A stretch of DNA of 64,000 bases from contig NZ_CP134696.1 in assembly GCF_031851795.1 (NCBI RefSeq), forward strand, positions 6,448,001-6,512,000, read 5' to 3'. Of this stretch, positions 1-64,000 are shown one piece after another. Numbering within the stretch: the stretch's first letter is position 1; every line of letters starts with the position of its first letter. Source of the stretch: Pontibacter sp. G13 (GTDB taxonomy: Bacteria; Bacteroidota; Bacteroidia; J057). Position numbers and translations under genes: made by a program. A model generated the notes under the pieces. That model had not been told where the DNA came from and ran no database searches. It saw only the letters and a list, made by a program, of their open reading frames with translations.

Positions 1-624
1 AGTGAAACCCCAGTAGACGCGGGGCTGGTTGTCGAAGAAATCCTTGACAATATTGCCATCATATTCGAGTCGGAGTTCGCAATCCACCCAGACTTCAAAT
101 CGGTCGGCTACGGGGTCCCAGCTGACCCGGAAGATGTGTTCTTGGCAGTCTTCGGCATTGCCGCCGCCGGGGATGATGGCCACTGGACCCGCTCTAGGCG
201 GGGCTTCATTGTGGTTGGATTGGCCGGCCTTGACGAGCGCCATGTGATCGAAGGGAGGATCGCCGACTTCGGGGTTGTAGTGCGTGTCGAATTCGATGGC
301 GAGGGATTGCCACAGCCAACCGTATCCGAGACCGCTACCATCCACTCCGACCGTATCCTTGAAGGGGCAGAGAATGAAGGCCATACCATCGGCCCCATCG
401 TCGTTGCAGCCCATGAAAATGCGGCCTTTCCATTCGAAGGGAAAGTTGAGGTTGAGCTGGCCATTGGACCAGACGGCTCCCCTCTGATATTGTTCGTCAG
501 GGGTGATGATGGCACAGTTGCCGATGGTGTCGGCCTCCGCATCACCGTAGAGGGAAAATTGTGCCCGTGCAGATATGCACAGGAGGGTGTATACCCCGAG
601 CAACAGGATAAGCTTCAGATTCAT
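1..624 (-). CDS. Secreted L-type lectin-domain protein (C-terminus cut by window edge)
   Basis: The reading frame runs from ATG at 624 to the left edge (208 codons, no stop), so the gene is partial. The start gives a clean signal peptide (MNLKLILLLGVYTLLCISARA, then Q), so the product is exported. The mature part looks like a legume-type (L-type) lectin fold: a segment CNDDGADGMAFILCPF, then GLGYG, then SLAIEFDTHYNPEVGD followed by DHMAL, and later a strand HIFRVSWDPVADRFEVW. L-type lectins bind carbohydrate through an Asp in the GADGMAF-type strand and residues after EFDT. In Bacteroidota such domains usually sit at the front of large secreted adhesins that end in a T9SS sorting domain; that end lies outside the window. 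Family assignment is by motif only. Confidence 0.75.
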   Translation of the reverse strand, partial: MNLKLILLLGVYTLLCISARAQFSLYGDAEADTIGNCAIITPDEQYQRGAVWSNGQLNLNFPFEWKGRIFMGCNDDGADGMAFILCPFKDTVGVDGSGLGYGWLWQSLAIEFDTHYNPEVGDPPFDHMALVKAGQSNHNEAPPRAGPVAIIPGGGNAEDCQEHIFRVSWDPVADRFEVWVDCELRLEYDGNIVKDFFDNQPRVYWGFT

Positions 625-886
625 GGCAAGATCAGTAATCTGGCCTCAAGCGAGGAGTGAGAAGATCATTACAACAGCAGAGAGAAAACGGTAAGTCGAA
701 AACAGGTCAAAGGAGTAGTTCGAATCTGTGGTATGTAAGATACTAACAAAGTACCATATATAAGATAATCTAATTTATAGATCGTTTTGTTTATTTATCG
801 AATGGTAGGAAACAATGGATAAAAGGGGATACATACTCCTCGCTTGCGACCAGTAGGGTTCCTTGCCGTGAAAAAAATCGAAAAAA
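625..886. other. AT-rich intergenic stretch
   Basis: This is the upstream region of the lectin gene and the 3' flank of the small unknown gene. It is clearly more AT-rich than its surroundings, especially around 700-820. No gene, hairpin terminator or copy of the dispersed repeat was seen. Confidence 0.5.
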
Positions 887-1192
887 CTAGGCGTTGGGGG
901 TGCCGACTCCCTGAATACTCAGGATGGCTCCGATGGGGATGTGATGCCCGTATTTGAGGGTCACATGCCTCCTGCCAACCTGCCAGATTGTGGTATGGAC
1001 TTCCACGGGGCCTTGGTCGGTCATGAAGACAATCGATACCTTGCCCTTGAACTCGTTGCCGAGGCGTTGGGCGTGCTGAAGTTTTCGGGAGCGACGGTCA
1101 ATCTCCGCAGGATCGGAGAGGACTTCTTCGTAGATGAAATTGATTTCCGGGAGGGTTTCCTTGTCAATTCGTTGGATTTGTGCGCCGTACAT
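887..1192 (-). CDS. Conserved small protein of unknown function
   Basis: A 101-residue soluble protein without signal peptide or membrane segment. It has a charged helical first half and a beta-rich second half containing VEVHTTIWQVGRRHVTLKYG and HHIPIGAILSIQG. This resembles small cytoplasmic Bacteroidota proteins of unknown role that share an ETTVWA...IPIxxIxxI-type C-terminal pattern; that resemblance is from memory. ATG at 1192 is the only good start. The opposite-strand frame over the same bases looks like a shadow. No function is proposed. Confidence 0.6.
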   Translation of the reverse strand: MYGAQIQRIDKETLPEINFIYEEVLSDPAEIDRRSRKLQHAQRLGNEFKGKVSIVFMTDQGPVEVHTTIWQVGRRHVTLKYGHHIPIGAILSIQGVGTPNA

Positions 1193-1479
1193 GATGATCC
1201 GTGTTAGGTAAAACCATCGTTTCGGGGCAAAAATGGCTGAAAGGAATCATCACCTGTTTAGTCGCTTGTCTTGCCAAAGGTCCAGTCGGGTTGCATCTTG
1301 GTAGTGTTAGGACGGGATGGAAGATGTCTGTACTACGTGCTTGACTGCGAATCATTCAAATATCAAGAAGCGAATCTGATGTGATGTTGAATGAATTTAC
1401 CGATTCCTACGCTGAAAGCCAAGAGGTTAGCGCTGTGTCGGGTAATGGCTGCTGCTTAGCGGGGACGATTCAATTCCTA
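1193..1479. other. Intergenic region, no feature seen
   Basis: This is the upstream region of the small unknown gene on the minus strand. No gene, terminator or promoter could be supported. It leads into a copy of the dispersed repeat. Confidence 0.4.
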
Positions 1480-1642
1480 GTGCGGAAGGCCAGCGGCGGC
1501 GATCGGGATGGGAAGGGCGAGCGTCAGCGAGGTCCGGAGCCTTCAGCGGAGGACGGGAGCGATAGCGAACCCCTGGAACAGCCCAGCCCCGCGACTCAGA
1601 TGCCAAGTGTCAGTAAGATGCCGGGCACGCGGGGATCGCCCC
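1480..1642 (+). repeat. Dispersed intergenic repeat, copy 1 (forward)
   Basis: Starts with GTGCGGAAGGCCAGCGGCGG and continues through GATGGGAAGGGCGAGCG, GAGGTCCGGAGCCTTCAGCG and GAGGACGGGAGCGATAGCG to CCTGGAACAGCCC, ending at GGGCACGCGGGGATCGCCC. The middle is almost identical to the copy at 48164-48328. The palindrome-like GGTCCGGAGCC and the pair GGGAGCG/CGATAGCG suggest RNA or DNA secondary structure. The overlapping plus-strand open frames here are by-products of the repeat. Confidence 0.8.
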
Positions 1643-1757
1643 AATCCTGCGATTCAAGACCTGCCAAGCGCACAATCCGTCAATTCGGCCGGAGCTTATG
1701 GAAAACTGCCGCCCAAGCGCGATATTTGGGAAAAGCATCCGGTAACCCGTCACCTGA

Positions 1758-3233
1758 ATGAGTGTCCTGAAGAAACTCGCTGGCCAGACTCTGATCTATG
1801 GGGCCAGCAACATCCTCGCCCGCCTCCTCAACATCCTGCTCACCCCGATTTACACCAACCAGACCGATATCATCCCGACGGACGATTATGGGATTTTCAG
1901 TTCGTTGTATGCCTATGTGGCGTTTGCGAATGTGATCTTGACGTTTGGGATGGAGACGACGTTTTTCCGGTTCGTGCAGCAACGTCCAGAAAAGCATATT
2001 TACAATCAGGCATTTCTGTGGGTGATGACGATCGCAACGGCGGTTCTTGGGATGCTGGCGGTGTTTCATCCGTATGTGGCCAATTGGCTGGAAGTGGGAG
2101 ATCGCCCCATCCTCGTGTTGATGCTGCTGGGGATCATCTTCTTGGATGTTGTGGCTGCATTGCCTTTGGCGAAATTGCGGCATGAGGACCGGATCATGCG
2201 GTTTTCGTCCATCATTCTGACCAATGTCGTGGTAACCTTGGCGGCCAATGTCATCTTTGTGATTTGGTTGCGAAAAGGCATCGAATATGTGTTCCTCTCC
2301 AACTTGATCGCTTCGGCGGTTCGTCTCTCGATGGCGCTTTTCCAGAATGCGCCAAGTTCACTCAAGCCTGACCGTCCGGTGTTGCGTCAGATGATCGATT
2401 ACGGATTTTTCATCATGCTCGGTGGAGTAGGGTACATCATCAATGAGACGCTCGACCGGATCATGATCCCGAAAATGTGGGAAGATGGGCAGGTATTCCA
2501 AGGAATTGCCATGACGGGCGAGACGATGACGGGGATTTATTCGGCCAACTACAAGGTGGCGATCCTGATCGGACTGGCTACGCAGGCGTTCCGATATGCC
2601 GTGGAGCCCTTCTTCTTCAAGGAGGCCAAGAAGGACAAGTCTCCGGAGAATTTTGCGAAGATCTTCCACTACTTCACCTTGGCGGCTTTGACGGGATTTT
2701 TGGTGTTGTCCTCATTTGCGCATGAGGTCGTTTCCTTCAATTTCTTCGGCATCTTTGGAGAAGGCAAGACCTTCGTCGGGGAGGAATACTGGATCGGATT
2801 GCCCGTGGTGCCGATTCTACTTGGGGCCTACATTTTCCAAGGCGCCTATATCAATATCTCTATCTGGTACAAGCTCACCGACCAGACCCGATTTGCGTTG
2901 CTTTTCACCTTTTCTGGTGCATTGGTGACGATCCTGATCAATTATTTCGGCATTCCGATCTACGGCTACATGGCCTGTGCGTGGGCGACGCTGATTTCCT
3001 ATGGATTGATGGCGACGATGGTCTATCTGTTTGGTCAGCGCTACTATCCGGTTCCCTACCGAGTCTCACGGCTGATGCTGTACGGGGCGCTCTGTGTAGG
3101 GGCATTTTTCCTGAATAGCCAGATTGGACCAGCGGGGGCGCATGTCCTGAGTTGGATCTTCAAGATCGGGATCTGTCTGGGGGTAGTGGGAATTGTGGGG
3201 GTGTTGGAGAAATGGAAGCCGTTGTTCCGGTGA
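1758..3233 (+). CDS. Polysaccharide/oligosaccharide flippase (Wzx-like, MATE/MOP superfamily)
   Basis: A 491-residue integral membrane protein with about 12-14 hydrophobic segments spread along its length. The N-terminus MSVLKKLAGQTLIYGASNIL is typical of lipopolysaccharide or capsule repeat-unit flippases (PST/Wzx family), whose first helix carries a conserved basic-Gly pattern. The family moves undecaprenyl-linked sugars from the inner to the outer leaflet of the inner membrane. There are no glycosyltransferase genes nearby, so the substrate cannot be guessed and this is an orphan flippase. ATG at 1758 follows the repeat copy by about 115 bases. The acylphosphatase gene begins 100 bases downstream on the same strand and may be cotranscribed. 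Confidence 0.85.
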   Translation: MSVLKKLAGQTLIYGASNILARLLNILLTPIYTNQTDIIPTDDYGIFSSLYAYVAFANVILTFGMETTFFRFVQQRPEKHIYNQAFLWVMTIATAVLGMLAVFHPYVANWLEVGDRPILVLMLLGIIFLDVVAALPLAKLRHEDRIMRFSSIILTNVVVTLAANVIFVIWLRKGIEYVFLSNLIASAVRLSMALFQNAPSSLKPDRPVLRQMIDYGFFIMLGGVGYIINETLDRIMIPKMWEDGQVFQGIAMTGETMTGIYSANYKVAILIGLATQAFRYAVEPFFFKEAKKDKSPENFAKIFHYFTLAALTGFLVLSSFAHEVVSFNFFGIFGEGKTFVGEEYWIGLPVVPILLGAYIFQGAYINISIWYKLTDQTRFALLFTFSGALVTILINYFGIPIYGYMACAWATLISYGLMATMVYLFGQRYYPVPYRVSRLMLYGALCVGAFFLNSQIGPAGAHVLSWIFKIGICLGVVGIVGVLEKWKPLFR

Positions 3234-3333
3234 TTGGATCATCCCACCAGCCAAGAAATGCTCCGAAACATCCCTCCCTTTAGGGAATCGGCATCCTTCC
3301 CGTTTATCAGAATGTTTCAAGTTGCTCATTCTC

Positions 3334-3606
3334 ATGCAAAAACGTTTCGCCCTCCATATCCGAGGAAAGGTACAAGGGGTCTGGTACCGCAAATCCACCC
3401 AAGATCAGGCTCAAGCATTGGGGCTCGTCGGATTTGTCCGGAATGAGCCTGATGGTAGTGCCTACGCCGAAATTGAGGGAAGCCCAGAACTGCTGGAGCA
3501 AATGGTGGACTGGTGCCGGAAAGGGCCTGACTTGGCGCGTGTCGATGCGGTAGAATCATCAGAAATGGCCTGTGTCGGGGAGCAGGCGTTTAGGATTGAG
3601 CGGTGA
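3334..3606 (+). CDS. acyP: Acylphosphatase
   Basis: A 90-residue protein with the full acylphosphatase signature: HIRGKVQGVWYRKSTQDQA near the start, where the Arg of YRKST and the phosphate-binding GKVQGV loop are present, then GFVRNEPDGSAYAEIEG with the catalytic Asn in VRN. The enzyme hydrolyses acyl phosphates such as 1,3-bisphosphoglycerate and carbamoyl phosphate in the cytoplasm. ATG at 3334 gives the usual family length of about 90 residues; the frame stays open upstream, but that extension overlaps the flippase gene and does not look like this family. A terminator hairpin follows. Confidence 0.92.
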   Translation: MQKRFALHIRGKVQGVWYRKSTQDQAQALGLVGFVRNEPDGSAYAEIEGSPELLEQMVDWCRKGPDLARVDAVESSEMACVGEQAFRIER

Positions 3607-3651
3607 GTGAGCACCGAATTCCCGAACAGAGCTTTACAGTGTTTATGAGAA

Positions 3652-3690
3652 CGCCCCTTCGTGGTTTGCCGATGCAACCATGAAGGGGCG
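3652..3690 (+). terminator. Rho-independent terminator after acyP
   Basis: A 9-bp stem CGCCCCTTC / GAAGGGGCG, extended inwards by GTGGTTTGC / GCAACCAT-type pairing, followed by ATTGTTTGTT. It lies between convergent genes and ends the flippase-acyP unit. Confidence 0.75.
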
Positions 3691-3741
3691 ATTGTTTGTT
3701 CGGTATTTCCCCCGGGTAAGGGGATTACGTGTTTACAGGGC

Positions 3742-5004
3742 TTATTTTTTGACGACCCACTCGCGGGCTACACGGCCCATGCGGTCTTGCACTTCCAGTA
3801 GGTACATCCCTGCTGCGAATGGAGTCACATCAATGCTGGCATTACCCGCAGAGATGTTCGCATGATGGATGGCTTGGCCTTGTAGGGTGCGCAGCGTAAG
3901 CTCGAAGCTCGGGGAAGTCCACTGCTCGTCTCGGATGCGGATAGCCAATTGCTCGCCTACAGGATTGCCCAGCACGTGTACGGACCAAGGGAGTTTGGGC
4001 TGATCGTTGCTGCTGATGATGGCGGTGCGTTCGATATCCATGACGACCGGCAGGTGGTCGGAAACTTTGACTAGGGCATCGCAGACACCGGGTCCCACGC
4101 TGGTGTTGTTGGTGCAGCTCAGCGTGGTGTTGTAGGTGTTGCCATCGTTGCCAAATGCCCAGTAGGTGCCGGGTACATATTTCAATCCGAGGTTGCCATT
4201 GTCGATGGAAGGGCTCATGAGGATGAGGTCGAAACGGTCATCCAGCCCGCCGGTGGAGCCACAGTCGATCGGGTTGGAACGTGTGGACTGCGTGTAGATA
4301 TAGCCATTGGACGCCATGTCATCCCAGCCGATATCTTCAAGACCCAGTGGGTCGATGAAGGAAATGGCTGCGTTGTCGTTTTCTACAAATTCTTCGAAAG
4401 CGTCTTCATTGTGGGAATAGATGTTCATGTCGCCGCAGAGCAGGACATTTTCGCCGACCGCATTTTGTTCGACCCAGTTCATGATCTTGATGGCGTCATT
4501 TCTGCGGCGAGACTCATTGGAGCCGCCGGAGCTAGCCTTGAGGTGCATGACTACGAGGTGCAAGAAGGTGGTGTCACCAGCTTCCAATCCGTCCTTGGCA
4601 TAGAGCGTGTAGACGTTCAGGTCTCGGGGATCGCCGTCGATGGCTTCTACACCCTTGTAGCCGAACTTGTCGGAGCGGTAGAAGATCTGGTTGACGATGT
4701 TGGAGTTGTTGATATTGGTGATCTCCCCGGCCTCCATCGCATTGGTGTAGGTAAAGCAGGAGTCGAGGATCGCTTGGGTCACGGAAGCGGATGGGCTGAT
4801 CTCGTTGACGGTGTAGATATCGGGTTGGGCTTCGGTCAGGACTGTCTTGAGCCATCCCAGACGGTCATCGAGGTCCAAGCCCGCACAGCTCGATCCGAAG
4901 AAGAGGATGTTGTGGTGCATCACCCGGAAAGTGTCTACTTGGGCCATGGCCGTGGTTCCGAACAGGCAGAACATCACGATTGCTAACGTAGATTTAACGT
5001 TCAT
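3742..5004 (-). CDS. Secreted endonuclease/exonuclease/phosphatase-fold protein with T9SS sorting domain
   Basis: A 420-residue protein. The start at 5004 gives a signal peptide (MNVKSTLAIVMFCLFGTTAMA); an upstream in-frame ATG would add 18 residues that spoil it. The EEP fold (DNase I/sphingomyelinase superfamily) is indicated by VMHHNILFFG, a Glu in YTVNEIS, the CGDMN motif (family GDxN) and SDHLPVVMD (family SDHxPV), which supply metal and catalytic residues. The last 80 residues resemble a type A T9SS C-terminal domain: WSVHVLGNPVGEQL, LTLRTLQGQ, ITVTPFAAGMYLLEV-like (actual IDVTPFAAGMYLLEV) and a basic end WVVKK. The product is probably secreted and surface-bound or released. The substrate (nucleic acid, phospholipid or sugar phosphate) is unknown. 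Confidence 0.85.
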   Translation of the reverse strand: MNVKSTLAIVMFCLFGTTAMAQVDTFRVMHHNILFFGSSCAGLDLDDRLGWLKTVLTEAQPDIYTVNEISPSASVTQAILDSCFTYTNAMEAGEITNINNSNIVNQIFYRSDKFGYKGVEAIDGDPRDLNVYTLYAKDGLEAGDTTFLHLVVMHLKASSGGSNESRRRNDAIKIMNWVEQNAVGENVLLCGDMNIYSHNEDAFEEFVENDNAAISFIDPLGLEDIGWDDMASNGYIYTQSTRSNPIDCGSTGGLDDRFDLILMSPSIDNGNLGLKYVPGTYWAFGNDGNTYNTTLSCTNNTSVGPGVCDALVKVSDHLPVVMDIERTAIISSNDQPKLPWSVHVLGNPVGEQLAIRIRDEQWTSPSFELTLRTLQGQAIHHANISAGNASIDVTPFAAGMYLLEVQDRMGRVAREWVVKK

Positions 5005-5212
5005 GAAATGTTTGTGTAAAATTGACTTGTGAAAAGTTGCGAAACGGTAGGTATTCACTTGTTTAGAAGGTGCAATTTCGCAAAAGAGCTGGACAAGCAG
5101 ATGATTTCAGAAGGATATATTCGCTTTTTATCAGATCTTACGATATTTGCGCTAATTCTCATTGTGGTACAATGGGGTTTTGCTTTACTTGGATGGACAA
5201 TTCGATCGAGCT

Positions 5213-5830
5213 ATGTATGGTTTACCGCATCTTTCCCGGCTCTGGATCTGGAGTGCTCTGCTAATCATCCTGTTACCAGTCACACTATTCGCCCAAAATC
5301 CGTCCCCCTATGACCGAATGTTTCCCCCCTCGGAATCTATCATTCGCGTAAAACAAGGGGACAAGTTTGGATTTATCCACCCGGATGGAACAGTTCTCGT
5401 TCCGCCTATTTATGATCAGGCCGCCGACTTCAAGGAAGATCGTGCCGCCGTTTCCCTCGACAACAAGCAAGGGTTTATCGACACCGATGGCGAGATGATC
5501 ATCCCGCTCATGTACGACCGGGTCTGGTCCTTCTCATTCGGTGCTGCGTTGGTTCAGCTCAACGACAAACTCGGCGTTATCAACCTCATGGGGGAGACCG
5601 TCATCCCACTGGAATTCGACAACGGCACCTCGGCCTACGACGGTGTGATCCTGCTCTCCAATGCAGGCAAGCACCAGTACTACCACGTCACCGGGGAGTT
5701 GGTCTCCGATCGTGTATTCCTCGAAGGCTGGCCGTTTTACAATGGCATCGCCATGGTCCGCACGCATGAGGGCTATTGGTATATGGACAAGCATGGCCAT
5801 TGTGTGGACCTATGCGAAGTCCTTGAATAG
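5213..5830 (+). CDS. Secreted WG-repeat protein
   Basis: A 205-residue protein with about five WG/KWG-type repeats of roughly 40 residues. The clearest are DKFGFIHPDGTVLVPPIYD, KQGFIDTDGEMIIPLMYD and DKLGVINLMGETVIPLEFD; two further degenerate units follow. ATG at 5213 gives a signal peptide ending ILLPVTLFAQ; an ATG at 5162 would add 17 residues ahead of it. WG repeats form beta-propeller-like structures and are common in Bacteroidota surface or periplasmic proteins, but no enzymatic role is established. It is transcribed divergently from the EEP-fold gene and followed by a strong terminator. Confidence 0.75.
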   Translation: MYGLPHLSRLWIWSALLIILLPVTLFAQNPSPYDRMFPPSESIIRVKQGDKFGFIHPDGTVLVPPIYDQAADFKEDRAAVSLDNKQGFIDTDGEMIIPLMYDRVWSFSFGAALVQLNDKLGVINLMGETVIPLEFDNGTSAYDGVILLSNAGKHQYYHVTGELVSDRVFLEGWPFYNGIAMVRTHEGYWYMDKHGHCVDLCEVLE

Positions 5831-5871
5831 GGAGAAGCGATTGAAGATTTTCCTTTCACAATCCAATGACT

Positions 5872-5904
5872 GGGGCTAGCCTGTTTGGGGTAGCCCCTTT
5901 TTTT
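5872..5904 (+). terminator. Rho-independent terminator after WG-repeat gene
   Basis: Stem GGGGCTA / TAGCCCC with a 12-base loop, followed by seven T residues. This is a textbook intrinsic terminator 40 bases after the stop codon. Confidence 0.85.
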
Positions 5905-5978
5905 GATGCCTTAATTGGCGGGACTACCGGAGATTTTCGGAACTCGGGATGAGGGTTCTGTCAAGGGATAGATAGGGA

Positions 5979-6207
5979 TTTGGGCGTGCCTCGGCGTGCT
6001 TGGCATTCAGGTCCTGCTGGATCAGGTTGGCGCCGAGTCGGGCTGATCCATGGGTTCGCGGGGCTCCGTCCTCGGAAATTTGAAGAGATGAGGCAGTCGG
6101 TCCCGCAAGAGCAATCGATAGGTCGGGGCAACATGGCCGCTGGCCTCGGACCGCTCGTGAACTCGCGCCATTCCCATCCCTCACGCACCCTGCATGGCCA
6201 TCCGCAC
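5979..6207 (-). repeat. Dispersed intergenic repeat, copy 2 (reverse)
   Basis: Read on the plus strand it runs from TTGGGCGTGCCTCGGCGTGC through CGCCGAGTCGGGCTGATCCA and GCTCCGTCCTCGG, then GGCCTCGGACCGCTCGTGAA and CATTCCCATCCCTCACGC, to GGCCATCCGCAC. It is therefore the reverse complement of the family orientation used for copy 1. It occupies most of the space between two genes. Confidence 0.8.
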
Positions 6208-6230
6208 TGTTCAGCAAATATCCATCATCC

Positions 6231-6259
6231 AAAACGGCCCCCGAGATGGAGGCCGTTTT
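6231..6259 (-). terminator. Bidirectional-type terminator hairpin
   Basis: Perfect 9-bp stem AAAACGGCC / GGCCGTTTT with an 11-base loop. The T-run on the minus strand can serve the converging unknown gene ending at 6421. Confidence 0.65.
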
Positions 6260-6420
6260 GGGATTGATAACTCGTCAAAAGCTGGACCTGGAATGGGTTG
6301 GATCATCCTGAGCTAGATTGGTTGTGCGGTCAGCTCATCTGATCATCTTGGAGGGAGCCATGCTTTTAGCGAGTTGCAACAGGTAATGGTAGTTTAGGAA
6401 TAGTAGGATGCGCCTAACGA

Positions 6421-7059
6421 CTAAATGAGCGCGCCACGATGGTACATATCTCCTGCAGTACGGGTCAGCAAGTCCATCCGCTTGATGGGGGAGATGGCCT
6501 TCCCTCGCTGCTTGAACTTGATCTGGAAAGCTTTGAGGAGATCGTAGGACATGTTTTCCTCGATGACCTGGCGGTAGGTTTTTCGGACATGGCTATAGAA
6601 TCGGAGATAGACGCTCAGCCGCTCATAGGTAGAACTCGCAGTCCGAGAGGGTTTCTTGAATTCGAAGACTTCTCCAATGGGCTTTTCGAATATGGGATAG
6701 TCGACATTGACGGCATGAGCCAGCTTGGTGAGGTTGCCGAAGTGCTCCCCGCCGAGATTGAATTTCTCGTTCTCACCATAGAGCTCGTTGCAAACTTGCT
6801 TGAAATCGACTTCGTTTTGGGCGTTCATGCGATCCATCAAGGAGAAGAACTTATCCTTGAACTCTTGGGAGATCCGCTTCTTGTTCAGGGCGTAGAGGCT
6901 GCGGAATCGGTCCCGAAAGGAGGAATCTTCCTGAACTCCTCCATTGGATAGCTTTTCTTTTAGGAACAGGTATTCGTCCAAGCGTTCTTCGGAAATTTGG
7001 TCCAAGATATTGCCTCCATTCCGATTTAGCAGGTTGGAAAGATCCTGAGCTTTGAGCAT
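6421..7059 (-). CDS. Unknown soluble helical protein
   Basis: A 212-residue charged protein with no signal peptide, membrane segment or motif that I recognise. Predicted helices dominate (for example LDEYLFLKEKLSNGG and FKDKFFSLMDRMNAQNEVDF). The C-terminus is basic (FKQRGKAISPIKRMDLLTR). ATG at 7059 (MLKAQDL) is preferred; an in-frame start ten codons upstream is possible. It stands alone between a dispersed repeat and the MscS gene. It could be a Bacteroidota-restricted cytoplasmic protein. No function is proposed. Confidence 0.6.
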   Translation of the reverse strand: MLKAQDLSNLLNRNGGNILDQISEERLDEYLFLKEKLSNGGVQEDSSFRDRFRSLYALNKKRISQEFKDKFFSLMDRMNAQNEVDFKQVCNELYGENEKFNLGGEHFGNLTKLAHAVNVDYPIFEKPIGEVFEFKKPSRTASSTYERLSVYLRFYSHVRKTYRQVIEENMSYDLLKAFQIKFKQRGKAISPIKRMDLLTRTAGDMYHRGALI

Positions 7060-7217
7060 GACGGTAACTTTACAGGTGTAAGTAATCAAGAGCGTAGATG
7101 CCTCCCCGATTTTGGGTCGGCGTATCTGTCAGGGCGAAATTCGATAGAAATATGCGTACCCGTTGGGAAGTGTATGGGAATTGGGTGCTAGGTGGGTACC
7201 TGCGATTACCGGATACA

Positions 7218-7242
7218 TCAAAAACCCCCTGAGGCGGGGATT
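7218..7242 (-). terminator. Terminator of the MscS-type gene
   Basis: On the minus strand AATCCCC-GCCTCA-GGGGGTT forms a 7-bp stem with a 6-base loop followed by TTTGAT, about 40 bases after the channel gene's stop codon. Confidence 0.65.
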
Positions 7243-7281
7243 TGTTTGTTGGAAGAATTTAAATGATTGGTGTAGAGTGGG

Positions 7282-8148
7282 TTATTGTTTGTTGGGGTCG
7301 CTATGGAAGTCTTCGATCCGGAAAGAGGGAGAAGCAAATCGGATGTCTTGTTCCTTGAACGCCTGCTTGATACTCAAGCGTAGATCACTGCACATCTTGA
7401 ACGTCGTACCGGGATCTCCCCAGATATAGGCTCGAAGTAAAATGCCGTACGGGTCGTATTGGATGGCTCGAATGGTTACAAGAGGCTCGTTGGCGGCTTT
7501 TTGGGCTTCGTCTCGGATATCCACGAAGTCGGGGTGATTGCGGACCTGTTCATCTACGATCTTCTGGGCCGCTTCCCAGTCTGATCTGTAGCTCACGGGA
7601 ATTTCCAAAAATCTGGCAATTTTTTGATCTGTAATGTCGCTGTTTATGATTACCTCCTGCGAGAGCGATTGGTTGGGGATGATGATTCTGCGGAAGTTGA
7701 AGTCTCGGATGACGGTGTGTCGGATGGTGATGTCCTCGACGATCCCTTCGTAAAGCTGGCCGACCTTGATGCGGTCATTGACACGGAAAGGCCTGAAAAT
7801 GACGAGGAAAATCCCGCTGATGATATTGGACATGGCTGACTGTGCGGCGAAGGCCAAGATGGCTGCGGCCACACCGGCACCAGCGGTCAGGGAGAGCGCC
7901 AACGTACGCAAAGACGGGATGGTATAGACGATCCCGAATATCATTAGCAAAAAAATGACAAAATTCACCGCATTCTTAACAAACGATATAGTCGTAGCAT
8001 CCAAGTGCGGTTTGTCGGGTCCGGGCTTCACCTTGGAAACGAGCAAACGCCTGAGCAAGGCGGCTGTAATCCATGAGGAGAGCAAAATAAATAGCACTTT
8101 GAGCCCCGTCTGCCAAGCGGGATCTAGGGATTTGAACCAGTCAATCAT
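7282..8148 (-). CDS. Small-conductance mechanosensitive channel (MscS family)
   Basis: A 288-residue inner-membrane protein. There are three hydrophobic segments near the N-terminus, then the pore-lining helix, rich in Gly and Ala, AGAGVAAAILAFAAQSAMSN. It continues into the beta domain signature PFRVNDRIKVGQLYEGIVED and the cytoplasmic alpha/beta domain. MscS channels open under membrane tension and release solutes on hypo-osmotic shock. The length matches E. coli MscS (286 residues). ATG at 8148 (MIDWFK) starts at the expected first transmembrane segment; a start 16 codons upstream is possible. It is divergent from the RNA-binding protein gene. Confidence 0.92.
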   Translation of the reverse strand: MIDWFKSLDPAWQTGLKVLFILLSSWITAALLRRLLVSKVKPGPDKPHLDATTISFVKNAVNFVIFLLMIFGIVYTIPSLRTLALSLTAGAGVAAAILAFAAQSAMSNIISGIFLVIFRPFRVNDRIKVGQLYEGIVEDITIRHTVIRDFNFRRIIIPNQSLSQEVIINSDITDQKIARFLEIPVSYRSDWEAAQKIVDEQVRNHPDFVDIRDEAQKAANEPLVTIRAIQYDPYGILLRAYIWGDPGTTFKMCSDLRLSIKQAFKEQDIRFASPSFRIEDFHSDPNKQ

Positions 8149-8451
8149 GTTCGAATAATGGTAGGAAAGTGGGTCATTTTCAAGGAATTCACGCAATTTT
8201 TGTAATAATTCGGGCAGTTCATAACAAGTTTGGGCTGATTCGATACATTTTTTTGGGTGGTACTGAACAAACCCGTACCTTTAAACCAGATTTTCGACCC
8301 ACGCCTGAATGAATTAGAGTTTTTGATCCTTTTCACAGAAAAGCCACTTTCATTCTCCTGTTAATTTGGACGTGAACACAATCGTACCCATTTAGTTTTA
8401 TCAGGGTAACGTATTCGGTTAAAATCGAACTGTTCGTCAATTTTCTTTTTT
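8149..8451. promoter_or_regulatory. Divergent promoter region between MscS and RRM genes
   Basis: About 300 bases of AT-rich DNA separate two divergent genes, so promoters for both must lie here. I could not place convincing -33/-7 elements. The RRM gene probably has a long 5' leader, as cold-inducible RNA-binding protein genes often do; that is inference. Confidence 0.4.
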
Positions 8452-8916
8452 ATGAATATTTTTGTCGCCAAACTAGATTATGGTCTTACTGATGAAGACC
8501 TGAGAGCGCTTTTTACTCAATTTGGAGAAGTTTCTTCTGCGAAAGTGATCATTGACCGGGAAACTGGCCGTTCTAAAGGATTTGGGTTTGTTGAAATGCC
8601 AGATGATGACAACGCCCAACAGGCGATCGACAATCTGAACAATTTTGAAGTAAACGGACGTAGCATTGTGGTTAAGGAAGCAAGACCACGTGAGCCACGT
8701 TCCGGTGGATTTGGAGGCGGCGATCGCGGTGGATACCGTGGTGGCGGCGGCTATGGTGGCGACCGTGGAGGATACGGTGGTGACCGTGGTGGATACAACG
8801 ACCGTGGCGGTTACAACGACCGTGGCGGAGATCGTCGCGGCGGTGGTCGTGGCGGATACAACGATCGTCGTGGTGGAAATGGTGGTGGTCGTCGTGACGA
8901 CTTCGGCTTCTGGTAA
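8452..8916 (+). CDS. RNA-binding protein: RRM plus glycine/arginine-rich tail
   Basis: A 154-residue protein. Residues 1-80 are a complete RNA recognition motif: RNP2 is IFVAKL (residues 2-7) and RNP1 is KGFGFVEM. The rest is a low-complexity tail of RGG, GGY and NDRGGY units, built from near-repeats such as GGDRGGY and YNDRGGY. This architecture matches cyanobacterial and Bacteroidota glycine-rich RNA-binding proteins, which are usually cold- or stress-induced and act as RNA chaperones in the cytoplasm. The RGG tail could favour RNA binding or condensate formation; that is inference. Start and terminator are clear. Confidence 0.93.
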   Translation: MNIFVAKLDYGLTDEDLRALFTQFGEVSSAKVIIDRETGRSKGFGFVEMPDDDNAQQAIDNLNNFEVNGRSIVVKEARPREPRSGGFGGGDRGGYRGGGGYGGDRGGYGGDRGGYNDRGGYNDRGGDRRGGGRGGYNDRRGGNGGGRRDDFGFW

Positions 8917-8945
8917 GCCTTCACCTTACACCTTTTTGATATGAT

Positions 8946-8978
8946 AGGGGCTGTCCGTTGGACAGCCCCTTTGCTTTT
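8946..8978 (+). terminator. Rho-independent terminator after RRM gene
   Basis: Perfect 11-bp stem AGGGGCTGTCC / GGACAGCCCCT with a GTT loop, followed by TTGCTTTTTC. Confidence 0.9.
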
Positions 8979-8995
8979 TCTGATCTGTAGCTCGT

Positions 8996-9225
8996 TTGCG
9001 GCTGGATGCAGGGTGCGTGAGGGATGGGAATGACGCGAGTTCACGAGCGGTCCGAGGTAAGCGAGGATAATCTCTCCAAGTTGAGTCTCCACCCAGAAAC
9101 GGAAGTAATTGCCAATCTCAGTTTCCTCCCGAGGACGGAGCATCGCGAACTCATGGATCAGCCCGACCCAGCGCCATATTTTGGAGCAGCAATCTTTTGC
9201 CAAGCACGCTGGGGCACGCCCAAAT
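8996..9225 (+). repeat. Dispersed intergenic repeat, copy 3 (forward)
   Basis: Begins TTGCGGCTGGATGCAGGGTG, continues with GTGAGGGATGGGAATGACGC, GAGTTCACGAGCGGTCCGAG and CCCGAGGACGGAG, and ends CAAGCACGCTGGGGCACGCC. It shares its first 60 bases, reverse-complemented, with copy 2 at 5979-6207, so these two belong to the same long subtype. Confidence 0.8.
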
Positions 9226-9256
9226 TATCATCCATCTGCTCATGAGATAAACTCTG

Positions 9257-10324
9257 CTATCGCGCTGTCATTTGGGGAACCATCACTCGACTTCCTGATT
9301 CCGAGGCTTGATAGGCATATTCGATCAGTTCGATGGTTTGGCGAGCTTGCTGGGCGGTCACGATGGATTGACGTCCTTCCCGAATGGCAACTGCCAGATC
9401 GTCGTAATAGGCTCTGTAGTTCCCCTGAATACTCGGGACTTTCCCTACGAATGAAAGCCCATTCCAATGAGTGTCTAGATTTCCCCAGGCAGATTCCGGC
9501 TCTGCGCCCCACAACTCACCGGTTGGTTTTTCCCCTTTGGCTAGTGCAGCTTCCTGTGGATCTTCTCCATATTTCACATAACTGCCATGCTCGCCGTGTA
9601 GGGCAAATTTTGGGGCGGTGATACGGTATAGATACCCCATATTCAGGACCACTTGCGTCTCCGGATAGCCCAGGTGGATCTCCGCAAAATCAGGAACTTG
9701 GCTATCGGTCCGGGTCTTTCGGATATCCGCCCACACCCATTCTGGGCGACCAAACAGCACACAGGCTTGGTCGATGAGGTGCGAGCCTAAATTGAAAACG
9801 ATGGACGCTCCTGCTTGGGGTTTTTCCTTCCAAGAATCCTTGACGGTAGGCCGAAAGCGCTGATAGGTCCCTCGATAGCTCACCAATCGTCCCAATGCGC
9901 CTTCCTTCAAAATCTTTTGTACCGTCAGGAAATCTGCATCCCACCTCCGGTTCTGGAAGACCGAGAGTACTCGCTCGTGCTTTTGGGCCAAGTCGATCAG
10001 GGGATCAGCTTCGGCAGAAGTGAGGGTCATGGGTTTTTCGATCACGACATGCTTTCCCGCTTCGAGGGCCCGAGCTGCAAATTCTGCATGGGTATAATCA
10101 GGTGTGTTGACTACGATCAGCTCGATATCCGGATGATGGATGAGTTTGTCGATCTTGTCTACGACAGCGACCTCCGGTCCGGGATAGCCCGCTTCTCTGG
10201 GACTCCGTTGGCAGATATGGGTCAATTGAAACTGGGGGTGCGCCCGCAAGAGCGGAGCATGGAATACCCGTCCGGACATGCCGAATGCACACAGGGCGGT
10301 TTTGATGGGTTGGGGTCTGGTCAT
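9257..10324 (-). CDS. Gfo/Idh/MocA-family oxidoreductase
   Basis: A 355-residue NAD(P)-dependent dehydrogenase of the glucose-fructose oxidoreductase / inositol dehydrogenase family. The N-terminal Rossmann domain (ALCAFGMSGRVFHAPLL) is followed by the family's VVNTPDYTHAEFA and the catalytic HVVIEKPMTL motif with its EKP Lys. The C-terminal domain includes FNLGSHLIDQACVLFG with the conserved His. It resembles YdgJ/scyllo-inositol dehydrogenase-type members, but the substrate cannot be fixed. ATG at 10324 (MTRPQPIK) is preferred over one 8 codons upstream. It is monocistronic as far as visible. Confidence 0.9.
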   Translation of the reverse strand: MTRPQPIKTALCAFGMSGRVFHAPLLRAHPQFQLTHICQRSPREAGYPGPEVAVVDKIDKLIHHPDIELIVVNTPDYTHAEFAARALEAGKHVVIEKPMTLTSAEADPLIDLAQKHERVLSVFQNRRWDADFLTVQKILKEGALGRLVSYRGTYQRFRPTVKDSWKEKPQAGASIVFNLGSHLIDQACVLFGRPEWVWADIRKTRTDSQVPDFAEIHLGYPETQVVLNMGYLYRITAPKFALHGEHGSYVKYGEDPQEAALAKGEKPTGELWGAEPESAWGNLDTHWNGLSFVGKVPSIQGNYRAYYDDLAVAIREGRQSIVTAQQARQTIELIEYAYQASESGSRVMVPQMTAR

Positions 10325-10372
10325 GGCTTGTCGCGTAGTTTGGAGCAATGATGGTTAGAAATGCCCAATATG

Positions 10373-10405
10373 CAAAAACAGCCGTCCCAAAAGCGGGACG
10401 GCTGT
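10373..10405 (-). terminator. Terminator of leuS
   Basis: Perfect 11-bp stem ACAGCCGTCCC / GGGACGGCTGT; on the minus strand it is followed by TTTTTGC. It lies 50 bases after the leuS stop codon. Confidence 0.85.
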
Positions 10406-10454
10406 ACAAATCATTCCGAAAAAAATACGATGAAGATAAATCTTGTCTATTCCC

Positions 10455-13229
10455 TTAGACGACAATATTGACAATCCTGCCGGGTACGACGATGACCTTG
10501 CGCGGTTCCTTGCCGTCCATCCAGTTTTTCACAGCTTCTTGTTCCAGGACGAATGCCTGAATCTCATCTTTGCTGGCATTGGCGGGAACGGATACTTTGG
10601 TGCGGACCTTGCCATTGACTTGGACCGGGTATTCTACAGAATCCTCGACGAGGTATTCTTCCTTGAACTCAGGGTAATCGGCCAGCAAGATGGACGTATC
10701 ATGGCCCATTGCCTGCCAAAGCTCCTCGGTCATGTGCGGTGCAAATGGAGACAAAGCGAGCAAAAACGGCTCCAAGATCTCGCGTTTGTGGCTTTTGGCC
10801 TTGAGGATCTCCTTAGAGAATACCATGAATGCTGGCACGCAGGTATTGAATGCCAAGCGTTCGACACCTTCCTCGACCTTCTTGAGCATGAGGTGCAGTT
10901 GCTTCAATTCCTCTTTGGTCGCAGCTTCGTCAGTTACGAGCCATTCGCCCTCATCATTGTAGAACAACTTCCAGGCCCGCTTCAGGAATTGAAACACCCC
11001 GGTGATGCCGTCTGTATTCCAAGGCTTGGCGATCTCGATCGGCCCGAGGAACATCTCGTACAGGCGCATGGTATCTGCTCCGTACTCGTGGCAGATATCG
11101 TCCGGGTCCACGGTGTTGAACTTGGACTTGGACATTTTCTCCACCTCGGAGATGGTCTTGAATTCTCCCTCCTCATTCAGTTTGAAGACCGCATCAGGCT
11201 CTTGTGCCCACTCCTTGAATCCTGCTACATCGAGTACATTCAGCTTGACCAGTTGTACTTTGGCATGGATGCGGGAATATTGGTCCATTTCCTCCTTGGA
11301 TACAAGATCCGCGGAGACATATTCACCTGTTTGGGTATGACGCAGCGCCAATTGGGAAGTACCTTGAATCATTCCCTGGTTGACGAGCTTTTTGAACGGC
11401 TCCTTGATGGATACTTCTCCCAAATCGTAGAGGAACTTGGTCCAGAAGCGGGAGTACATCAAGTGCCCCACGGCATGCTCGGTACCCCCCACGTAGAGAT
11501 CCACTGGCAGCCAGTATTTCTCTTTCTCCGAGTCGACGAATGTCTCATCGTTTTTGGCGTCAGGGTAGCGGAGAAAATACCAGCTCGAACCTGCCAGGCC
11601 CGGCATGGTATTGAGGTCGCGGGTCGAGCCATCGGGAAGGTTTTTCCAGGCTTCGGCACGGCTCAATGGTGGTTCTCCCTCGGCAGAAGGCTTGTATTCG
11701 TCTACCTCTGGCAAGGTCAAAGGCAATTGATCCAGCGGAAGTGCAGATGGGATGCCGTCTTTGTAGACAATTGGTGTAGGTTCTCCCCAATAGCGTTGGC
11801 GAGACCAGATCACGTCGCGCTGGCGATACGTGACTTTGCCATTTCCGATGCCCATTTCCTCCAATTTCTGGATGATGGCAGTGATGGCTTCATGAGCCTT
11901 CATGCCATTCAGGAAGTCGGAGTTGACCATGATGCCTTCCTTGGAGATAAATGCCTCCTTGGAGATGTCACCACCAGAGATGACTTCCACGATATCAATC
12001 CCGAATTTGTGGGCAAACTCGAAATCGCGCTCGTCATGCGCAGGTACTGCCATGATGGCTCCTGTACCATAGGTGATCACCACATAGTCCGCAATCCAGA
12101 TTGGCAGTTTGTTGCCGGTCATGGGATGGATGGCGTATCCGCCTGTCCAAACACCGGTTTTGGTAGTGTCAGCGATTCGGTCCTTTTCGGAGCGATTTTC
12201 GGCCCACTCTACATATTTGTCCACTTCAGCCCGTTGTGCGTCGGTGGTGATTTTGTCTACAATGGGGTGTTCAGGTGCTACCACCATGAAAGTGTTCCCA
12301 TACAGCGTGTCGGGACGTGTAGTGAAAACCTCCAAGGTATCCGCTACGCCTTCCACCTGATAGGTGATATTGGCTCCTTCAGAACGGCCGATCCAGTTGG
12401 TTTGGATGGCTTTCATCGCCTCGGACCAGTCGAGATCATTCAAGTCCTCGAGCATGCGATCCGCATAGGCGGTGATTCGGAGCATCCATTGACGCATCTT
12501 CTTGCGCTCGACAGGGTGTCCGCCACGTTCTGATTTGCCGTCCTTGACTTCCTCGTTTGCCAAAACGGTTCCCAGTGCCGGGCACCAGTTTACGGTAGCG
12601 TAGTCGAGGTAAGCAAGCCGGAAGTTCATCAGGATATCTGATTGTTCCTGCTCGGACATGGCATTCCAAGCGGCTGCATCAAAGATGTCCCGCTGAGAGG
12701 TAGCGGCTACGATATCCGCATTTCCGGACTGGGCGAAATGGTCGGCCAACTCGGAGATGGGGCGTGCGCGCTCGCTGGATTTGTCATACCAATGCTCGAA
12801 AAGCTGGATGAATATCCACTGCGTCCATTTGTAGTAATCGGGATCGGAAGTCGCCAAGGTGGTATCTGGATCATAGTGGAAGCCCAAGGTTTCCATTTGC
12901 TCCAAGTACCGTGCGATATTTTTCCGAGTGGTTTCAGCTGGGTGAATACCAAACTTGATGGCGTATTGCTCAGCTGGCAGTCCAAACGCATCGAATCCCA
13001 TGGGATGCAGGACATTGAATCCCTTGAGTCGCTTGTAGCGGGTGATGATGTCGGTGGCGATGTAGCCTAGGGGGTGTCCTACGTGTAGACCTGCTCCGGA
13101 AGGATAGGGGAACATGTCCAATACATAGTACTTGGGTTTGTCGGAGGGCTGATCCGCAACGAATGTGCGGTTCTCTTTCCAGTACTGCTGCCATTTTTTC
13201 TCAATGGCCCTGAAGTCATAAGCACCCAT
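10455..13229 (-). CDS. leuS: Leucyl-tRNA synthetase
   Basis: A 924-residue class I aminoacyl-tRNA synthetase that charges tRNA-Leu. The HIGH motif appears as HVGH at residues 49-52 within FPYPSGAGLHVGHPLGY, and KMSKS at about residues 698-702. The editing domain (CP1) lies between, with RPDTLYGNTFMVVAPEHP typical of LeuRS, and a MPGLAGSSWYFLRYPD segment typical of bacterial LeuRS follows. ATG at 13229 (MGAYDFRAIEKKWQ) matches the family start; a longer frame upstream adds 40 unconserved residues. Long open frames on the opposite strand are shadows. It has its own terminator. Confidence 0.98.
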   Translation of the reverse strand: MGAYDFRAIEKKWQQYWKENRTFVADQPSDKPKYYVLDMFPYPSGAGLHVGHPLGYIATDIITRYKRLKGFNVLHPMGFDAFGLPAEQYAIKFGIHPAETTRKNIARYLEQMETLGFHYDPDTTLATSDPDYYKWTQWIFIQLFEHWYDKSSERARPISELADHFAQSGNADIVAATSQRDIFDAAAWNAMSEQEQSDILMNFRLAYLDYATVNWCPALGTVLANEEVKDGKSERGGHPVERKKMRQWMLRITAYADRMLEDLNDLDWSEAMKAIQTNWIGRSEGANITYQVEGVADTLEVFTTRPDTLYGNTFMVVAPEHPIVDKITTDAQRAEVDKYVEWAENRSEKDRIADTTKTGVWTGGYAIHPMTGNKLPIWIADYVVITYGTGAIMAVPAHDERDFEFAHKFGIDIVEVISGGDISKEAFISKEGIMVNSDFLNGMKAHEAITAIIQKLEEMGIGNGKVTYRQRDVIWSRQRYWGEPTPIVYKDGIPSALPLDQLPLTLPEVDEYKPSAEGEPPLSRAEAWKNLPDGSTRDLNTMPGLAGSSWYFLRYPDAKNDETFVDSEKEKYWLPVDLYVGGTEHAVGHLMYSRFWTKFLYDLGEVSIKEPFKKLVNQGMIQGTSQLALRHTQTGEYVSADLVSKEEMDQYSRIHAKVQLVKLNVLDVAGFKEWAQEPDAVFKLNEEGEFKTISEVEKMSKSKFNTVDPDDICHEYGADTMRLYEMFLGPIEIAKPWNTDGITGVFQFLKRAWKLFYNDEGEWLVTDEAATKEELKQLHLMLKKVEEGVERLAFNTCVPAFMVFSKEILKAKSHKREILEPFLLALSPFAPHMTEELWQAMGHDTSILLADYPEFKEEYLVEDSVEYPVQVNGKVRTKVSVPANASKDEIQAFVLEQEAVKNWMDGKEPRKVIVVPGRIVNIVV

Positions 13230-13442
13230 TGCGATTTGCGTCTGGATTGTTGGTGATAATGAATTGATTGTTAGGAGTTTGGGGGAATGGTGTAAATCCG
13301 CCTTCTGCTCCAAGTCCGCGAATTTACGCCAAAAACTCGGGGATGGCAACGAAGTGAAAGTTCTCCTAACATTAAATTTCTTGATGGCGCAACAGATGGA
13401 GACACAAGATTTTGTGTATATTCCGCGACCAAAGGGAAATGA

Positions 13443-14876
13443 ATGTTGTCTAGCTGGCTTTCTGGTTTACTGCTGATCTGTACCTTCGCTTGGTCATTTG
13501 GCCAATCGAAGACTGCGGCTGCGGAATATGCAACGCTGGACATCTCCTTCGATACGGGCATTCCTGCCCAATCCTCCCATTCCAATCTGATCGTCACCAA
13601 TCAAGGCATTTCTAATTTTCGGAAAAACGAAGATGGAATCCTGATTTCCCCATCCCACTTTTTCAGGCTAGGGAATCCTGTGCATTTGATGTCTCTCGTG
13701 CCTGTTTTGCATGGTTCCAACCTGTTGGCCAATGGAATCCAACTGGAGGTCCGATTCTCCGATGATCAGGTAACTTGGACGCCGTGGCGGGAAATTCGGC
13801 CTAGCTGGAGCCATGCAGAAGGGGATTCTACTTGGATTGGAGAGCCCACCGTGGTCGAGATCAATGTCGCCTACTTCCAGTACCGGCTCATTATCTTTCC
13901 GAACAATCCAGCAGTTCCACTTTTCGTGAAATCCCTCAAATGGGATCAGTTCACCCCAGGAAATGTATCCCCTGTCAATCCGGAATTTCTTCAACCCATC
14001 AGTTATCCCCGGACCGATCCCAATTGTCCATGCCCGCTTCCGGTGTTTGCCACTAGGCAGCAATGGGGCAATCCCAATGGAAATGGCTTTACCTGTTCGC
14101 CGCTTCCGTTGACTTCGGTTTCGCATATTTTGGTGTACCAAAGTGGGATTCCTGGAGATTCGGCCACGACCAATTGGGCAGCTCAGGCATTGGCGCTGGA
14201 GCATTATCACACCCAGTCATTGGGCATGTGCGATATTGGGTTCAATTGGATGATAGATCCAGCAGGGATCATTTACGAAGGCCGTGGAGGAGGCGATGAC
14301 GTTCGGGGTGAGCATTTCTGTGGACAAGATGCGGGAACGATGTCGATCTGCATGTTGGGAGATTTTAGCCAAAACCCACCCACATTGGCGGCTTTCACGA
14401 GTCTAGCCAACCTGATCGCTTGGAAGGCTTGCGATTCAGACATTGTCCCCACCAATACCCTCTTCCATTTAGGATCATTACAGACGTTGCCAGTGGTTTC
14501 GGCATTTGACGGTTCTTGCAATCACTCTACGATGCCGGGTACCGCCTTGTCCAATCTGATTCCTGCGATTAAACAGCGAGCGACCACCCAGCTCAATGCA
14601 TGCCAAGCCACCTCTCTTTTGGCAGAAATGAATGAGGGAATTGAGGTATTTCCAAATCCCGCCGATCAAGAAATCTCAATTTCCATCCCTGAATCCATGG
14701 GGACTCATTGGACCTATCAATTGCTCAACATGACTGGACAATTGGTCGATACCCAACCTTCGGATGGATCGGGTGATGTCATTCGGCTCGATGTTTCCAC
14801 CCTTCCTGCCGGGATCTACTTGCTGCGACTCACGCATGGCGATTGGAACACCGTTCGCAAAATCTCGATCCGCTGA
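13443..14876 (+). CDS. Secreted PGRP/amidase_2-like protein, apparently non-catalytic, with T9SS sorting domain
   Basis: A 477-residue protein with signal peptide (residues 1-20), an N-terminal beta-rich region (30-170), a peptidoglycan-recognition (N-acetylmuramoyl-L-alanine amidase type 2) domain at about 200-380, and a type A T9SS C-terminal domain at 400-477 (IEVFPNPADQEISISIPES ... LPAGIYLLRL). The fold is recognisable from CDIGFNWMIDPAGIIYEGRG, HFCGQDAGTMSICMLGDF and LANLIAWKAC. The zinc ligands expected in such amidases are replaced: Tyr232 where the first His should be (HILVYQSG), Phe355 for the second His (normally GHRD) and Met364 for the Cys (normally CPG). The catalytic Tyr in DIGYN is Phe267. 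I infer a surface-exposed peptidoglycan-binding protein rather than a hydrolase. Confidence 0.82.
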   Translation: MLSSWLSGLLLICTFAWSFGQSKTAAAEYATLDISFDTGIPAQSSHSNLIVTNQGISNFRKNEDGILISPSHFFRLGNPVHLMSLVPVLHGSNLLANGIQLEVRFSDDQVTWTPWREIRPSWSHAEGDSTWIGEPTVVEINVAYFQYRLIIFPNNPAVPLFVKSLKWDQFTPGNVSPVNPEFLQPISYPRTDPNCPCPLPVFATRQQWGNPNGNGFTCSPLPLTSVSHILVYQSGIPGDSATTNWAAQALALEHYHTQSLGMCDIGFNWMIDPAGIIYEGRGGGDDVRGEHFCGQDAGTMSICMLGDFSQNPPTLAAFTSLANLIAWKACDSDIVPTNTLFHLGSLQTLPVVSAFDGSCNHSTMPGTALSNLIPAIKQRATTQLNACQATSLLAEMNEGIEVFPNPADQEISISIPESMGTHWTYQLLNMTGQLVDTQPSDGSGDVIRLDVSTLPAGIYLLRLTHGDWNTVRKISIR

Positions 14877-15101
14877 TTCTGCCAAAAGGCACCAAAAATC
14901 CGCTACATTTCTTGTCCGATTCAGCAAATTTTGGTAGAATTTGTTGAATAGAATCCTCCCTTTGATCTCCCCAGAAATGTCCGATTAGGTCCGACGGAGG
15001 ATAGGTGATTCGCAGTCAATGCGTTTGGCTTTCCTTCGAATGAACGAGGCGGGCAAATCTGGAATAGGAGTGCGAGGGAAGCTCGATACAAACACGAACT
15101 C

Positions 15102-15371
15102 ATGAATTTGGAAGAAAAATTCAACAAGGCCCGGGAACAGGTGATGACGCTGAAGGATCGGCCTTCCAACGAAATGCTGCTAAAGCTGTATGGACTCAAT
15201 AAGCAGGCTACTGTAGGGGATATCAACATCCCTGCACCGGCAGTATTTGATTTTGTCGCAAAAGCCAAATACAACGCTTGGGAAGCCAATAAGGGGGTTG
15301 CGAAACAGGCAGCCATGGAGCAGTACATCCAATTGGTAGAAGAATTGATGACTGCCAAGCCTGAATCCTGA
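15102..15371 (+). CDS. Acyl-CoA-binding protein
   Basis: An 89-residue ACBP. The family core is present: LLKLYGLNKQATVGDINIP, then FDFVAKAKYNAWEANKGVAK with the Tyr and Lys residues that contact the CoA and acyl chain. ACBPs bind medium- and long-chain acyl-CoA esters in the cytoplasm and buffer them for lipid metabolism. The size matches the usual 86-90 residues. It sits alone before a palindromic terminator shared with the converging glutamine synthetase homologue. Confidence 0.93.
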   Translation: MNLEEKFNKAREQVMTLKDRPSNEMLLKLYGLNKQATVGDINIPAPAVFDFVAKAKYNAWEANKGVAKQAAMEQYIQLVEELMTAKPES

Positions 15372-15392
15372 TCTCAACGGTATCTATGATAA

Positions 15393-15420
15393 ACAGCCAC
15401 CTAGCATGCTAGGTGGCTGT
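15393..15420. terminator. Perfect 28-bp palindrome, bidirectional terminator
   Basis: ACAGCCACCTAGCA immediately followed by its exact reverse complement. It is flanked by AAA on the left and TCTGTTT on the right and lies between two converging genes (ACBP and the glutamine synthetase homologue), so it probably ends both transcripts. Confidence 0.8.
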
Positions 15421-15485
15421 TCTGTTTGATAGATATTCCCATCACCGACTGTCCAGCCGAAGGATAGTAGGTCTTTTGAGCAAAT

Positions 15486-16844
15486 CTAAATGATTTCGAA
15501 GTACCGGCGCATTTCCCAGTCGGTGACCGCTTGCGCATAGGCCCGAACTTCCCATTCCCTCGAAGCAGTGAAATGGTCCACAAATCCATCGCCAAAGAGG
15601 GAACGTGCAATCTCTGAGTGCTTCATGGCATGCGTGGCGGCTTCCAAGCTATGGGGGAGGACTCCGTATTCCTTGACTTCGTAGCCATTGCCCACAACGG
15701 CTGGCTGTTCCAATTTCAAGCCCTTTTCGATTCCGTAAAGTCCACTTGCCAAGCAAGCAGCCATGGCGAGGTAGGGGTTGACATCAGATCCGCATACACG
15801 GGTCTCCAACCGCGTGGCGCTGGAACTGGGAAGCAGGGCTCTTAAAGCGGTTGTACGGTTGTCGATTCCCCAAGTAAGGGTCGTCGGTGCCCAAGCGCCT
15901 TCGACCAATCGCTTGTAGCTATTGATGGTAGGTGCCATCATGGGGAGTATATGCGGAAGACAATGAAGTTGTCCAGCGATATAGGACTCCATCAAAGCGC
16001 TCATGCCGGTGTCCGAGTCTGCATCTGCAAATACATTTTTCTTGCTAGTCTCATCCCACAGGCTTTGGTGAACATGACCACTGCACCCGGGTAGATCGGA
16101 TCTCCATTTGGCCATGAATGTGGAGGTGAGTCCATGACGCATGGCGATTTCCTTGACGGCAGTTTTGAATAGGACGGCCCGGTCTGCTGCTTCGAGTGCA
16201 TCTCCGTATTGAATGGCCGCCTCGTACACACCGGGTCCGGTTTCAGTATGTAGGCCTTCCAGGGGAATGTCAAAGGCGAGCAATTCGTCGAAGAGATCCG
16301 AGAAGAAAGATTGCTTGTAGGAACTACGCAGGATAGAATATCCAAACATCCCCGGAGTCATGGGTGTAGGATCGCGGAAATCCTTCTCCGCGAGAGATTG
16401 AGGGTTTTCTGCGAATGTGAACCACTCGAATTCTTGGGAAAATTTGGGGGCAAACCCCGCATCATGGGCCCGGGCAATAACTTGTTTGAAGAGATTGCGT
16501 GGGCAAGCAGGCAGGGGTGCTCCAGTAGGTCCCACGAAGTCTCCCAGAAAAAAGGGAAGCTCATCTTCCCAAGGGATTTGCCGGAAGGTAGTCAGGTCTA
16601 CTTGGGCCTGTGCATCTGGATACCCAGTATGCCAGCCCGTGATGGAGACATTGTCGTAGCTCATATCTGCCATGTCCCATCCAAAAACCACATCGCAAAA
16701 CCCAAATCCCTTGTCCACGATTCCGAGGAATTTGTCTCGATGGACGACCTTTCCTCGAAGGACGCCATCGATGTCTACGATTGCAATTTTGACCTTGGGA
16801 GAAGGGTGGGCCTGAAGGTGGGCCAGAATTTGGGATCGATCCAT
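15486..16844 (-). CDS. Glutamine synthetase-family ligase (type I-like)
   Basis: A 452-residue glutamine synthetase homologue with the beta-grasp domain (VKIAIVDIDGVLRGKVV) and the catalytic domain: KFSQEFEWFTF (metal Glu), HTETGPGVYEAA, the SGHVHQSLWD metal/ATP segment and the ammonium/glutamate segment NSYKRLVEGAWAPTTLTWG followed by an Arg-rich LETRVCGSDVNPYLAMA. The usual adenylylation-loop Tyr context of GlnA is not obvious. The short form and the DxDGVLRG start are more like the PuuA/GlnT group that ligates glutamate to amines, so the substrate may be a polyamine or other amine rather than ammonia. It is monocistronic. Confidence 0.85.
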   Translation of the reverse strand: MDRSQILAHLQAHPSPKVKIAIVDIDGVLRGKVVHRDKFLGIVDKGFGFCDVVFGWDMADMSYDNVSITGWHTGYPDAQAQVDLTTFRQIPWEDELPFFLGDFVGPTGAPLPACPRNLFKQVIARAHDAGFAPKFSQEFEWFTFAENPQSLAEKDFRDPTPMTPGMFGYSILRSSYKQSFFSDLFDELLAFDIPLEGLHTETGPGVYEAAIQYGDALEAADRAVLFKTAVKEIAMRHGLTSTFMAKWRSDLPGCSGHVHQSLWDETSKKNVFADADSDTGMSALMESYIAGQLHCLPHILPMMAPTINSYKRLVEGAWAPTTLTWGIDNRTTALRALLPSSSATRLETRVCGSDVNPYLAMAACLASGLYGIEKGLKLEQPAVVGNGYEVKEYGVLPHSLEAATHAMKHSEIARSLFGDGFVDHFTASREWEVRAYAQAVTDWEMRRYFEII

Positions 16845-16886
16845 ATTCGGTAGAAAATTGAGCGTGTTGAATGTTTGGAAGTTACG

Positions 16887-16916
16887 AAAAAAGCCCGAAG
16901 CGAGAAGCTCCGGGCT
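16887..16916 (-). terminator. Terminator of the helical unknown gene
   Basis: Minus-strand stem AGCCCGGAGC / GCTTCGGGCT (one bulge) followed by TTTTTTCG. It lies 23 bases after the stop codon of the gene ending at 16939. Confidence 0.8.
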
Positions 16917-16938
16917 GCACCTATAGGATGGTTGAAGT

Positions 16939-18393
16939 CTAGATTTTCAGTGTGGAAGACTCTTCTTGTAGGAAGATTTCCTCCATATCGATATCCTTGA
17001 GGAGAGAGAATCGCTCCTTGGAAATCTCTTTCCATTTTTCGATCTGCATTCTCAGGTTCTTGGATCGGGTCTTGGGCTTGCCGCCCAAAGCGACGCTCAA
17101 GATTCTCAATAGAACGCGGTTGTTTTGGTACCGCTCCATAGATGGCTTCCGCAATTGACGTTGCAGCGCCAGAATGGATTGGTTGGCCAGGTCGAAGTCC
17201 TCCATCAATACGTAGGTCAGGGCCAGCATGAATCGCACTTCCAAGTCGAAGTGGATCTTTTTGCGGAGGTTCACCTCGTTGCGGAGATTGTAGAGGATAC
17301 GGGCTGCCTTCTTGAAATTCTTGTCGAAGAAATGCGCTTGGGCCTGGAACATGTGGAAATTCACGAAGAAGGCCATGCGGTAAGTTTCCACCTCAATTTG
17401 GCTGATGTAGGTATCCACGTCTCGGATCAACTGGTCGATCGTATTGGTGCGCTTGTGATACTGCATCTTGTGGAAAAGGAACATAGAGGTATTGACATTC
17501 AGGTGATAGCGTGTCAGTAGTTCCTCTACTTTATAATCCAACAGGTCAAAGTACATGTTCGACTTGTCCCGGATGTTGTTGTTGTCATAGTAGACAAATC
17601 GCAGGAAGTTGAACAACAAGTTGATGTTGGAATAGAAGGCGTCGTCTTTATATTCACTCAAGATCTCGAATGACCGTTCAAACATCGCCTCAGAATCCTC
17701 CAATTCGCAGCGGATCGTATCCGGAATGTCGATGAAGAGCTTGGCGAAAATGTGAATGATGGCCTTGAGAATGTACAGGCGGTGAGATTCGTAGAGATTG
17801 TTGACGTTGTCGATCTTCTCCATGATCCGGATCATCTCCGCGTGATCCCGGTCTTTGCGTGAGAGATAGTATTCGTCAAATACGCGGAAGAACTGCACCA
17901 CCAAATCGATGGCTTTGTCCATGGCGACCGCATAGGCAACCTGCTGGTTGTAGCGACTCTTATAATAGGTGTGATTTTCGTCGAAGGCATGTAGATTTTG
18001 CAACTCCTTATAGACGATCATCAGACCGTATGGAAAATCAAACTTCAAGAGTTCTTTTTCCAATTTCCGCAACGCCGCGACAGAGATTTCACGGGGATTG
18101 TTGAATATGAGGTCATTCACATTCAATACCCGGCGCATCACGTGCAGGTTGGGGTCGCCCAGTCGATTGAGCAGGAAGGTTTCTATCTTTTGGTTCAGTC
18201 GGGACTTCAGTACATAAAAGGCCGAAGGAGTGATATCGTGCTTCTGCAGAAACTCCTTGTCAGGGGTCTCGGGATTCTTCCGAATGATATCCAGGAAAGA
18301 TGCACTCTTGTCGGCCTTGTTCGCAATGAACTGATTCAGGATATCAGTAAATTCCTCGTCCGTGAGCTGGCTGATAATTTTGTACAAATCCAT
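16939..18393 (-). CDS. Large all-helical protein of unknown function
   Basis: A 484-residue cytoplasmic protein without signal peptide or transmembrane segment. It is predicted to be nearly all alpha-helical, with aromatic-rich amphipathic helices (for example LYILKAIIHIFAKLF and MAFFVNFHMFQAQAHFF). Around 400-440 the spacing A-RILYNLRNEV ... FMLALTYVLMEDFDLANQ suggests degenerate TPR-like helical hairpins. The N-terminal SQLTDEEFTDILNQF resembles a short regulatory helix pair. I recognise no family. It looks like a Bacteroidota-specific scaffold protein; this is inference. ATG at 18393 is clear, and a 490-base non-coding region lies upstream. Confidence 0.7.
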   Translation of the reverse strand: MDLYKIISQLTDEEFTDILNQFIANKADKSASFLDIIRKNPETPDKEFLQKHDITPSAFYVLKSRLNQKIETFLLNRLGDPNLHVMRRVLNVNDLIFNNPREISVAALRKLEKELLKFDFPYGLMIVYKELQNLHAFDENHTYYKSRYNQQVAYAVAMDKAIDLVVQFFRVFDEYYLSRKDRDHAEMIRIMEKIDNVNNLYESHRLYILKAIIHIFAKLFIDIPDTIRCELEDSEAMFERSFEILSEYKDDAFYSNINLLFNFLRFVYYDNNNIRDKSNMYFDLLDYKVEELLTRYHLNVNTSMFLFHKMQYHKRTNTIDQLIRDVDTYISQIEVETYRMAFFVNFHMFQAQAHFFDKNFKKAARILYNLRNEVNLRKKIHFDLEVRFMLALTYVLMEDFDLANQSILALQRQLRKPSMERYQNNRVLLRILSVALGGKPKTRSKNLRMQIEKWKEISKERFSLLKDIDMEEIFLQEESSTLKI

Positions 18394-18884
18394 ATAGGTT
18401 GTGGGTTTGTCGGCAGTGAAACAGGATGTTGGGATGGATCGGAACCCCGAAGGAAGGATACAAGGACACCTCCTGAATAATGGTTTTGGTGGTTGATTCA
18501 GTTATCAATTTATAAAAGCATCCTCAATTCTTCAATTCTGACCCCGCTAATTCAAGTTTTCCACTCATCAAATTCGAAAAGTATCCCTTCAATTTTCATT
18601 TGTGGACATGCCACTTTTGATTTTCCGATAGGCAAAATGCGGTTTTTGCCCCCACATTTTCCAAATTTCTTCCCGATACCTCCAATTTTTACAAGATCAC
18701 CCAATTCTGTCAACAAGTAAGATTTGGACATGATTTGTATCCTACATTCGGGAATCTCGATCCCCATTCTTCCTTTCTTTCCCTGTACCAAATAGTTCTT
18801 TTTTTCGATTTTCTCGAAACACTTGGGGTATAGGAATCGGTTATCAGATTGTGTTTATTTGAACCCTAGGCTAACTGAAACCTC
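18394..18884. other. AT-rich intergenic region between divergent genes
   Basis: About 490 bases containing the promoters of the helical unknown gene and ispG. The stretch 18490-18830 is distinctly AT-rich, with low-complexity C/T and A/T runs. Short open frames are present on both strands but have unconvincing composition. No repeat copy, riboswitch or terminator was recognised. Confidence 0.45.
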
Positions 18885-20885
18885 ATGGAACTGCAAGTCC
18901 CTTATACTCCCAAACATCTTTCCTATCAGCGAATTCTTTCCCGCGAAGTTCAAATAGGGAATGTCCCAGTTGGCGGGACCAATCCCATCCGAATCCAATC
19001 CATGACCACCACCGACACCATGGACACCATGGCCACGGTTGAACAATCCATCCGGATGGTGGAAGCTGGTTGTGAATATGTAAGGATTACGGCTCCTTCA
19101 AAAAATGAGGCTAACAACCTCGCCGAAATCAAGAAGGAACTGCGTGCACGTGGATATGATGTGCCCCTCGTGGCCGATATCCACTTCACCCCCAATGCAG
19201 CCGAGGTGGCTGCTCGGATCGTGGAAAAAGTCCGAGTCAATCCCGGCAACTACGCAGACAAGAAGAAATTCAAGGAAATCATCTATACAGACGAGTCTTA
19301 TCAGGAGGAAATTGACCGTATCTACAAACGTTTCTCTCCACTCGTCAAAATCTGCAAGGAAGAAGGTACCGCCATGCGGATCGGAACCAACCACGGCTCC
19401 TTGTCAGATCGCATCATGAGTCGCTACGGTGACACTCCTAAGGGAATGGTCGAATCTGCGATGGAGTTTGTCCGAATCTGCGAGGATCATGGTTTCCATA
19501 ACCTCGTGATCTCGATGAAAGCTTCCAATCCGCAAGTGATGGTTCAGGCCTACCGATTGCTCATGGAGGAAATGATCCAACGTGGAGAAATCTACCCGAT
19601 GCATCTTGGCGTGACAGAAGCAGGTGAAGGAGAAGACGGCCGGATCAAATCCGCTCTGGGGATTTCCACCCTTCTCTTGGATGGTATTGGCGACACGGTT
19701 CGAGTATCCCTCACAGAGGAGCCTGAGCATGAGATGCCTGTAGCTCAATTCCTGATCGATCATGTCGTCAAGCAAGCCAATCAAATGCGTTCAACATTGG
19801 CGGAGGAGCCTTCTTCAGACCGAATTGAACTGCCATTTGATCCGTATCAATTCCACCGTCGAGATACCGCCGAAATCTTGAATATCGGACATGGACAGGT
19901 CCCCCGGGTTGTGGCGGACATCACCAAGCTCGATGCCAAGCCTGCTTCTTTGCGGGAAATTGGATATACCTACGTGGAAGCACTCGATAAGTACAATTTC
20001 TCCGATATCGCGGCCGATTTTGCGTATTTGGGAGCTCAAGTGCCTCCTTATGAATTGCCGGGAGGGCTTAAGCCTGTCTATGACCATGCCACTTGGTTGA
20101 TGCTGTCCGATCGCACCGCCAATTTCCCAGCGTTTGATACGGTAGAGGATTACCTGAACGCAGATGAGGTGTCGGAGGTGGCAAACTTTGTCCGGGTGAC
20201 CTCCGCTGAAATGGCAAGCGTCACTACTCAACCCGATCGATGGGAGAAGGTGGTCTTCGTATTGATGTCCAGTCATCCTGTTCCGACTTACGACTGGCGA
20301 AGCATGTTGTATGCACTTGCAGGAGCAGGAATCCAACAACCTACTTTGATCTCCATGTCACTTGCTGGGTTCGATTATTACGATGATTCAGCGCTGCCTG
20401 AATTCGTGCGAATTGAGGAGGAAGCCAAAATCCAATTGGCCCTTTCCAGCAATGGGTCCACATTGTTGGTGGATGGACTGATCGATGGTATCTGGTTGGA
20501 AGAGGCTGATGATTGCCGTCTTCGGACTGCTTTCGGAATGCTGCAATTGGCACGCCTCCGCATCACAAAGACAGAGTACATTTCCTGTCCTTCTTGCGGT
20601 CGTACCTTGTTTGATTTGCAGGAAACCACTGCGATGATCCGCAAGCAAACGGAGCACCTCAAAGGAGTCAAAATTGGGATCATGGGCTGTATCGTGAATG
20701 GCCCCGGAGAAATGGCCGATGCAGATTACGGATATGTGGGGGTAGGACCTGACAAGATTGCGCTTTACAGGGGGCAGGAAGTCGTGGTGAAAGCCGTACC
20801 TACCGCTGAAGCTGTAGGGAGATTGATAGACCTGATCCGCGAGGATGATATGTGGGTGGAGCCGGAAGTTGCGTCCACCCTGTAG
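18885..20885 (+). CDS. ispG: 4-hydroxy-3-methylbut-2-en-1-yl diphosphate synthase, long form
   Basis: A 666-residue IspG (GcpE), the [4Fe-4S] enzyme of the MEP isoprenoid pathway that converts MEcPP to HMBPP. The TIM-barrel start includes PVGGTNPIRIQSMTTTDTMD and VADIHFTPNAA. The iron-sulfur domain has Cys568 and Cys571 (YISCPSCGRT), Cys602 and the cluster-binding Glu609 (GCIVNGPGE). The about 270-residue insert between the barrel and the cluster domain makes it the three-domain form known from plants, Chlamydiae and Bacteroidota, rather than the about 370-residue E. coli form. Start and stop are clear and a perfect terminator follows. No other MEP gene is in the window. Confidence 0.97.
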   Translation: MELQVPYTPKHLSYQRILSREVQIGNVPVGGTNPIRIQSMTTTDTMDTMATVEQSIRMVEAGCEYVRITAPSKNEANNLAEIKKELRARGYDVPLVADIHFTPNAAEVAARIVEKVRVNPGNYADKKKFKEIIYTDESYQEEIDRIYKRFSPLVKICKEEGTAMRIGTNHGSLSDRIMSRYGDTPKGMVESAMEFVRICEDHGFHNLVISMKASNPQVMVQAYRLLMEEMIQRGEIYPMHLGVTEAGEGEDGRIKSALGISTLLLDGIGDTVRVSLTEEPEHEMPVAQFLIDHVVKQANQMRSTLAEEPSSDRIELPFDPYQFHRRDTAEILNIGHGQVPRVVADITKLDAKPASLREIGYTYVEALDKYNFSDIAADFAYLGAQVPPYELPGGLKPVYDHATWLMLSDRTANFPAFDTVEDYLNADEVSEVANFVRVTSAEMASVTTQPDRWEKVVFVLMSSHPVPTYDWRSMLYALAGAGIQQPTLISMSLAGFDYYDDSALPEFVRIEEEAKIQLALSSNGSTLLVDGLIDGIWLEEADDCRLRTAFGMLQLARLRITKTEYISCPSCGRTLFDLQETTAMIRKQTEHLKGVKIGIMGCIVNGPGEMADADYGYVGVGPDKIALYRGQEVVVKAVPTAEAVGRLIDLIREDDMWVEPEVASTL

Positions 20886-20913
20886 CGTTCGAGGGCATTC
20901 TAAGGAATCATAT

Positions 20914-20944
20914 CACCGGAATAGGCGACAGGCCTATTCCGGTG
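20914..20944 (+). terminator. Rho-independent terminator after ispG
   Basis: Perfect 13-bp stem CACCGGAATAGGC / GCCTATTCCGGTG with a short loop, followed by TTTCATTTTT. Confidence 0.9.
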
Positions 20945-21145
20945 TTTCATTTTTGGGGCAAATATTGGTGGTCTGGGGAGCTTCTGATGGGATCATTTTT
21001 CTAAAGAATAAGCACCCTTTGGGCTTGAATATCAGGCTATGCCATTCGGGAATTCCAAATAAGGGGGTGCAAGATCTCAGTACAAACTTGCCTGAGAGGT
21101 AGCGATGGATTTCGGAATTTAACATATCCCAAAAGCCTAATACCC

Positions 21146-22507
21146 ATGCAAGACATCTCTCAAACCCAATGGACCCGACAGATCTGCCAGTTGGCCATGG
21201 CACGTCAGGAGCGAGCTGCCCGAAATCTCGCTGCCTCTCATCCTCGCTGGATGATCCAGAGCCTTCCCGTCGCATCCGTCCTCGGAGAAACCGAGCTTGT
21301 GTCCCGGCTCATTCATGAGGGTGCTGATCCCAATCAGACAGTCATGGGAGATTGGACCCCCTTGATCCTTGCACTGGCAGGACCAAGGGCCTATTCGGAT
21401 TGTGATAGCCCAGAGTGTTCCCACCAAGTCGTCAGTATGTTGCTTCAGGCTGGAGCCGATCCCAATGTCAGCGTATTTGACGAAGATATGCCCGGCCAGC
21501 GATTGTCCGCTTTGGCTACCGCATTGGGGAATTCCGAAAATCCCGATCTCGGTCAATTACTGATTGATTTCGGTGCCAATGTCAAGGATGGGTTGGCAGT
21601 CACTGTTTTGGCCTGCAAGGACCGTTGGGATCTTGCGGAGCCACTCTTGGAACTAGGGGCGAGTTTCGATGATTTTGATCCTTCCGGAACCTATGCGACG
21701 CTTCATTTTGTGATGGACCGTGTGTATGACAAGGAGCGGATCATGGAATTGGCACGAAGAGGAGCAGACCTGAATCTGCCGAATAAGGTCAATGGCGAGA
21801 CTCCCTTGATGATGGCTGTCAAGCGAAGAAGGCTGGATGTCATTCGTCCATTTATCCGACTAGGGGCAGACCCCAATGCTCAAACCACTGGAGGAATGAC
21901 AGCTTATCGGCATGCCATTCGTCGCAACTTCCCCGAGATCGCTACCGAGCTTGTGGATCTAGGTGCCAAGGAGGAATTGCTACCGCAAGATGAATGGGCG
22001 GTTGGGCTCTGGGCAGAAGACCTTTCAGCCCTTCCTCACAAAGAGCAAGGAGAAAAATTTGTGGCGGATTGGCCTGTGGAGGAATCTCGGCTATTTCCGG
22101 ATTTGGCCGCTGCGGGAAGATTGGATAGTGTGGCTTATCTCCTAGGACTTGGGGTGGATTTAGAATTAAGAGGCCTTGACAATGGCACTGCCCTCCATCA
22201 AGTTGGGTGGTTTGGCGTGCCGGATGTTGCCAAAATGCTCATCGAATCGGGCGCAGATGTCCAAGCGCTGGGAGACGATCATTACTCGACCCCTTTGGGA
22301 TGGGTTGCCCACGGCTCCACCTATTCTGGCGGAGCCGAAGAGCGTCAATCTGAGTATGTGGAAATCGCCGAAATGCTATTGGACGCGGGAGCAAAGTTCC
22401 CTCGTCTAGAGGATGAATGGGATCATTTCCAATTGCATGCGGCGAGCCCTGCAGTTCGAGTGGTATTGGAGCGATATGGCTGGCAGCCCGTACACGAGGT
22501 GATTTAG
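21146..22507 (+). CDS. Ankyrin-repeat protein
   Basis: A 453-residue cytoplasmic protein made largely of ankyrin repeats. Clear units include ETELVSRLIHEGADPN, LLQAGADPNVS, ELARRGADLNLPNKVNGETP, VIRPFIRLGADPNAQTTGG and VAKMLIESGADVQALGDDHY, with about ten in total and a gap at residues 280-330 (NPQDEWAVGLW-type spacer). Ankyrin stacks mediate protein-protein contacts, and nothing here indicates an enzymatic partner domain. There is no signal peptide. The stop codon overlaps the stop codon of the converging DinB-like gene. Confidence 0.88.
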   Translation: MQDISQTQWTRQICQLAMARQERAARNLAASHPRWMIQSLPVASVLGETELVSRLIHEGADPNQTVMGDWTPLILALAGPRAYSDCDSPECSHQVVSMLLQAGADPNVSVFDEDMPGQRLSALATALGNSENPDLGQLLIDFGANVKDGLAVTVLACKDRWDLAEPLLELGASFDDFDPSGTYATLHFVMDRVYDKERIMELARRGADLNLPNKVNGETPLMMAVKRRRLDVIRPFIRLGADPNAQTTGGMTAYRHAIRRNFPEIATELVDLGAKEELLPQDEWAVGLWAEDLSALPHKEQGEKFVADWPVEESRLFPDLAAAGRLDSVAYLLGLGVDLELRGLDNGTALHQVGWFGVPDVAKMLIESGADVQALGDDHYSTPLGWVAHGSTYSGGAEERQSEYVEIAEMLLDAGAKFPRLEDEWDHFQLHAASPAVRVVLERYGWQPVHEVI

Positions 22508-22974
22508 ATCAATCTCTGCTGACTTCTCGCCACGCCTAAATGATATGCCTCATGTTGGAGATTGAAGCTCAATGCCTGCTCGAAATTCTCGAGTAGGTAT
22601 CCCGAAGACGTCGTGTATGCCTGAAAGTCTTTGAATTTGCCTGCTGCGAAATCCGTCTGTGTCAAAGCCACCATTGCAGCGAGCCCTTGCATGATTTCTT
22701 CCTTGGTACCTTCCGCATATTCGGCTTTGGCGAATGTGCCTTTTCTGAATTGTGCGATCAATTCATCGGAAACATTCATCGACAACCCAGATAGATTGTA
22801 GCAGAGCAATTGTTGGGTAACGCAGACATGGCCGGCATTCCAGATGGGGGAATTGTTGAAGCCAGTTGGGATGATGCTCAGTGTTTCCTGAGTATGATCT
22901 TTCAGTAATTGAGTCCATTGGGTCCGAAGAAAAGACCAGACATTCCATGTATATTCCATCATCCAAACATACAT
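22504..22974 (-). CDS. DinB/YfiT-like four-helix protein
   Basis: About 156 residues with the DinB-superfamily layout: helices carrying three metal-binding His positions, here in SPIWNAGHVCVTQQLLCY and, near the C-terminus, LQHEAYHLGVARSQQRL (HxxxH). Members are small metal-dependent proteins such as thiol transferases and damage-inducible proteins; the exact activity is rarely known. The start is uncertain: ATGs at 22974, 22962 and 22959 are all possible, with a GGGGATGG purine stretch before the first. The TAA stop shares bases with the TAG of the ankyrin gene on the other strand. Confidence 0.75.
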   Translation of the reverse strand: MYVWMMEYTWNVWSFLRTQWTQLLKDHTQETLSIIPTGFNNSPIWNAGHVCVTQQLLCYNLSGLSMNVSDELIAQFRKGTFAKAEYAEGTKEEIMQGLAAMVALTQTDFAAGKFKDFQAYTTSSGYLLENFEQALSFNLQHEAYHLGVARSQQRLI

Positions 22975-23168
22975 AATAATAACCATCCCCGCACTGAATA
23001 TGACCGCTCCCACAAGCTTTTCGTGCTTAGTATCACTTTGCTAATAATCCCTTAATACCATATCGACAATTTGGGATTGTGGAAGATCAGACTGCTACGA
23101 AGATATGTATATGAAGGTCTTTCACGCTTTCCAACATTGGTTAAAATAGGGATTGATCCCTTGGAAAT

Positions 23169-23813
23169 ATGAAATCTTTTCGCCTCCTCGGTGTATCGTT
23201 GTTGTGCCTAGCAGGATTGGGTCTGGTACTCAAAGACCAAATTCCCGTGCAGAAATGGTGCTGGAAGCCCGGCAATTATGCCGAAACGCTGGATGTGCAT
23301 TTTGCCTCCAACACAGACCCCGGAGCTTTGCCATTCTTTCAGGCTTGTAGCGCACATTCATTGCCCTCCAAGGCGATTTCTTTCCTGTGGGATCAGTTTC
23401 CCAAACTAGAACCCAAATACCTCACTTGGCGTGAAGTGGAATTCTGTACGCCATGCGGGGCCCGTAGTGGATATGAGGCTACCTTCATTTACCTGTATGA
23501 CCCGAAATACTTCGACACGGAGTTTCAGGCAATGGGGGAAGTAGCCGTGGAATTCGATGAGCAGTTGGAGCCGATTGAAATCGAATACGAGCATGTGCCG
23601 ATCGAATTTCTTCCTCCGGTAGTTTGGGAAGCCTTCGAGAAAAACTTTCCGAGAGAGGCAGAAGTCTTGAATGATTTCGAGCTGGAAATTCAGCCTGATG
23701 GCTCGTTGTTCTACGAATTCGAGATTCGGCGTTCCTTTGACGAGGATTGGACCTTTAGCCCCTATGGGGTCCTATTGGCAGAAAACGAAAACCGTTGCGA
23801 GGACTGCGACTAG
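23169..23813 (+). CDS. Unknown exported or membrane-anchored protein
   Basis: A 214-residue protein whose first 20 residues (MKSFRLLGVSLLCLAGLGLV) form a signal peptide or anchor. The mature part is acidic and contains paired cysteines (FCTPCGARSG and the C-terminal NRCEDCD). Strand-like segments such as MGEVAVEFDEQLEPIEIEYE and PDGSLFYEFEI recall PepSY-like or putative beta-lactamase-inhibitor-like periplasmic domains of Bacteroidota. That is a loose resemblance and I assign no function. It lies between two divergent or independent units. Confidence 0.6.
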   Translation: MKSFRLLGVSLLCLAGLGLVLKDQIPVQKWCWKPGNYAETLDVHFASNTDPGALPFFQACSAHSLPSKAISFLWDQFPKLEPKYLTWREVEFCTPCGARSGYEATFIYLYDPKYFDTEFQAMGEVAVEFDEQLEPIEIEYEHVPIEFLPPVVWEAFEKNFPREAEVLNDFELEIQPDGSLFYEFEIRRSFDEDWTFSPYGVLLAENENRCEDCD

Positions 23814-23927
23814 CCTTATTTCGATTTGGACAATACCACGGAAAAAGCGCTTCTCGCTTCATTTTGTCGGCCATTCTACGGTTAATGCTGAGGAGGATTT
23901 TGTAATTTTCCCGCTTAACGAACTGTT

Positions 23928-25067
23928 ATGGTCAAGCATCAGAAACATGCCAAGCTCCAGCGTCCGAATTTAGGAGCATTCGCCAGAAATGAGTGGGCTT
24001 TGCTGGGAGCTCCCTGCGGCGTGATCCAGCAATTGGCAAGAGATATTGCCATTCAGTTGAATTCCGATCATGCGGTGACATTCATCGACGAACGCCACCT
24101 CAAAGATGGACCTGCCCCCGTTCCTGCCTCTGAGCCTTTCCAAGCCCGATGGACCAAGCATGCCGACGCCGTTGAGTTGGCCGAGCGCTCTATGCCCAAT
24201 AGCTATTCCGCCAAATTTCAGCTGCGGTCCTCGGACATCGTGTTGGTGAATGGCAATCATTTCCTTGCCCAACAACAGATCGTTTGCGTCCACCCCAAGA
24301 AAACCCTGTCCCACAAGTTGGATCGTCTCACCCAAGTCGTGGGATATTGGCTGGCACCTGATGTGACCGAAATTCCCGCCTACCTCAAGGAACATGTGGG
24401 AAATGCCAACTTGCCCATTTGGAGATCCGGAGAGGAGGTCGAGCTAGCTGCATGGCTCAAGGATAAAATGCTTGCCGACCGTCCCCCTGTAAAAGGGTTG
24501 GTGCTCGCAGGAGGAAAGAGTCAGCGGATGAAACGCGACAAATCCAAGCTTGCCTATCATGGGAAGCCCCAGCATCAATATGTGGCTGAATTGTTGAATG
24601 CTACAGGCGTGGAAGATGTTTTTCTGTCCTGCCGCTCCGATCAAGCCTTCGAAGATGCAAAGATCGCCTTGCTGCCGGACACCTTCATGGGGTTGGGACC
24701 ATTTGGGGGAATACTTTCAGCCTTCCGGTCAGATCCCAATGCTGCATGGTTGGTGCTCGCCTGTGATTTGCCTTTTTTGGATGCACAAACCCTCGCATTT
24801 CTATTGAAGCATCGCAACCCTTCCAAAGTTGCCACCGCATTTTACAACCCCGAAACGGACTTTCCAGAGCCCTTGATCACCCTCTGGGAACCTCGCGCTT
24901 ATCCTCGTATGCTGGAGTTTCTCTCTATTGGCAATAGCTGCCCCCGGAAGGTGTTGATCAACTCCGAGATCGAATTGTTGAAGGTGCCCAATCTGAATGC
25001 TCTTAAGAATGTGAATACCCCCGAAGACTATGATGCTGCGGTAGCAGAATTAAAGGTTCAGGATTAA
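23928..25067 (+). CDS. MobA-like nucleotidyltransferase with an extra N-terminal domain
   Basis: A 379-residue protein. Residues 185-375 are a MobA-type NTP transferase: VLAGGKSQRMKRDKSKLAY (family LAGGxSxRMGxDK), then LGPFGGILSAF and LVLACDLPFLD with the metal Asp. MobA attaches GMP to molybdopterin. The first 185 residues are a second domain that starts RNEWALLGAPCGVIQQLARD and contains VTFIDERH. Its position and order suggest a MobB-like partner whose P-loop has decayed (LLGAPCGVI has no GKT). No other molybdenum cofactor gene is present here, so the substrate could be a different nucleotide sugar or cofactor. Confidence 0.8.
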   Translation: MVKHQKHAKLQRPNLGAFARNEWALLGAPCGVIQQLARDIAIQLNSDHAVTFIDERHLKDGPAPVPASEPFQARWTKHADAVELAERSMPNSYSAKFQLRSSDIVLVNGNHFLAQQQIVCVHPKKTLSHKLDRLTQVVGYWLAPDVTEIPAYLKEHVGNANLPIWRSGEEVELAAWLKDKMLADRPPVKGLVLAGGKSQRMKRDKSKLAYHGKPQHQYVAELLNATGVEDVFLSCRSDQAFEDAKIALLPDTFMGLGPFGGILSAFRSDPNAAWLVLACDLPFLDAQTLAFLLKHRNPSKVATAFYNPETDFPEPLITLWEPRAYPRMLEFLSIGNSCPRKVLINSEIELLKVPNLNALKNVNTPEDYDAAVAELKVQD

Positions 25068-25145
25068 TCTCTTTTTGGGAAAATCTTGTTGGCGAAATGT
25101 CAGGGTATTCGTTAAATTGTGCGTATCACCCTAGTGCATTCTGTT

Positions 25146-25880
25146 ATGTTCAATCCTGACTTATGTTCGTTCCGGCTTGTTAAGCTGTTGATGGTTAGTG
25201 TATTCCTGTTTGGGGGAATCACTTCGTCGTTTGCCCAGAAAAAGACATTCAAGGAATCTGTTAAGGAGATTTTTCAGGACAAATCAAGGCATCGATACGG
25301 CTTTTCTGTCGGATATGGCTTTCAGGACCTAGGGATGATCGAGCGCCATCTCCCCATCGGATGGCAACATTCCCTCGCTGAAAAAGAGGTGGATTTGTCC
25401 AAAGTGCTCAACTTGAATGTGCGGTACTATTATGAAGTTACCCTCTTTCAATTGGAGCATGCCATTGCGCTGATCAACAAACCTACCTGGAAGCTAGAGC
25501 TGATCTCCATTCCCCAATTCAATACGGTTTACCTCAGGCCCATCGACAGCGAGGAGGTCTATAAGCGAGGCTTTGAATTTGGCATCAATACGGGATTGGT
25601 GATCCGAAAAAGCTTCTGGAAAAACCGTCTGGGAATTTACTTTCTGGGGAGCACTGGTCCCCATTTCGTTTCGGATACCCCGGGACGGCAGCACCCCGGA
25701 TTCATTTTCTCCGACAACTTCATGTTGGGAGGAACAGTCAAGCTATTCAAAGGCCTTCATTTCGATGTCCGCAATGGCATCCGCCATATCTCCAACCTCA
25801 GTATTTGGCAACCCAACGGCGGGGTGAATACCTTCATGATGAATGCTGGCTTTTTTTACCAATTGCCTGCAAAACCCTGA
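25146..25880 (+). CDS. PagL-like lipid A deacylase / acyloxyacyl hydrolase, outer membrane
   Basis: About 244 residues, with a signal peptide ending FGGITSSFAQ. The body is an amphipathic beta-strand pattern typical of an eight-stranded outer-membrane barrel. The catalytic signature of PagL-type enzymes, His-x-Ser followed by N, occurs as IRHISNLSIWQPNGGVNTFM near the C-terminus, and the chain ends in an aromatic residue-rich strand (AGFFYQL). PagL removes the 3-O-linked acyl chain of lipid A. The ATG at 25146 is chosen; a GTG at 25119 and an ATG close to the hydrophobic core are alternatives. Function is from family motif only. Confidence 0.78.
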   Translation: MFNPDLCSFRLVKLLMVSVFLFGGITSSFAQKKTFKESVKEIFQDKSRHRYGFSVGYGFQDLGMIERHLPIGWQHSLAEKEVDLSKVLNLNVRYYYEVTLFQLEHAIALINKPTWKLELISIPQFNTVYLRPIDSEEVYKRGFEFGINTGLVIRKSFWKNRLGIYFLGSTGPHFVSDTPGRQHPGFIFSDNFMLGGTVKLFKGLHFDVRNGIRHISNLSIWQPNGGVNTFMMNAGFFYQLPAKP

Positions 25881-25971
25881 TTCTTCTTGTATTACTTCTC
25901 TGTACTCCCCTAAGGTATAGGTTTCCACCGTGCCGATTGAACCATTCAGCGATTCATGCGGTTGGGTCACC

Positions 25972-26406
25972 ATGTTATCTCTTCGCCAAATATTGGTGGC
26001 AGTAGACAATCATGATCTGTCGTTTGAGGCGGCGCGCGCAGGGGCAGATTTGGCCATCCAAGTCGATGCCCAATTGGGATTGGTGCATGTGATTCCATTC
26101 GGTCAAGTCGAAGGCAATCCGGACACGGGTATAATGCCAGAAGTGGAAACCTCATTGGCGCGCACCCGCTCACAAGCGCTATTCAAGCAAATTGAACAAG
26201 GACTTCCGGGGCTCAAGCCTGCGCATTTCATTGCCATAGGTCACGCTCCTGAACACATCTCTAGGGTGGTGGATGACTGGCCGGCAGATTTGCTGGTAAT
26301 TGGCGCCCACCGTAACCATCGATTTGCCCAAAAGATCATGGGGACTTTCGCTGAGCACATCATGCATGCTGTTCATTGTCCGATCCTGCTTATTTCTGGT
26401 GAATAG
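25972..26406 (+). CDS. Universal stress protein (UspA family)
   Basis: A single 144-residue Usp domain: LRQILVAVDNHDLSFEAARA at the start and the C-terminal LLVIGAHRNHRFAQKIMGTFAEHIM ATP-loop region, split here as IGAHRNHRFAQKIMG and TFAEHIMHAVHCPIL. The loop G-2x-G-9x-G(S/T) is partly kept: the second Gly is replaced, so nucleotide binding is uncertain. ATG at 25972 (MLSLRQIL) gives the normal length. Enolase follows on the same strand after 126 bases. Confidence 0.9.
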   Translation: MLSLRQILVAVDNHDLSFEAARAGADLAIQVDAQLGLVHVIPFGQVEGNPDTGIMPEVETSLARTRSQALFKQIEQGLPGLKPAHFIAIGHAPEHISRVVDDWPADLLVIGAHRNHRFAQKIMGTFAEHIMHAVHCPILLISGE

Positions 26407-26532
26407 GGAACTTTTTACACACAAGTGGTGGGACATGTCGATTCCGATCTCATGATTTTCTCCGCTTGGGTAACTCGGCGGGCACGAAAAGCGCCTTCCA
26501 GTTTTTTGTCCATCTACCTATCGTATTTTTTC

Positions 26533-27858
26533 ATGGTGATCAAGAACCTTTTTGCCCTGGAGGTATTGGACTCCCGAGGCAATCCAACTGTAGAAGTTCA
26601 TTGCGAATTGGACAATGGGATTATTGGCAAAGCTATGGTCCCTTCTGGTGCATCTACTGGCGAACGTGAAGCTGCCGAGCTAAGAGACCATGACCCTCAT
26701 CGGTATGGAGGCAAAGGCGTCAAGCAGGCAGTGAACCATGTCAATGTCGAACTCGCCAATGCCTTGCGGGGTATGCAAGTGACGAAGCAACGGGAAATCG
26801 ACTATGCCATGATCGATCTCGACGGGACTCCCAACAAAAGCCGTCTTGGTGCCAACGCCATTTTGGGCGTTTCCTTGGCAGTCGCTCAAACGGCTGCCCG
26901 CGCGATGAATATGCCACTTTACCGGTACATCGGCGGAATCAATGCTTGCAAACTTCCTGTGCCATGCATGAATGTCTTGAATGGCGGGGTACATGCTCAA
27001 AATCGGGTGGATTTTCAGGAGTTCATGATCGCGCCTCACAATGCCCCGGACTTTGCGAATGCAATCCGCATGGGCGTGGAGACCTTCCATCAGCTCAAAA
27101 AAGTCCTGCATGATCACGGCCTGAATACCGGAGTAGGGGATGAGGGCGGTTATGCGCCGGATCTGAAGTCCAATGAGGAAGCGGTGGAAATGATTCTCCG
27201 AGCCATTGAAGCTGCTGGATATCGACCTGGTGAAGATATTTCCATTTGTCTCGATCCCGCTACCAGCGAAATGTGGCAGGGTGATGGTACCTACAAATTC
27301 TTCAAATCCGACCAATCTGTGAAGACTTCTGCCGAGATGGTGGAGTTGTTTCAAGGATGGCTCAAAAAGTACCCTATCGTGTTGTTGGAAGACGGTCTGG
27401 GGGAAAATGACTGGGAGGGTTGGCAGAATATGACCAAGGAACTGGGGAGTCGGGTAGAACTGGTCGGGGATGATATTTTCGTGACCAACAAGGACATTCT
27501 TCAGCAGGCCATCCATGAAGGGGTTGGTAATTCGATCCTCATCAAGCTCAATCAGATCGGCACCATGACCGAAACGCTGGAGACCGTGGAGCTTGCTCAA
27601 GGAAATGGCTACAACTGCTTTGTCTCCCATCGGTCCGGCGAAACAGAGGATACGACCATCGCCGACCTGACGGTCGCAATTGGGGCAGGCCACCTCAAGA
27701 CTGGCTCAGGATGCCGAGGGGAACGAATCGCCAAATTCAATCAGCTTCTCAGAATTGAGCGGGACCTCGGAGATCGAGCTACATTCGCAGGAAAAGGAAC
27801 CTTCAAGCATGCGATGCTGGCCAATGGACCTGCTGGAGAGCATGCCACTGACGCATGA
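26533..27858 (+). CDS. eno: Enolase
   Basis: A 441-residue phosphopyruvate hydratase, the glycolytic enzyme that interconverts 2-phosphoglycerate and phosphoenolpyruvate. Motifs include [29 protein letters not shown] (the SGAST active-site loop), [11 protein letters not shown] containing the catalytic Lys region, [17 protein letters not shown] and [20 protein letters not shown]. The start at 26533 ([16 protein letters not shown]) is the family start; 36 codons of open frame upstream are not conserved. It converges with the HD phosphohydrolase gene 27 bases further on. Confidence 0.98.
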
Positions 27859-27885
27859 AGGGAGGATGAGCCGGGAGACCCTCGC

Positions 27886-29142
27886 TTATGACAAGCCCGC
27901 GGGGGTCTTCCGCAATTCCTCTGGGAAACAGATATAGTATTTGGTGACTGGAGAGGCCAGTGCATGAATGTTGTCCATGTCCGAGGCCTCCGCAAGATCG
28001 AGGACTTCTCCGGACTTATGCCACACGAGAATCGGCTCGTGATTGCCTTCGATGTAGGCTTGGTTGGAGACTTTGCCCCCAAACACGTAGTATTTGACTT
28101 CTTCCTCGGTACAGCCAGAATGCTTCATCCAAGCTTTGCGCAGCTCGGCAAGTTCGCCTTCGTCTATCGGATTCGAACGCATGTTGAGCTTGAGCAGATT
28201 GCGGCTTAGGATGCGTTTGCAAAGATCAGAAAGGACCCGATCCTCGGAAAACTGCCATTTCTTGAGGTGGAAATCGATGTCGTTGTCATCCAGCAGATTG
28301 AATCGATCCAGTACTTCTTGGGTCAAATCTTCGGTGCTGATGGATTGGTGGAAAAAGTATCCCAGGTTTTCATCCAGAAATACAGGTTCGCCCTGCTCTA
28401 CGAGTTCTCGGACGCGCTTGAGACAATTGACCAAGAGGTATTCCGCAGTCATGGCAGCCTTGTGGAGATATACCTGCCAGTACATCAGCCTTCGTGCGAT
28501 GATGAATTTTTCCAGAGAGTAGATCCCTTTGTATTCGCAGACCAACTCGTCTTTATGGACATTGAGGATTTTGATGATTCTGTCAATTCCCACAATGCCT
28601 TCAGCTACCCCTGTGAAAAAGGAATCCCGAATCAGGTAATCCATTCGATCCATGTCCAGCTGGCTAGAGACCAATTGGTGGAGGAATTTCCGAGGATAAT
28701 CCCCTGTGAAGATGTCGATGGCCATATCCAGTTCGCCACCAAATTGACGATTGAGCATTTCCATCAAGGCGAGGCTCATACGTTCATGATGAAGACCGGG
28801 GATGATCACCCGTTCAAGCGCATGGGAATACGGTCCGTGGCCAAGGTCGTGCATCAAGATGGCCGTGAGTGCGGAGAAGTATTCTTCGTCCGAAATCTCG
28901 ACTTCTTTTCTACGGAGGGTATCCAGTGCTTGGCGCATGAGGTGCATAGCGCCGAGGGCGTGGTTGAATCGGGAGTGGACGGCGCCGGGATAGACGAGTG
29001 AGCCCAGGCCCATCTGCTTGATCCGTCGGAGGCGTTGAAAGGGGGGCGTATCGATCAGTGGGAGGATCGCTCCTTTTTGAACCTCAATGAACCCATGCAC
29101 GGGGTCATTGATGATCTTGTTGAGGGTAGTGGTTTTTTCCAA
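27886..29142 (-). CDS. HD-domain phosphohydrolase (dGTPase-like)
   Basis: A 418-residue HD-superfamily enzyme. The metal-binding signature is spread as expected: HSRFNHALGAMHLM (first His), AILMHDLGHGPYSHALE (the HD pair) and SSQLDMDRMDYLIRDSFFTG (Asp). This is the YdhJ-type group related to dNTP triphosphohydrolases and SAMHD1, so dNTP or nucleotide hydrolysis is plausible. The conserved N-terminus KIINDPVHGFIEV begins at a TTG codon at 29142; no in-frame ATG lies near it, so I accept TTG. It is divergent from the VWA membrane protein gene. Confidence 0.88.
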   Translation of the reverse strand: MEKTTTLNKIINDPVHGFIEVQKGAILPLIDTPPFQRLRRIKQMGLGSLVYPGAVHSRFNHALGAMHLMRQALDTLRRKEVEISDEEYFSALTAILMHDLGHGPYSHALERVIIPGLHHERMSLALMEMLNRQFGGELDMAIDIFTGDYPRKFLHQLVSSQLDMDRMDYLIRDSFFTGVAEGIVGIDRIIKILNVHKDELVCEYKGIYSLEKFIIARRLMYWQVYLHKAAMTAEYLLVNCLKRVRELVEQGEPVFLDENLGYFFHQSISTEDLTQEVLDRFNLLDDNDIDFHLKKWQFSEDRVLSDLCKRILSRNLLKLNMRSNPIDEGELAELRKAWMKHSGCTEEEVKYYVFGGKVSNQAYIEGNHEPILVWHKSGEVLDLAEASDMDNIHALASPVTKYYICFPEELRKTPAGLS

Positions 29143-29199
29143 GTCCGGAGGTTCATTTGTCGAGGCAATTTAGGAAATAACCCGTACTTTCATCATGCA

Positions 29200-30621
29200 A
29201 TGTGGAAGTGTTTGCTCCGAATTCTCTACGGTGGGAAACGGGAAACGAGTCTGTTGATCTATCTGCTACTCCCGTCTCTTTTGTTGGGCCAATCTCATGA
29301 TTGGACCCTGGGAGGCCTTCGGGCAAAACGAGCGGATCTCACTGTCCCTCAGCCTGTGATGGTGCTTTCGGATCAATATCCTCAGCTCACCGCCATCTTG
29401 GAGGGGCAATCCTCCTTCCTGAATCAACTGCCTGCGGATTCCATCTCTCTTCAAGTCAATGAGGCTCCAGCCCGGGTCCTTTCCTTTCGGGAGGGGATGC
29501 CCAAATATCCCTTTTTGGTGGGATTGGTCTTGGATCTCTCGCTAGAGTCCTCCGAATGGCAGGATGTAAGCAATGTCGGAAAAACCGATCCCGAACCCAC
29601 TTCCGACAACCTTCGCTACCAAACCGACGCTGCGATTTCCTTTCTCCAAAGCCTTCAATATCCCAAAGATTCCGCACTGGTCATCGGGGTGTCTGATGGT
29701 ACCGCGCATACGGATCTGAATGATCATGTGCCGGGTATGCAGGCTGTGCTGGAAACTTGGCAGCCGCTTCCGGGCAGGTCGCTATATGACGGCATGCAGC
29801 TAGGATTGGAAAGCCTGATGCCGCATGAAGGACGAAAAGCTGTGGTAGTGGTGACTGCCGGCAAGGATGTAGGCTCTGGGACCCCTGCGCAAGTGGTCGC
29901 GCGATCGGCCCAGCTACAGCGAATTCCCGTGTACGTGATTTGGGTTGGAGATGCGCCGGATGTAGCGATGGAGCGAATCGCCCGAAATTCTGGAGGAGCC
30001 CTGATCACCACAGAATCATTTCGTATGCTGGGCCCCACGATTTTGGGATTGAGCGAATTTTTGCAATCGGTATTCGAGTTGCGGTACGAAGTGAATGAGC
30101 AGATCGAATCTGCCCCGGTAAGGCACAACCTTCACGTTACCTTCCAGAGAGGTGAAAAAGCCCTTGAAATGGATGTGGCCTATCAAATCCCTGAGGATGT
30201 CGTGAGTGCAATTGTCAAGTCGAAACAGACTTCTGAACGGCCTTCCATCTGGGCGATCTTGGGTTCGTTACTGGCGGTAGGATTGGGCGTGGCGTTATTT
30301 TTGTGGCTGAGGAGTCGTGTACCCGGAGGGGCTAGCAGTGGGGTTGTTGTGCCTGCGATTATGGAGGCGAAACTGGATGGCCGTAAGCATTTGCTTCAAG
30401 TGCGGGTGAATATTCCCAATCGTGACTTGGCTGCTCGTTTGACTTTGGAAACCCAGCAAGGGACGCCCGTCAAGGCATTTGTACTGAAGGGCGAGGCGAA
30501 AAAGGCGGACCTCGACATCTCCGATTTGCCTGCGGGGATCTATCATGGGAAACTCCACAATGACGGGCTAGTATCAGAGGTCCGTGAGATCGTATGGAAT
30601 CCCGACCACAAAACCGAATAG
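29200..30621 (+). CDS. VWA-domain inner-membrane protein with a T9SS-CTD-like cytoplasmic tail
   Basis: A 473-residue protein. Residues 1-30 form a signal sequence. Residues 100-300 form a von Willebrand factor A domain with a partial MIDAS (LDLSLES at 111-117, and VVVTAGKDVGSG at about 216-227). A transmembrane helix spans 350-371 (IWAILGSLLAVGLGVALFLW), followed by RSR. The final 80 residues resemble a T9SS C-terminal domain: LTLETQQGTPVKAF, then LDISDLPAGIYHGKL and VREIVWN. By the positive-inside rule that domain should be cytoplasmic, where it could not act as a sorting signal. It lies 165 bases upstream of porX on the same strand and may be cotranscribed. Role unknown. Confidence 0.78.
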   Translation: MWKCLLRILYGGKRETSLLIYLLLPSLLLGQSHDWTLGGLRAKRADLTVPQPVMVLSDQYPQLTAILEGQSSFLNQLPADSISLQVNEAPARVLSFREGMPKYPFLVGLVLDLSLESSEWQDVSNVGKTDPEPTSDNLRYQTDAAISFLQSLQYPKDSALVIGVSDGTAHTDLNDHVPGMQAVLETWQPLPGRSLYDGMQLGLESLMPHEGRKAVVVVTAGKDVGSGTPAQVVARSAQLQRIPVYVIWVGDAPDVAMERIARNSGGALITTESFRMLGPTILGLSEFLQSVFELRYEVNEQIESAPVRHNLHVTFQRGEKALEMDVAYQIPEDVVSAIVKSKQTSERPSIWAILGSLLAVGLGVALFLWLRSRVPGGASSGVVVPAIMEAKLDGRKHLLQVRVNIPNRDLAARLTLETQQGTPVKAFVLKGEAKKADLDISDLPAGIYHGKLHNDGLVSEVREIVWNPDHKTE

Positions 30622-30786
30622 CCCACGGGCCGTATCATCCGAATCTGGTAATTCCTGCAAACCAAAGGGATTCGTCCCTATCTTCCCGTTCTTTTTCAAC
30701 CTTCAGCCAGAATCAGGCGAGGGATGTATTCAAAAAATCAAATACAGGTCTTAGAATCGACCATTCACCAATTACAAAAAGACACA

Positions 30787-32358
30787 ATGGCAAACGCAAA
30801 AATCCTGTGGGTAGATGATGAAGTCGAGTTGCTCAAGGCGCATATCATGTTCCTCAAAGGCAAGGAATTCGATGTGGAATCCGTGAGCAATGGCGTGGAC
30901 GCTTTGGAGATGATTCAGGAGCAAGCCTACGATGTCGTGTTTTTGGATGAACAAATGCCGGGCATGGATGGCCTAACCGTACTTGGAGAGATTCAACGGA
31001 TCAATCCCAATATCCCCGTCATCATGATCACCAAGTCCGAAGAGGAGCAGATCATGGAAGACGCTTTGGGGGCTCAGATCACCGATTACCTCATTAAACC
31101 GGTGAAACCCAGCCAGATTCTACTCGCCTTGAAGAAGGTGTTGGAAAATAAGCGATTGATCACTGAGCGCGTCAACTCTGGATACCAGCAGGACTTTCGG
31201 AATATCGCCATGCAGTTTTTCGAAGCGAATAGCCACGAGGATTGGATGGACATCTACCGCAAGCTCATGTTCTGGGAGGGGAAGATGGAGGAGAATGTCG
31301 ACAAGAGCATGGAGGAGGTCCTCAATCACCAGCTCGCGGAGGCCAATACGAACTTTGGTCGGTTTGTCGCTCGAAATTATCTGGATTGGGTAAACTCCCG
31401 TGATTTGGTGGATCGTCCCCTGCTTTCCCCCGATATTATTCCCCAGACGGTATTTCCCCATTTGGATGGAGGGTATGACAGTGTCTTCTTCATCTTGGTG
31501 GACTGCCTTCGATTTGACCAATGGAAAGCTTTTGAAGCGCTCGTTGCTGAGCATTTCTACGTAGACCGAGAGGATGCCTACTTCTCTATCTTGCCGACTG
31601 CTACCCAATATGCCCGAAATGCCATTTTCTCAGGCATGATGCCGTTGGAAATTTCCCAGCGATACGCCAACTACTGGAAGAATGACGACGAAGAGGGAGG
31701 CAAGAACCTGCATGAGGCGGATCTGTTGGCGCAGCAATTGAAGCGCAATCGCATCAATGCCAAGTATAGCTATCACAAGGTGATTACCCCCGATGATGGC
31801 AAAAACTTGGCGGACAATATTCACAATCTCCTCAACAATGATCTGAATTTCATTGTCTACAACTTCATCGATTTGCTTTCCCACTCTCGGACGGAAATGA
31901 ATATCATCAAGGAGTTGGCGCCCAATGAAGCTGCTTATCGCTCTCTTTCCCGATCTTGGTTGGAGTATTCTCCGCTGATGAAAGCCCTCCAGCAATTGAG
32001 CAAGAAAAACGTCAAGATCATTCTCACCACCGACCATGGTACGATCCGCGTCAAGAAGCCCGTTCGGATCATTGGCGACCGTACCACCACCACCAATCTG
32101 CGCTACAAGCAGGGAAAAAACCTCAATTACGACGAGAAGGCGAAGTATCTGTTTACCATTCGGAAGCCTGAGGATGCCATGCTCCCCAAGACCCGAGTGA
32201 GTAGTACCTATGTCTTCACGATGGAGGATTACTTCTTCGCCTATCCCAATAATTACAATTACTATGTCAATTATTTCCGGGATACCTTCCAACATGGAGG
32301 AATCAGCTTGGAAGAACAGGTCATTCCCATTATTGAATTGTCTCCCAAAAACCGATAG
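30787..32358 (+). CDS. porX: PorX: response regulator with PglZ domain (T9SS regulator)
   Basis: A 523-residue protein. Residues 1-125 are a receiver domain with the acidic pair in LWVDDE, phospho-acceptor Asp54 (VVFLDEQMPGMDG), the switch Thr in IMITKSE and Lys in YLIKPVKP. Residues 200-520 are a PglZ/alkaline phosphatase-superfamily domain, with metal-site segments FFILVDCLRFDQW, PTATQYARNAIFSG and ILTTDHGTIRVKKP. In Porphyromonas and Flavobacterium this exact architecture is PorX, which with the kinase PorY and an ECF sigma factor controls the type IX secretion system, and whose PglZ domain acts on oligonucleotides. T9SS substrates in this window make the assignment firm. The start at 30787 (MANAKILWVDDE) is standard. 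Confidence 0.95.
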   Translation: MANAKILWVDDEVELLKAHIMFLKGKEFDVESVSNGVDALEMIQEQAYDVVFLDEQMPGMDGLTVLGEIQRINPNIPVIMITKSEEEQIMEDALGAQITDYLIKPVKPSQILLALKKVLENKRLITERVNSGYQQDFRNIAMQFFEANSHEDWMDIYRKLMFWEGKMEENVDKSMEEVLNHQLAEANTNFGRFVARNYLDWVNSRDLVDRPLLSPDIIPQTVFPHLDGGYDSVFFILVDCLRFDQWKAFEALVAEHFYVDREDAYFSILPTATQYARNAIFSGMMPLEISQRYANYWKNDDEEGGKNLHEADLLAQQLKRNRINAKYSYHKVITPDDGKNLADNIHNLLNNDLNFIVYNFIDLLSHSRTEMNIIKELAPNEAAYRSLSRSWLEYSPLMKALQQLSKKNVKIILTTDHGTIRVKKPVRIIGDRTTTTNLRYKQGKNLNYDEKAKYLFTIRKPEDAMLPKTRVSSTYVFTMEDYFFAYPNNYNYYVNYFRDTFQHGGISLEEQVIPIIELSPKNR

Positions 32359-32527
32359 GGACAGCCGAGAATTTTGTCAGGCTGAAAAGCCAGAAGGTGT
32401 TGTAAATCAGGAGATGAGCTTGCGTTCGCAAATGGCAAATATTCCGGCAAAATGTACATGAAACCATTCCAAAATTTTGGTACATTTGCGATCAAAACGA
32501 GGAGTTGCCAGTAGGGTAGTTTGATCG

Positions 32528-32950
32528 ATGAATGAGGAATTATACACCAGTAAGGCTGAAGCCGACAATTTAGGCATCGCCAGACAGATACTTGAGGCGG
32601 CATCATCGTCGCGAGTGTTTGCGTTGTATGGGAATTTGGGAGCAGGTAAGACTACCCTGGTAAAGCGATTTTGCGAAGTCCTCGGAGTAACTGAATCGGT
32701 GACGAGTCCCACTTTCACCTTGGTCAATGAGTATCAAGGAGAGGACGGAAGAGTTTGCCATTTTGATTTTTATCGAATCAAATCTGAATGGGAAGCTTAC
32801 GACATGGGATGTGCAGAGTATTTTGACTCTGGAGACTATTGCTTTGTAGAATGGCCTGAGCGCGTCGATAGCCTCTTGCCGCCTGATATGGCACAAATTC
32901 ATATCGAATCAATGGGTGAAACCGAACGCGCAATTCGACTAATTTTCTGA
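32528..32950 (+). CDS. tsaE: TsaE, tRNA threonylcarbamoyladenosine biosynthesis ATPase
   Basis: A 140-residue protein with Walker A LYGNLGAGKTTLVKRF, then SPTFTLVNEYQ and HFDFYRIKS, all typical of TsaE (YjeE). It works with TsaB, TsaC and TsaD to make the t6A37 modification of ANN-decoding tRNAs, using ATP hydrolysis to reset the complex. Only 3 bases separate its stop codon from the alanine dehydrogenase start, so the two are cotranscribed; the porX-tsaE-ald order is one I recall from other Bacteroidota. Confidence 0.96.
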   Translation: MNEELYTSKAEADNLGIARQILEAASSSRVFALYGNLGAGKTTLVKRFCEVLGVTESVTSPTFTLVNEYQGEDGRVCHFDFYRIKSEWEAYDMGCAEYFDSGDYCFVEWPERVDSLLPPDMAQIHIESMGETERAIRLIF

Positions 32951-32953
32951 GGA

Positions 32954-34198
32954 ATGGGTAAGCGAGAGTTTTCTTTGGACAGGGGGTTGTTTTCGGATGT
33001 GTTTCCGGGTTCATGGGCCATGCCCCAAGAATTGGCCGTGAAATCACAGAAAACACGCAAAAGTCTTCGAATTGGGGTTCCCAAGGAAACCTTCTATCAG
33101 GAAAATCGAGTGGCCATCACGCCAGATACCGTAGGGGTTTTGGTAGCCAATGGGCATCAAGTCTTCATCGAGCATGAAGCTGGAAAGGGCGCTCGCTATG
33201 CAGACACGGATTTTTCGGAAGAAGGAGCGGTGATCTGTTACAAAGTGGAGGATGTCTTCAAGCAAGCTGATATCATCCTCAAGGTATCCCCCCTTTCCAA
33301 GCTAGAGCTCAATCTGCTCCGCGAAAATCAGGTGCTCTTCTCAGCTGTCAATCTGGGGTCTCTCTCCCCGGACTACCTCAACGCACTCATCAAAAAGAAC
33401 ATCACGGCCATCGGCTTCGAATTTTATCGGAGTTCAGATGGCTCTTTGCCTTTGGTGCAGATGATGTCCGAGATTGCGGGCGTTTCCTCGATTCATATCG
33501 CTTCCGAATTGCTGACAGGTCACAATGAAGGTCAGGGAATATTGCTCGGAGGGATCACGGGTATTCCTCCCGCTGAAATCACCATTGTCGGAGCTGGAAC
33601 AGTCGGATTCAACGCCGCACAGACTGCCATGGGAATGGGCGCACGGGTGCGAATCATCGACGAGGAGATCTATAAACTGAGACGGATCGAGAAGGAGCTA
33701 GGGATCAATGTCTACACGTCCGTCGCTCAGCGCAATTATATCAGGGAGGCAGTGATTGCTTCCGATGTGGTGATCGGGGCCGCATATCGTGAAGGCCAAC
33801 GCGCACCGATGGTTGTGTCTGAGGACATGATCAAGGAAATGAAGGATGGTGCGGTCATCATCGATGTGTCGATTGATCAAGGGGGGTGTATCGAAACCAG
33901 TCGCGTATCCACCCACGATCAGCCTACCTTTGTCAAGCACGGAGTCATTCATTATTGTGTGCCCAATATCGCTTCCCGAGTGGCTAGAACTGCTTCTATA
34001 GCCATCAGCAATATCCTCGGACCTCTGCTCGTCCAGATTGGAGATTCTGGAGGGCTAGACAATCTCGTCAAATACAATGACGGTCTCAAGCAAGGGATCT
34101 ACATCTACCGCCGTCATCTCACCAAGAAGAACATCGCCAACCTGTTTGGCATGAGCATGAACTATCGAGACATCGAATTGCTCATCGTTACGATGTAG
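32954..34198 (+). CDS. ald: Alanine dehydrogenase
   Basis: A 414-residue NAD-dependent alanine dehydrogenase (AlaDH/PntA N-terminal family), which interconverts alanine and pyruvate plus ammonia. Motifs include IGVPKETFYQENRVAITPD with the substrate Arg and Lys, the nucleotide-binding EITIVGAGTVGFNAAQTAMG, and a C-terminal HYCVPNIASRVARTAS containing the catalytic region. The N-terminal 38 residues precede the core and fit the somewhat longer Bacteroidota form. It follows tsaE by 3 bases, as an operon. Confidence 0.95.
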   Translation: MGKREFSLDRGLFSDVFPGSWAMPQELAVKSQKTRKSLRIGVPKETFYQENRVAITPDTVGVLVANGHQVFIEHEAGKGARYADTDFSEEGAVICYKVEDVFKQADIILKVSPLSKLELNLLRENQVLFSAVNLGSLSPDYLNALIKKNITAIGFEFYRSSDGSLPLVQMMSEIAGVSSIHIASELLTGHNEGQGILLGGITGIPPAEITIVGAGTVGFNAAQTAMGMGARVRIIDEEIYKLRRIEKELGINVYTSVAQRNYIREAVIASDVVIGAAYREGQRAPMVVSEDMIKEMKDGAVIIDVSIDQGGCIETSRVSTHDQPTFVKHGVIHYCVPNIASRVARTASIAISNILGPLLVQIGDSGGLDNLVKYNDGLKQGIYIYRRHLTKKNIANLFGMSMNYRDIELLIVTM

Positions 34199-34457
34199 GC
34201 TTTCCATTTTTCATTCGAATGTTTTTGTCGGGAAAATGTTGGGGGAAACCGTTTCATTTGTCCCCATAACCTGTAACTTTAACGGGTTCTCCCTATGCCT
34301 GCGGTGATATGATCGAGGGATTTGGAGCAAGGTGTCGACGCTACCGATCCTCAGACAAGGCATCCCCCTTTCACTTGGGTGGTCCTTCTTTCGATTGGTT
34401 GATGCTAGTGCCAATTGCCCTCGTGTGATCTTACTTTTCTTCTGAAATCCATCCGTT

Positions 34458-35195
34458 ATGAAATCATTTGCCCTGATCGCCATACTCTTGACGTCGCTGG
34501 GGGTATCCCAACTATCTGCCCAGAATGTCAAGGAAGGCACTTACGCGTTTTCCAAAAAGCAAAATGAGCCCGGTTTGACGATTGTCATCCAAGGTCAGCC
34601 CAAGAATGTCGAAACGGTCATGCGCACATCGCTCAAGGAATTGACTGGTAAGCGTTCCAAGGAATCCAAAGGGATATTTTCCATCGAAGAGGTCGCCCTA
34701 AGCGGGGGGAAAATGCTCAATGTATATTATCGAATTTCCAAGGCTGGGAAAGACGACCCCAATCATACACGGGTCCATTTCTTCCTCGCTAAAAACGAAA
34801 CGGATTTCTATACCTCCCAAGAGGAGGAGCAAAGCTTCTTGGCAGCGCGATCCTATTTGGAAGACCTTGAGGTGGAAGTGGAGATTTTTGAAATGGAAAT
34901 TCTGGTGAAAAGTCAGGAAAAACTCATCGAGAAAGCCATCGGAGATCACGATCGCATGTTGAGAGATTCCGTGGATTTGGAGGAAAAACGCCTCGAAATC
35001 GTCGAGCGACAAGTCGAAAATCACCAGGAAAGGGAAGAGCAGCTGGATCACATCGATCAAGAAAAGCAGCGCCTTGCCGGATTTAGAGACCGTCTGATCT
35101 CTCTCAAGCAGGTTTATGAGCGTGGCGGAAGTACCGAAGAGCTTCAGCGTGTACGCGGCAGGACGCCTATTGAGGTTTCGCCTAATCAGCGATGA
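34458..35195 (+). CDS. Secreted coiled-coil protein of unknown function
   Basis: A 245-residue protein with signal peptide MKSFALIAILLTSLGVSQLSA. Residues 25-140 form a small alpha/beta-like domain (GLTIVIQGQPKNVETVMRTS and MLNVYYRISKA). Residues 145-225 form a long charged coiled coil (SQEKLIEKAIGDHDR ... RLEIVERQVENHQEREEQ). The C-terminus is short and basic. It is probably periplasmic. It does not resemble a family I can name. It is monocistronic with a strong terminator. Confidence 0.7.
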   Translation: MKSFALIAILLTSLGVSQLSAQNVKEGTYAFSKKQNEPGLTIVIQGQPKNVETVMRTSLKELTGKRSKESKGIFSIEEVALSGGKMLNVYYRISKAGKDDPNHTRVHFFLAKNETDFYTSQEEEQSFLAARSYLEDLEVEVEIFEMEILVKSQEKLIEKAIGDHDRMLRDSVDLEEKRLEIVERQVENHQEREEQLDHIDQEKQRLAGFRDRLISLKQVYERGGSTEELQRVRGRTPIEVSPNQR

Positions 35196-35220
35196 TCCTC
35201 TAAAAATATGCGCAAGCAAG

Positions 35221-35253
35221 ACGCGGGACATCTCAGGATGTTCCGCGTTTTTG
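35221..35253 (+). terminator. Rho-independent terminator after coiled-coil protein gene
   Basis: 12-bp stem ACGCGGGACATC / GATGTTCCGCGT (one G-T pair) with a TCAG loop, running into TTTTT. The rest of the gap to 35538 shows no other feature. Confidence 0.88.
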
Positions 35254-35538
35254 CCTTTTTGGCGGGTCAATACAATTCTCGGGAACTTCTTTCTTCCTTG
35301 ATAATGAATGGTTCCCGTCAAGGTAATCTGGCAACCCCTTTTCTTCCTGAGAGAAATCGAAGTATTGGGATATTTGCTATATTCTCTTTTGGCAATATGA
35401 AATTTGAATTCCCCAACTCTTGTGAAGCAATGAATCTTTGGCTGCTTTGAGCGGCTGCCCACACTTTGGTGGAGGAGCTTTCTAGCAGGGATTCATGAAG
35501 TTGTTGCTGTTATCGGACCACCCAAATACCTGATTGCT

Positions 35539-37080
35539 TTGAAATATCTTCTACTCGTCGCTTGCTTGATTTCCAGCTTTCCCCTGTATGCTCAACAAGA
35601 ATGGTCGTGGCTGTCTCGTCCGGAAGAATGGACGCATTCCTCTCTCTTTGAATGGAGTCAGCGTGTCAATGACCAAATCTTGAATAAGACCGATCCATGG
35701 ACCAATAAGGTGGAGTTTGTGTATAGTACCAAGCTGGATTCAGCCGTGGAACGTCTTGAAGAAACGGGGGAAAAACTCAGGAAATTTTTCTACGGTTATG
35801 ATGCTGACGGGTATCAGGTGGAGGAATTTACCTACCACTGGGATGCGAGTGAAGGAGATTGGATACCCTATGAATGGGCAGTTAATGAACGGAATTTGGA
35901 TGGAAGCATCCGTGAAATGGCCATCTATCGTTGGGGTGGGGAGTGGGTAGGTGTATTTCGGTTTAAGCATTCCTATGGATCTGATGGAGAGTTACTTGAA
36001 TATTTGTCCTATGATTGGAATGTGGTGGATCAAGAATGGACCCCCTATTGGAAGCGAACGTACCAATATCGCCGAAAGGGGACTAGAATTCACATCCTTG
36101 AATATATCTGGGATAATACTCAGACAGATTGGGTCGGTCAATTTCGCTATTATGAAGAATACAACTCGGATGGAGTGCGATTGGATATGATTCAGGAGAT
36201 CTGGAATCCATCGAGCCAATCTTGGGATTACCAGTTGCGGGAACAGGTGTTGGTCGATCCGGATGGATATTGGCAGGATGAGATCAGGTCTCGTTTTGAA
36301 GGGGCTTCAGGTTGGGAACCTTTTTCTAAAGTTAAACTCCGGTTCGATGAGGCCAATCGGCAAGTGGCAGAATTTCATTACGATTGGGTCGTCTCTTCAC
36401 AGCTGTGGCGGCCGCTGACTAGAACACAAAAGGAGTGGGGAATCCATGGGATAGATCTAGAGGTTTCAGAAGTGTGGTCTCAATCTCAAGCGGAATGGCA
36501 AAAAAGTGAGGAAAAGCAATACCGATACGACCCAGATGGAAGATTGAATCGAATTCTGTCGAATGTATTTGATACAAACTCTAGGGAATTACTCATTCAA
36601 TACAGCCAGAATCGAAAGGTGGAGGCGTTGGGGAATCTCCTGAAGAAAAATTTACTCTATCGGAACTCCCACGGGGATCCTTGGGCTGTCAATTTTCAAT
36701 ACGACTATCAGTATAGCTACGAGGAATCCGGAGGGTATGTGTTGGGCATCTCAGCAAGTCCCAATCTCCGAATCTCACATCGATTTCAGACCCATACCGA
36801 TCGAGTACGCTTGGTAGATTACTTCTATTCTGAATTTGAAGGGGCCTATGAAGCCGATTTGGAGCCTTATCCCAATCCCAGTTCGGGACAGGTTTTTTGG
36901 GAGGTTGGTGTTCGGGTTCAAGCGGATGTCTTTCTGTACGATCTGCAAGGACGATTGGTGGGTCAGGCAGAAGTGCTCCGTGGAAAGCCGGTTGACTTTC
37001 AGGAGGTTCCCGGAGGAATTTACATTTGGGTGCTGATTGGAGACGGGATCTTTGATCGAGGGAAGATTCAGATGAATTGA
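35539..37080 (+). CDS. Secreted Trp/Tyr-rich repeat protein with T9SS sorting domain
   Basis: A 513-residue protein that begins at a TTG codon; the immediate signal peptide (MKYLLLVACLISSFPLYAQ) supports it. Residues 50-400 consist of about eight tandem units of 35-45 residues, with a pattern Y-x-Y-D-x-D-G, a run of polar residues, Y-x-W-D and then W-x-P (for example YGYDADGYQVEEFTYHWDAS and YGSDGELLEYLSYDWNVVD). They resemble RHS/YD-type or DUF-type beta repeats but are distinct. The tail (DLEPYPNPSSGQVFWEVG ... VPGGIYIWVLIGDG) is a type A T9SS C-terminal domain, so the product is probably displayed or released at the surface. Function unknown. Confidence 0.82.
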   Translation: MKYLLLVACLISSFPLYAQQEWSWLSRPEEWTHSSLFEWSQRVNDQILNKTDPWTNKVEFVYSTKLDSAVERLEETGEKLRKFFYGYDADGYQVEEFTYHWDASEGDWIPYEWAVNERNLDGSIREMAIYRWGGEWVGVFRFKHSYGSDGELLEYLSYDWNVVDQEWTPYWKRTYQYRRKGTRIHILEYIWDNTQTDWVGQFRYYEEYNSDGVRLDMIQEIWNPSSQSWDYQLREQVLVDPDGYWQDEIRSRFEGASGWEPFSKVKLRFDEANRQVAEFHYDWVVSSQLWRPLTRTQKEWGIHGIDLEVSEVWSQSQAEWQKSEEKQYRYDPDGRLNRILSNVFDTNSRELLIQYSQNRKVEALGNLLKKNLLYRNSHGDPWAVNFQYDYQYSYEESGGYVLGISASPNLRISHRFQTHTDRVRLVDYFYSEFEGAYEADLEPYPNPSSGQVFWEVGVRVQADVFLYDLQGRLVGQAEVLRGKPVDFQEVPGGIYIWVLIGDGIFDRGKIQMN

Positions 37081-37106
37081 GATTTACGCAGTTTCTTGAA
37101 TAAAAC

Positions 37107-37138
37107 ATGAAAGGCGGCCAGTTTTGGCCGCCTTTCAT
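37107..37138. terminator. Bidirectional terminator hairpin
   Basis: Perfect 14-bp stem ATGAAAGGCGGCCA / TGGCCGCCTTTCAT with a four-base loop, between the converging repeat-protein gene and hsp20 gene. Both sides carry T-rich ends. Confidence 0.85.
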
Positions 37139-37210
37139 TCTTGAATTGAACTACGTCAATTGAACCTTCACGTCATGATTTTTTGCTGGATCATCTGTCC
37201 GAACTTCGGA

Positions 37211-37639
37211 CTATGCGATGTCGATCAGTCGAGCAGGAGCGGGAATCGCCGCTTCTTGCTTGGGTAGTACGACATGCAAGATCCCGTTTTCATATTTGGC
37301 GGAAATCTCCTCCGTATTCACCGTCTCCGGAAGTTGGAATGCGCGCTTGAAGCTCTGCTTGCGGAATTCCCGGCGGGTGAATGTCTCGCCTTGATTCTCT
37401 TGGGTATCGGTATGATCTGCCTTCAGGGTCAATAGGTCCTGATCGATTTCAAGCTTGATCTCCTCCTTGCTGAATCCCGGGGCCACCAATTCCAATTCAA
37501 AGGTGGTGTCCGTTTCCTTCACGTTCACCGCAGGGCGAAAGGAATTGGACGTTTGCTTGGCAACTTCTTGGGCCCATCGAGGTCCGAAAAATGCGCGGAA
37601 AGGGTGGGCTGGGTGTACGGTGGTTCTGTTGGTCATCAT
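37211..37639 (-). CDS. Small heat shock protein, Hsp20 family (copy A)
   Basis: A 142-residue alpha-crystallin-type chaperone that holds unfolded proteins in the cytoplasm. The alpha-crystallin domain runs from FRPAVNVKETDTTFELELV through APGFSKEEIKLEID and FTRREFRKQSFKRAFQLPE to YENGILHVVLPKQ (the A-x-x-x-n-G-v-L motif). The C-terminus IPAPARLIDIA carries the I-x-I/V-like motif used for oligomer assembly. It lies 62 bases downstream of copy B on the same strand, with which it shares length and most residues, so the two arose by tandem duplication. Confidence 0.95.
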   Translation of the reverse strand: MMTNRTTVHPAHPFRAFFGPRWAQEVAKQTSNSFRPAVNVKETDTTFELELVAPGFSKEEIKLEIDQDLLTLKADHTDTQENQGETFTRREFRKQSFKRAFQLPETVNTEEISAKYENGILHVVLPKQEAAIPAPARLIDIA

Positions 37640-37701
37640 ATATCTGTGTGTTTGTTGTTTTCTGTTTCTAAGCTATGTGTTTGTCTGCCGGAAAGTTTCT
37701 G

Positions 37702-38130
37702 CTATGCGATGTCGATCAGTCGTGCAGGGGCAGGAATGGCCTCGGGTTGCTTGGGCAACACGACATTCAGGATGCCTTGCTCGTACTTTGCGACAATCTC
37801 CTCGGTATTCACCGACTCAGGAAGATGGAACGTACGCTTGAAGCTCTTCAGCGTGAATTCACGTCGGGTGTACGTGACTTCCGTTTCGGTCTGGTCTTCC
37901 TGAAGCTCCGCACGCAAAGTCAGTACCTCTTGCTCGAGTTCCAGTTTGAAGTCTTCCTTGGTGAAACCGGGGGCCACCAATTCGATCTCAAAGGCAGTAT
38001 CGGTCTCCTTCACGTTCACCGCAGGGCGAAAGGAAGTGGGCGTTTGCTGGGTTACTTCTTGCGCCCATCGAGGTCCGAAAAATGCGCGGAATGGATGAGC
38101 GGGGTGTACGGATGTTCTAGTGGTCATCAT
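37702..38130 (-). CDS. Small heat shock protein, Hsp20 family (copy B)
   Basis: A 142-residue paralogue of the next gene, with the same N-terminus (VHPAHPFRAFFGPRWAQEV) and the same last residues (AIPAPARLIDIA). The differences cluster in the middle and the linker (for example TSFRPAVNVKETDTAFEIEL versus NSFRPAVNVKETDTTFELEL). The start at 38130 (double Met) equals that of copy A; a frame extending 29 codons upstream is not conserved. It is transcribed first, so the pair is likely an operon. Upstream DNA to 38230 holds the promoter, but no heat-shock operator was recognised. Confidence 0.95.
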   Translation of the reverse strand: MMTTRTSVHPAHPFRAFFGPRWAQEVTQQTPTSFRPAVNVKETDTAFEIELVAPGFTKEDFKLELEQEVLTLRAELQEDQTETEVTYTRREFTLKSFKRTFHLPESVNTEEIVAKYEQGILNVVLPKQPEAIPAPARLIDIA

Positions 38131-38301
38131 ATGTCTGTTTGTTTGTTGATGTCTGTTTTGCATACACCCCGAGTTTTCAATCTGTGTGCCAATAGACTTG
38201 TGCTGACTTTTTGGCAAAAAAATACAATTACACCAGCCGAAATGACATGTATGGTATTATCTTGACTGCAAGATTGGCAAATATTAGCATTTCTATGTGC
38301 T

Positions 38302-38471
38302 GGTGCGGCTGGCAGGTGCGGCGTGAAGGATAGGAGGGGCGAGCCTTTGGGCGAGGTCCGGAGCCTTCAGCGGAGGACGGGAGCTCCAGCGAACCCCCGG
38401 ATAGCCTGACTCAGCGGCGCATGAACCCAGGCGGTCTTCATCCTGCCAAGTTCGCTGAGGCACGCCCAAAT
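38302..38471 (+). repeat. Dispersed intergenic repeat, copy 4 (forward)
   Basis: Begins TGGTGCGGCTGGCAGGTGCG and continues GGGGCGAGCCTTTGGGCGAG, then GTCCGGAGCCTTCAGCGGAG and GACGGGAGCTCCAGCGAACC, ending GTTCGCTGAGGCACGCCCAA. It is a short-subtype copy like those at 1480 and 48164. Confidence 0.82.
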
Positions 38472-38494
38472 CCACCCCCAAACACTCAAAATCC

Positions 38495-38530
38495 AAACGA
38501 GCCGCCTTCTGTGGAGAAAGCAGCTCGTTT
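38495..38530 (-). terminator. Terminator of MaoC-like gene
   Basis: Stem AAACGAGC / GCTCGTTT with additional CTTCT/AGAAG pairing inside. It lies 29 bases after the stop codon of the minus-strand gene. Confidence 0.65.
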
Positions 38531-38558
38531 CGTTGGGATACATGGTCAGTGAGTCCCG

Positions 38559-38963
38559 CTAGATTTTTTCGGCGTGCATGACTTGGGCCTTGCCGGTGAG
38601 GACGGGTTTGCCGGTTTCCTCATTGACGATGGCCGTCTTGAGGGTGGCGATGTGACGTGTGCGGCTGACTTCCTCGACGGTGATGACGGCCTTGTAGGGC
38701 GTGTCGACGAACATGGGCTTGCGGAAGCTCATTTCTTGCTTGAGGTACACGGTGCCTTCTCCGGGGAAATCCATGCCGAGGATTTTGGAGATGATGCTGC
38801 CTCCGAGGAATCCGTGGATGATGGGACGCTTGTACGGCGTGTTGGCGGCATATTCGGCATCGATGTGGATGGGGTTTTTGTCACCGCTGATCTGGGCGAA
38901 TGTGTCCACGTCAGACTGGCTGAAGGAGAATGACTGTTCGTATGTTTGGCCTTCTTGGAGCAT
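38559..38963 (-). CDS. MaoC-like (R)-hydratase/dehydratase
   Basis: A 134-residue single hot-dog domain. The hydratase 2 signature is intact: FAQISGDKNPIHIDAEYA with the catalytic Asp and His (DxNPIH), then IIHGFLGGSIISKIL. Such enzymes hydrate trans-2-enoyl-CoA to (R)-3-hydroxyacyl-CoA, or act on related thioesters. It is not next to other fatty acid or polyhydroxyalkanoate genes, so the pathway is open. It is divergent from the HAD phosphatase gene. Confidence 0.9.
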   Translation of the reverse strand: MLQEGQTYEQSFSFSQSDVDTFAQISGDKNPIHIDAEYAANTPYKRPIIHGFLGGSIISKILGMDFPGEGTVYLKQEMSFRKPMFVDTPYKAVITVEEVSRTRHIATLKTAIVNEETGKPVLTGKAQVMHAEKI

Positions 38964-39086
38964 GATGATTCAATTTTGGCGCTAAGGTAAGGATATTTGA
39001 GAGAATCGAAACAGTTGCGGTTTTCCTGCGAATGGGCGTACAGATCTGGCAGGAATCGTTATGTTTGGGGGCAACACCCATCCTAC

Positions 39087-39950
39087 ATGCAAGAAATCAT
39101 CGACCGCCCACGGGTATTTTTCTCAGATCTAGACGGAACACTCCTCAACCGTGAGGCCCAACTCTCGGCGTTCACCCGCAAGCACTTCGAGGAATTGCTG
39201 CAAATGGGGATGCCCATCGGCTTGGCCACAGCTCGAAGCATTGTCTCCGTGCGGAGTATTTTCGGGGATATCTCCTGCGAACTTCCCATTGTCTGTGCCA
39301 ATGGGGCATTCATTTCCGACATGAAAACGGGGGAACATCTGTCTGTCCAAGCGATGGGGGAGGGGGTATCCCAGCGACTCATGGATGAGTTGAATGCCGC
39401 GAAATTGGTGCCCTTCATCTCAAGTCACGACCGGGGCGTTGACCACATTTATATGCAACCTGTCCACAATGCTGGCACCGAATACTACTATCAGGATCGA
39501 ACGAACGATGGTGATCCAAGGATCAGATTGGTGGAAGGTTGGGATGCGCCTTTTCGGGAACAGATCGTTTCCTTCAACGTGATCGCTCCCAAGGCCCAAC
39601 TCAAGGAGATGGAGCAATCGCTGAAGGAGCAGTTTGCCGATGAGCTGAATTTCTATGGCTATAGTGACTGGTATCATCCCGATTGGTACTGGCTCTCAAG
39701 CTATGACAAGGCCGCTACCAAGGCTTCTGCCATCCGTCAGGTGATGAATCAACAGGGTTGGAACGACCGCCACTTGACGGTTTTTGGCGATCAGACCAAC
39801 GACATTCCCATGTTTGAGGATGCGGATCATGCCGTGGCCACCGCCAATGCCTGTGCCGAAATCCTGTCCCTGGCGGACGAAATCATCGGGAATCACGAGG
39901 AAGATGCGGTCGTGAAGTACCTGCTCGATGTGAAGGATCGAGTGATGTGA
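39087..39950 (+). CDS. HAD-superfamily hydrolase, Cof type
   Basis: A 287-residue Cof/class IIB HAD phosphatase. Motif I is FFSDLDGTLLNR (nucleophile and acid Asp pair), motif II is in LATARSIVSV, and motifs III/IV are the Lys in YDKAATKASAI and FGDQTNDIPMFEDADHAVA. The cap domain lies between residues 85 and 200. Members dephosphorylate sugar phosphates, flavin or pyridoxal phosphates. ATG at 39087 (MQEIIDRPRVFFSD) is preferred over an upstream one 30 codons earlier. Confidence 0.9.
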   Translation: MQEIIDRPRVFFSDLDGTLLNREAQLSAFTRKHFEELLQMGMPIGLATARSIVSVRSIFGDISCELPIVCANGAFISDMKTGEHLSVQAMGEGVSQRLMDELNAAKLVPFISSHDRGVDHIYMQPVHNAGTEYYYQDRTNDGDPRIRLVEGWDAPFREQIVSFNVIAPKAQLKEMEQSLKEQFADELNFYGYSDWYHPDWYWLSSYDKAATKASAIRQVMNQQGWNDRHLTVFGDQTNDIPMFEDADHAVATANACAEILSLADEIIGNHEEDAVVKYLLDVKDRVM

Positions 39951-40085
39951 ATTGGTTTTTCTGCTTTTCGGAATTAAATTTGATAGGATACCCCCAGCAC
40001 TTGTAGCCCTCCTCCAACGACTGAGGAGAGAAGATCCAAGCATGCAGCCCAAGCGCACGTAGAGCAGATTACCGACCGCCGAGAC

Positions 40086-40781
40086 ATGAGAGAGCACCTT
40101 GATCCGCAAGCTTCCCCCGCTGAATCTGGGGCAGAAAAATCCCATCCACTTCAACTTCCGCAATTTTCGTTGAGAAAGGCGGTCAGACCCCTGATTGCCA
40201 AACCCGCTCCCGTACTGGAGGTGGCCGAAGGGCTCGCCCTGAGATCCCTGGAGCCGGACGACGAACACCTGTTATATGATTTGGTCGAAAGAAATCGTTC
40301 ACATCTGGAATCGTGGCTAAGCTGGATCGAGCAGATCAAAACTTTGCGCGACTGCCGACGGTTTGTGGACAAGACCCGCTACAACGATATTTTCTCTGGA
40401 AGATGGGTGTACGGAGTCTGGTATGAGGATGCGCTAGTGGGGCTGTTGGACTTCAACGAGGGGGATCGTACCTTGAATCAGATCTCCATCGGCTACTGGT
40501 TGGACGAGGCGCATCAGGGACGTGGGATTGTAACCCGATGTGTAGTGAAGGCGCTGGATTATGTGTTTTCCTCCGAGGAGATCGCCCGAATTCTCATCAA
40601 ATGCGCCACCACCAACAAGAAGAGTCAGGCGATTCCCGAACGGCTGGGATTTACCTTCGAAGGGGTAGACAAGGACGCGGGAACCGTGCAAGGGAAATTG
40701 GTCGATATGGCCACATATAGTATGCTCTACCGTGAATGGATGGAGCATCAAGCAAAACGAGCATCGAATACACAACCATAG
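40086..40781 (+). CDS. GNAT acetyltransferase (RimJ/RimL type)
   Basis: A 231-residue protein. Residues 45-220 form an N-acetyltransferase of the RimJ/RimL group: LALRSLEPDDEHLLYDLVER at the start, then ISIGYWLDEAHQGRGIVTRC with the acetyl-CoA-binding Q-x-x-G-R/G segment and LIKCATTNKKSQAIPERLGF. It may modify the N-terminus of a ribosomal protein or a small amine. The first 45 residues are a proline-rich leader that may not be conserved; a later start is possible. Terminator follows. Confidence 0.88.
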   Translation: MREHLDPQASPAESGAEKSHPLQLPQFSLRKAVRPLIAKPAPVLEVAEGLALRSLEPDDEHLLYDLVERNRSHLESWLSWIEQIKTLRDCRRFVDKTRYNDIFSGRWVYGVWYEDALVGLLDFNEGDRTLNQISIGYWLDEAHQGRGIVTRCVVKALDYVFSSEEIARILIKCATTNKKSQAIPERLGFTFEGVDKDAGTVQGKLVDMATYSMLYREWMEHQAKRASNTQP

Positions 40782-40825
40782 CCTTCGGGCGCACATGAAG
40801 ATTCATGGCTATTAAGGTGTTTGTG

Positions 40826-40852
40826 CGGGGACCCATTGGGCCCCGTTTTTTT
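40826..40852 (+). terminator. Rho-independent terminator after GNAT gene
   Basis: Stem CGGGG(A)CCC / GGGCCCCG with an ATT loop and seven T residues. Confidence 0.85.
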
Positions 40853-40861
40853 ATACATGTA

Positions 40862-40984
40862 TTCGGGTTTTGAAAAACCCGTCTGTGCTGTGTCGTGCTT
40901 ACAGCACTTGTTTTGGGAAGGCTTCGGGCATTGAAAAGCTCGTCTGTGTAGAGTTGTGCTTAATGGACTGTTGAGCGAGTGTTT
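40862..40984. repeat. Imperfect tandem duplication, about 61-bp unit
   Basis: Two adjacent units starting at about 40864 and 40925 share CGGG..TTGAAAA..C.CGTCTGTG and TGTGCTTA, differing at about one third of positions. The first unit contains a small hairpin GGGTTTTGAAAAACCC. The duplicated DNA lies in the intergenic gap before a dispersed-repeat copy and is not coding. Confidence 0.6.
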
Positions 40985-41035
40985 TCAATGCAGATCCTTT
41001 TCCTTTCGAAATCAAATTCAAGGAAATGTCTATGA

Positions 41036-41221
41036 ATTTGGGCGCGCCCCGCCATTGGGCTTGGAATTCCTCGCTTGGAAAGATGGGTGGGCGGGTCAGT
41101 CCCTTCCGTGCTCGCTGCGCTCGGTCTGTGATCTGGGGGCGATAGATCGCCGCCCCCAGATCACAGACTCCTCCTAGCGTCGGCCACTTCAGGCACTTCG
41201 CGCCGCGCAGGCCATCCGCAC
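41036..41221 (-). repeat. Dispersed intergenic repeat, copy 5 (reverse, divergent, with long hairpin)
   Basis: On the plus strand it runs from TTTGGGCGCGCCCCGCCATT through GTCAGTCCCTTCCGTGCTCG and CTGCGCTCGGTCTGTGATC to GCAGGCCATCCGCAC, matching the reverse-orientation ends of copies 2, 6 and 8. Its centre contains an exact 18-bp inverted repeat at 41124-41168 not present in the other copies. Confidence 0.7.
41124..41168. repeat. Perfect 18-bp inverted repeat inside repeat copy 5
   Basis: Left arm GTCTGTGATCTGGGGGCG (41124-41141), 9-base loop, right arm CGCCCCCAGATCACAGAC (41151-41168). There are no mismatches in the stem and no T-run directly after it, so it is more a structured element than a terminator. 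Confidence 0.8.
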
Positions 41222-41260
41222 TTTAATCGATTCTCATCATGGGTTTGGCAACATGCCACA

Positions 41261-41298
41261 AGCCATCATTCCCAGAAGAATTACTGGGAATGATGGCT
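41261..41298 (-). terminator. Terminator of the alpha/beta hydrolase unit
   Basis: 15-bp stem AGCCATCATTCCCAG / CTGGGAATGATGGCT with an 8-base loop, 30 bases after the hydrolase stop codon on the minus strand. A T-run is weak. Confidence 0.65.
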
Positions 41299-41330
41299 TT
41301 GCAGGTTTTCCATGCAGGATGGGCCAACAG

Positions 41331-42164
41331 CTATTGACCGATTTGCGTCTCGAATTTCGCTTCGGGTAGCACTTTGGAAAGCCAATTCAGGCAGTTCTCC
41401 GCCACTTCCTGCCAACCCGGTGCGCCACAGATGAAGTGGTCTTTCCCCGCATAGAATGTTGAATCTACGATGCTGTTAGGGTCAGTGTAGGCGTCCACGG
41501 TCTTTTGGAGTAGGACATTCGGAACGATCACATCTTCCAATCCCCCGACGAAGAGCAGCGGTACATGTGGGGTGGCTGTGTCAATGGAGGCAATGTCTTG
41601 GGTGGCGGCCCTTGGAGTTTCTCTGCTTTCAGGGACAGCAAATTGGTCGAATAGGGCGTCTGATTCGCCTTTGGATAAGGTGTTGGTGATCGCAAAGTGG
41701 AACCAACGCTTGTATTCGGCCTCCTGAGGATTGAAGATGGATTTTCCCTTGAAAGGGTTGATGACTTTGAGGTTGGCTCGGATGAAATCCCATTTGAAGG
41801 TGCTGATGCCTTTGGGAGGTGCACTGCTGATCAGAATGGCCGCCTCTGCTCGACCCGATGCCACCAGCTTCTGCGCGGTGAGTCCCCCAAATGAGTGCCC
41901 AACCAGAATCGGTTTTTCCGGCAGGGAATCTATGAATGCTTCCAGTTGGGAGAGCCAATCCTGAAATTGAATGTCCGCCAGACCTTTGGGTGGATTCGCT
42001 CGGAGGGCAGCTGGTTGGCCTGCATGTTTGGGATGGGCCGGAGCATAACAGGTATAGCCAGATTGCTCGAAAAGTACCTTCCAGCCATCCCAAGTATGGT
42101 TATTCATAAATAGGCCATGGATGAATACCACTGTCTTGGACTGGGTTTGGGCGATGTTTTTCAT
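41331..42164 (-). CDS. Alpha/beta hydrolase
   Basis: A 277-residue alpha/beta-hydrolase-fold protein. The oxyanion/nucleophile elements are clear: FIHGLFMNNHTWDGW near the start, nucleophile Ser in PILVGHSFGGLTAQK, Asp in FVGGLEDVIVP and His in GKDHFICG. It is cytoplasmic (no signal peptide). It could be an esterase, lipase or haloperoxidase-like enzyme. ATG at 42164 (MKNIAQTQSK) is preferred. It lies 84 bases after a Crp-type regulator on the same strand, suggesting that regulator and hydrolase share an operon. Confidence 0.88.
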   Translation of the reverse strand: MKNIAQTQSKTVVFIHGLFMNNHTWDGWKVLFEQSGYTCYAPAHPKHAGQPAALRANPPKGLADIQFQDWLSQLEAFIDSLPEKPILVGHSFGGLTAQKLVASGRAEAAILISSAPPKGISTFKWDFIRANLKVINPFKGKSIFNPQEAEYKRWFHFAITNTLSKGESDALFDQFAVPESRETPRAATQDIASIDTATPHVPLLFVGGLEDVIVPNVLLQKTVDAYTDPNSIVDSTFYAGKDHFICGAPGWQEVAENCLNWLSKVLPEAKFETQIGQ

Positions 42165-42248
42165 TGTGAGATTCGTTTGATTTGCCACTTCACAAAGGTG
42201 GAGTGACATCGCTGAAAAACATTTACCCTATGGTAAAAAACGGAAAGG

Positions 42249-42809
42249 CTATAGATTTTTTCGGATTCTGCTGAGGCTCTGCTGGGTGATGCCGAGAAAG
42301 GAGGCAATGTGGGATAACTTGGCCTTTTGGAAAATGAGTGGATGCTCCTCCATCAAGTGGAGGTACCGTTCTTCGGCGGTCTCCGTGTGGATGCTCATGA
42401 TGCGCCTGCTCAAGACCATCGCAAATTCGGCGTTCATTTCTCGCAATCCCGTTCCGAGCGCCGGAACATGCTGGATCAGGGAGTTGATCTGCTGGGCACT
42501 GATCAGGGTCAGTTCGGTGCCCTCAAGCGCCTCGAAAAAGAGGATGTTTCGTTCGCCCCTGACGTAGCTGAAAGGGGACGTGATGATGGAATCTTGTCCG
42601 CAAAACCAGTGGGTGATCTCCTTGCCCGCCAGATCCAGATAGTAGACCCGGATAAATCCCTGCTGGATATAGTAAAGGTGATGGCATGGTTGCCCTTCCT
42701 TGAGGAAGATCTCCCCCTTCTGAACCGCCTTCTGGGTGAGCTTCAGGTCGAACTCAAGATTCCACTTGAGCAATTTGTCTAGATCTAGATAGGGTTTGGA
42801 GCTGAACAT
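42249..42809 (-). CDS. Crp/Fnr-family transcriptional regulator
   Basis: A 186-residue regulator. The N-terminal cyclic-nucleotide-binding-type barrel runs from KGEIFLKEGQPCHHLYYIQ through FIRVYYLDLAGKEITHWFC; the dimer helix follows, and the C-terminus IASFLGITQQSLSRIRKNL is the recognition helix of a winged HTH. The LGITQQSLSRIRK helix is typical of the Bacteroidota Crp/Fnr group that responds to unknown signals. Residues that contact cAMP in Crp are not preserved. It probably controls its own operon with the hydrolase. Confidence 0.9.
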   Translation of the reverse strand: MFSSKPYLDLDKLLKWNLEFDLKLTQKAVQKGEIFLKEGQPCHHLYYIQQGFIRVYYLDLAGKEITHWFCGQDSIITSPFSYVRGERNILFFEALEGTELTLISAQQINSLIQHVPALGTGLREMNAEFAMVLSRRIMSIHTETAEERYLHLMEEHPLIFQKAKLSHIASFLGITQQSLSRIRKNL

Positions 42810-42934
42810 GGGGCTGTGATTCTGAAGGTCGTTCTGCTGGCGAGGTGGAGCAGTTGGGGATTTGATTCTAAGCTAGTTGCAAGGTAGGGGCTGAGGTAGG
42901 ACTTTGGAAAGGGTTGATCAAATTCCAAACAAAA

Positions 42935-42963
42935 TGGCCCGCCTTCCTTAGGAAAGCGGGCCA
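42935..42963 (-). terminator. Terminator of YceI lipoprotein gene
   Basis: Stem TGGCCCGC / GCGGGCCA extended by TTCC/GGAA pairing; on the minus strand followed by TTTTG. It lies 25 bases after the stop codon. Confidence 0.8.
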
Positions 42964-42987
42964 GTATCATAGAATCGATTCTGATGA

Positions 42988-43713
42988 TTAAGCGCCTGCA
43001 GGAGCAGCTACTTCAATCACGAAGTCGATTTGGTCGTTGATCAATTTGTCTTTCAACTCTTCGATAGAGAAGATAGAACCGGAGTTGTACTCAACGCCCC
43101 ACTTGGTGCGGTCGATGGAGAAGCGCGCCTTGGCGTTTACGCCAGCGTCAGTTACCTCAACAGTCGCAGGGAAAGTCACCTGGTTGGTGATGTCCTTGAT
43201 GGTCAAGTTGGCAGTCACTTGGTCGCCTTCTACGGAAACAACTTCCAAAACAGCTTCTGGGTAAGTAGCGATGTCAAAGAAGTCTGGAGAACCGAGGTGT
43301 CCTACGAGTTTTCCGTTGTACTCTTCGTTGGTCACGTCTGTGTTGACGATAGAGTTCATATCTACGACGATTTTACCTCCAGCGAGTGCGCCTTCCACAA
43401 CGTGAAATTCGCCGCCTTTTACGGAGATCGTACCTTCGTGGAATTCGGTCGGCTTGGAACCTCTCCATGCCATTGTGCTGGTAGCTGGATCGATTGCGAA
43501 AACAGTTGCGCCTTCTGGAGCGGCAGCTTCGCCTGCGTCAGCCAAGGTAGCTGCCGCGATTTCACCTTCCCAGATGCTAGCAGGAGTTTCTACTACTTCT
43601 GCTACAGTTTCCTCAGCATGCGCTTCGTCGTGCGCTTGCTCTTTAGGAGTTGATGTACAAGCCGCAGCGAGTACAGCAACGGAGGCCGTCAATACAAATC
43701 CCTTGAATTTCAT
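42988..43713 (-). CDS. YceI-family lipoprotein
   Basis: A 241-residue protein. The N-terminal signal peptide has a lipobox (VAVLAAACTST, cleavage before Cys19). A long acidic linker (residues 20-70, Ala/Glu-rich) follows, then a YceI lipocalin-like domain from about 80 (ATSTMAWRGSKPTEFHEGT, VDMNSIVNTD, FFDIATYPEAVLEV and RTKWGVEYNSG). YceI proteins bind polyprenoid or fatty-acid-like lipids in the periplasm or membrane; in Bacteroidota they are common envelope proteins. The start at 43713 is clear. A 14-bp palindrome lies 62 bases upstream. Confidence 0.92.
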   Translation of the reverse strand: MKFKGFVLTASVAVLAAACTSTPKEQAHDEAHAEETVAEVVETPASIWEGEIAAATLADAGEAAAPEGATVFAIDPATSTMAWRGSKPTEFHEGTISVKGGEFHVVEGALAGGKIVVDMNSIVNTDVTNEEYNGKLVGHLGSPDFFDIATYPEAVLEVVSVEGDQVTANLTIKDITNQVTFPATVEVTDAGVNAKARFSIDRTKWGVEYNSGSIFSIEELKDKLINDQIDFVIEVAAPAGA

Positions 43714-43774
43714 CTTTATGTACTTGAGATGTGTTTAGAATGAGGCAAAGAAAAGCAGTTTCCGTTCCAATTAC

Positions 43775-43788
43775 AATGTTGCAACATT
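43775..43788. promoter_or_regulatory. Perfect 14-bp palindrome upstream of yceI
   Basis: AATGTTGCAACATT is exactly self-complementary, 62 bases upstream of the yceI start codon. Its size fits a dimeric regulator's operator, but I cannot name the regulator. Confidence 0.35.
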
Positions 43789-44146
43789 AAAAAACCGCTC
43801 GAACCTGCCCAAACGTACAAATTCCCCGTATTTGCTACCATTCTTTAGGTATAAAATGAGCCCAACAGGGTAAAATGTTTGCTTGACTGAACAAAAGCCC
43901 AAACAATCGTTCCGGAAATTTGTTTGATATTCCAATTCCTTTTCCTGATAGTGAGGGGTTACGCCCAAAAATCGAGAATTCGGAAAAGTTGTTCAGTTTG
44001 GTGTGGGACATATTTTCCTGATGAAGCTTTGCAATGGTTGAACGAACGTCAAAAATTGTTCAATAGCAGCTTCAGAGGGCGATTTCAATTGTTTGGGAGC
44101 GGGTTATTAGAATGGTTCTAAACAGAAATCCATGGCGAAATTTCGC

Positions 44147-44177
44147 TTGACATTCGTGCTGGTCAAGGGTAATTTTG
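44147..44177 (+). promoter_or_regulatory. Bacteroidota-type promoter candidate for sdhCAB
   Basis: TTG at 44147-44149 is followed after 20 bases by TAATTTTG (44170-44177), an exact match to the -7 element TAnnTTTG used by the Bacteroidota primary sigma factor. It lies 36 bases before the sdhC start codon. Confidence 0.55.
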
Positions 44178-44212
44178 GCCGGATTGAAGTCTAACTACAT
44201 CAAATTTACAGC

Positions 44213-45049
44213 ATGAGTTCTGGATCTATTTTCTCATACTCAGTAGGGAAAAAACTCATCATGGGTCTCACAGGCCTATTCTTGGTTTCCTTTCTGCTGG
44301 TGCATGTTAGCGGAAACTTGCTCCTATTCCGGGCCGACGGGGGAGTCGCTTTCAATGAGTACACCAAATTCATGACCACCAACCCGATGATCAAGACCCT
44401 CGAATGGGTGTTGTTTGGTGGATTCATCGTACACATCATCTACGCGGCAGTATTGACTGCCAGCAACCGCAAGGCCCGTCCAGAAGGATATGCTTACAAA
44501 AAGGGCGCTTCCAAAAGCAGCTCTTGGTTGTCCCGCAACATGGGATTGTCCGGGACCGTGATCCTGGTTTTCCTCGTGGTGCACCTCGTTATGTTCTGGG
44601 GATACTATCACTTCGGAGCAGGAGAGGAAACTACCCTCCGTGATGCCTACACTCAGGTTTGGAAAGTAACCGAATTGACTGTCGACGGCGAGTCCATGAC
44701 TGCCTACAAAAACGAAGTTGATCAGGTTGTCTGGAAAAAAGGTGGCTACATCACCGAGTACGTCTACAAACAGCTGAAGGAAAAGACGGTAACCGTCAAG
44801 GGAATTTCTATGACCGAGGTCGTGAAGTACTCCTTCAGTCAGGTATGGATCGTATTGCTGTACGTCATTGCGATGGTATTGCTTGCGCTTCACCTGAACC
44901 ACGGTTTCCAGAGTGCATTCCGTTCTTTGGGGCTTGTACACAAGAAGTATACTCCAGCGGTGATTATGTTGGGTAAATTGGTGGGGATCATCATCCCGAT
45001 CATATTTGCACTTATGCCAATCTGGTATTTCATCCAGTCTCTTTCTTAG
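44213..45049 (+). CDS. sdhC: Succinate dehydrogenase cytochrome b subunit
   Basis: A 278-residue membrane anchor of the single-subunit cytochrome b558 type. Five hydrophobic segments carry His residues suited to bind two hemes b (His31, His74, His124, His227). It passes electrons between the flavoprotein/iron-sulfur part and menaquinone. A hydrophilic stretch at about 138-205 lies between the third and fourth helices (TVDGESMTAYKNEVDQVVW) and is longer than in the usual Bacteroidota form of about 220-230 residues. It is the first gene of sdhCAB; sdhA starts 26 bases later. Confidence 0.94.
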   Translation: MSSGSIFSYSVGKKLIMGLTGLFLVSFLLVHVSGNLLLFRADGGVAFNEYTKFMTTNPMIKTLEWVLFGGFIVHIIYAAVLTASNRKARPEGYAYKKGASKSSSWLSRNMGLSGTVILVFLVVHLVMFWGYYHFGAGEETTLRDAYTQVWKVTELTVDGESMTAYKNEVDQVVWKKGGYITEYVYKQLKEKTVTVKGISMTEVVKYSFSQVWIVLLYVIAMVLLALHLNHGFQSAFRSLGLVHKKYTPAVIMLGKLVGIIIPIIFALMPIWYFIQSLS

Positions 45050-45074
45050 TCTGACCTAACAAACTCCGTTCGTC

Positions 45075-46997
45075 ATGAAGCTAGATAGCAAAATCCCAGA
45101 AGGACCATTAGCGGAAAAATGGGACAACCATAAATTCAACATCAAGCTGGTCAACCCAGCTAACAAGCGGAAATTCAAGGTGATCGTGGTAGGTACTGGA
45201 CTGGCAGGAGCTTCTGCCGCTTCCACCCTCGCGGAATTGGGATACCAAGTCACCACCTTCTGCTACTCCGATAGCCCACGTCGTGCGCACTCCATCGCCG
45301 CTCAGGGGGGTATCAACGCAGCTAAGAACTACCAAAACGACGGTGACTCTGTGTACCGTCTTTTCTATGACACCATCAAAGGGGGCGACTACCGCGCTCG
45401 TGAGGCCAACGTTTACCGTTTGGCACAGGTGAGTGTCAATATCATTGACCAGGCGGTTGCTTCTGGGGTGCCATTTGCCCGTGAATACGGCGGTTACCTC
45501 TCCAACCGTTCCTTCGGGGGTGCTCAGGTATCCCGTACCTTTTACGCACGTGGCCAGACAGGTCAGCAGTTGCTCTTGGGTGCATACTCCGGATTGAGCC
45601 GCCAGATCGGCTTGGGCAAAGTCAACTCCCTCACGCGTCGTGAAGTGCTCGATATCGTCCTCATCGACGGTGAAGCCAAAGGGGTGATTGCCAAAAACCT
45701 CCTCACGGGAGAATTGGAGCGTCACGCTGCGGATGCAGTCGTATTGGCGACCGGTGGATACGGAAATGTATACTTCCTCTCTACCAATGCCATGAACTCC
45801 AACGTTTCCGCAGCTTGGAGAGCGCACAAGAAAGGGGCCGCTTTTGCCAACCCTTCCTACGTGCAGATTCACCCAACCTGTATTCCGGTAACTGGGCACT
45901 ACCAGTCCAAACTGACCTTGATGTCCGAGTCTCTCCGGAACGATGGTCGCGTTTGGGTACCGAAAAAGAAAGGCGATTTCCGCCCACCACACCAGATCCC
46001 AGAAGATGAGCGCGATTACTACTTGGAGCGCCGTTACCCTTCATTCGGTAACCTCGTTCCTCGTGACGTGGCTTCTCGGAATGCCAAAATCGTCTGTGAC
46101 GAAGGCAAGAGTGTCCTGCCAAACGGCGACGCTGTATACCTCGACTTCGAAGATGCCATCAAGCGTCTCGGTAAGGATGCGGTAGAAGCTCGCTACGGCA
46201 ACTTGTTCGAAATGTACCAGCGGATTTCTGACGACGATCCGTACACGACTCCAATGAAGATCTTCCCAGCAGTCCACTACACGATGGGCGGCCTTTGGGT
46301 AGACTACAACTTGAGCACCAATATCCCAGGTCTCTATGCATTGGGTGAGGCGAACTTCTCTGACCACGGAGCCAACCGTTTGGGAGCTTCTGCCTTGATG
46401 CAGGGTCTTGCGGATGGATACTTTGTGATTCCATTCACCATCGGTGACTACCTCGCCAACCAATCCTTGAGCGATCACCCAAATACTGAGCACCCTGCAT
46501 TTGCAGAGGCCGAAGCTGGGGTCAAGGAAGAGACCAACCATTTGATGAACATCAATGGCGCGAATCCTCGTTCCGTTGACTCATTCCACATGGAATTGGG
46601 TAAAATCATCTGGGACTACTGCGGAATCACCCGTACCGCCGAAGGCTTGGCCAAAGGCAAGAAAATGGTACAGGAGCTTCGCGAGAACTTCTGGCAGAAT
46701 GTCAAGGTTCCAGGTTCCGACAACGAATACAACCCAGAATTGCAGAAAGCTTGGCGTGTGGCCGATTCCATGGAATTGGGCGAGCTGATGATGGACGACG
46801 CTATGCAGCGTGAAGAGTCCTGCGGTTGCCACTTGCGTGAGGAATACCAAACACCTGAAGGTGAGGCCATCCGTAACGATGCCGACTTCGCCTATGTGGC
46901 AGCTTGGGAATACAAAGGCAAGAACCAACCCGAGGTGATGCACAAGGAAGAGTTGAAATTCGAAAACGTTGAGCTGAAAACGCGCTCCTACAAATAG
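45075..46997 (+). CDS. sdhA: Succinate dehydrogenase/fumarate reductase flavoprotein subunit
   Basis: A 640-residue FAD-binding subunit that oxidises succinate to fumarate or the reverse. It has the dinucleotide-binding segment [38 protein letters not shown] with the His that attaches FAD covalently, and [11 protein letters not shown] and [19 protein letters not shown] in the second half. Codon choice is biased to highly expressed codons (CGT, GGT, AAC) more than in neighbouring genes, consistent with strong expression. It is the middle gene of the operon. Confidence 0.97.
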
Positions 46998-47043
46998 GCG
47001 GGATGTTGCCAGTTGTTTGTTTCATTTATTCAGAACAATCGTC

Positions 47044-47805
47044 ATGAAGATAAATCTCAAAGTATGGCGCCAAAAAGGCCCAGACGCTCCGGGAAAGCTT
47101 GTTGACTACGCACTGGACAACGTTTCCCAAGACATGTCCTTCCTCGAAATGCTGGACATGCTCAACGAGAAACTGATCGTCGAAGGTGAGGAGCCCGTAG
47201 CATTTGACCACGACTGCCGTGAAGGTATCTGTGGAGCTTGTGGAGTCGTAATCAACGGACAGGCCCACGGCCCAAACCGTCGTACCACCACTTGCCAGTT
47301 GCACATGCGTAGCTTCAACGATGGAGACGAAATCTACATCGAGCCTTGGAGAGCGCGTGCATTCCCGATCATCAAGGACTTGATGGTGGACCGTACCGCA
47401 TTTGATTCCATCATCCAAGCCGGTGGTTTCATCTCTGCCAACACGGGTTCTGCGCCTGACGCCAACGAAATCCTCGTCGGTAAGGACGTGTCCGACCATG
47501 CCATGAATGCCGCCGAATGTATCGGTTGTGGTGCATGCGTAGCTTCCTGCAAGAATGCCTCCGCCATGCTCTTCACCGCTGCCAAGGCTGAGCACCTCAA
47601 TACGCTGCCTCAAGGTAAGCCTGAGCGCAACGTGCGTGTTCAGAAAATGGTTCTGGCCATGGACGAAGCTGGATTCGGTAACTGTACCAACACCGGTGCA
47701 TGCGAAGTCCAGTGTCCAAAAGGCATCTCCATTACCAACATTGCCGCCATGAACGCCAACTATGTGCGCTCTATGGCAGGTTCCGAGGTGAAGGTGACCA
47801 AGTAA
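47044..47805 (+). CDS. sdhB: Succinate dehydrogenase/fumarate reductase iron-sulfur subunit
   Basis: A 253-residue iron-sulfur subunit. The plant-type [2Fe-2S] site is [16 protein letters not shown] followed by TTTCQLHM. The C-terminal ferredoxin domain has [17 protein letters not shown] and [19 protein letters not shown] for the [4Fe-4S] and [3Fe-4S] clusters. It links FAD of SdhA to the heme subunit. ATG at 47044 ([10 protein letters not shown]) is preferred over one 9 codons upstream. A terminator follows. Confidence 0.97.
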
Positions 47806-47833
47806 TCTGGTAGATCTTTAGATCCAGCATATC

Positions 47834-47869
47834 AAGGGCCGTCTCAGCAATGAGATGGCCCTTATACTT
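47834..47869 (+). terminator. Rho-independent terminator after sdhCAB
   Basis: Stem AAGGGCCGTCTCA / TGAGATGGCCCTT (one G-T pair) with a GCAA loop and a T-rich tail (ATACTTTTTG). Confidence 0.88.
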
Positions 47870-47908
47870 TTTGGGGGATTTCTTGGGTCTGGTGGTTTGC
47901 CTGAGAGG

Positions 47909-48121
47909 ATTTGGGCGTGCCCCAGCGTGCCGGGCATTCGGTATGTGCTGGGCAGATTGGGCCGCTGGGTCGGTGTATTCCGGACTCGCTGATCGCTCGG
48001 TCGGTGGTCTTTACTCAAGGCTGAGATGCAAGATCCCTCGATCATTTCAAGCGAGATTGGGTCTTCCCCGTCTCCACCGACTGAATCCTCCATCCACCTC
48101 ACGCCCCGCGAGCCATCCGCA
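47909..48121 (-). repeat. Dispersed intergenic repeat, copy 6 (reverse)
   Basis: Plus-strand reading runs from TTTGGGCGTGCCCCAGCGTG through TTGGGCCGCTGGGTCGGTGT and ATTCCGGACTCGCTGATCGC to CACGCCCCGCGAGCCATCCGCA. It lies head to head with copy 7, 42 bases away. Confidence 0.8.
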
Positions 48122-48163
48122 CATTTCTTTTGGGGGTCAACTGTTCTTCCAGTCAGGAATCAG

Positions 48164-48328
48164 GGGTGCGGCTGGCCTGTGGCGGCGATAGGGATGGGAA
48201 GGGCGAGCGCCAGCGAGGTCCGGAGCCTTCAGCGGAGGACGGGAGCGCCAGCGTACCCCTGGAACAGCCCGGCCCGGCGGCTCTCATGATCAGCGGGAAA
48301 TATGGGCCCAGCACGCCGGGATCGCCCA
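48164..48328 (+). repeat. Dispersed intergenic repeat, copy 7 (forward)
   Basis: GGGTGCGGCTGGCCTGTGGC, then GGCGATAGGGATGGGAAGGG, CGAGCGCCAGCGAGGTCCGG, AGCCTTCAGCGGAGGACGGG and CCCTGGAACAGCCCGGCCC, ending GCACGCCGGGATCGCCCA. It is nearly identical over more than 100 bases to copy 1, which is 46 kb away. Confidence 0.85.
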
Positions 48329-48419
48329 AGATCATCGCTGAACAAAAGCCCAAAGTATAGATCGCTTGGACGATTCTACCGCTTTCTACGATGTCCAGCC
48401 TTTTTTCCTTTCCCAGCGC

Positions 48420-49919
48420 TCAGTTTCGCTCAAGCGGCGCAGGGGTATTCGCCAACTCCCACGCCAGCCCTGCCACCAATTTGCCGATCTTGCTCATCTT
48501 GAGGATGTCCGCTCGGGTAGGGACATCGCTTTCCGGATGTGGCGCCCACGGATTCTGGGTGGCGTAGAGGATCGTTGGGATCTCGCTTTCCGCAAACAGG
48601 TATCCATCGCCTTTTTGATACAGGCCGGTAAGGTCATCTGGATCATTGTACCGGTAGTCCAGTTTCAGTCTGACCTGATTTTGGTTGAAGAGTTCGTTCA
48701 TCAGATGCATTTCCTGCGAATGCCGATCCGATCCGGTCACGTAGAGATAGCTGGCGCCTTGCTCCGGCTCGAGATTCAATGAGTCTACCCCATCGATCCA
48801 ACTGAGCTCCAGCACAGCTTGTGGAGCGTTCGAGGGCTCTAGATAGGCCTTGAGCCATTTGGCGCCTGCATTGCCTTGGCGATTTCCACTCAAAAACCCG
48901 ATGATGATAGGGCGAGTAGGGGATTGCTTCTCGGAAAGTTTCTCCAATTCCGAAGCTACTTCGAGCATCGTCGCCACTGCTGCAGAGTTGTCGGGGATTT
49001 CTCCGTCAGGGCTTCCATCGTAGTGGGCCAGCAACAAAACGGGTGATTCAGGCTGTTTGCCTTCAATTTTGGCCAATACATGCTGAGATCTCAGGGTATC
49101 TGGCTCGACTTCTTGGGCGAGCTTTACTGGCAATCCTGAAAGGCCGAGATCGGGCAATTTGTCCTCGTATGCGAGTAGTTTGCGCACTTGGTTGATGGTG
49201 AGGTCTGTATGCGTGGCGAGGAGCCGATTGGCAGCTTTCTCGCCGAGATAGACAGTCGGATTGAACTGAGAGGTGAATCCCGCCGATTGCTGGTTGGAGA
49301 CCGCATATCGCTGCATTTCCACAAAGGCTTGGTCAGGGATGACCACCAGCACCATTTTGGCGCCTTGCTGCCTCAATTTGAGGGAGCGATCCCCCATGAC
49401 CCGAATCATGTGGTGGCGGGGCAATTCGCGATCGTCATTCGGAAATCCCCCGATGAGCATCAAGATCTGTCCCTGAATTTCCGCATCCTTGAGGTTGTCG
49501 TAGCCCTGCTCCCGGATTCCATAGCCGAGAAAGGAAAGTTCCCCTACTACGGTATCCTTGGGACTTCCGCCAGAGAGTACATAATCATCGAAGTATTGGA
49601 AGGATACATCGCCGATACTCAGGGTCCCTTGGGTGAACTGCTGGTAGTTGAGTGGCCAAGAGGTGAGGAAGCTGGATTCGGAGTTTCCACCTGTCAGGCC
49701 CGCCTCGATGAGCTGGGATTGCAGGTAGGCGGCTGTCAGTCTGCAACCACTTCCACCAGTCGCTTTGTCCAGCAAGAGTGGGTCCTTCAGGAATTCCAGA
49801 TGCCCGGTGATCGCGTCTGGGGAAATTTGGATGTGATCCTGACCCTTGGTGGGAATATGGATGAGGATGCCGAATAGGATGGTTAGGCCCCAGGTTCGCC
49901 ACCCGAAGAATGTCTGCAT
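48420..49919 (-). CDS. M28-like protein, probably non-catalytic paralogue
   Basis: A 499-residue exported protein (N-terminal hydrophobic segment MQTFFGWRTWGLTILFGILI) with a PA-like region (100-240) and an M28 aminopeptidase-like domain (280-490). It aligns well with the next gene's product but has lost key residues. His299 (LLAHYDGSP), Asp310 (IPDNSAAVA) and Asp376 (LSWIDGV) are kept. The catalytic Glu and adjacent zinc Glu are replaced by Asn346-Arg347 (FLSGNRQGN), and the last zinc His is Gly439 (KGDGYLFAE). Two of five zinc ligands and the general base are missing, so I expect no peptidase activity. Start at 49919 is preferred over an extension of 31 codons. Confidence 0.8.
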   Translation of the reverse strand: MQTFFGWRTWGLTILFGILIHIPTKGQDHIQISPDAITGHLEFLKDPLLLDKATGGSGCRLTAAYLQSQLIEAGLTGGNSESSFLTSWPLNYQQFTQGTLSIGDVSFQYFDDYVLSGGSPKDTVVGELSFLGYGIREQGYDNLKDAEIQGQILMLIGGFPNDDRELPRHHMIRVMGDRSLKLRQQGAKMVLVVIPDQAFVEMQRYAVSNQQSAGFTSQFNPTVYLGEKAANRLLATHTDLTINQVRKLLAYEDKLPDLGLSGLPVKLAQEVEPDTLRSQHVLAKIEGKQPESPVLLLAHYDGSPDGEIPDNSAAVATMLEVASELEKLSEKQSPTRPIIIGFLSGNRQGNAGAKWLKAYLEPSNAPQAVLELSWIDGVDSLNLEPEQGASYLYVTGSDRHSQEMHLMNELFNQNQVRLKLDYRYNDPDDLTGLYQKGDGYLFAESEIPTILYATQNPWAPHPESDVPTRADILKMSKIGKLVAGLAWELANTPAPLERN

Positions 49920-49989
49920 GATAAGTGCTTTTCCCTCCAAACTTCGGAGTGCCTGCCTTTGTCTGATTTTGATTTCTTGCAACAAAAGA

Positions 49990-50020
49990 CGGGCAATAGC
50001 CGTGATGGCCATTGCCCGTT
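49990..50020 (-). terminator. Terminator between the two M28 genes
   Basis: Stem ACGGGCAAT / ATTGCCCGT with a 13-base loop; on the minus strand followed by CTTTTG. It lies 30 bases after the intact M28 gene, so the degenerate gene downstream may rely on read-through or its own promoter. Confidence 0.6.
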
Positions 50021-50049
50021 TTGAAATTCAGGATTTCTCGATGTTCTTT

Positions 50050-51606
50050 CTAATTCTGGGACGCCTTGTCCACGATGATCCGCTGGTCGCGGTTGGCCAA
50101 TTCCCAGGCAGTCGCGAATACCAGTCGGGCGATCTTCACGCACTGATCGTATTGGATCTTGTGAGCATCGTCGGTCGGCTTGTGGTAGTCTTCGTGCGTT
50201 CCGGTGAAGTAGAAGATGACCGGGATGTTGTTCTTGGCGAAGTTGTAGTGATCGGAGCGGTAGTAATACCGGTTGGGATCGTTCTCGTCATTGTATTTGT
50301 AGTCGAGGTCCAATCCGGTGTACTGCTCATTCGCAGCCTCGCTGATATTGTGGAGATCGGTGGAGAGCTTGTCTGAACCAATCAGGAATACATAGTTGCC
50401 TTCTTTGGCGGTACCTTTGATCTGGGTATCGGTACGGCCGATCATGTCAATGTTGAGGTTGGCGACGGTGTTCTCCAGTGGGATCACCGGATGATCGGTG
50501 TAGTACCCAGAGCCCAACAAGCCTTTTTCTTCCCCACTGACAGTCATGAACAGGATGCTCCGGCGCGGACGATAGCCGTTTTCAGCGGCAATGCTGAAGG
50601 CCTGTGCCAGTTCCAGAACTGTGGAAGTCCCTGAGGCATCATCGTCGGCTCCGTTGTTGATTTCGCCATTTTTGTTGATCCCGATGTGGTCGAAGTGTCC
50701 GGTGATGACCAGAACCTCGTCCTTGAGATCGGTTCCTTCCAGGAAGCCCAAGACATTATTGACCACTTTCCGTTCGCTATCGAAATTCGGCTCGAAGGCC
50801 ATGGTCGATTTTTTGAAAGTGAGATTGGAGACATCTGCACGCTCTTTGAGCCGTGCCTGCATGCTCTCCATATCGAAGCCTCCAGCTTTCAGGATGGTGG
50901 CGCTCGTTTCCTCAGATAGGAAGAGCATGTTGCTAGAGGGTTCCTCATCGTCGCCTACGGACAGGAACTGAGGGCTCGCAAATCGACCCATGATCTTGAA
51001 AAGCTGATCTTCCAGCATGATCATGACTCCCTTGGCTCCAGCGCTTTTCAAGGCTTCTGCACGAGAGTATGCAGACATCATTTTGGAGCGAATGCCTTCG
51101 GATGGATTGTCGGGATTGCCGGGCATCATGACGGCGATTTTGCCAGCCAATTGCAGGTTCTCCAAGTTGTTGTAGGATTCGGAAGTGGAGCCATAGCCTA
51201 CGAATACATAGTCACCAGAAAAGGCACTGCGTACATCTCCGCCCATAAAGAGGAAATCTTCCCCATAGGAAAATTTCTTCTTGCCAATCGTGAGGTTGGC
51301 GGAAAGGATCTCGCTTTTGGTCAGTGAATAAGGCTGATAGTAGGAATCGCCAGACATGAGCGGCTTCAGGCCAAATCCCATGAATCGGGTACGGATGTAC
51401 AGGGCGGCCAAATCCATTCCTCGCTCTCCTGTTTCTCGGCCCTCGAGCAGATCGTCAGCCAAAAAGTAGACATGGGAGCGGTAGTCATCTTCCGTGATGG
51501 TTTGAGAAAAGCGGGTAATCGGATCAAGCTCGGCAGGGCTTTCGTCTTGGGCAAAGGAGCATCCAATGCCCCCCGCTAGAAGTAGCGTTAGAAGGGTACG
51601 TTTCAT
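50050..51606 (-). CDS. Secreted M28-family zinc aminopeptidase
   Basis: A 518-residue peptidase with signal peptide MKRTLLTLLLAGGIGCSFAQ, a PA insert (about 120-260), and an intact M28 domain: His304 (ITGHFDHIG), Asp322 (NGADDDASG), Glu359 and Glu360 (TVSGEEKGLLGS), Asp387 (LNIDMIGR) and His453 (RSDHYNFAK). It should remove N-terminal residues from peptides in the periplasm or outside the cell. It precedes its degenerate paralogue on the same strand. Confidence 0.93.
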   Translation of the reverse strand: MKRTLLTLLLAGGIGCSFAQDESPAELDPITRFSQTITEDDYRSHVYFLADDLLEGRETGERGMDLAALYIRTRFMGFGLKPLMSGDSYYQPYSLTKSEILSANLTIGKKKFSYGEDFLFMGGDVRSAFSGDYVFVGYGSTSESYNNLENLQLAGKIAVMMPGNPDNPSEGIRSKMMSAYSRAEALKSAGAKGVMIMLEDQLFKIMGRFASPQFLSVGDDEEPSSNMLFLSEETSATILKAGGFDMESMQARLKERADVSNLTFKKSTMAFEPNFDSERKVVNNVLGFLEGTDLKDEVLVITGHFDHIGINKNGEINNGADDDASGTSTVLELAQAFSIAAENGYRPRRSILFMTVSGEEKGLLGSGYYTDHPVIPLENTVANLNIDMIGRTDTQIKGTAKEGNYVFLIGSDKLSTDLHNISEAANEQYTGLDLDYKYNDENDPNRYYYRSDHYNFAKNNIPVIFYFTGTHEDYHKPTDDAHKIQYDQCVKIARLVFATAWELANRDQRIIVDKASQN

Positions 51607-51689
51607 GAATCAGGTAAATCTTGTAGCTAAGAAGGTGGAAGTTAGGGAAAATTGGCCAAATCCATCTGACCTCCCCTGAAAAACGCAAT

Positions 51690-51715
51690 CAGGCGAGGGG
51701 TAATCCCCTCGCCTG
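51690..51715 (-). terminator. Terminator of tpiA
   Basis: Perfect 11-bp stem CAGGCGAGGGG / CCCCTCGCCTG with a TAAT loop; on the minus strand ATTGCGTTTTTC follows. It lies 31 bases after the stop codon. Confidence 0.85.
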
Positions 51716-51746
51716 AGCAATTTTGACCAAAAGGAATGCGAAATTC

Positions 51747-52508
51747 CTAGAGCGCCTTGATGATGTCGGTGAAGTCGCGGGACTTCAAGCTCGCACCACC
51801 TACCAAACCGCCGTCGATATCTGGTTGGGAGAACAAGGTCTCGGCATTCGCAGGCTTGACACTACCGCCATACAGGATGGTGGTGTTGTCAGCTACCTCT
51901 GCTCCGTACTTCGCCGCAATCGCGTCACGGATGGCTTTGTGTACTTCCTGAGCTTGCTCTGGAGAGGCGGTTTTGCCAGTTCCGATTGCCCACACGGGTT
52001 CGTATGCAATGACCAAGTCACCGAAAGCTTCAGCGTCCAAGTGGAAAGCACCTTCGCTCAGCTGAGTGGTGTTGACGTTGAGGGTCTCTCCTGCTTCGCG
52101 CTGATCGAGGGTTTCGCCGATGCAGTAAACAGGCTTGAGGCCATGCTTGAGGGCGATGTCGATCTTCTTGGCGAGCAATTGGTTGTCCTCGGCGAAGTAC
52201 TGACGGCGCTCGGAGTGGCCGATCAATACGTGGCTGCAACCGATAGAAGTCAGCATTTGAGCAGAAACTTCCCCGGTGTATGCGCCTTTTTCCTCCTGGT
52301 GGATATTCTGAGCTGCCAAGTGAACCTTTGGGTTGTCCTTGACCAAGTGATGTACCAAAGAAAGGTAAGGGTAGGAGGGGGAAAAGATGACTTCCGCGTC
52401 TCCTGTGTATTCGTCCTGGAACATGTTGACCACTTCGCTAGCGAGCGTTTGTGCTTCTTCAGCGCTGAGGTTCATTTTCCAGTTTCCAGCTGCGATCTTC
52501 TTACGCAT
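51747..52508 (-). CDS. tpiA: Triosephosphate isomerase
   Basis: A 253-residue TIM-barrel enzyme that interconverts dihydroxyacetone phosphate and glyceraldehyde 3-phosphate. Active-site residues are all visible: Asn and Lys in AAGNWKMNL, His in VLIGHSERRQYF, Glu in AYEPVWAIGTGKTA, and the phosphate loop YGGSVKPANA. Length and start (MRKKIAAGNWKMN) are standard. It is monocistronic with its own terminator. Confidence 0.98.
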   Translation of the reverse strand: MRKKIAAGNWKMNLSAEEAQTLASEVVNMFQDEYTGDAEVIFSPSYPYLSLVHHLVKDNPKVHLAAQNIHQEEKGAYTGEVSAQMLTSIGCSHVLIGHSERRQYFAEDNQLLAKKIDIALKHGLKPVYCIGETLDQREAGETLNVNTTQLSEGAFHLDAEAFGDLVIAYEPVWAIGTGKTASPEQAQEVHKAIRDAIAAKYGAEVADNTTILYGGSVKPANAETLFSQPDIDGGLVGGASLKSRDFTDIIKAL

Positions 52509-52629
52509 GAGATGAAGGTTTAATTCGTAGTATGATTATCCATGCCGTATGGCAAAACTCTGGGGGTCGGGGATTTCTGGCAGCGAATTACAAAAATGTT
52601 GGATGTTATTCAAGTGCCAGCCTATCTAC

Positions 52630-53874
52630 TTAGGCATCATTGCCTACAGGTTGCTTTTCCCAGCGACGATGTTGGGCCGTGAGCTCCACGATGGAAGCCA
52701 TGATCTGCTTGTCTGCCTCGCTGAGATCGATTTTCCTACGTTTCATGACGATCTCGGCTACTTCCAGTGCCTTGTTGAGGCGGTAGCTGGAAATGCTGCC
52801 TGCCCCTCCCCATGAAAATGAAGGAATGAAATTGCGAGGATATCCCGCCCCGAAAATGTTGGCGGAAACCCCTACGACCGTCCCGGTATTGAACATGGTA
52901 TTGATCCCGGCCTTGCTGTGGTCGCCCATCATCAGGCCGCAGAACTGGGTGCCGGTTTTGCGAAATCGTCCGGTCGGATAATGCCAGATACGGACCTCTG
53001 CATAGTTGTTCTTGAGGTTGGAGGTGTTGGTATCCGCTCCCAAGTTGCACCAGTGGCCCAGTACGCTGTTTCCGAGATAGCCTTCATGTCCCTTGTTGGC
53101 ATAGCCAAAGAGGACTGAATTGGCCACTTCTCCGCCCACTTTGCAATGAGGTCCGATGGTGGAATCTCCGCGAAGCTTGGCGCCCATGTTCACCGTCGAG
53201 CCTGTCAGGATCGCGTGATTTTTGGTGACAATCGCCCCTTCGGTAATGCTGGCACCGGGTCCCAAGAAGATGGGGCCATCTTCTGCATTGAGGATGGCGG
53301 CACGTACTTTTGCCCCCTCGGCCACGAAAATATTGTCAGCACCATAAACCCGTGTATGTGGATCATTCAATGAACCAGCCGGAGTCTGGGTTGCTGCCAG
53401 TGGAAAGTCCGCTTGGAGAAGCTGGGCATTTTTCTGGAAGATATCCTCGGGGAACCGGATGGCTTCATAGGTTCCGGAGAATGACTGGGCGGTGAGGCCC
53501 AAATCTTCGAGGATGGCCTGTGTGATGATTCCATCATGTCCTTCAGGAAGTTGTTGGCCGGCAAATTGCGCCATCAATACTTCCCCATCGTGATGGAGGT
53601 AGGAGTTTGGTTGGAGATCTTGAGCAATGGCCACCAATTCGGGGGTGGCAACCAGCTTTCCATTGATCCAGACACTCGAAACGGTCGGGTCCGGTGCAGC
53701 GAATCCCACCTGTAGGTAGTCATATACCAACGGAACGGAGGATTGACCCAACAAAAGGTCCCATCGTTCGCGGAGGGTGAAGATTCCGGAGCGGATATCG
53801 CATACCGGTCGAGTGAAGGTAAAAGGAAGCAGGTCGAAGTGAGCAGGGTCTTCGAACAGGATAAATTGCGCCAT
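52630..53874 (-). CDS. GlmU-like putative sugar nucleotidyltransferase
   Basis: A 414-residue protein. The N-terminal domain starts MAQFILFEDPAHFDLLPFTFTRPV and looks like the degraded nucleotidyltransferase region (GlmU-like family of Bacteroidota) without the canonical LAAGxGTRM loop. From about 180 on it is a left-handed beta-helix of hexapeptide repeats (GPGASITEGAIVTKNHA, GNSVLGHWCNLGADTNTSNL). The loop HSKAGINTMFNTGTVVGVSA resembles the GlmU acetyltransferase end. It probably binds a sugar nucleotide, but catalysis is not shown. Confidence 0.82.
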   Translation of the reverse strand: MAQFILFEDPAHFDLLPFTFTRPVCDIRSGIFTLRERWDLLLGQSSVPLVYDYLQVGFAAPDPTVSSVWINGKLVATPELVAIAQDLQPNSYLHHDGEVLMAQFAGQQLPEGHDGIITQAILEDLGLTAQSFSGTYEAIRFPEDIFQKNAQLLQADFPLAATQTPAGSLNDPHTRVYGADNIFVAEGAKVRAAILNAEDGPIFLGPGASITEGAIVTKNHAILTGSTVNMGAKLRGDSTIGPHCKVGGEVANSVLFGYANKGHEGYLGNSVLGHWCNLGADTNTSNLKNNYAEVRIWHYPTGRFRKTGTQFCGLMMGDHSKAGINTMFNTGTVVGVSANIFGAGYPRNFIPSFSWGGAGSISSYRLNKALEVAEIVMKRRKIDLSEADKQIMASIVELTAQHRRWEKQPVGNDA

Positions 53875-54029
53875 GTAGTCTGAGGCTTGAATCTTGGCCC
53901 CAAATTACGAATTACCTTCCGAAGGTGGCGACAATTCTCGGCAATTCTGGCCATGCACCTCGGGAAATTGGCGGATTTCCTATCCCGATGGTTCGTGGTT
54001 GTCCAAATCTGGATCTTGGACAAAAAAAT

Positions 54030-54052
54030 AGCAGTCCCAAATGGAACTGCTG
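54030..54052 (-). terminator. Terminator of rpmE2
   Basis: Stem AGCAGTTCC / GGGACTGCT (one mismatch) with a four-base loop, followed on the minus strand by ATTTTTTTG. Confidence 0.8.
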
Positions 54053-54082
54053 AGATCTTTTCGATCAAGGTTGGGAAGCTGA

Positions 54083-54346
54083 TTAAGCTTCTTTCTTCTT
54101 GAACTTGCCACCGTAACGGCTGTAGAAACGGTCTACCCGTCCTGCGGTGTCAACAAGTTTCTGCTTGCCTGTGAAGAATGGATGAGAATCGCTTGAAATC
54201 TCCACTTTCACCAAAGGATATTCTTGGCCGTCTTCCCATGTGATCGAATCCTTGGTTTGGATAGTCGATTTGGTCTTGAAGGCATACTCGGTAGAAATAT
54301 CCTTGAAGATGACCTCTCTGTACTCGGGATGTATGTCTTTCTTCAT
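54083..54346 (-). CDS. rpmE2: 50S ribosomal protein L31 type B
   Basis: An 87-residue L31 of the zinc-free type: [20 protein letters not shown] at the start, [20 protein letters not shown] in the middle and a basic KFKKKEA tail. The Cys residues of type A L31 are absent, as expected of the C-minus form. It is part of the large ribosomal subunit and contributes to subunit bridges. Confidence 0.97.
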
Positions 54347-54476
54347 CGCTCTCAGGAATTTTGAACGGCAAATATAACTGTTAAGTCACCAAGTTCCAAT
54401 ATCTGGCAAGTATTTTTGCAATGATATGGGACTTTTTACAGAAAATCATACTTTTGTCTCAGCTATCTATTTGGTC

Positions 54477-54884
54477 ATGTCCAAACTTGTTTTGATACCA
54501 TTCATGCTCTTGATTTTCTGTGGATTATCTACAGAAACTTCAGCGCAACAAGCTCAGCTGAAATCCTTCTCCATTCTCCCCGAAGGCGCAGATATCCTCT
54601 TGTCTTGGGAAATGAATGGCGAGGATCAGGTGTCCACCTACCGGATACTCCGCAAATTTGACGACGAGCCAGCCTACGTTTGGGTGGCTGACGTACCTGC
54701 TGCGGGCAAACTATCCTACTCATTCCTCGATGATGGGATCTTCAAATCGACAGGACGGATCGTACACTACGAATTGCAGGTAGTCACTGCCTCCAACCAA
54801 GTCCTTAAGTTTTCCCGAAGCCTCTCGCACAATCCCACCTCGATCCAAAGAACGTGGGGAAGCATCAAGTCGATGTTTCGATAA
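54477..54884 (+). CDS. Small secreted protein with a fibronectin III-like domain
   Basis: A 135-residue protein with signal peptide ending FCGLSTETSAQ. The mature part has a beta-sandwich pattern typical of Fn3 (ADILLSWEMNGEDQVSTYRI, then ADVPAAGKLSYSFLDDG and IVHYELQVVTASNQVL). There is no T9SS sorting tail; the end is IKSMFR. ATG at 54477 (MSKLVLIPFM) is preferred over one 17 codons upstream. Function unknown; it may be periplasmic or released. Confidence 0.75.
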   Translation: MSKLVLIPFMLLIFCGLSTETSAQQAQLKSFSILPEGADILLSWEMNGEDQVSTYRILRKFDDEPAYVWVADVPAAGKLSYSFLDDGIFKSTGRIVHYELQVVTASNQVLKFSRSLSHNPTSIQRTWGSIKSMFR

Positions 54885-54909
54885 TCACATGAAAACCTAA
54901 CGAAATCTC

Positions 54910-54945
54910 AGGAGCTGGGCCCGACATGGGTTTAGCTCCTTTTTA
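54910..54945 (+). terminator. Rho-independent terminator after Fn3-like gene
   Basis: Stem AGGAGCT / AGCTCCT with an inner CCC/GGG pair, followed by TTTTT. Confidence 0.78.
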
Positions 54946-54960
54946 AGTGTTCCTCCTACA

Positions 54961-55205
54961 GTTTGGGCGTGCCTCGGCGATCTGAACTTCACGGATGTCT
55001 CTACAGGTTAGGGGCGCCGAGTCGGGCTGTTCCATAGGTCCGCTATCGCTCCCGTCCTCGCGATTTTGGACCTCGTATCATTGGTTAGCATTGGAAGGAG
55101 GAAGGATCGCTTTCGGATAAAATCGCTCGGACCTCGCCCCGCCAACTCATGAGCCATCAGGGGCTCGCTATTCCCATCCCTCACGCCACACTTGTCAGCC
55201 GCACA
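54961..55205 (-). repeat. Dispersed intergenic repeat, copy 8 (reverse)
   Basis: Plus-strand reading: TTTGGGCGTGCCTCGGCGAT, GGGGCGCCGAGTCGGGCTGT, TCCATAGGTCCGCTATCGCT, CCCGTCCTCGCGATTTTGGA, and near its end CATTCCCATCCCTCACGCC and TCAGCCGCACA. It is a long-subtype copy. Confidence 0.8.
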
Positions 55206-55221
55206 TCCACGGACGTATGCC

Positions 55222-55917
55222 TTAATTTATTTGAAGGTAAATCGAATGCACCACTGGCTGCCCCGTATAATTGGGCCCTGCTTGATCATCTGCTCCGAGA
55301 TAGGTGAAATTGGGGGAATAAGCCGTATTGCCGGGAATTTCCAGCAATCGTCTTCTGGGGCGATAAGACCATCCCAAAGTTTTCCAATCGTTCAGAAGCG
55401 GCTTTTTGAGGAGATTTCCAGCTTCGTCGAGGAGATTCTCGAAAGATAGGTTTCCCACGAAACGGCCATCAGGTTTGAGGAGGGAAGCGATTTTCTGAAT
55501 GGCTCCAAGCTTGTCTCCGATATAATGCAATCCATGAATGCACGTGATCAGGTCAAATTTCTGGGTGGTTTGCCATGATTCGAAATCCGTCTCGACCAAG
55601 GATAGGGTAGGATGGTCAACCTGTGCGAAATCCGAGAACATTCCCACCAAGTCCAGACCCACTATGTGAATTTGCTCGGCCTCGGGCTTGCCTTGCAATG
55701 ACCTCGCTAGCTGGATGGGGGCATTTCCCTCCCCGCAGCAGAGGTCCAGCCAGAAAACCGATTCTTCCAATTGGCACCGATTCAGCAAGTAATCCGAGAT
55801 CTGAAACCCAATCTCTTTTTCGTAGCTATTCACCCCGACGAGCTTACGCTGCCGGTTCATGGTGTTGTTGGCCACGACGGTAGATCGTTGTAGCAAGTCG
55901 TCGGAAAGGAGGTGCAT
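55222..55917 (-). CDS. Class I SAM-dependent methyltransferase
   Basis: A 231-residue Rossmann-fold methyltransferase. Motif I is VFWLDLCCGEGNAPIQLARS (family D-x-G-x-G-x-G, with Cys at the first Gly), motif II is IHIVGLDLVGM and motif post-I is in LSLVETDFES. It resembles UbiE/Methyltransf_11-type enzymes without a defined substrate. ATG at 55917 is accepted. It follows a dispersed repeat and is upstream, on the same strand, of nothing else within 90 bases. Confidence 0.88.
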   Translation of the reverse strand: MHLLSDDLLQRSTVVANNTMNRQRKLVGVNSYEKEIGFQISDYLLNRCQLEESVFWLDLCCGEGNAPIQLARSLQGKPEAEQIHIVGLDLVGMFSDFAQVDHPTLSLVETDFESWQTTQKFDLITCIHGLHYIGDKLGAIQKIASLLKPDGRFVGNLSFENLLDEAGNLLKKPLLNDWKTLGWSYRPRRRLLEIPGNTAYSPNFTYLGADDQAGPNYTGQPVVHSIYLQIN

Positions 55918-56009
55918 GGGCGTGGAATTTGGCTGAAATCAGAGATACAAAATAGCGAATTCTGGGGCCTTTACCATGAACCTTTTCACGTTCCAAAATG
56001 GCGCTCGCT

Positions 56010-56867
56010 TCAATTATCGTCGATTAATCGGCCAGATCCGGTGATATCAGAAACGATATTTCCGGGTGTCCCTCGATAGCGTACATCTCCTGACCCGGAA
56101 ATGGATACATCGAGTGTGCCCCCGCTGGATCTCACCTGTGCAGAACCGGAGGCCCGCATTTCCAATTCGTGGTCAAAGGTACTGAGGTCGTACCCGTCAA
56201 AATCTCCGCTTCCCGAAATCTGGAGTTGGTGAGTCTGGGCTGAACCTTGGATGGAGAGGTCGCCACTGCCCGAAATGCTGCTCTCGATGCTTTCGATGGG
56301 ATCCGTAACCTCCAATTCAAGGTTTCCGGAACCAGAGCTAGCTGTGGAGAGACTCGTGATGGTTTGTGCCAAAATCGAGGTGTTGCCGGAGCCGCTGGTG
56401 GTTGCCTGTAATGCCTGAGTGACTGCCAATTCCACATTGATGGATCCCGAGCCCGAAGACGCGATGAGGACTTGATCGGCTCCTGATAAACTTCCTTGGC
56501 TGAAGATACTGCCAGAACCAGACAGCCGAACCTCGGAAAGCGGCTGATTCAAGCTCAAGATGACCTCTGAATCATGATCCCGAATACAGTCTTCGATATC
56601 TACAATCAAAATTCCATCCACCACCCGAAACTCGAAATTGTCCACCAAATTGGGTTGCGTGCGGAGTATGACTGTTTGGGAATCGGACTCCTGAATCAAC
56701 ACATCTATGCTGGTTTGATTTTCCACGCCGGAAAGCGCTGTGAAGTCGAGTACAAAATCCTCTGCAGCGCCGGAGCCTGCTTCACAATTGGAATTCGAGT
56801 CTCCGCAGCTAGAAGCGAATAGAACCGCAGATACGATGAATACCGTCAGGAAAAGGTGAGATTTCAT
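56010..56867 (-). CDS. DUF2807 (head GIN domain) lipoprotein, paralogue 1
   Basis: A 285-residue lipoprotein with lipobox LFASSC (Cys at about residue 21), a short Ser/Asn linker, and a DUF2807 beta-helix. The domain shows many Gly-Ser-Gly turns at regular 20-22 residue spacing (VRLSGSGSIFSQ, IASSGSGSINVE, ATTSGSGNTSIL, SSISGSGDLSIQ), as in other Bacteroidota DUF2807 proteins. It shares the motif CEAG[SE]G-AxEDF with the paralogue at 59295. It is presumably exposed to the periplasm or cell surface. Function unknown. Confidence 0.88.
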   Translation of the reverse strand: MKSHLFLTVFIVSAVLFASSCGDSNSNCEAGSGAAEDFVLDFTALSGVENQTSIDVLIQESDSQTVILRTQPNLVDNFEFRVVDGILIVDIEDCIRDHDSEVILSLNQPLSEVRLSGSGSIFSQGSLSGADQVLIASSGSGSINVELAVTQALQATTSGSGNTSILAQTITSLSTASSGSGNLELEVTDPIESIESSISGSGDLSIQGSAQTHQLQISGSGDFDGYDLSTFDHELEMRASGSAQVRSSGGTLDVSISGSGDVRYRGTPGNIVSDITGSGRLIDDN

Positions 56868-57272
56868 AGGGCTATGACGTCTGGATAAACGCGGGTTTGA
56901 TGTCCCGATTGAAGGTGAATGTTTGGAAATATTTGAAAGCGAAATTATCTAACTGATGGGTTTCGGCCAAGGAGGAATGAGCATGCATGCTACATCTACG
57001 AATCCTTCCAGCTTGGGAGGAACAAGCTTTTTGGGGGCTATGGATCAGGAAATGTGACTTCATGGACGAAGATACGAATGGGCGGTAATTTGATTTTTGA
57101 AGAGAATATCCTCGAATTAAGGTCTGATCGCTCCTCCCACAGAAAGCACAAAACCTCTATTTCCATTGTGTAGAGGACGTCTTTGCCGAGGTCTGACGCT
57201 AATTTTCCCTAATCAACTTTCCCAATTCGGAAAAAATCCCCAATTTCCGGCATACGACCACTCCCCCAAGCC
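56868..57272. other. Intergenic region between DUF2807 and cyclase genes
   Basis: About 400 bases between divergent genes, holding both promoters. A short minus-strand open frame is present but not convincing. No repeat copy or hairpin was recognised. Confidence 0.45.
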
Positions 57273-59216
57273 ATGCGCATCTTTTGCTGCCAAATGCTGT
57301 TGATGGTGCTGGGAATGGGGCTTTTCGCCCAATCTCCACCCGCTTCTCCTCCTGAAATCCATCCCGAAGCTTTTCCGGGAATGGACCATGATCTCATTCT
57401 CCGCAATACCCCACAGATCCTATTTGAGCAGCTCTGCAAGGAAATCAGTGAAGATTCAGGCAGTGGCGCTGAGCTTGGTGGCAAATACCTTCTATATGCT
57501 CGTGCGGCCTTCCAGCTTGGTCGATATGATGACTGCTTGGATGCCAGTAGGCATGCCCGATTCTTCTACCATCAGGTGCATGATTCTTTGGGGGCATCAT
57601 TTGCCCGCCACTTGGAAGGACGTGTCCACGGACGATGGGGCAACTATTCCAAGGCGCTGGAGCTACAGCGAAGTGCCATGGATTACTTCGCCAAGTCAGG
57701 GCACCTCAAGGGGATTGCGTTGTGCCAATATTGGATCGGCATTACGCATGAGAATCTGGGGCGGTACCACACAGCCCGGACTTATTATTCGGGGGCTATG
57801 GGGATTGCCCAAGTCCTGAAAGACTCCCTGCTACAGGCTAATATCCTCAATCATGAGGGGCGTGCTTGGCGCAAGGAAAGGCAGCTGGATAACGCCTTGT
57901 CTGCACATGAAAAATCCTATGCACTCTATGTGGCGCTGAATGATCAGGTGGGAATCTCAGATTACCACAACAATTTGGGGAGTATTTTCCGCAGAAAGGG
58001 AGAGCTCAATACGGCATTGGCACATTTCCTCAAAGCATTGGAAATACAGGAAGAACTCAACGATATCGAGGGGATTACCGATGGCACCATTGATATTGGT
58101 CGGACCTATCTTCAAATGGGTGCCTTTCAGAGCTCCCGCAATTACTTGGAGCGGGCACTGGTCATGGCCCAGAAGGTCAGGCTGAAGGACGATGTGCGAT
58201 ACGCCCACCAAGTGATGTCCCATCTGTATGACAGTCTCAACGATTATCGGAGAAGTCTTTACCACTATCGGCAGATGGTGGATATCCGAGATTCGCTGCG
58301 AAATGAACAGACCCTCAATCAGATAGATCAGCTCCGCCAAGATCAAGAAATCCAGCGCCAGCGCGCACAAATGGCGCAATTCAAGCTCCAGCAGGAGATT
58401 CGGGCCAACAGGACTCAGCAGATGGTCCAAATGCTCATTTTGGGGCTGATATTCATATTGTTGGTGCTAGGTGGGATTCTCTGGCGTTTGCGACTCCAAC
58501 GGCGGCACAATTCCATGTTGACTGAAACCAACGATCAGCTCAAGGTGGAGCAGGAAAAATCCGACGCATTGCTATTGAATATTCTGCCCGCGGAAATCGC
58601 CAAGGAGCTTCGGGAAAAGCCACAAGATGGCGTACGTGCCCGAAATCACGAGGAGGTCTCGGTCCTGTTCTGCGATTTTGAGGGATTCAGTCAGATTGCC
58701 GAGCAATTGACGCCTGAACAACTCGTAGATCAATTGCACCGCTGTTTTGAGGGACTTGACAGAATTGTGGAGGAGTACAAGTTGGAGAAAATCAAGACCA
58801 TCGGAGATGCCTATATGTGCGCCTCGGGGATTCCTTCAAGACATGAACGGGCAGCTGTAGATATCGTCCGTGCAGCTTTGGATATGCAGGTTTGGCTGGA
58901 ATGGCTCAACCGGGAACGCGCCGAAGCTGGGATGCCATTATTCAGAGGTCGCATCGGAATTCATACCGGTCCGGTAATCGCTGGAGTGGTGGGTATCCGG
59001 AAATTTGCCTACGACATCTGGGGAGATACAGTAAACATCGCCTCCCGGATGGAAAGTTCAGGGACCCCGGGAAAAGTCAATATCTCTGAAAGTACCTACG
59101 AACTCGTCAAAAATCACTTCATCTGCACCCACCGCGGCAAGATCCTCGCCAAGAATAAGGGGGAAATCGACATGTACTTCGTCGAGGAGCCCGTTCCCGC
59201 ATATCAAGCTCTTTAG
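57273..59216 (+). CDS. TPR sensor protein with class III adenylate cyclase domain
   Basis: A 647-residue membrane protein: signal peptide (1-19), tetratricopeptide repeats (about 60-340, with units such as YSKALELQRSAMDYFAKSG and LNTALAHFLKALEIQEELND), a charged helix (345-375), one transmembrane helix (about 385-407, LILGLIFILLVLGGILW), a linker helix, and a class III nucleotide cyclase domain (450-640). Catalytic elements: metal Asp in VLFCDFEGFSQ, KIKTIGDAYMCASG and YDIWGDTVNIASRMESSG. The Lys in EKIKTIGD and the Asp in YDIWG are the residues that select ATP, so I predict cAMP synthesis. Periplasmic TPRs would receive the signal. It is flanked by DUF2807 genes on both sides. Confidence 0.93.
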   Translation: MRIFCCQMLLMVLGMGLFAQSPPASPPEIHPEAFPGMDHDLILRNTPQILFEQLCKEISEDSGSGAELGGKYLLYARAAFQLGRYDDCLDASRHARFFYHQVHDSLGASFARHLEGRVHGRWGNYSKALELQRSAMDYFAKSGHLKGIALCQYWIGITHENLGRYHTARTYYSGAMGIAQVLKDSLLQANILNHEGRAWRKERQLDNALSAHEKSYALYVALNDQVGISDYHNNLGSIFRRKGELNTALAHFLKALEIQEELNDIEGITDGTIDIGRTYLQMGAFQSSRNYLERALVMAQKVRLKDDVRYAHQVMSHLYDSLNDYRRSLYHYRQMVDIRDSLRNEQTLNQIDQLRQDQEIQRQRAQMAQFKLQQEIRANRTQQMVQMLILGLIFILLVLGGILWRLRLQRRHNSMLTETNDQLKVEQEKSDALLLNILPAEIAKELREKPQDGVRARNHEEVSVLFCDFEGFSQIAEQLTPEQLVDQLHRCFEGLDRIVEEYKLEKIKTIGDAYMCASGIPSRHERAAVDIVRAALDMQVWLEWLNRERAEAGMPLFRGRIGIHTGPVIAGVVGIRKFAYDIWGDTVNIASRMESSGTPGKVNISESTYELVKNHFICTHRGKILAKNKGEIDMYFVEEPVPAYQAL

Positions 59217-59236
59217 TACGATCATCATCCAAAAGA

Positions 59237-59265
59237 AAACGGCTGCCTCAGGGAGGCAACCGTTT
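59237..59265. terminator. Bidirectional terminator between cyclase and DUF2807 gene
   Basis: Stem AAACGGCTGCCTC / GAGGCAACCGTTT (one mismatch) with an AGG loop, lying between two converging genes with T-rich sides. Confidence 0.75.
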
Positions 59266-59294
59266 GAAAAGGGAATATGATGGAAAATGAAGGC

Positions 59295-60083
59295 CTAGTT
59301 GTCTTCAGTCAATGTTCCTGATCCATCGATGGCAGCATTGATGCTCGCAGGGGTACCTCGGTAGAATACATCTCCAGAACCAGAGATAGTAACGTCCAAG
59401 ATTCCACCGGCGACGAATACCTGCGCAGAACCTGATCCGCGGATTTCCAAGTCGTTGTCGCGAGCACTCAAGTCGTATCCAAAGAAGTCTCCAGAGCCAG
59501 TGATGGTGCATTGGTGCTGAACTGCTTCACCGATGATTTTCATGGTGCCGCTACCGCTGATGTTGGATTCGAGCATTTCAGGATTGGCTGCTACCCGCAA
59601 GTCTCCAGATCCGGAGATTTTGGTTTGAAGCAAGCTCATCTTGTCTAGGATCAAGTCGATGGAACCAGATCCAGAGATGTTCATTTCAGCCTCGTCGGCA
59701 GCAGGTATCAATTCCTGTCCCACGATGTCGCCAGAGCCAGAAATATTGGCAGTAGCAAGCGGCTGGGTGATGGTCACGAATACTTCCGTATCGTGGTTGC
59801 GGATACAGCCTTGGTTGGAGATTGAGAGGACGCCGTCACGGACTTCCACTTCAAATTTCTCAGCCAAGTTGGGCTGTGTTCTCAGCACGACAGACTGAAC
59901 CTCCCCGTAGACGATGGTTACGTCGGCATCGGAAGAGAGATCGATTCCGTTGAATTCAGATACTTCCAGTGGAAAATCTTCTGGAAATCCTTCTCCGGCT
60001 TCACAGATGTTGAGGTCTTCACAACCGGTGGTCGCCAGCATGGCGAAGATGGCGAAAAGGGTCAAACGAATGTTGAACTTCAT
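59295..60083 (-). CDS. DUF2807 (head GIN domain) lipoprotein, paralogue 2
   Basis: A 262-residue lipoprotein with signal peptide and lipobox MLATTGCED, then NICEAGEGFPEDFPLEVSEF and a DUF2807 beta-helix with GSG-type turns (ANISGSGDIVGQ, MNISGSGSIDLI, TKISGSGDLRVA, SNISGSGTMKII). It is the closest match to the paralogue at 56010, including VVLRTQPNLAEKFEVEV and the RNHDTEVF segment. ATG at 60083 (MKFNIRLT) is preferred; an upstream extension is not credible. It follows the third paralogue by 71 bases, so they form an operon. Confidence 0.9.
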   Translation of the reverse strand: MKFNIRLTLFAIFAMLATTGCEDLNICEAGEGFPEDFPLEVSEFNGIDLSSDADVTIVYGEVQSVVLRTQPNLAEKFEVEVRDGVLSISNQGCIRNHDTEVFVTITQPLATANISGSGDIVGQELIPAADEAEMNISGSGSIDLILDKMSLLQTKISGSGDLRVAANPEMLESNISGSGTMKIIGEAVQHQCTITGSGDFFGYDLSARDNDLEIRGSGSAQVFVAGGILDVTISGSGDVFYRGTPASINAAIDGSGTLTEDN

Positions 60084-60154
60084 GGCAATCAAGGTAAATT
60101 TGTTGCGATTGGTAAAAGGTGTTAGTTGTCGTGTATGATGCTGGATAGGTGCGA

Positions 60155-60892
60155 TCAATCCGCTTGGATCAATTTTCCCGATCCGGTAATTTGTTGTTGT
60201 ATCTGGGTCGGCTTTCCAGCGTAATAGACTGAGCCGCTATCAGAAATTTCCACTTCCAAGGTTCCTCCCTCCAATTGGATGAATGCGTCTCCTGCCCCAA
60301 AGAGCTTGGCCCAATAGGCCTTGGATTCGAAATCGTATCCATTGAAGGTGGCGTTCTCCAGCAAGGTCAGAATGTGCTCCTCCGCTTGGCCGATCAAATT
60401 CAAAATCCCCTCTCCACTCAATACCGATTCCACCTGCTGGGCATCCAAATCCAAATTCAATTCCCCGTGGTCCAATACATGGAGTTTCAATTCATCATGG
60501 ACATCGAGTGATTCCTCGCTGTAGACTTCCGCTTCCCCGGCGACCACAAGGGAGACAATCGGCTCCGCAAGGGTTACGAACACATTCACAAGTCCCATGG
60601 AAGGGCAGCCTTGTTGGGGAAACCTCAGGATTCCCGACTCTACTTTGGGCGTCAAAAGCTTCTGCGAAGACGATTGGGCTTGGATTGTGACTGATTGTTT
60701 GATTCCGGATTTGAGATAGACCGTGACAGGTTGGTTGACTTCAATGCCACGGATGGGTGCGAGGAAATGCTGGGTCTCGGTGAATTCCGAGGGATCATTG
60801 GGGCAGGGGGTCTGCTCTGCGCATCGGGAAATTCCGAGGAGAAATGTCCCTGCCAACAATGTGCATATTCCAAGCATCCGGAAGAGGTTCAT
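60155..60892 (-). CDS. DUF2807-like protein, divergent paralogue 3
   Basis: A 245-residue exported protein. Signal sequence MNLFRMLGICTLLAGTFLLG is followed by ISRCAEQ, a poor lipobox (Arg before Cys), so lipidation is uncertain. The core is a divergent DUF2807 helix: SGSG turns are replaced in several rungs (VAGEAEVYSEE, VLDHGELNLD, VLSGEGILNL, ISDSGSVYYAG), but the final rung ITGSGKLIQAD matches the paralogues. It is transcribed first, ahead of the 59295 paralogue. Function unknown. Confidence 0.8.
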   Translation of the reverse strand: MNLFRMLGICTLLAGTFLLGISRCAEQTPCPNDPSEFTETQHFLAPIRGIEVNQPVTVYLKSGIKQSVTIQAQSSSQKLLTPKVESGILRFPQQGCPSMGLVNVFVTLAEPIVSLVVAGEAEVYSEESLDVHDELKLHVLDHGELNLDLDAQQVESVLSGEGILNLIGQAEEHILTLLENATFNGYDFESKAYWAKLFGAGDAFIQLEGGTLEVEISDSGSVYYAGKPTQIQQQITGSGKLIQAD

Positions 60893-61026
60893 AATCACTG
60901 TTTGTGTTCGTGAATGTGTCCACAAGGTGGCGGGAAGCGGAAAATTTCCCAATTGCGTAGGAGTGAATGCCTCAAATGTAGGAGTGAAAGCGAGAAAAGG
61001 GAGTAGAAGGCGAGGAAGCCTTTTTG

Positions 61027-61260
61027 GGGTGCGGATGGCCTGTGGCGGCGTCAAGGGGCTGTAGGGTGCTCCGTCAGGAGCAGTCCGGAGGGATCATGAT
61101 GAAGATGGACGAGCGGAATGTTAGGAAGCCCACCTTTTCAGGGAATCTTCAGGAAGAATAACCGGAGGACGGAAGCGATAGCGTACCCCGCAAGCACCTG
61201 ACCCAGCGGCCGATTGCCAAGCGTCATCAGAAGGGCAAGATCCGCTGGGGGACGCCCAAA
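61027..61260 (+). repeat. Dispersed intergenic repeat, copy 9 (forward, divergent)
   Basis: Starts GGGTGCGGATGGCCTGTGGC, continues with weakly conserved DNA, then ACCGGAGGACGGAAGCGATA and GCGTACCCCGCAAGCACCTG, ACCCAGCGGCCGATTGCCAA and GATCCGCTGGGGGACGCCCA. Ends and central GGAGGACGG-AGCGATAGCG match the family, but the interior differs more. Confidence 0.7.
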
Positions 61261-61266
61261 ACAAAA

Positions 61267-61290
61267 GACCCATCCCTTTCGGGACAGGTC
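61267..61290 (-). terminator. Terminator of Gly/Met-tailed protein gene
   Basis: Minus-strand stem GACCTGTCCC / GGGATGGGTC (one mismatch) with a GAAA loop and TTTTGTTTT after it; about 40 bases past the stop codon. Confidence 0.75.
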
Positions 61291-61331
61291 TCATTCAATA
61301 GGGAGCTAATGAAATGTCGGTTGGTTTTGGG

Positions 61332-61841
61332 CTAGAATCCTCCCATTCCACCACCCATGCCGCCCATCCCACCGGGGCGACCCATTCCTCCTCCTGGGCG
61401 GCCTCTACCTCCACCCGGACGACCACCGGGGCCCATCCGCTCTGCTCTAGCCTCCTCTTGGGCATTTAGCCACTTCTTATATTTTTTGAATTGCTTTTTG
61501 GGGAGCAACTCCTTCATTTCAGCCGTCTTGTCAGTTTGGACTTGGTCGCGGACGGTCTTCATGGCGAGCATCTTGGACATGCGGTCCTGATTGGAATCAT
61601 CGGCCATGATGGCCTCGGATTTTTCCTTGAGATGCTCTGCGTATTTGAGTTCGATGGCGTAGACCGCTTTGGTCTGCTCGTCGTCCAAATTTGCGGCTTC
61701 TTGGATGCCGGAGGTGTTGCGCAATGCCATTTCCTCCGGATCGATTTTACGGCGTTGGTTCTGTGCGAAAGAAAGTTGTGCGACCAGGGTCAAGCACAAC
61801 AACAGGGAAAATCCTTTTCCCATCTGGGTCCATGCATGCAT
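61332..61841 (-). CDS. Secreted protein with helical domain and Gly/Met/Arg-rich tail
   Basis: A 169-residue protein with a signal peptide ending TLVAQLSFAQ. Residues 30-125 form a helical, charged region (LDDEQTKAVYAIELKYAEHL and MKELLPKKQFKKYKKWL) like the LTxxQ/Spy-type helical periplasmic chaperones. The last 35 residues are low complexity: GPGGRPGGGRGRPGGGMGRP, then GGMGGMGGGMGGF. The Met-Gly tail could bind metal or matrix; that is a guess. ATG at 61841 or the internal one at 61823 could be the start. Confidence 0.75.
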   Translation of the reverse strand: MHAWTQMGKGFSLLLCLTLVAQLSFAQNQRRKIDPEEMALRNTSGIQEAANLDDEQTKAVYAIELKYAEHLKEKSEAIMADDSNQDRMSKMLAMKTVRDQVQTDKTAEMKELLPKKQFKKYKKWLNAQEEARAERMGPGGRPGGGRGRPGGGMGRPGGMGGMGGGMGGF

Positions 61842-61907
61842 AATGTTTCCGTTTTGGACCCATTGGACAATCCTTCTGCGGCTTTGATTCCCGAGATTCG
61901 CAAAAAA

Positions 61908-63605
61908 TCAATTTCCTTTTTTCACCGCTTCGAGATACAGGTGGTTCATGGGATTGGAGGTGAGGCCTTCGATTCCGGGCTGAAGCATCCGGAAACTACG
62001 ATCGTAGTACAGTAGCAACACAGGAGCCTGCTCGATCATCCGATTTTCCATCTCGTGATAAAGCCCGTAGCGGGTGGAATCGTCCGTGATGGTGAGTGCC
62101 TCTCGGTAGAGGGCGTCAAATCTCGAGTCGGAAAAATGCGTGGTATTGGGGCCGCCTGGGGCAAAATTGTCGGTGTAGAACAAAGACAGGTAATTTTCCC
62201 CATCGGGATAATCGGCAATCCATGAAGCCCGCCAGAAATTGACCTTTCCTCCATAAACTTCCTTTCTGAGCGCTCCTCCTTGCAGATTCTGAATGTTGAC
62301 ATTCACCCCGATATTCTCGAATGACTTTTGGATGAACTCGGAGATGCCGGCGTACTTGGAGGTTGAATTGAGCACGAGTTCGGGCAGTCCATTGCCCCCA
62401 GGATAGCCTGCTTCGACCAATAGCTGCTTGGCTTCCGTGGGATTATAGGAAAACCCTTGTACCGATTGAGGGTCGTATCCGGGCATTCCCTTGGGGATGA
62501 ACCCAGCTTCGGCGGGGTATCCCATGCCATTGAGTAGATAGGAGACGAGCTTTTGGCGATCAATGGCGAGGTTCAGGGCTCGTCTCACCCGGACATCCGA
62601 GAGCGGATGGTCTTCTGTGATGGGATTGGCGGGATCGAGTTGGAAGCCCAAGTACTCGGTATTGAGTTGTGGCGCGAGTAAAAACTGATATTGGTCGCCG
62701 TATTTGGGTTTGATGGAGCCATCGAGGGCCAGCACTTCGTCTTTGTAGGAATTGTCCAGATCCCCGATGAAGTCGAGGTTGCCATTGACGAATTCGATGA
62801 AAGCCGATAGGCGGCTTGGGATGAACTTGACGGAGATGGCGTCGAGATGGGGGAGGGTTTGTCCAGCTGGAGAAAGACTGTATTGGGCGTTTTTGTGGAG
62901 GACGAGATGTTGGCCTTCATTCCATCGATAAAACTTGAATGGACCTGTGCCAATGGGGTGAGCGCGGAAATCTTCTCCGTAGGCTTCCACCGCTTCCCTT
63001 GGAACGACATACCCGTAAGGCATGGCCAGCAGTCCCAAGAAAGGCGGGAAGGGCTGGGTGAGTTTGATTTCGAAGGTCGAATCGTCGATCACGTGGAATC
63101 CTTCAACGATCGGGGAGGTTCCTTCGGTGAAGGCGTCTAGCCCTTGGATTTTGCCATTGAAAATCCATCGCCCGGTGGAGGCTGTTTGCGGATCACAGAT
63201 TCGGGTGAAGCTGTATGCTACATCCTGGGCAGTAACACGGCGCGTACTGTCGACACCGAAGCATGGGTCCTTGTGAAAAGACACGTCTTTCCGAAGATGG
63301 AAGATATAAGATAGTCCATCGTCGGAAATGTTCCAGCTTTCGGCAATGGAAGGGGTGACCTTGAGTTGGGGGTCCAATTTCACCAACCCATTGAAAATCT
63401 GTGCCGTCATCCAGATGGGGGCTCTAGATCGAGCAAATGCGGGGTCGAGTGTCTGGAGCCCTTCGTCGAGATTCATTCGGAAAACCGTACGATTATCTTC
63501 CTTATCCACAGGGCCTCGGCAACTTATCCACATCGATTGGAAAAAAAGCAGAGTTATGCACAGGCTAATCGGGAATCGGTGGATATTGGAATACTTCAAA
63601 ACCAT
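61908..63605 (-). CDS. Peptide/solute-binding lipoprotein (SBP family 5)
   Basis: A 565-residue periplasmic solute-binding protein (DppA/OppA-type). Lipobox-like MWISC follows a hydrophobic segment at the chosen ATG (63605). Family motifs: LDEGLQTLDPAFARSRAP, FHLRKDVSFHKD, VAYSFTRICDP, HPIGTGPFKFYRW, VRRALNLAIDRQKLV and NFWRASWIADYPDGENYL. It would bind oligopeptides or related solutes for an ABC importer, but no permease or ATPase gene is beside it. The 5' end overlaps three DnaA-box-like sites. Confidence 0.92.
   Translation of the reverse strand: MVLKYSNIHRFPISLCITLLFFQSMWISCRGPVDKEDNRTVFRMNLDEGLQTLDPAFARSRAPIWMTAQIFNGLVKLDPQLKVTPSIAESWNISDDGLSYIFHLRKDVSFHKDPCFGVDSTRRVTAQDVAYSFTRICDPQTASTGRWIFNGKIQGLDAFTEGTSPIVEGFHVIDDSTFEIKLTQPFPPFLGLLAMPYGYVVPREAVEAYGEDFRAHPIGTGPFKFYRWNEGQHLVLHKNAQYSLSPAGQTLPHLDAISVKFIPSRLSAFIEFVNGNLDFIGDLDNSYKDEVLALDGSIKPKYGDQYQFLLAPQLNTEYLGFQLDPANPITEDHPLSDVRVRRALNLAIDRQKLVSYLLNGMGYPAEAGFIPKGMPGYDPQSVQGFSYNPTEAKQLLVEAGYPGGNGLPELVLNSTSKYAGISEFIQKSFENIGVNVNIQNLQGGALRKEVYGGKVNFWRASWIADYPDGENYLSLFYTDNFAPGGPNTTHFSDSRFDALYREALTITDDSTRYGLYHEMENRMIEQAPVLLLYYDRSFRMLQPGIEGLTSNPMNHLYLEAVKKGN
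63502..63562. promoter_or_regulatory. Cluster of three DnaA-box-like sites
   Basis: TTATCCACA occurs at 63502-63510 and 63524-63532, and TTATGCACA at 63554-63562, all on the same strand. The first two match the strongest E. coli R1-type DnaA box, and the third differs by one base within the TTATnCACA consensus. They lie inside the 5' end of the SBP gene, next to parA. Confidence 0.5.
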
Positions 63606-63776
63606 ATATTTGTAACAATCCAACTGTTCAACATGGCAGGTCAGGATGGGGGAGGATCTGGAAAGGAGATCGCACAGGCGATTCAAGCACCACCCCCCGG
63701 TACGCGGGCCGAAAGATTCTGAAACAAGAAAGAATCCAGCGGGCCTGCAGGACAGTTCCAAACAAATATAGACAAC

Positions 63777-64000
63777 ATGGGAAAAATTATTTGTCTGGCG
63801 AACCAAAAAGGAGGGGTGGGAAAAACCACCACTGCCATCAATGTAGCGGCAAGCTTTGCTGCGATGGAGTACAAAACCCTTCTGGTGGACACTGATCCAC
63901 AGGCCAACGCCACATCCGGGGTAGGGATCGATCCTAAGACCGTAGAAGCCAGTATCTACAGCTGCATGATTGGCGAAGTGGAAGACGCAAAGGAGATCAT
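63777..64000 (+). CDS. parA: ParA/Soj chromosome-partitioning ATPase (C-terminus cut by window edge)
   Basis: The frame starts at ATG 63777 and runs off the right edge (74 codons and two bases, no stop). The deviant Walker A motif [16 protein letters not shown] and the A-prime segment [14 protein letters not shown] identify a ParA/Soj family protein. With ParB it segregates the chromosome origin by ATP-dependent DNA binding. Bacteroidota usually have parB directly downstream; that is outside the window. It is divergent from the SBP gene with about 170 bases between. Confidence 0.95.

Follow-up and report, generated by a model that had tools for sequence, protein, structure and literature searches.

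The window analysed here is a stretch of 64,000 nt from Pontibacter sp. G13 (NZ_CP134696.1, positions 6,448,001-6,512,000), and all coordinates below are window positions. It harbours an uninterrupted ORF of 473 codons on the forward strand (29200-30621, with an ATG at 29200) that codes for a VWA protein. From its N- to its C-terminus, this protein is composed of a putative signal peptide, a β domain, the VWA domain, a predicted transmembrane helix and a tail resembling the T9SS type A sorting domains (CTDs). The features of the gene and of its two neighbours are collected in Table 1.

Table 1. The VWA gene, its predicted parts and the flanking genes in the window
Feature	Position	Strand	Basis
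HD-domain gene, divergently oriented beside the VWA gene in 3/3 same-family loci (window, G003, G004)	27886..29142	-	Pfam, locus comparison
CDS, 473 aa: signal peptide - β domain - VWA - transmembrane helix - CTD-like tail	29200..30621	+	Homologues with the same layout
Putative signal peptide, residues 1-30: basic n-region, core LIYLLLPSLLL, then G|Q	29200..29289	+	Sequence pattern
VWA domain, MIDAS metal site degenerate in the window protein	29512..30012	+	Pfam, Foldseek, motif check
Transmembrane helix, residues 350-373 including RSR	30247..30318	+	Hydropathy, model helix
CTD-like seven-stranded tail, predicted cytoplasmic	30337..30618	+	Model, fold matches, hhalign
porX (receiver + PglZ), neighbour	30724..32358	+	Pfam; relatives favour 30787 as the start

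The N-terminal part of the protein conforms to an exported VWA protein. An [AGS]Q pair directly follows the hydrophobic core in 26 of the 27 distinct members of the family described below, as judged from the pattern rather than with a dedicated signal-peptide predictor, and a Gln residue at position +1 has been described as a feature of Bacteroidetes signal peptidase (PMC5837995). Residues ~62-330 of the window protein were modelled as a β domain and a VWA domain (mean pLDDT 74.6, pTM 0.50). The Pfam VWA profile (PF00092) scored just under its cut-off (21.5 bits for a cut-off of 23.8, E = 2.9e-4), and the Foldseek matches of this part, i.e. inter-alpha-inhibitor heavy chain, integrin I domains, VWF A3 and BatB, identify a VWA fold. 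The sequence-only reading of this DNA had proposed a VWA membrane protein, and the fold, the signal-peptide-like N-terminus and one strong hydrophobic helix confirm it. We found neither a DxSxS nor a TDG motif in the VWA domain of the window protein. The DxSxS metal motif is kept in 24 of the 27 members, a count that discounts a pattern hit at the wrong place in L014, and is missing from the window protein and two same-family relatives. Thus, the metal site has been lost in the window's family though the reading frames are intact. The gene at locus L015 seems to be devoid of part of the VWA domain, with a reading frame that is nonetheless intact.

Residues 350-368 are strongly hydrophobic, with a mean Kyte-Doolittle value of 2.39, and are followed by WLRSR. 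Hydrophobic helices that are followed by basic residues generally stop transfer. With a signal peptide first and then a single stop-transfer helix, the VWA domain is predicted to be outside and the tail inside. The sequence-only reading had drawn the cytoplasmic location of the tail from the RSR flank; the location is supported as a prediction, but in the window protein that flank, taken by itself, is not decisive. Indeed, both 12-residue flanks of the helix have a net charge of +2, with three Lys and Arg residues before it and two after it. Over the 27 members, the net charge of the 12-residue flanks is higher after the helix in 25, with ties in the window protein and in L104 and no reversed case. 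The Lys and Arg count, on which the positive-inside rule is usually based, is greater after the helix in 19 members, equal in three and reversed in five, including the window protein. As the flanks of the window protein are equal in net charge and reversed in Lys and Arg content, the order of signal peptide and helix, together with the family, carries the prediction, and it is on this basis that we infer a cytoplasmic tail. Given the known route of T9SS cargo, Sec and then T9SS, the idea of a sorting-like fold that cannot be sorted also holds as a prediction.

We compared this organization with that of 44 CTD proteins encoded in the same genome, namely the eight best matches and every fourth one thereafter (36), by looking for a stretch of mean hydropathy ≥1.6 within the 100 residues that precede the CTD. 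One protein of the 44, L005, has such a stretch, 74 codons upstream of the CTD. We read it as a probable signal peptide, so that none of the 44 ordinary CTD proteins would carry an internal helix ahead of the CTD. The maximum among the other 43 is 1.47, compared with 2.39 for the window protein. With respect to T9SS cargo features, the window protein has a putative signal peptide, but the predicted helix at residues 350-368 would put its tail out of reach from the periplasm.

The tail of the window protein (~95 C-terminal residues), modelled alone, was predicted to form a seven-stranded β-sandwich (pLDDT 84.5). Its description as a close match to the type A sorting domain proved overstated as to closeness. 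The tail scores 15.1 bits against PF18962, below the cut-off of 27, the NCBIfam profile TIGR04183 gave no match on the window protein, and both the PNP motif and the motif-E Lys pattern were looked for in the tail and are absent from it. The tail also extends beyond the usual CTD end. The likeness itself is sound. Using hhalign, the tails of the window protein and of its G003 and G004 relatives gave 94.2% with the 44 CTD segments of the window's genome, one of which (L004) looks mis-framed, and 97.4% with 12 tails of other-family members, versus 0.2% with reversed CTDs and at most 0.4% with 30 column shuffles. Judging from these profiles, the window tail is homologous to the T9SS type A CTDs, beyond chance.

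Structural comparisons were less discriminating. The best Foldseek match of the tail, and the sole one at E ≤0.001, is a DUF3244 protein (4g5a). The lower rows include 8glk_D, 8gl8_D and the mirolase CTD among many FN3 domains; we take 8glk_D and 8gl8_D, 75-residue chains from T9SS complexes, to be substrate CTDs. VIA-align ranks the C-terminal region of PorU first (Z 9.9, rmsd 3.0 over 93 residues), level with unrelated rows, and the mirolase CTD obtains Z 8.7 and rmsd 2.2 over 73 residues. Both lie within 1-2 Z of the values for FN3 and receptor domains; overall, these domains and Ig domains obtain scores similar to those of CTDs. As CTDs and these other domains match similarly, the fold alone is no proof of a CTD origin: it is CTD-compatible and not CTD-specific, and it is the sequence profile that points to CTDs. 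Modelling the tail against CTD structures, as had been proposed, thus yielded a seven-stranded Ig-like fold with PorU and mirolase among its matches, but without singling out CTDs.

With the T9SS type A CTDs (PF18962/TIGR04183; PorU, mirolase), the tail shares the seven-stranded Ig-like fold, a GxY motif and profile homology, to which members outside the window's family add the PNP motif. Unlike them, it comes immediately after a transmembrane helix, with a predicted location in the cytoplasm. All seven non-window members submitted to TIGR04183 passed its cut-off, while the window protein did not. Six of the 10 members submitted to PF18962 reached the cut-off of that profile, with the other four matching at E values up to 0.0025. 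The first Pro and the Asn of the PNP motif are kept in 18 of 20 aligned members. The window's family has diverged at both ends, its VWA metal site and the PNP motif of its CTD being lost or altered.

Analyses of other genomes revealed that the layout is not restricted to Pontibacter sp. G13. The VWA gene was matched in five of 60 genomes by a protein search (the window's own and four others), and searching 395 genomes of the class with a profile collected 12 full-length members, including that of the window, and one fragment. When named genomes were scanned with the window protein as sole query, no relative was detected. A second scan of named genomes, with a three-member alignment, yielded at least 206 stretches, of which 80 were kept. 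The first 19 of those are close relatives, among others from Paraflavitalea, Niastella, Aureispira, Mangrovimonas and Nonlabens. We compared 27 distinct members, to the exclusion of L102 (contig end), L085/G342 (fragment), and duplicates, namely L082, L083 and L084 (which repeat L110, L103 and L111, respectively) and a set of short loci; among the 80 loci kept, the VWA matches L114 to L174, at 22-30% identity, lie outside the tail comparison. The succession of signal peptide, VWA domain, helix and CTD-like tail is found in 21 of the 27 members and occurs in Chitinophagaceae, Saprospiraceae (Aureispira) and Flavobacteriaceae.

The remaining six members (L100, L101, L106, L107, L109 and L112) are devoid of the tail. 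They end 5-19 residues past the helix, with basic residues there, which indicates that the VWA-helix part can stand alone as a membrane protein. Two of them are Niastella proteins, at positions 4983-6131 (L100) and 4989-6098 (L101) of their loci, which end in KRKANPNQHI and KRKKS, respectively, while the Paraflavitalea relatives carry the CTD. We considered whether the presence of the tail follows that of the T9SS and discarded this explanation, as SprA is encoded in each of the 17 member genomes searched, among them the six without a tail, and as the latter genomes gave 93 to at least 150 CTD matches each. Nor does a recent stop codon account for the missing tails: no CTD remnant was found within 900 nt downstream of any of the six genes, the stretch available for L112 being 328 nt.

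A profile spanning the helix and the CTD was then run on the 395 genomes. Eight matches span the helix, with E values of 1.2e-42 to 2.7e-33, and all are members of the VWA family. The next matches fall to E = 1.6e-18 and align past the helix. Among the matches listed, four weaker ones (G198, G061, G105 and G133) start at or before position 28, G198 having no helix. Since the profile was built from the VWA family, and members from GTDB family f35 scored weakly with it, other helix-CTD proteins may escape detection.

In the four f35 loci (L017, L078, L079 and L080), the VWA gene overlaps a gene for a 784-aa protein or follows it by at most 4 bp. By eye, the C-terminus of that protein resembles the gliding-motility (type B) sorting domain. 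No ORF of the cluster to which this gene belongs adjoins the VWA gene elsewhere among the 28 loci, a matching ORF in L082 being 4.9 kb away.

The reading that we favour, at roughly even confidence, is that of an inner-membrane VWA protein that uses a CTD-fold domain as a cytoplasmic module, its partner and its signalling role being guesses. The signal peptide would bring the two N-terminal domains (β and VWA) into the periplasm, and the helix would stop transfer, generating a single-pass (type I) inner-membrane protein. The C-terminal β-sandwich, a relative of the T9SS type A CTDs, would stay in the cytoplasm, where it could not be a working secretion signal. It would most likely serve as an interaction domain of the ordinary Ig-like kind, by which the exported VWA part is coupled or anchored to a partner in the cytoplasm; in other words, it would bind a partner or steady the protein. 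A bolder version, which we find unlikely, is that in a family of VWA inner-membrane receptors, Bacteroidota have turned the T9SS sorting domain into an intracellular binding domain that relays signals, possibly read by cytoplasmic components close to the T9SS motor (PorL/GldL, PorX) or by some other partner.

The tail might instead be a relic, if one of the abundant CTD cassettes had become fused to the 3′ end of a membrane-protein gene and the resulting domain were tolerated and folded without doing anything specific. We consider this unlikely, although several observations fit it. CTD cassettes are indeed abundant in the window's genome, with at least 150 matches (150 of 294 candidates were scored, and all 150 matched). 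The tail is missing from six of the 27 members, and explaining its distribution takes four changes on the best VWA tree, which comprises 26 members, and three to four in bootstraps, with well-supported branches forcing one; in this tree, the window protein is tentatively placed where long branches meet. Furthermore, the tails do not separate from ordinary CTDs: against a profile made from six Chitinophagales-type tails, those of other members score no higher than ordinary CTDs, in a comparison biased by the selection of 20 of the 64 controls as the best matches to a family profile. Both a single ancient fusion and repeated fusions are compatible with these data. Against a relic, the junction is the same in several families, and the sequence of the tail is kept. 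In five ortholog pairs, all from outside the window's family, dN/dS values for the tail were 0.16, 0.23, 0.23, 0.32 and 0.22, compared with 0.10, 0.13, 0.07, 0.09 and 0.11 for the ectodomain, as calculated by the simple Nei-Gojobori method with some dS values >1. These ratios indicate purifying selection on the tail in all five pairs, weaker than that on the exported part, the latter point being compatible with a relic.

Another possibility, which we deem quite unlikely, is that these proteins are true T9SS cargo, in which the helix crosses the membrane or inserts at another place, so that the tail arrives in the periplasm or beyond it and the VWA domain is displayed on the surface. The combination of a signal peptide with an NCBIfam-positive CTD in the seven non-window members, the SprA genes in all member genomes searched and the mixed Lys and Arg counts around the helix (greater on the C-terminal side in 19 of 27) are consistent with it. 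Nevertheless, a helix of this type, with its basic C-terminal flank, usually stops transfer, and the six tail-less members have kept one. The Lys pattern before the last strand (motif E), which has been tied to efficient secretion (PMC10202324), is absent from the window tail and weakly depleted in the family, where it occurs in five of 21 tails compared with 31 of 63 ordinary CTDs (p = 0.047); the depletion is not clear when the own-genome controls are taken alone (20 of 43, p = 0.11).

The genetic environment of the VWA gene brings in porX, the next gene on the same strand in the window, as the sequence-only reading had pointed out. The two genes are separated by 102 or 165 bp depending on the porX start. 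This adjacency, whose recurrence in relatives had been proposed as a check, is not conserved: porX adjoins the VWA gene in two of the 28 member loci (the window and G004), both from one GTDB family, some flanks being cut by contig ends. Within that family, the HD-VWA pair is kept in G003, with porX on another contig, and the HD gene lies beside porX in G002 and G010 with no VWA gene in between. Eleven of the 12 same-family genomes harbour porX (partial in G009, none in G007) and two the VWA gene; among the 60 relatives, porX was found in 55 at E 1e-60, and the VWA gene in five. The adjacency thus looks like inherited local gene order. A porX operon or a conserved porX-VWA pair was discarded on the basis of these locus comparisons. 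A scan of two gaps for Bacteroidetes-type promoters detected no strict match, and a comparison of neighbours over the 28 loci identified none conserved across families that points to a partner.

PorX binds the cytoplasmic domain of PorL/GldL, according to PMC10951265, and a cytoplasmic CTD-like domain could thus in principle meet PorX. Nevertheless, the suggestion that the CTD-like tail, held back in the cytoplasm, acts as a sensor or mimic of T9SS load and informs the PorX protein encoded next door is unsupported and very improbable, for all the same-strand adjacency in the window and G004, in view of the gap between the genes, the single family concerned, the disparate distributions of porX and the VWA gene, and the six members that have no tail in genomes with SprA and numerous CTDs.

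The individual parts of the cytoplasmic-module protein that we favour are already known, and the apparently new element is the order of helix then CTD, of which we found no report in titles and abstract openings of the open-licence PMC literature. Membrane-tethered VWA domains are common to this family and to BatA/BatB, and a BatB structure is among the fold matches of the VWA part. Unlike the present proteins, BatA/BatB are not known to carry a CTD-like tail, and their helix arrangement is probably different. The TIGR03436 signature (acidobact_VWFA) is exceeded by two of the eight proteins submitted to it (L097 and L104), with the window protein below the cut-off; the match is limited to the VWA part and leaves out the helix and the tail. 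Mfa5 of P. gingivalis is a VWA protein listed as T9SS cargo, at 1288/1226 aa (PMC7712824, PMC5445135). As judged from those listings, it combines a VWA domain and a CTD as here and is secreted. Other helix-tethered VWA proteins, some of them in Bacteroidetes, have been tied to TolQ-like motors (PMC12204202); as described there, their helix precedes the VWA domain, whereas it follows it in the present family.

CTDs are taken to mark secreted proteins, and TIGR04183 matches are labelled ‘T9SS type A sorting domain-containing protein’. For the present family, with the domain behind a membrane helix, this label is probably wrong. If the predicted topology is true, cargo counts based on CTD models would have to be filtered for such helices, and a second, intracellular job could be assigned to the fold. 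The tail-less Niastella relatives provide a natural comparison. With its CTD matches numbering at least 150, the window's genome has a large apparent set of T9SS cargo, and an Aureispira genome likewise has at least 150. The window itself also harbours a gene coding for a 513-aa protein (35539-37080, forward strand) with a weak C-terminal sorting-domain match of 20.1 bits for a cut-off of 27.
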